From assembly GCA_026770585.1 (NCBI GenBank), contig MU646317.1, forward strand, positions 94,301-117,499: DNA of 23,199 nt, given 5' to 3'. Below, piece after piece: positions 1-23,199 of this stretch. Position 1 is the first letter of the stretch. Every line of letters begins with the position of its first letter. The stretch comes from Baffinella frigidus. Its lineage: Eukaryota > Cryptophyceae > Cryptomonadales > Baffinellaceae. The translations under genes and the position numbers were made by a program. The notes under the pieces were generated by a model. The model worked only from the letters and a program-made list of their open reading frames with translations. It did not search any database and was not told the origin of the DNA.

Positions 1-560
1 CGGGGGGGGGGGGGGGTGTAGTAACTTTCGGTGGCCGTTAATTGGTGGAGTAACTTTGTTGGCCCTGGCACACCGCAGGTGCACTACAAAATGTGCAACA
101 TGAAGACGGGACCGAAGGACGTATTTGCTGGCAATGAAAGTCACTGGTCATTCTAGTAATAGTAAAGAATTCGTGTAGTAGCTTTCGTTGGCCCCGATAG
201 GTGCACTACAAGGAGTGCAAGATGAACATGAAGACGGGACCCAAGGACGCTTTTGCGCCGAAGAAGCCGCAGGCCTTTCTAACTACCGTTATTTGTGTAG
301 TACCCATCGTTATTTTGTGTAGTAACTACCGTTATTTTTGTAGTAACTATCGTTATTTTGTGTGGTAACTTTCGTTATTTTGTGTAGTCACTATCGTTAT
401 TTGTGTGGTAATTTTCGTTATTTGTGTAGTAACTTTCGTTGGCCCCCCCCTGAATCAGGTGCACTACAAGGAGTGCAAGATGAAGACGGAGCCAAAGGAC
501 GCCCTAGCGCCCAAGAAGCCACAGGGCTTTCTGGCAACAATCTCAATGCCGCCTGGCATC
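1..560. repeat. Diverged repeat block with TGTAGTAACTTTCGTT units and three exon-like copies
   Basis: Tandem degenerate units GTGTAGTAACTTTCGTTATTT (about 20-24 bp) run from 290 to 440. Three copies of a longer segment starting GGTGCACTACAA lie at about 75-130, 194-290 and 457-545. The best copy opens after CAG and reads VHYKECKMKTEPKDALAPKK. KDxxAPKKP faintly recalls the start of an HMG box, but the rest does not follow. The run of 16 G at the very start may be a contig-end artefact. No gene is called here. Confidence 0.6.
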
Positions 561-722
561 GCAAGGTGCTTTCATCCGGGGGAACCTTTTTTTCTTTCAT
601 TTCCTGGCAACGAAAATTACCACACAAATGCTTTAATATTACTGGTCAGATCGAATTGTGTAGTAATTTTCGTTGCCAGGGAATGAAAGAAAAATAGATT
701 TCCCCGGATAAGCTTTCCCGCA
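561..722. repeat. Foldback (inverted-repeat) element 1
   Basis: Arms at about 561-627 and 655-722 are inverted complements over roughly 67 bp with some mismatches. Examples are CTGGCAACGAAAATTAC against GTAATTTTCGTTGCCAG and ATCCGGGGGAA against TTTCCCCGGAT. The 27-bp centre contains ATGCTTTAATATTACTGGTC. It shares its inner arm and centre with the element at 21842-21990. It resembles a MITE; no target-site duplication was clear. Confidence 0.85.
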
Positions 723-875
723 CAGTGGCCTTCGCAGATCGGTCTATTTATTTTCGTGGTACTCATTACGAATTGCTCGGTTCAAAGACATGTCATGAAC
801 CAACGTGTCGACCCGATTTTCGGCCGGAATTTCCTTGGAAGCCCACTGTGTCTAGTTCCACTCTAGATGTTCCTG

Positions 876-1023
876 GACGAGGCCGTGCAATTTAAACCGT
901 GTTTGTGCTATGTTGCGTAGATTTTGACCTGTGGTAAAGCTATGTCGACGCTAAAATAGCAAAATCTGACAAAATTTACCCCGAACATAGCATGAAAGGT
1001 GGTTTAAATTGCATGGCCTCGGG
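876..1023. repeat. Foldback element 2
   Basis: Arms at about 876-930 and 957-1023 pair: GAGGCCGTGCAATTTAAACC against GGTTTAAATTGCATGGCCTC, then TGCTATGTT against AACATAGCA and AGATTTTGAC against CAAAATCT. It lies in AT-richer, non-telomeric sequence upstream of the gene. No open reading frame was found inside. Confidence 0.85.
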
Positions 1024-1509
1024 CACTAATATGGTTGTTTCTAGTTTTACACCCTGGAGATGGTTGCACCCGCCCCTCCGAAGCGCCCACGCGACCTGAA
1101 ACCCTACACCCTAAACCCTAGACCCTAAACCCTGAACCCCCTAACCCTCGAACCCCTAAACCCTGACCCCCTCTCCACAGCAAGCTGCCGCCACGGGAAC
1201 ATCCTCATCAACCCCAAACTCCAAACCCTCAACCACAAACCCTGAACCCCAAACCCCAAACCCCAAACCCCAAACCCTCAACCACAAACCCTAAACTCCA
1301 AACTCCAAACCCCAAACCCAAAAACCCCAAAGAGCGTGCAGGCGGCAGATTCTCGAAGATGCTCATCTTCGAAGACCGGGGCGGAGATAGAGACAACACG
1401 TGTGCCAATTTGCCTCACGTCAGGCCTCTCGAGATTTGCACCAGACTTGTGCGCGAAATGCGCGAAAAGTCGATAGCTCGTCGGCGAGTGACCCGCGGAC
1501 AAGCCGTGC

Positions 1510-1510
<1 letters not shown>

Positions 1511-1552
<42 letters not shown>
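1511..1552. repeat. (GA)n microsatellite
   Basis: About 21 uninterrupted GA dinucleotides. It inflates open frames on both strands here (RERERE and SLSLSL). Confidence 0.97.
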
Positions 1553-1555
<3 letters not shown>

Positions 1556-1792
1556 GGCTTGGACACAGAGACCACCAATTTGAACAAGAAGAAAGAGACA
1601 AAGTATTTAAGGCTCACTCTCAATGATATCCGGTATCTTGTGAGATGTAACATCTCAAGATTTACTCACCCCCACCCCCTCTCCGCAGTGTGCTGCCGGC
1701 TGCCTCGAGAACATCCTCGATGGAGAAGACCGGGGATATACATCACGTCGAGCAACGGTTCAACCTCCACCACACCCTCCACCACTGCTACA

Positions 1793-1930
1793 TCAATTAT
1801 ACATACTGCTACATCTATTGTACACACTGCTACATCTATTATACACCCTGCCATATCTTTTATACACACTGCTACATATATTGTACATACTACATCTATT
1901 ATACTCACAGCTACATCTTTTGTACGCCCC
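1793..1930. repeat. 21-bp minisatellite
   Basis: Six or seven units of about 21 bp with consensus CTGCTACATCTATTATACACA. The period is a multiple of three, so a repeated heptapeptide (TATSIIH) appears in one frame; no sign of real coding. Confidence 0.88.
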
Positions 1931-2085
1931 TTCCGCGGTACAAATGTGTTGGACACGACCGGCTGTCACGGGGGCATCCTCCCACACAGTGGCCTGCGCA
2001 GGACCGAAACTTGGTCTGAAAATCTGGTCGAGACGTCGGTTGGTAACGTGTCTGTGTACTGTACAGAGCAGTGAGTAATTAGTAG

Positions 2086-2148
2086 CACGAGAATAAATGG
2101 ACGGATCTGCGAGGCCACGACTGGGGCGGAGATACACCTCGTCGACCT
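2086..2148 (+). CDS. Candidate upstream exon (exon 0)
   Basis: This segment ends at a donor GTGCCAAACCC that runs straight into telomere-like repeats, like the confirmed introns. Read with a two-base overhang it joins exon 1 in frame, giving a segment with the motif TGAEIHLVDL just before RVKCPPEV. A preceding TAG at 2083-2085 could be the acceptor. Diverged look-alikes with GGGGCGGAGATA occur at about 1345-1402 and, less clearly, at 1689-1748 and 1172-1211. This matches the decayed-copies-then-intact-exon pattern seen downstream. The N-terminus of P4-ATPases is poorly conserved, so homology cannot confirm it. Confidence 0.3.
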
Positions 2149-2358
2149 GTGCCAAACCCAAAACCCCAAACCCCAAACCCCAAACCCCAAACCCCAAACC
2201 CGAAAAGATTTTACCACCGTAAAGCCTAATTCTTAGACCCCAACCCCTGAACCCCAAACCCCAAACCCTTAACCCTACGCCCCAAACCCCAAACCCCAAA
2301 CCCCAAACCCCAAACCCCAAACCCCAAACCAACCCTTAAACGGTAAACGCTACACCAG
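2149..2358 (+). repeat. Telomere-like CCCCAAA array before exon 1
   Basis: Two blocks of CCCCAAA heptamers (2159-2202 and 2245-2335) with a short unique stretch between. They fill the interval between candidate exon 0 and exon 1. CCCCAAA is a one-base variant of CCCTAAA. The minus-strand frame gives the low-complexity GVWGLGF pattern. Confidence 0.85.
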
Positions 2359-2815
2359 GCGGGTGAAGTGTCCGCCAGAGGTGCCATCGCTGTTCGAATC
2401 GAACTACGTGCGGACGGCGCGATACACAAAGTTCAACTTTCTGCCGAAGAACCTCCTCCTCCAGGTTCCCCTCCTCCAAACCCCAAACCCCAAACCCTAA
2501 ACTCTAAACCCTTACCCCCAAACCCTAAACCCTAAAAAAAATTACACCGCTTCGTCGACTGCTTCTTCATCCTAATGTCTAATCCCTGATTCCCAACCCC
2601 CAAACCCTAACCCCCAAACCCCAAACCCCAAACACTAAACCCCAAACTCCAAACCCTGAATTAAAAAATTAAAATTAAAAATGAAAAATGAAAAATAATG
2701 AAAAATAGAAATATTTGATAATAATAAAAACCTCAACCCTAAACAGTTCCACCGGTTCGTCAACTGCTTCTTCCTGGTCGTGTCCATCCTCGCGTCCGTC
2801 TCCTCGATCTCCCCG
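2359..2815 (+). CDS. P4-ATPase exons 1-2: N-terminal signature and TM1
   Basis: Exon 1 is 2359-2464 (acceptor CCAG, donor GTTCCC) and exon 2 is 2747-2815 (acceptor ACAG, donor GTCCGT). Exon 1 reads [20 protein letters not shown] near its end, the P4 N-terminal block (usually RTxKYTxxxFLPKNLxEQF). Exon 2 continues [17 protein letters not shown], equivalent to FxRxANxYFLxxxxLQ, and forms TM1. The base at 2359 completes a codon begun in a missing upstream exon. Exon 2 has three decayed copies, one upstream and two downstream. Confidence 0.93.
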
Positions 2816-5800
2816 GTCCGTCTATTCTTATCTCGTCCGTTATTACTACCAACACGTCCTTATCTCGTCCATCTTTTGTATTGTCTCGTCCGTGTCGTGT
2901 CCGGCTTCTGTACTGTCGTGTCTCTGTCGTGTCCTTGCTGGTGTACTGTCGTGTCCTTGCGTTTGTACTGTCGTGTCCGTGCGTTTGTACTGGCGTGTCC
3001 CTGCCTTGGAGCAGCAATTGCTTCTTCCGGGTCGTCTCGATCCTCGCGTCCATCCCTTTGATCTCCCCGGTCGGTATTGTCCTTATCTCGGCCGTTATTA
3101 CTACCAGCACGTCCTTATCTGGTCTATTATTACTACCAACACGTCCTTGACTCGTGCTGCTGTTGCACTGTCTTGTCCCTGGGGTGGTACTGGTGGCGTG
3201 TCCTTCTTCCGGGTCGTGTCCATCCTCGCGTCCGACTCCTCCATCTTCCCGGTCTGTCTACCCTAAACCCTAAACCTCAACCCTAAACCCTAAGCCCTAA
3301 CTTCGACATCGCCGGTCCGTTATCTCGTCCGGCGTTAGCACTGCCCCGCCAGAATGCTCGAGGGAAACCGACGCCTTATCCACGACAGATCTGTTGTCGT
3401 TGACTTAAAATTCAAGGGGTTCCCCTTGAAATATGTCAAAAGTGGATGTTTCGAGTGCCCTGGCGTGGTGTCTCCTCGTCCTCATCTCGTCCGGATTCAG
3501 TACTGTCTTGTCCCTGACGTTTGTACTGTCGTGTCCATGGATGGTATGTCACTGTCTTGGAATGCCAACTGCTCTCCTCCTCGCCCTGCCTACCCTAACC
3601 CTCTCCGCTCCAGGTCAGGGCGCCTAAAACATAAACCATACACCATATACCATACACCATAAAACACAAACCATAAAAAATAAAAAAATAAAAAATAAAC
3701 CACAAACCGTACACCATAAACCATAAAACATAAAACATAAAAACTAAACAGTAAACCCCAACCCAGGTGGGGGCGCTAACGTTCTGGCTGCCAATCGGGC
3801 TGCTCCTCTCTGGCACGATGGTCAAGGTAAACCCTAACCCCCAAACCCTAAACCCTGAAACCTAAACCCTAAACCCCAAAGCCCAAACACCAAACACTAA
3901 ATACCAAACACCAAACACCAAACACCAAACCCATAACCCCAAACCCTGAACCCGAAACCGTACACCCTCAACCCGAAACCCGAAACCGCAGGACGCGTAC
4001 GAGGACTACCAGAGGCACAAGGCGGACGTCGAGGAGAACTCCCGCACCACGGAGGTCTAAATCCTACACCCTTCACCCTGCACTCTACACCCAAACGCCT
4101 AAACCCTAAATCCTGGACCCAGAACCCAAACCCCTAAACCCCCGAATCCTGCCTCTCGCTATCGCTCGAACCCTAAACTATCAACAATAAACCATAAACA
4201 AACAAAAAAACTATAAACCACAAACCCTAAACCCTGAACTCTGCGCCCGAACCCCTGAATCCTAAACCCTAAACCCTGAACCCTGAACCCTGAACCCTAA
4301 ACCCTAAACCCTAAACCCTAAGCCAGGTGTTCAACCCAACGCTCGGAGATTTCATGCAGGTCACGTGGCGAGAGGTACCTTCAAAACTCTAAACTCTAAA
4401 CCCTAAACCCTAAACCCTAAACCCTAAACCCAAAACCCTGTACCCTGAACCTTGAACCCTCGAAAGCCAGACACCAAACCCCTGAACCCTAAACCCTCGA
4501 AACCCTGAACCCTGAACCCTCGAAACCCCAAACCCAAACCCCTGAACCTTGAACCCTCGAAACCATCAACGTTAAACCATAACGCATCAACCCTAAACCC
4601 TCAACACTAACAACCTCTGAACCTGCAACACTCAATCAGGTGGCGGTGGGAAGCATCGTACGAGTCAACACGACGCACCCAGACACGACGCCTCTGATCC
4701 CAGCAGACCTGACCCTGCTGGCTTCTTCCGCGAAGGCGGGCACTTGCTTCCTTGAGACGGTGCACCCCCAACCCAAAACCCAAAACCCAAAAAAAAAAAA
4801 TCCTATCGCGAAACCCGAATCCCAGATCCCCAAACCCCATCGCGAAACCCGGAAACAGAAACCCGAAACCAGAGACCCGAAAACAGAAACCCGAACCCGA
4901 AAACAGAGACCCGAAAATAGAAACCCTGAACCGCAAAGCCTGAAGCCTACCGTAGGCGAACCTGGACGGGGAGACGAACCTCAAGATGCGCGAGAGCGCC
5001 TGACTCAGAATCCCTCAACCCCAAAACCTACCCCTAAACCCCAAGACAGAAACCCGGGCCCCTGAACCGTGAACAGTAAAAGCAAAAACAGAAATGCAAA
5101 CCCGTAAACCGCAAAGCGTAAACCAGGCGAACCTGGACGGGGAGACGAACCTCAAGATGCGCGAGAGCCCCTCCGAGACCCACCAGCGCCTCACCACCTT
5201 CCAGGTACCCTAAACCCTCCACCCTAAACCCTAAACACCCTGTTTCGGGTTGAGGGTGTACGGTTTCTTGTTTAGGGTGCAGTCGTGTTCAGGGTTCAGG
5301 GTTGAGGGTTTAGGGCCTACCTTCCAGGCCCCAGACTTGCAAGCATCCGTGCGCGTTACGGCTAGTGTGCCTAGTGTGCGCCCAATCCCGGTCTTAGCTT
5401 TCTCTATTTCCCCCGCTCCCTCACACCACCTTCAAAGACACCCGAAACCCGAAACCCGAAACCCGACCCTGGTCAGGCCCTCTCTCGCTCTATCTCTCTC
5501 TTTATCGCTCTCTCTATCTATCTCTATCTCTCTCTATCGCTCTCTATCGCTCTCTCTCTCTGTATATATATATACATATATATGTCCATACATGCGAAAC
5601 GCTCAACGCCTGAACGCTGACAGGAGGGGGCGTCGCACGGGGAGCTGAACAAGGCCAACGTTCGCAAGCTCGCCCTCAAGGTACACACAAACAAACCCTA
5701 AACCCTAAACCCTAAACCCTAAACCCTAAACCCCAAACCCTAAACCCTAAGAAACCCTAAACCCTAAACCCTAGACCCTAAACCCTAAACCCTAAACCCT

Positions 5801-8800
5801 AAACCCTAAACCCTAAACCTTGAACGCTCAACCCTCAACCCACGAACCCTAAACCCTGCGCCCTACAAAAACCTCAACCCGAAACCTCGAAAGCCGAAAC
5901 CCGAAAGGCTGACCGGTATCTGTGCAACAAGGTGGTGTGCAACCCGCCGGACGCGTTCCTGTACGACTTCCACGCGCGGATGGAGCACGACGCCATCGAT
6001 ATCCAGCTCGGGTGCAACCCCTACACTCGTTGCGCAACCTTCCAGCCCTGGGGGACTTTTCTGGGACCTGAAGCGGATCAAATCCCCTTTCGGGGCCTGA
6101 AATTTTTCCAAGTCTGAAAAGGGGGTGAGTGTAGAGGGGAGTTGATCCGCTTCAGAGTCCCAGAAAGCCCCCCAGGGCTGGAAGGTTCCGTAACTGACAC
6201 CGTACACCCTACACCCTACACCCTACACCCTACACCCTACACCCTACACCCTACACCCTACACCCTACACCCTACACCCTACACCCTAAACTCAGAACCC
6301 TAAACCCCAAAACCCAAACCCTTAACCCTTAACCCTACACCCTACACCCTACATCCTACACCCTAAACGCTGAACCCTAAACACCAAACACGAAACACCA
6401 AACGCTCAAGCCTCAAGCAGGGGGGGGCACCTGCTGCAGCGATCGACAAAGCTGCGCAACACCAAGTGGATCATTGGCGTCGCGGTACACCCTAAACCCT
6501 ACACCCTACACCCAACACCCTACACCCTACACCCTAAACCCTGATCCCTAAATACTCAACACTACGCTAAAAGCTGCGGAATACAAACTGGATCATTGGC
6601 GTCGCGGTACACCCTACAAGAGAACAAGGAGAAGATTGTTGCACAGAAAACGATGTATCGAGAGGTTAACAGAGACAAAGTTATGGGACACCAAGTGCAT
6701 CATTGGCGTCGCGGTACTGCCGCATTCCTGAGCCCTAAACCCTAAACCCTAAACCCTGTACCTTAAATCCTAAATCCTAAACCCTAAACCCTAAACCCTA
6801 AACCACAAACCCTAAACCAGGTTTATACGGGGTGTGAAACGACAATCCAAATTAACGTGACGGAGCCCCCGAACAAGTGCATTCTAAATTTAGTACCAGG
6901 AGGAAGCAATCCGCGCCCGGAACCCGACCCCCCGTCGTCCAAACCCTCAACTCCAATAAACCGTAAACAGGTTTACACGGGGTGCGAGACGAAGATCCAG
7001 ATGAACATGACGGAGCCTCCGAACAAGATCACCAACGTCGAGCGCCGCCTCAACTTCTGGATGTAATCTAAACCCCAAACCCCGAACCCCTCAACGCACA
7101 CGGATGTAACCCCGAAACCCGAAACCCGAAACCCCGAAATCCTGAAACCCACACCTCGTGTCACCCCTCAACACTCATCCCTAAACCCGAAACCCGAAAA
7201 CCCGTAAACCCGAAACCCGAAACCCTACACCTAAACCTCAAACCACACGCTTGTCACCCCTCAACACTAATCCCTACACCCCACACCTCCCTACACCCCA
7301 CACCCTTAACCCTAACCCACACCTCACGTCACCCCTGAACCCTAAAGCCTAAACCCCAAACCCTAAACCCTAAAGCCTAAACCCTAAAGCCTGAACCCTA
7401 ATACAGGCTGTACCTGTTCTTGGGGCTGATCGGAATGGCGCCATTCTAAGAACCAGTATATTCTGCTAGAACCCACTATGTTATGTCCAGAAATCAGTAT
7501 ATTATGTGTAGGAACCAGTACAAACGATAAAGCCTGAACCATAACGCAGGCTGTACCTGTTCTGGGGGCTGTTCGGAATGGCGCTCATCGGCGCCATCGG
7601 CAGCGTCGTCACGGTCCAACCCCTAGACCTTACACCCGAATCACCCTCCCCCTCATCATTGCGCTGTCAGCCACAAGTCTGCACCCTAATCCCTAAACCC
7701 AAACCTTAAATCTAAATCTTGAACCCTAACCCTAAACCCTAAACCCTAAACCCTAAACCCTGAACCCTAAACCCTAAACCGAAAACCGAACCCCCTTAAA
7801 CCAAAACCCCGAAACCGAAACCGAACCCCGAAACCCGAAAGCAGGTGATGGCCTCTTCAACCCCACTAATTCCTAAACCTGATGAATCTCATTGAAACCC
7901 CAACCCCTAACCCCTCGAATCCCGTATGGTACCTGACACCGCCTCCCCCAAACCTCACGTGGTGGTGACCTTCAACCTCTCTTCACTAATATTCCCTGAT
8001 ATTCCCTAGACCATAAACCCTAAACCCTAAACCCTAAACCCCAAACCCCAAACTCGACATCCTAAACCCGAAATGGTATACACCCGAAACAGGTGGTGGC
8101 GCCTGAGACGGGGAGCGTCTCGCGTGGTACCTTGCGCCCGAGCACCCGGCGGCGACCTTTCACCCCTATCTCAGTCGCAACTTTCAACGGGGTCCGTCAA
8201 CTCGGCTTTCGTGGTACTAATCTGTCCTTGAGATGGACGCAGGTCCAGAAAAGGACATTCCACACGCTTGGGAATTGGCTGACCCCGGAACCTGAACAAC
8301 AGGTAATCGCGCCCGAGACGGGGAGCGGAGCGTGGTACCTTGTGCCCGAGCAGCCGACGGCGACCTTCAATCCCGACCGGCCTGTCGTGGTGCCAACCCC
8401 TACCCTCGAATCCCGAAACCCGAATCCCGAAACCCGACCCACCCCACCCCAAACCCTTAGCCCCAACACACCCCACACCCCAAACCCCACACCCCAAACA
8501 CCCAACACCCAACACCCAACACCAAACCCCAAACCCAAAAACCCAAACCCCAAAACAAAAGGGGCTGCAGGGCTTCTTCACATTCCAGATCATGCTCCCA
8601 CTCTCGGCCCAGCGCCCGAAACCCGACCCCCCGTCGCCCAAACCCCACACCCCAATAAGCCCTCAACCCCAAACCCCAAGCCCCAATAACCCCTCAAACA
8701 GTTGGTCCTCCTGGGGTTCTTTTCGTTCCAGATTCTGCTCTCATTCTCTCCACCCGTCGCCCGAAACCCTGTAGCGCAAACGCTAAGCCCGAATAACCCC

Positions 8801-11778
8801 TGAACAGGTGGGGCTGCTGGGGTTCTTCTCGTTCCTGATCCTGCTCTCGCTCTTCATCCCGATTTCGCTCTACGTCACCCTCGAGTTTGTCAAGGCATTT
8901 CCCCAAACCCCAAACCCTTACCCCTGTACCCTGAATCTTAAACTCCGAACCCTAAATTCTAAACCCGAAACTCGAAACCTGAAACCCTGAACCCTAAACC
9001 GCCTCTCCCTGTAAAGCAACTCTCTTTAACCCTGCGCTAAACCTGAAACCATAAACCATAAACCATAAACCATAAACCATAAACCATAAACCCCAAACCC
9101 CAAACCCAGGCGTTCCTCGCGACCACAATCTGGGGAGATCGCGAGATGTGGGCGGCTGAGGTTCAACCCTAAACCCTAAACCCTAAACCCTGAACCCTGA
9201 ACCCTGAACCCTGAACCCTGAACCCTAAAACCTGAACCCTGAACCCTGAACCCTGAACCCTGAACCCTGAACCCAAAGCCCTCACAAAGGCGCTGCATCC
9301 CACACCCTACACCCCGGACCTTCAACCCTGAAACCCAAACCCCCAAACCCTTGTCCCTCAATCCTTCACCCTAAAACCCTAAACCCCAAACCTTGAACCC
9401 TCAACTGTCACTTTTCGAACCCTGGATCCCTAAACCCTAAACCCCAAACCCTAAACCCTAAACCCTAAACCCTAAACCCCAACCCCCCAAAAGAGGAGGA
9501 CATGCGAACGCTCCCGCGAACAAAGGGGTTCTGCGAGGAGCTTTTGCCAAATACTGAACATCGTTTTGTACACGAAACGACGCGACCACGAGTGCCGTGT
9601 TGTCCCGATTTCAAATTTTCACTTGAGCCATTGGAAATTAAGACTATTCCGGCCCAAAAGCTCTAACCCCTAAACCGAAATCAGGAGGACATGCGAACCC
9701 TCCCGCGCACGATGGGCCTCTGCGAGGAGCTGGGCCAAATCAATTACATCTTCTCAGACAAGTACACCCCACACCCCTCAACTCTCGGAGTGAAGACCCC
9801 AAAAGCGTTTGCGTCTCACCAATTGAGATCCTTTTCGCTCGAAAGTTGACGGATTTGTACCACGGATCCAGCATGTCAACTTAAGAATAGTCGGTCACGA
9901 GCGGAGCAGTGCGAGGCGCTGGGCCAGATCCACTACATCTTCTCGGACAAGTGCACCCTACACCCTAAACCCTAAACCCCAAACCCCAAACACGAAACCC
10001 CGAACCCTAAACCACATACCCCAAACCCTCAAACCCGAAATCAGGACGGGAGAGTTCACGCAGAACCCACACCCTAAACTCTCAAAGCCAAACACCAAAC
10101 ACGAAACACCAAGCCCCAAACACGAAACGCGAAAACAGGACGGGGACGCTGACGCAGAACCTCATGGAGTTCCGCAAGTGCTCCATCGCCGGGGTACGCC
10201 ACCCGAAACCCGAAACCCGAAACCCATGCCCCCTAAACCCTAAACCCTACACCCTAAACCCTAAACCCTAAACCCTAAACCCAACGAAACCCTAAACCCT
10301 GCACGAAACCCTAACCTCAGCGGAGTACGCCACCCTTTCTGCTAAAGCCTAGACATTGAACCCGAATGGCTGAAGCGCAAGGCCGAAAGCAGGTATCATA
10401 CGGGCGGGGGTACTGCGAGGTCGAGCGAGCGATCGCGCGCCTCAAGGGGCAGAAGCTCCCGCCAAACCCCCAGCCCCACGCGGGTCAGCCCCACACCCTC
10501 ATCCCAACCCCCAACTCCAGCACCCCAAACCCAACACCCCAACACCCCAAACCCCAACCCACAAACACCCTAAACCCTAAACCCTGAACCCTGAACCCTA
10601 CACCGTAAACCCTGCACGCAGGGATGGATTCGGCGTTCAACTTCGTGGACGAGCGGCTGGCGAACGGGGCCTGGCGACGCAGCGCTGATAAGGAGAACAT
10701 CCGCATGTTCCTCACCCACCTCGCGCTCAACCACACGGTCCAGGTGCGTGCAAACCCTATACCGTGAACCCTAAACTCCCCGGACCCTGAATTCTGAACT
10801 CTCTGGACGCGGAACACTGAACACTGAACCCTAAACCCTTGACCCCAAACCCCAAACCCTACACCCCAAACCCTACACCCTGAAGCCTGAAGCGGACACT
10901 GGCAAGCAGGTCGGGTACGGGCCCTCAGACGTGGAGGGGGATGGCGTCTTGCCGCAGTACCAGGCTGAGTCCCAGGTCCAAACCCGAACCCTAACCCCTC
11001 AACCCTACACCCCACACCCCACACCCCACACCCCAAACCCTAAACCCTAATCCTTGAAACCCTAAAACCCTAATCCCTATACCCCAGACCCCCCAAACCC
11101 GAAACCTGAACCCGAAACCCAAAACCCGAAACACTGATGCAGGATGAGTGGGCGTTCGTGCACGGCGCGCGCAACCTCGGTGTCTTCTTCAACAGGCCCG
11201 ACCCTCAGCCTTAAACCCTGAACCCTAAACCCTAAACCCTGAACCCTGAACCCTAAACCCTACACCCCAAACCGCAAACGGTAAACCCTAAACCCTGAAC
11301 CCTAAACCCTGGGCCCTACACCCCAAAACCCAAAGCGTAAACCCGAAGGGCTGAAGCAGGCGGGACGAGGCGCACCGGATCATGCTGCGCGTCGCTGGGG
11401 AGGGCGACAGGGTGGGGAAGGGCATCGACGAGATCTGGCAGGTTCTCAACGTCAACATCTTCGACAACACGCGCAAGCGCACCTCCGTCGTCGTGTCGAA
11501 CGGCGAGGTCGCATCTCTAACCTCAAATCCCGAATCCGCAAACCCGAATCCCAAAACCCGAATCCCAAAACCCGAATCCCAAAACCCGAATCCCAAAACC
11601 CGAATCCCCAAACCCCAAACCCGAATTCCGAAACCCGAAACCTGAATTCTGAATGCTGAAACCCCAAACCCCAAACCCCAAACCCCAAACCCCAAACCCC
11701 AACGCAGGGAGCGCTGATGCTGCTGGTCAAGGGCGCGGACTCATCGGTGCTGCCCTGAACCCTAAACCCCAAATAATA

Positions 11779-11820
<42 letters not shown>

Positions 11821-14800
11821 CTCCAAACGATAATCCCTGAACCTCGGTGCCCTTCGCTAAGCCCTAAACACTAGACCCTAAACCCTAAACCCTAAACCCT
11901 AAACCCTAAACCCTAAACCCCAAAAAACGAATGAAAATGAAAAATAAAATAAAATAAATAAACGATGAACCCTAACCCAGATGCTGCCGTTCGTGGTGAA
12001 GGATGCCTCGTACGAGGCTACGGAGAAGGACATCAACGAATTCTCTGACCAGGTCTGACCCTACGCCCGAAACCCTGAACCCTCAACGTTCAACCCTGCA
12101 ACCCGAAACTCTACACTCTAAACTCAAAACCCTAAACCCCAAACGCTAACCCCGAAAGCCTGACCCCTCAAACACCCGGCAGGGGCTGCGCACGCTGGTC
12201 TTCGCGGGCCGGATGCTGGAGCAGGTCTGAACCCCAAACTCTAAACACTAAACACTAAATACTCAACCCTAAACCCTAAACCCTAAACCCTAAACCCTAA
12301 ACCCTAAACCCTAAACCCCAACCCCCAAACTCCAAACCCTAAACCCTTAACTCTAAACCCTAAACCCTAAACCAGAAAGAGTACGATGAGTGGAACAAGC
12401 GCTTCCAGGATGCCAGCCTCCAGGTCACACCTAAACCCAGAAACCCAGAAACCCAGAAACCCAGAAACCCAGAAACCTAGAAACCCGAAAGCAAGACTAG
12501 GAGGTCAGCCTCCAGGTGACGAGCCCCCAAACGCTGAAACCCGAAATTCTCCTCGACCTTAAACCCCGAGTCCTTAACTCCAACTCCAAACCTTTAGGCC
12601 TAAACCCTGAATTCTCCTGAGGCCTGAACCGTAAACGCTAACCCCGCAAGCAGGCGTCGGGGCGGGAAGAGGCAATGCGCCTGCTGGCCTCTCAGCTGGA
12701 AGAGGCGCACACGGAGCTCGGCCGGTAACCCGCATCCGCCAAAATCGCTCAACCTCCCGCCTTGATTTGATCCACTTTGGACGGCCCCATCAAGACACCC
12801 GAAACCCTGCACCCGAAACCCGGGTTGGGTTTCGTAAGTTGCCGAGAGAGAAAAATGTACAACCCCGTCAACTTACCACCGCGCCAGAGTCTTGAAAGGG
12901 GTCGCCAAAAGTCAATTTTCCCTCAAGGCAGTGGCTTTCACAAGTCAACAAGCGCACTGAGATGCGCTTTCGATTGAATGGACCCCCTCGAATACTCTGG
13001 CGTGGTAACCGGGAAATCCGACCGCAGGGAAACGGCGCTGGTCGACGGGTCTGTCCCGACGCAGCGCATCCTCCGCCTGCACGGCGTCACCGCCCTCGAG
13101 GATAAGCTCCAGGTACCAAACGGGGGGGGCGTTTCGTACGAGCGCCTACTTTAGATTTTAAATAGTACCACGATGCACCCCTAAAACACTTTTGGGGGAG
13201 GATTCAGTAGCGGCGGAAGCCTGGGCTTGCACAGCGTCACCGCTCCCAAGGACAAACTCCAGGTACCAAACGGTCCCGACGATTAGTACGCACGCGTACA
13301 TTTAGATTTTAATTAGTACCACGATGCACCCCTAAAACCCTTTTGGGGGAGGATTCTAGTAGCAAATCCCTAACCCCGAATCCCCTAAACCCTCACCCCC
13401 AAACCCGAAGCCAGGAGAGGGTGGGGGGGTGCATCCCCCGACCCTCAACCCTGAAAAGTTGACGTTTTTGTACCAGAACCGTCAACTTTCACCAATGTTT
13501 TATTATTTCCTTGGCCAACTTCTCCGCACACTGCTCTAACCCTCAAAACCTCCCACACGAGAATGCTAAAGGGGCCTATTTAAAACTGATTTGCTTTTAA
13601 AAGTGGGCATTTGTGTAGTAACTTTCGTTGATTGGTCACGTAACTCTGCGAAATTAAAACAGTCGCGAGGTTGGAACACCCTTTCCTGGTACAAATATTT
13701 ACAACGCCACATGTAAATAGGATGCTCCAGCATTCTCGAGTGGTCTTGCTGGAGCGGGTGGGGGAGTGCATCGCGGGATCCGATCTGTAAAGCGACTCGT
13801 TTGTAATGCGACTCGTTTGTAAAGCCACACACCCGAAACCAGGAGCGGGTGGGGGAGTGCATCGCGGGATCTGTAAAGCGACTCGTTTGTAAAGCCACAA
13901 ACCCCGAAATCAGGAGAGGGTGAGGGAGTGCATCGCCATGATGAGAAAGTAACCCTCAAAACCTGTTGCAGGAGCGAGTGGGGGAGTGCATCGCACAGCT
14001 GGCGAAAGCGATGATCAAGATCTGGGTGCTCACGGGGGACAAGCTCGAGACCGCCGTCAACATCGGGTATCCACTTTTGCCAGTGTCCACAACTTTTGCC
14101 GTCCATAACTTTTGCCGTTGCTAACAACGTCCACATCGGGTATCCACTTTTGCCGTTGTTACCGTCCACATCCCGTGTGTTGACTTTCACCGTTGTATCG
14201 GTGCGGTTGTCTGAACCGAACCGAATCCAACCCCCAGCCCCTAAACCCCTAAACCCCCCACCTCTAACCCCTCAACCCCAAACCCTCAACCCCAAACCCT
14301 GAACCCCTAAACCCCAAACCCCAACCCCTAAACCCAAACCCTAAACCCCTAACTCTGAAACGGTGGACAGGTACGCAACGGCGCTGCTCTCGACAGAAAT
14401 GGAGCCATTGCTCCGCATCTGTACCCCCCAATCCCCAAACCCGAAACCCCAAACCCTAAATCCCAAACCCTAAACCCCAAACCCCAAACCTCAAACCTCA
14501 AACCTCAAACCCGAAACCAGGCCACGAAGATATCATGCGACCCGGGTCATCGTACCGCACGGCGACGGGAGTGGAGCAGTGTCTGGCAGGGGCGCTCGAC
14601 CACGCGGCCGACGGCGACATCGAACGTACCCCCCAAACCCTAACCCCTAACCCGTAAACCCTAAACCCCAAACCCCAAACCTTAAACCTTAAACCCTAAA
14701 CCCTAAACCGCCTCTCTCTGTAAAGCAACTCTCTCTCGACACTAAACCCTAACCCCTAAACCCCAAACCCTAAACCCTGAACCCTGAACCCTAACCCTCA

Positions 14801-17800
14801 CCCCAAACCCTTAGCCCTAAACCTTAAACCCCAAACCCCACACCCCACACCCCACACCCCAAACCCCAAACCCCAAAGCTCAAACCCGAAAGCAGGACTG
14901 GAGGCGACGTGCAACCAGGGGCGGAATCTGGTGGGGGGGGAGTCGTTGCTAGGCGGGCTGTGCGACCGGATGGCGGTAACCCCCAAACCCTAACCCCTCA
15001 ACCCAAACCCCTAAACAACGAACAAGATACACTGAACAATGAAAAACATACAAAAGCCAAAAAACAATAAAAAATAAAACAATAGACAATAAATAGTAAA
15101 TAATAAATGATAAATAATAAACAATAAACCGGCGGGGCGGACGACGGACACCGAAAGCCGAAAACCGAAACCCGAACGCAGGCGCTGCGAGTACGGGAGG
15201 GGGCGGGGCGCACGACCGAAACGAGGACCGAATTTCTGGTGATCGAGAGCAGGCTGCGCGAGGCCCTTCTCAAGGAACGCGTCCGACAGCGCATCGTCGA
15301 GCTCTGCGAGGTCCCTCATCAATTCACCAACTCTCTCGAACACACATATAGCCCCCCCCCAGCCCCAACGTATAGTGTGTGCCTCCCAGGCTCAGCCTGA
15401 CCCTAACACCCAAATCCCAAACCCCCACCGCCTCCCCCGCCTCTCCCTGGTGACATCAGTCGAGCGGCCGGGGGGCTGAGCGCTGGTCATCCCTGGGATA
15501 GCAGAACCCTATCCCTAGAGACCCTCTACCCCAACCCCCAACCCCCAACCCCCAGCCATGACGTTGCACTTGCAGGAACCCAGAAGGCTACACCCTCTCC
15601 CACCTGACGTCAGTCGAGCTCTGCGAGGGATGTGGGTCCCTCCAAGGTTATGAGCCTAGGTCACCTCCTCGAGGTGAGGTTCTCCTTGCTGACCCCCAAT
15701 GACTCCCTCAGGTGACATCAGTCGAGCGGCCGGGGGGCTGGGCGCTGGTCATCGACGGCCCGTGCCTCCGCGCGGTACACCCGAAACCCTACACCCTACA
15801 CCCTACACTCTACACCCTACACCCTACACTCTACACCCTACACCCTACACCCTACACCCTACACCCTACACCCTACACCCCAATCCCTAAACCCCTGCTC
15901 CGATAAACCCTGAACCCTCAACCCTAAACCATAAACCCTAGACCCTAAACGCCGGAGCCGAAACGGGTACAGGCGATGCAACCGGACCTGCGGCTGCACT
16001 TCCTGCAAGTGGGGCTGCGCTGCAAGGCGGTGCTCTGCGCGCGCGTCACCCCCTCTCAGAAGGCCCAGGTCCGTACACTACCCCTCAGAGTAAGGGGGTT
16101 AGGGATTAGGGATTAGGGTTTAGGGTTATGGAGGGGCCGGAGGCGCGGGTGTCAAGAAGAACCCTAACCCTAACCCCAAACCCTTAACCCCAAACCCTAA
16201 TCCCCAACCCCGAAACCAGGTGCTGCTCCTGGTCAAGGAGAACGTGCACGACCAGGTCTCCCAACCCTACACCCCAAACCCCAAACCTTAAACTGTGAAC
16301 CCTGAACCCTAAACTCTGAACCCTAAACCCTGAACCCTAAACCCTGAACCCTGAACCCTGAACCCTGAACCCTGAACCCTAAACCCTGAACCCCAAACTG
16401 CAAACCATAAACTATGAACCATCAACCCCAAACCCCAAATCCTAAACCCTCAACCCCGAAACCATAAACCATAAACCATAAACTCGAACCCCTCAACCCT
16501 GAACCCCAAACCCGAAACGCGAATCCAGGTGACGCTCGCCATCGGCGACGGGGCAAACGATGTCTCGATGATCCAGGTTTCAACCCTAAACCCGCCCATC
16601 ATTAAGGTTTGAATCCTAAATCCTGAGCCCTAAACCCCTAAAAATCCAAACCCAAAAACCCAAAACACAAAACACAAAACACAAAACCCAAAACCCAAAA
16701 CACAAATCCAAAAAAACCAAAACCAAAACCCAAAAACCAAAACCCAAAACCAAAACCCAAAACCTCAAGACCCAAAACCCAAAACCCAAAACCCAAAACC
16801 CAAAACCCAAAACCCAAAACCCAAAACTCTCAGGGCAGGCGGCGCGCGTGCCTGAGAACCTGATCTCATGCTCACAACCTGCTCCGATAAACCTTAAACC
16901 CTAAAGCGCTACGCCCCAAAACGCCTACAGGCGGCACACGTGGGTATCGGGATCCGGGGGAAAGAGGGGCAACAAGCCGTGCTGGCCTCGGACTATGCCC
17001 TCCCGCGCTTCGCCTATTTGGAACGGTACACCCTAAACCCAAAACCTTAAACCTTAAACCCTAAAACCCAAACCCTAAACCCTAAACTGTAAAGAACCCC
17101 TCTCTAAACCCGAAACCCTGAACCCTGAACCTGAAACCCGAAATCATGAGACACGAAAGCTGACACCTGACACCCTGAACCTGAAACCTGAAGCCCGAAC
17201 GCTGAAACCCGAAGCCCTGAATCCTTGCCCCTAACCCGAAACCACACGCAGGTTGCTGCTGGTCCACGGGCGATGGGACTACAACAGAATCGGGACAATG
17301 GTTTGCTACTTCTTCTACAAGGCGAACGTCATGTCTCTCACTCTCCTGTGGTACACCCGAAAAGCTCAACCCTAAACGCCTGCTCCTCAACCCTGAACCC
17401 TGAACCCTACACCCCTGAACCCTCAACCCTCAACCCGTGTCTCTCTCACCCTTCTCTGGTGCGCGCCCTCGCCACCCCCACGTCTGGTGCGCGCCCTCGC
17501 CACCCCCACGCAGAACGCTACAGGGAACACCTTCGAACCGGGGTTGGATCCTTTTCTTGGTTTTGCCCGGGGATGGTCACGTTACCACAGAGCGGACTTC
17601 GAAGAGATTTTGAATAACCCGTAGGGACATATGGGGGTTCCTACGGATAAGGTAACGGAAACTCGGCCCGATTTGGGCCGAAAATCCCTTCGTAGCCCGC
17701 TGTGTGGGATGGTCACGTTACTTGCACGGATATTCGGGAATCGGGACCATGATGTGCCACTTCTTCTACAAGGCCATCGGCATGTCGCTTGCCCTCCTCT

Positions 17801-20800
17801 GGTACACCCTACAAGCTCAACCCTAAATGCCTTCTCCTCAACCCTGAACCCTGAACCCTCCACCCCTAAACCCTAAACCCTAAACCCTAAACCCTAAACC
17901 CTAAACCCTAAACCCTGACCCCTAAACCCCTACACCCTAAATTCCCAAACCCCAAACGCTAAGCCGAAAGCCTCAAGCAGGTACGGATTCGACAACGCCT
18001 TCTCCGCCCAGCCGCTCTACGACGACGGTTACCAGGTCTCCCCCAAACCCCAGACCCTCAACCATAAACCCTAAACCCTAAACCCTAAACCCTAAACCCC
18101 AAACCCTAAACCATATCCCCAAACCGCAAACCGCAAAGCGCAAAGGGCAAACCGCAAACCCGGACGCAGGCGCTGTATTCGGTGATCTTCACGGCGACGC
18201 CCTGCATGTTTTTCGCGATCCTCGACCGCGACATCGAGGTATACCCTAAACCCTAAATACTAAATACTAAATACTAAATACTAGATACTAAGCCAGGTCT
18301 CCGTGCTTTACAATAAATGCCTCACACAACCCCTGTCCCCCCTAAACCCTCAATCCTACACCCTAAACCCTACACGCTATCACCTAAAATTCTAAAACTG
18401 GGACATCGAGGCAAGCCCTCGTCTCGCTCAGCCCTAAATGCTACAGGGGTTAATCCCTCAACACCAAAACAGGCGGGACGTCCTGCGCTCACACCCAGAG
18501 CTATACATGTACTCCACGGGACAGAACAACCTCATTTTAACATACGACCGTCTTATGATCGCAGATGACCCCCTTATTATCACGCGACGCCGTCAGCCGA
18601 CCCCCTTACATATCCGCGACCCCCGGATTTCTTCTGACGGTGTAGTAAAAACGGCCGTCTATTTTTACCCAGGCGGACGTGCTGCGCTCGCACCCGGAGC
18701 TGTATTCCACGGGGCAGAACAACCTCGTGTTGAACATACGACCGCCTTATTAATCGCAGATGACCCCCTTATTATATACAGCTGACCCACTTAAATACCC
18801 GAGACCCCCATTTTTTCTGCTGACGGTGTAGTAAAACTGTCCGTCTATTGTTGGGCAGGCGGATGTGCTGCGCTCGCACCCGGAGCTGTATTCCACGGGG
18901 CAGAACAACCTCATGTTCTCTGCGCATCGATACTTCATCTTTGTCTTCGGTACACCCTAAACCCTAAACCCTAAACCCTAAACCCTAAACCCTAAACCCT
19001 AAACCCTAAACCCTTGACCCCTACACCCTGAACACTACAAATCTACTCCACTAGCCAGAACAACCGATTCGCACCCCGTACACGCTAATCCCTAAACCCT
19101 ACACCCTAAACCCTAAACCCTAAATCCTGAGACTCCAAACCTACAGTCAACCATGAAGCCAAAACCCAAAACCCAAAACCTAATCCCGAATCGTCAAACC
19201 TAAACCGAAACACCTACCTAAACCCCGAAACCACTAACCCCAAAACACCTAAACCCCGAAACCCGAAACCACTAACCCCGAAACCCCAAACCCCAAACCC
19301 TAAAACCTAAAACCCAAACCCCAGGGTCGCTGTTCCACTCTGCGATGCTCTACTACCTCTCGATCGAGACGGTCGACCCTACACCCTACACCCCATACCC
19401 CACACCCCAAACCCTCAACCCTGCACCCTACACCCTACACCCTAAGCACTTCTCCCTCAACCCTAAACCCTAAAAGCTAAACCCTAAATTCTCATCCCGA
19501 AACCCGAAAACCAAAAACCTAAACTCTAAACTCTAAACCCGAAACCCGAAACCCGAAGCCCGAAACCTCAAACCCTTCTCCCAAAACCTTAAACCGTAAA
19601 ACCTAAACCCGAAACCCGGAACCAGATCGACCGGAACGTTGGAAACGTGGACGGCAAGTCCTTCGGCATGTGGTCTGCACCCTAAATACTAAATACTAAA
19701 CATTAAACCCTGAACATCAAACCCTGAACACTAATCACTAATCACTAAATTCCACACCCACACCCCTAAACCATAAATCCCAACCCCAAACCCCGAAATC
19801 CTAAACCCAAAATCCAAAATCCAAAACCCAAAACCCAAAACCCTCCACTCCAAACCCAAAACCCTCAACCCTAAAACCCAAACCCTAAACCCTAAACCCA
19901 AACCCAGGTCAATGGGAACGATCACGATGACCAACGTCATCACGACGGCCGCGGTACTTTTGGGGTTTTGGCCACTTTTGGGTTTCTGGGGTTCAGGGTT
20001 CAGGGTTCAGGGTTCAGGGTTGGGTTGAGGGCTTAGGGTTTAGGGTTTACAGTCCTGGCCCGCTGCAGCATCTCTTACTCCCGCCCTAGGGGGGCTGCGC
20101 CCCTGGGAAGGCGGCATCGGCCCCGAAACCTGAAACTCTGAACCCAACCCCCGACATTGTTCACCTGAAGCCCTCTCCCGTCGTTGATTCGACCTTTCAA
20201 TTTCAGTTGGGAGCATCACAAATCTGTTGTGTATCTTAAGACTTCCAACGCCCAAGATAAAGATGGATGTGCTATTTTAGGAATATAAACAAGGTTGAGA
20301 TGAGTGTATTTACCCACAGATTCTTTTACGCTCCGAGATTGATTTCTCGCTCGCTCCCACTCTCGAAAACTTACGTTTCGACAACTTAGGCTGGTAGCCA
20401 ACCCTAAACCCTAAACACTGAACAATTTAAGTTAATTTAATTCGATTCAAACGATTTAATTTAATTCAAATCCGAAACAGTTGGTCATGTGCCTCCTCAC
20501 AAAATCGTGGTGCTTCTTCCCCTGGGGTGTTGGCTTTCAGGGGTTTGGGTATTAACCAAGTCGTTGTGCAGACCCCTACACACTAGACAAAAAATAATTA
20601 AAAATAATAAATAATTAACCAAGTGGTGATGTGCCTGTTGACACCACGTGGTCGTGGTGCTTCTCCCACTGGAGGGGTATACCGTTTTGGGGTTAGATAT
20701 TTTCCAGAGAGTTTACGGGGTTGGATAACAACCAAGCCGAGCTGCAAAACCACAAACCCCAAACCCCAAACAGGTCGTGATGTGCACTAGACATTACATA

Positions 20801-22923: not shown

Positions 22924-23199
22924 TGCGCTTCAGGTTCTTGAGGTTCTTGGAGCTCCCCAACATAGGCGGACTCTGGAACTGGGTCTGTAGAAAGGCCCTT
23001 GTGCGCTAGATGCCTCGGGGCAGGAGGCTCGCTAGGACGGGCCCGCCTCGGGACTAGGGCGGGCCCGCCTCGGGACGGAGGCTAGGACGGGCCCGCCTCG
23101 TGCCGGGAATCCCGTCCGACATGTAGAGTAGGTGCTCTCACGTTTGGGCCACGCACTGTGAGTGGTCCCGAGGCGGGTTTAACTGACACGCTGTGGGGG
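22924..23199. other. 3' flank with GC-rich minisatellite
   Basis: After the stop codon, about 90 bp of unique sequence leads to three or four units of GGCTAGGACGGGCCCGCCTC (about 23019-23102). A related GATGGGCCCGCCTCAGGAG lies at 22651. No poly(A) signal, terminator or next gene is visible before the window ends. Confidence 0.75.

Follow-up and report, generated by a model that had tools for sequence, protein, structure and literature searches.

The question raised by this locus is whether the introns of a gene are being filled with broken copies of its own exons and, if so, by what process. Conclusions on how introns grow or are gained mostly rest on isolated, rare cases. An earlier note on the gene, which is from the cold-water cryptophyte alga Baffinella frigidus, claimed that at least 18 of its introns hold partial copies, or ghosts, of the adjoining exon. 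The window, meaning the whole stretch of DNA that was analysed, has 23,199 nucleotides (C15:94301-117499, contig MU646317.1) and comes from an assembly of 382,457,362 bases in 1364 contigs. For the Baffinella genome, 534.5 Mbp, a repeat share of 41.1% and a BUSCO completeness of 72.3% have been published, in a paper whose main text uses the word “intron” 0 times (PMC9756366).

The gene in the window is a P4-ATPase (phospholipid flippase) of 53 exons on the plus strand (480-22923). Translation of its coding sequence yields protein P0001 over 1302 of 1302 residues. This is an MMETSP transcriptome protein, identified as a P4-ATPase by a match to PF16212 and to flippases of the PDB, and its nearest named relatives are from Guillardia and another cryptophyte. 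Exon ends were read from the sequence, with two starts adjusted. The exons numbered 1-51 in the earlier note were correct, and that numbering is retained; two 5′ exons had been missed and are called the first and second exon here. The median exon has 71 bases and the median intron 272.5. The 52 introns have 50 GT and two GC donors, and all 52 acceptors are AG; of the 52 internal exons, 21 start with GT. A second transcriptome protein, P0003, equals P0001 over its first half and continues as a different P4-ATPase. It may be a chimera made in transcript assembly, a paralogue that has recombined or the result of gene conversion.

Each exon was compared with each intron or flank by local alignment of the exon letters only, a score of at least 36 being taken as a strict match. 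This threshold was picked after the scores of non-adjacent pairs in the window were seen to stop at 34, and it was then left unchanged for two other genes. Strict matches occur in 18 of the 106 adjacent pairs of exon and flanking sequence, as against 0 of 2756 non-adjacent pairs and 0 on the reverse strand. Dinucleotide-shuffled exons (100 sets) give 0.0 matches per set at 36, with a top score of 31. The similarity thus survives both kinds of control. At a score of 24 the contrast is weaker, as expected: 24 of the 106 adjacent pairs match, and so do 17 of the 2756 non-adjacent ones. The exon copies in the adjoining introns are real, and the original observation is confirmed.

Strict matches are found in 15 of the 52 introns and in the 5′ flank, and the figure of at least 18 introns is reached (18 of 52) with the weaker matches included. 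The new first exon is strictly confirmed, and so are exons 2, 7, 10, 11, 12, 13, 14, 16 (on both sides), 28, 29, 34, 39, 42, 46 and 49; copies of the new second exon and of exons 17, 26 and 33 are weak but plausible. The list in the earlier note stands, exon 17 as a weak case, with the exception of exon 51. The letters of that exon score only 13 in its intron, and the likeness is that of an element common to introns 48 and 50, at 22055-22170 and 22708-22823. For exon 42, two of the three claimed copies are clear and the third scores only 24. The stop-bearing, near-identical copy of exon 7 was borne out (Table 1).

In total, 38 alignments less three (exon 4 downstream, exon 7 downstream and exon 33 upstream, which are simple-repeat or non-edge) leave 35 copies in the window. 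Of these, 24 lie upstream of their exon and begin at its 5′ edge, and the 11 that lie downstream extend to its 3′ edge, in line with the claim that most copies are cut at the exon’s start with its acceptor. The duplicated exon parts measure 12-65 bases (median 38). Copies and exons differ at 2% to 25% of exon bases, a range that fits a continuing process as was suggested. In the flanks, 510 of 588 aligned intron bases are identical, partly within simple repeats.

Table 1. Exons at the ends of the P4-ATPase gene, exon-edge copies (ghosts) and a shared intron element; positions are those of the window.
Feature	Position	Strand	Identity or remark
First exon	480-565	+	P4-ATPase gene
Second exon	1689-1757	+	P4-ATPase gene
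Exon 1	2359-2464	+	P4-ATPase gene
Exon 51, last	22846-22923	+	P4-ATPase gene
First-exon ghost, 5′ side + upstream flank	76-121	+	39/46
First-exon ghost, 5′ side + upstream flank	199-280	+	67/82; exon-only score 61
Second-exon ghost, weak, 5′ edge	1160-1206	+	39/51
Exon 2 ghost, 5′ edge, upstream	2520-2568	+	40/49
Exon 2 ghost, 3′ edge with donor, downstream	3015-3100	+	72/86
Exon 2 ghost, 3′ edge with donor	3203-3260	+	53/58
Exon 2 ghost, weak, 3′ edge	3303-3331	+	26/36
Exon 7 ghost, 5′ edge	4921-5001	+	45/46 exon bases alike, then TGA
Exon 10 ghost, 3′ edge with donor	6570-6616	+	43/47
Exon 10 ghost, 3′ edge with donor	6674-6713	+	alignment
Exon 11 ghost, 5′ edge with acceptor	6793-6877	+	72/88
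Exon 12 ghost, 5′ edge with acceptor	7379-7444	+	59/67
Exon 13 ghost, 5′ edge with acceptor	8088-8159	+	61/72
Exon 14 ghost, 5′ edge	8546-8604	+	46/59
Exon 14 ghost, 5′ edge with acceptor	8671-8756	+	70/87
Exon 16 ghost, 5′ edge, upstream	9472-9552	+	64/81
Exon 16 ghost, 3′ edge with donor, downstream	9910-9973	+	55/65
Exon 17 ghost, weak, 5′ edge	10019-10067	+	41/50; exon-only score 24
Exon 26 ghost, weak, 3′ edge	12499-12546	+	38/49
Exon 28 ghost, 3′ edge + following intron	13225-13362	+	84.8% over 138; 150-base period
Exon 29 ghost, 5′ edge	13388-13435	+	36/48
Exon 29 ghost, 5′ edge	13746-13774	+	27/29
Exon 29 ghost, 5′ edge with acceptor	13840-13865	+	25/26; 71-base tandem unit
Exon 29 ghost, 5′ edge with acceptor	13911-13936	+	23/26; 71-base tandem unit
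Exon 29 ghost, 3′ edge with donor	14128-14154	+	26/27
Exon 34 ghost, 5′ edge	15443-15491	+	48/51
Exon 34 ghost, weak, 5′ edge	15605-15619	+	14/15
Exon 33 ghost, weak, 3′ edge	15613-15628	+	16/16
Exon 39 ghost, 3′ edge with donor + following intron	17738-17831	+	79/94
Exon 42 ghost, 5′ edge with acceptor	18470-18538	+	55/69
Exon 42 ghost, 5′ edge with acceptor, spacer co-duplicated	18643-18731	+	80/89; unit-to-unit alignment 256 bases
Exon 46 ghost, 5′ edge with acceptor	20467-20528	+	53/62
Exon 46 ghost, 5′ edge	20620-20672	+	40/53
Exon 46 ghost, 5′ edge with acceptor	20747-20785	+	33/39
Exon 49 ghost, 5′ edge with acceptor	22017-22054	+	31/38
Spacer from exon 49 ghost to exon 49 = element common to introns 48/50	22055-22192, 22708-22845	+	84.9% over 139

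The same pattern in unrelated genes had been named as the support to look for, and it is present. After training on the window, where it placed 46 of the 53 exons exactly among 67 predictions, a gene finder run on C15 found the genes for threonine synthase and serine palmitoyltransferase. From the end of the P4-ATPase gene it is 40 and 67 kb to their downstream starts. Their exon maps were fixed by the transcript protein P0121 and by protein P0241, respectively. P0121 is identical over the mapped part (residues 66-413), and the serine palmitoyltransferase model equals the Baffinella frigidus protein P0241 over 689 of 689 residues. Genes near by on C15 likewise have matches among proteins named Baffinella frigidus. 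For threonine synthase, the last exon of the transcript was swapped for a downstream copy running into the conserved C-terminus, and one exon was added. These changes, based on the gene finder and homology and not on a transcript, move the count of adjacent pairs with strict matches from 9 of 26 to 12 of 28. Serine palmitoyltransferase has 12 of 34, and non-adjacent pairs within both genes have 0 of 454. With the three genes pooled, strict matches are seen in 41 of 166 adjacent pairs, in 0 of 6972 non-adjacent pairs (0 of 3106 within the same gene, 0 of 3866 between genes) and in none on the reverse strand; 34 of 86 exons and 33 of 83 introns have a strict copy. The sample is small and partly linked, as it consists of three genes, all on C15, and two paralogue pieces elsewhere.

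Outside the window, about 47 kb of C15 were compared. Repeat pairs less than 600 bases apart are 65 direct versus 4 inverted, and those more than 2000 bases apart are 76 direct versus 64 inverted. A P4-ATPase paralogue on contig C668 has 16 direct versus 1 inverted repeat pairs in 3.1 kb, and its WVLTGD exon region is present three times among the direct repeats. The paralogue piece on contig C93 (L023) has two direct pairs only, which is weaker support than that from C668. In one case in this piece, noted by eye, an intron seems to start with GCGAGACC (~1918-1937) and the next exon with GCGAAACC (~2132-2145). This seems to be the pattern expected from intron gain by small tandem duplication.

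The copies have a strict polarity. The 55 strict copies in the three genes comprise 29 upstream copies of a 5′ edge, 21 downstream copies of a 3′ edge, four internal pieces and one whole exon, so that 50 reach an exon edge. Copies of the wrong polarity, i.e., a 3′ edge upstream or a 5′ edge downstream, number 0 of 55. The whole-exon copy is of threonine synthase exon 11, which has 54 bases, a multiple of three; it lies downstream, in the region of C15:162400-162717, and is possibly an alternative exon in the making.

Copies that are local, directly oriented, polarised and divergent to different degrees are thus present in unrelated genes, and they probably arise by recurrent local direct (tandem) duplication across exon–intron borders. 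We infer tandem duplication as the founding event, together with selection against whole-exon copies. Short stretches of DNA would duplicate locally, directly and repeatedly, with end-to-end offsets of approximately 60-560 bases in the window. If an exon holds one breakpoint and the intron next to that part of it holds the other, an intact exon and a half exon with its splice site would be left. With such breakpoints the start-half must lie upstream and the end-half downstream, matching the polarity observed. As splicing of the intact exon goes on, the duplications would survive. Whole-exon copies would tend to enter the message. They are rare here, and how this compares with chance turns on how long the duplicated unit is. 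A half exon has no partner splice site and would mostly be ignored, probably through exon definition, so that its splice site would decay almost neutrally. Later duplications, MITE-like insertions and arrays of telomere-like heptamers would then bury it. Candidate molecular causes are slippage, paired nicks with fill-in, and end joining.

A head-to-tail duplication of intron and exon edge should leave a further copy of the ghost-to-exon spacer on the far side of the ghost. Such recurrence is found in 18 of 53 testable spacers (over most of the spacer in 7, partly in 11) and in 6 of 2400 control pairs. Four internal cases among the 39 rows for threonine synthase and serine palmitoyltransferase were dropped from the spacer lists, as were three of 70 spacers, for being shorter than 15 bases. 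Clear tandem cases are exon 28 (138 of a 150-base period), the second copy of exon 42, serine palmitoyltransferase exon 13 and a fresh-looking 25-base unit over the donor of threonine synthase exon 3, repeated head to tail. As introns change fast and take up MITE-like elements, partial loss of the tandem signature is expected. In the 35 spacers without it, duplication with inserted filler, or insertion with a long target-site duplication, is still a live rival.

The latter proposal is that a mobile element or filler enters at a widely staggered break near an exon border, and that fill-in of the overhangs doubles the exon edge on both sides. It would explain the 35 spacers just mentioned, and homology often ends 3-9 bases from the ghost acceptor (e.g., exons 13, 34, 42 and 49). 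Dispersed elements make up some of the spacers: that of exon 49 is common to intron 50, and 11 of the 53 spacers are copied elsewhere, one of them (second exon) being a plain dinucleotide run. The remaining 42 have no copy elsewhere in the sequence compared, and the 18 recurring spacers behave as in a tandem array. Terminal-repeat elements of other genomes make short duplications of fixed length. The duplicated exon parts here vary from 12 to 65 bases, whereas introner target duplications have 3-9 (PMC9860276). Insertion with a long target-site duplication is accordingly judged unlikely, though worth keeping in view. A telomere filler, in which telomerase or CST adds heptamers at breaks by which exon edges are doubled too, was also considered and dropped as the main reading, as 2425 of 8590 spacer bases are telomere-like compared to 14390 of 33290 in introns overall.

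On this reading, ghosts would mostly be skipped in splicing. P0001 and P0241 contain none of the copies. P0121 splices into the upstream ghost of threonine synthase exon 14 (164438 on), after which the intron is read to a stop; the downstream copy (164624-164711) runs on into the conserved C-terminus. The use of a ghost here, with loss of the protein’s end, indicates that ghosts are not fully ignored. A new spliced intron bounded by the copy’s own donor and acceptor is seen in neither P0001 nor P0241, and the P0121 ghost is read through. Exon definition would be the usual shield against half exons. The public model of threonine synthase, P0122, differs from the transcript protein at both ends.

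It might be argued that the copies are functional, being kept as mutually exclusive or otherwise alternative exons, as one copy is a whole exon and one transcript uses a ghost. This is very improbable, since one exon end is missing in 54 of the 55 copies, the ghost-using transcript ends early, and P0001 and P0241 use none.

The differences between copy and exon are distributed unevenly over codon positions 1, 2 and 3 (72, 57 and 151 of 280; rates 0.085, 0.067 and 0.178). The excess at third positions (p 2e-12 versus equal shares) has the same direction in all three genes, indicating that the exons are under selection while the copies drift. This counts against sequencing or assembly error. Misjoined reads or haplotypes could give false repeats in a genome as repeat-rich as this one, and such an artefact is scarcely conceivable given the third-position bias, the edge-limited and directional character of 50 of the 55 copies, and the threonine synthase ghost sequence contained in an independent transcriptome protein. 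As for the splice sites, AG is kept in 22 of 29 ghost acceptors and GT or GC in 21 of 22 ghost donors. Neutral decay at the rate of positions 1 and 2 would leave approximately 85%, and retention near this value gives no sign of strong selection to remove ghost sites.

The proposal that the introns are copies of mobile intron-making elements (introners) and the ghosts their target duplications has in its favour the element of introns 48 and 50, which ends at the acceptor, and is next to untenable because, simple repeats aside, the window introns otherwise share only a short motif (introns 14 and 49, also 31), the duplicated exon parts have a median of 38 bases, and likeness of intron start to next exon start is weak (108 matches versus 95.6 expected, p 0.054), with none of intron end to exon end (p 0.58). 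By the same counts, intron gain by a duplicated AGGT was left without clear support.

Several further features of the introns were noted. In both intron 48 and intron 50, the common element stops exactly at the acceptor, and it is a possible introner-like insert. MITE-like fold-back elements lie in introns and the 5′ region (574-709 and 6029-6194, both with inverted repeats, 21840-21990 and ~12842-13015). Some of them have related pieces at other places on C15, where part of the intron 16 spacer also finds 12 further matches. A motif around GTAAAGCAACTCTCTCT is found in three introns (9001-9027, 14708-14736 and 22314-22340), with 0 expected by chance. Telomere-like heptamers on the sense strand of introns are 348 CCCTAAA versus 6 TTTAGGG over the three genes, L049 and L023, one of these five genes or pieces being encoded on its contig’s minus strand; in the window they occur in introns throughout 566-22845. 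Introns are depleted in AG (1250 versus 1669 expected); as both AG and GT are absent from CCCTAAA repeats, there may be selection against the opposite orientation. Viral contigs gave no match to a MITE end, an intron-start motif, the protein or the element of introns 48 and 50, nor did genome contigs to the intron-start motif or plasmids to an exon.

The first reading of the locus is supported. How far it extends is a more tentative matter. It is possible, if somewhat doubtful, that most multi-exon genes of the alga are under continuing border-crossing local duplication through one repair route at staggered breaks. Their introns would then consist largely of exon-edge copies, mobile elements and telomere-like repeats, exon definition would hide the half exons, and occasional use of ghosts would supply new splice forms, exons and introns.

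About four in ten exons of the three genes (34 of 86) have copies that form a dated series, their divergence running from close to zero up to a quarter. One genome could thus serve to measure how often border-crossing duplications occur, where they break and what becomes of them. As a natural experiment on exon definition in a protist, there are dozens of half exons that keep their splice sites intact and are mostly skipped. Gene predictors will be misled, the P0122 model being an example, and the published completeness is only 72.3% (PMC9756366).

Internal duplications and their experimental counterparts have reportedly been treated by Gao and Lynch and by Hellsten and others. The earlier note named no other system with edge copies of so many exons of one gene. 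Single border-crossing duplications are known (PMC4974935; PMC12343006), and the open-access literature searched yielded no account of copied exon edges in a cryptophyte, or of such a density. In a potato RdRp gene, one tandem genomic duplication over an intron–exon border is reported to have given a spliced new intron and an exon copy (PMC4974935). Here there are many events per gene, and the truncated copies are spliced out inside a longer intron. Exonize reports full-exon duplications in ~4-7% of vertebrate genes and generally fewer events in lower eukaryotes; its classes likewise include exon copies within introns, recognised as possible degenerate exons (PMC12343006). By comparison, 33 of 83 introns here have a strict copy, almost always truncated at one edge.

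With tandem duplicated, mutually exclusive exons, too, one gene has copies of an exon side by side (PMC9741552; PMC9013439). Those are complete and used as alternatives (PMC9741552), whereas 54 of the 55 copies here are incomplete and one is complete. Introners are described as near-identical inserts with target duplications of 3-9 bases (PMC9860276). They resemble the present case in bringing mobile sequence into introns, here the one element common to introns 48 and 50, and differ in that 12-65 bases of exon edge are duplicated here and the spacers mostly differ. Fill-in by CST and Pol alpha-primase at staggered breaks produces small tandem duplications in mammalian cells (PMC8355091). It is a known route to short direct duplications and could supply such a mutation spectrum. 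Since single border-crossing duplications have been described before, the kind of event is known; its density looks new.
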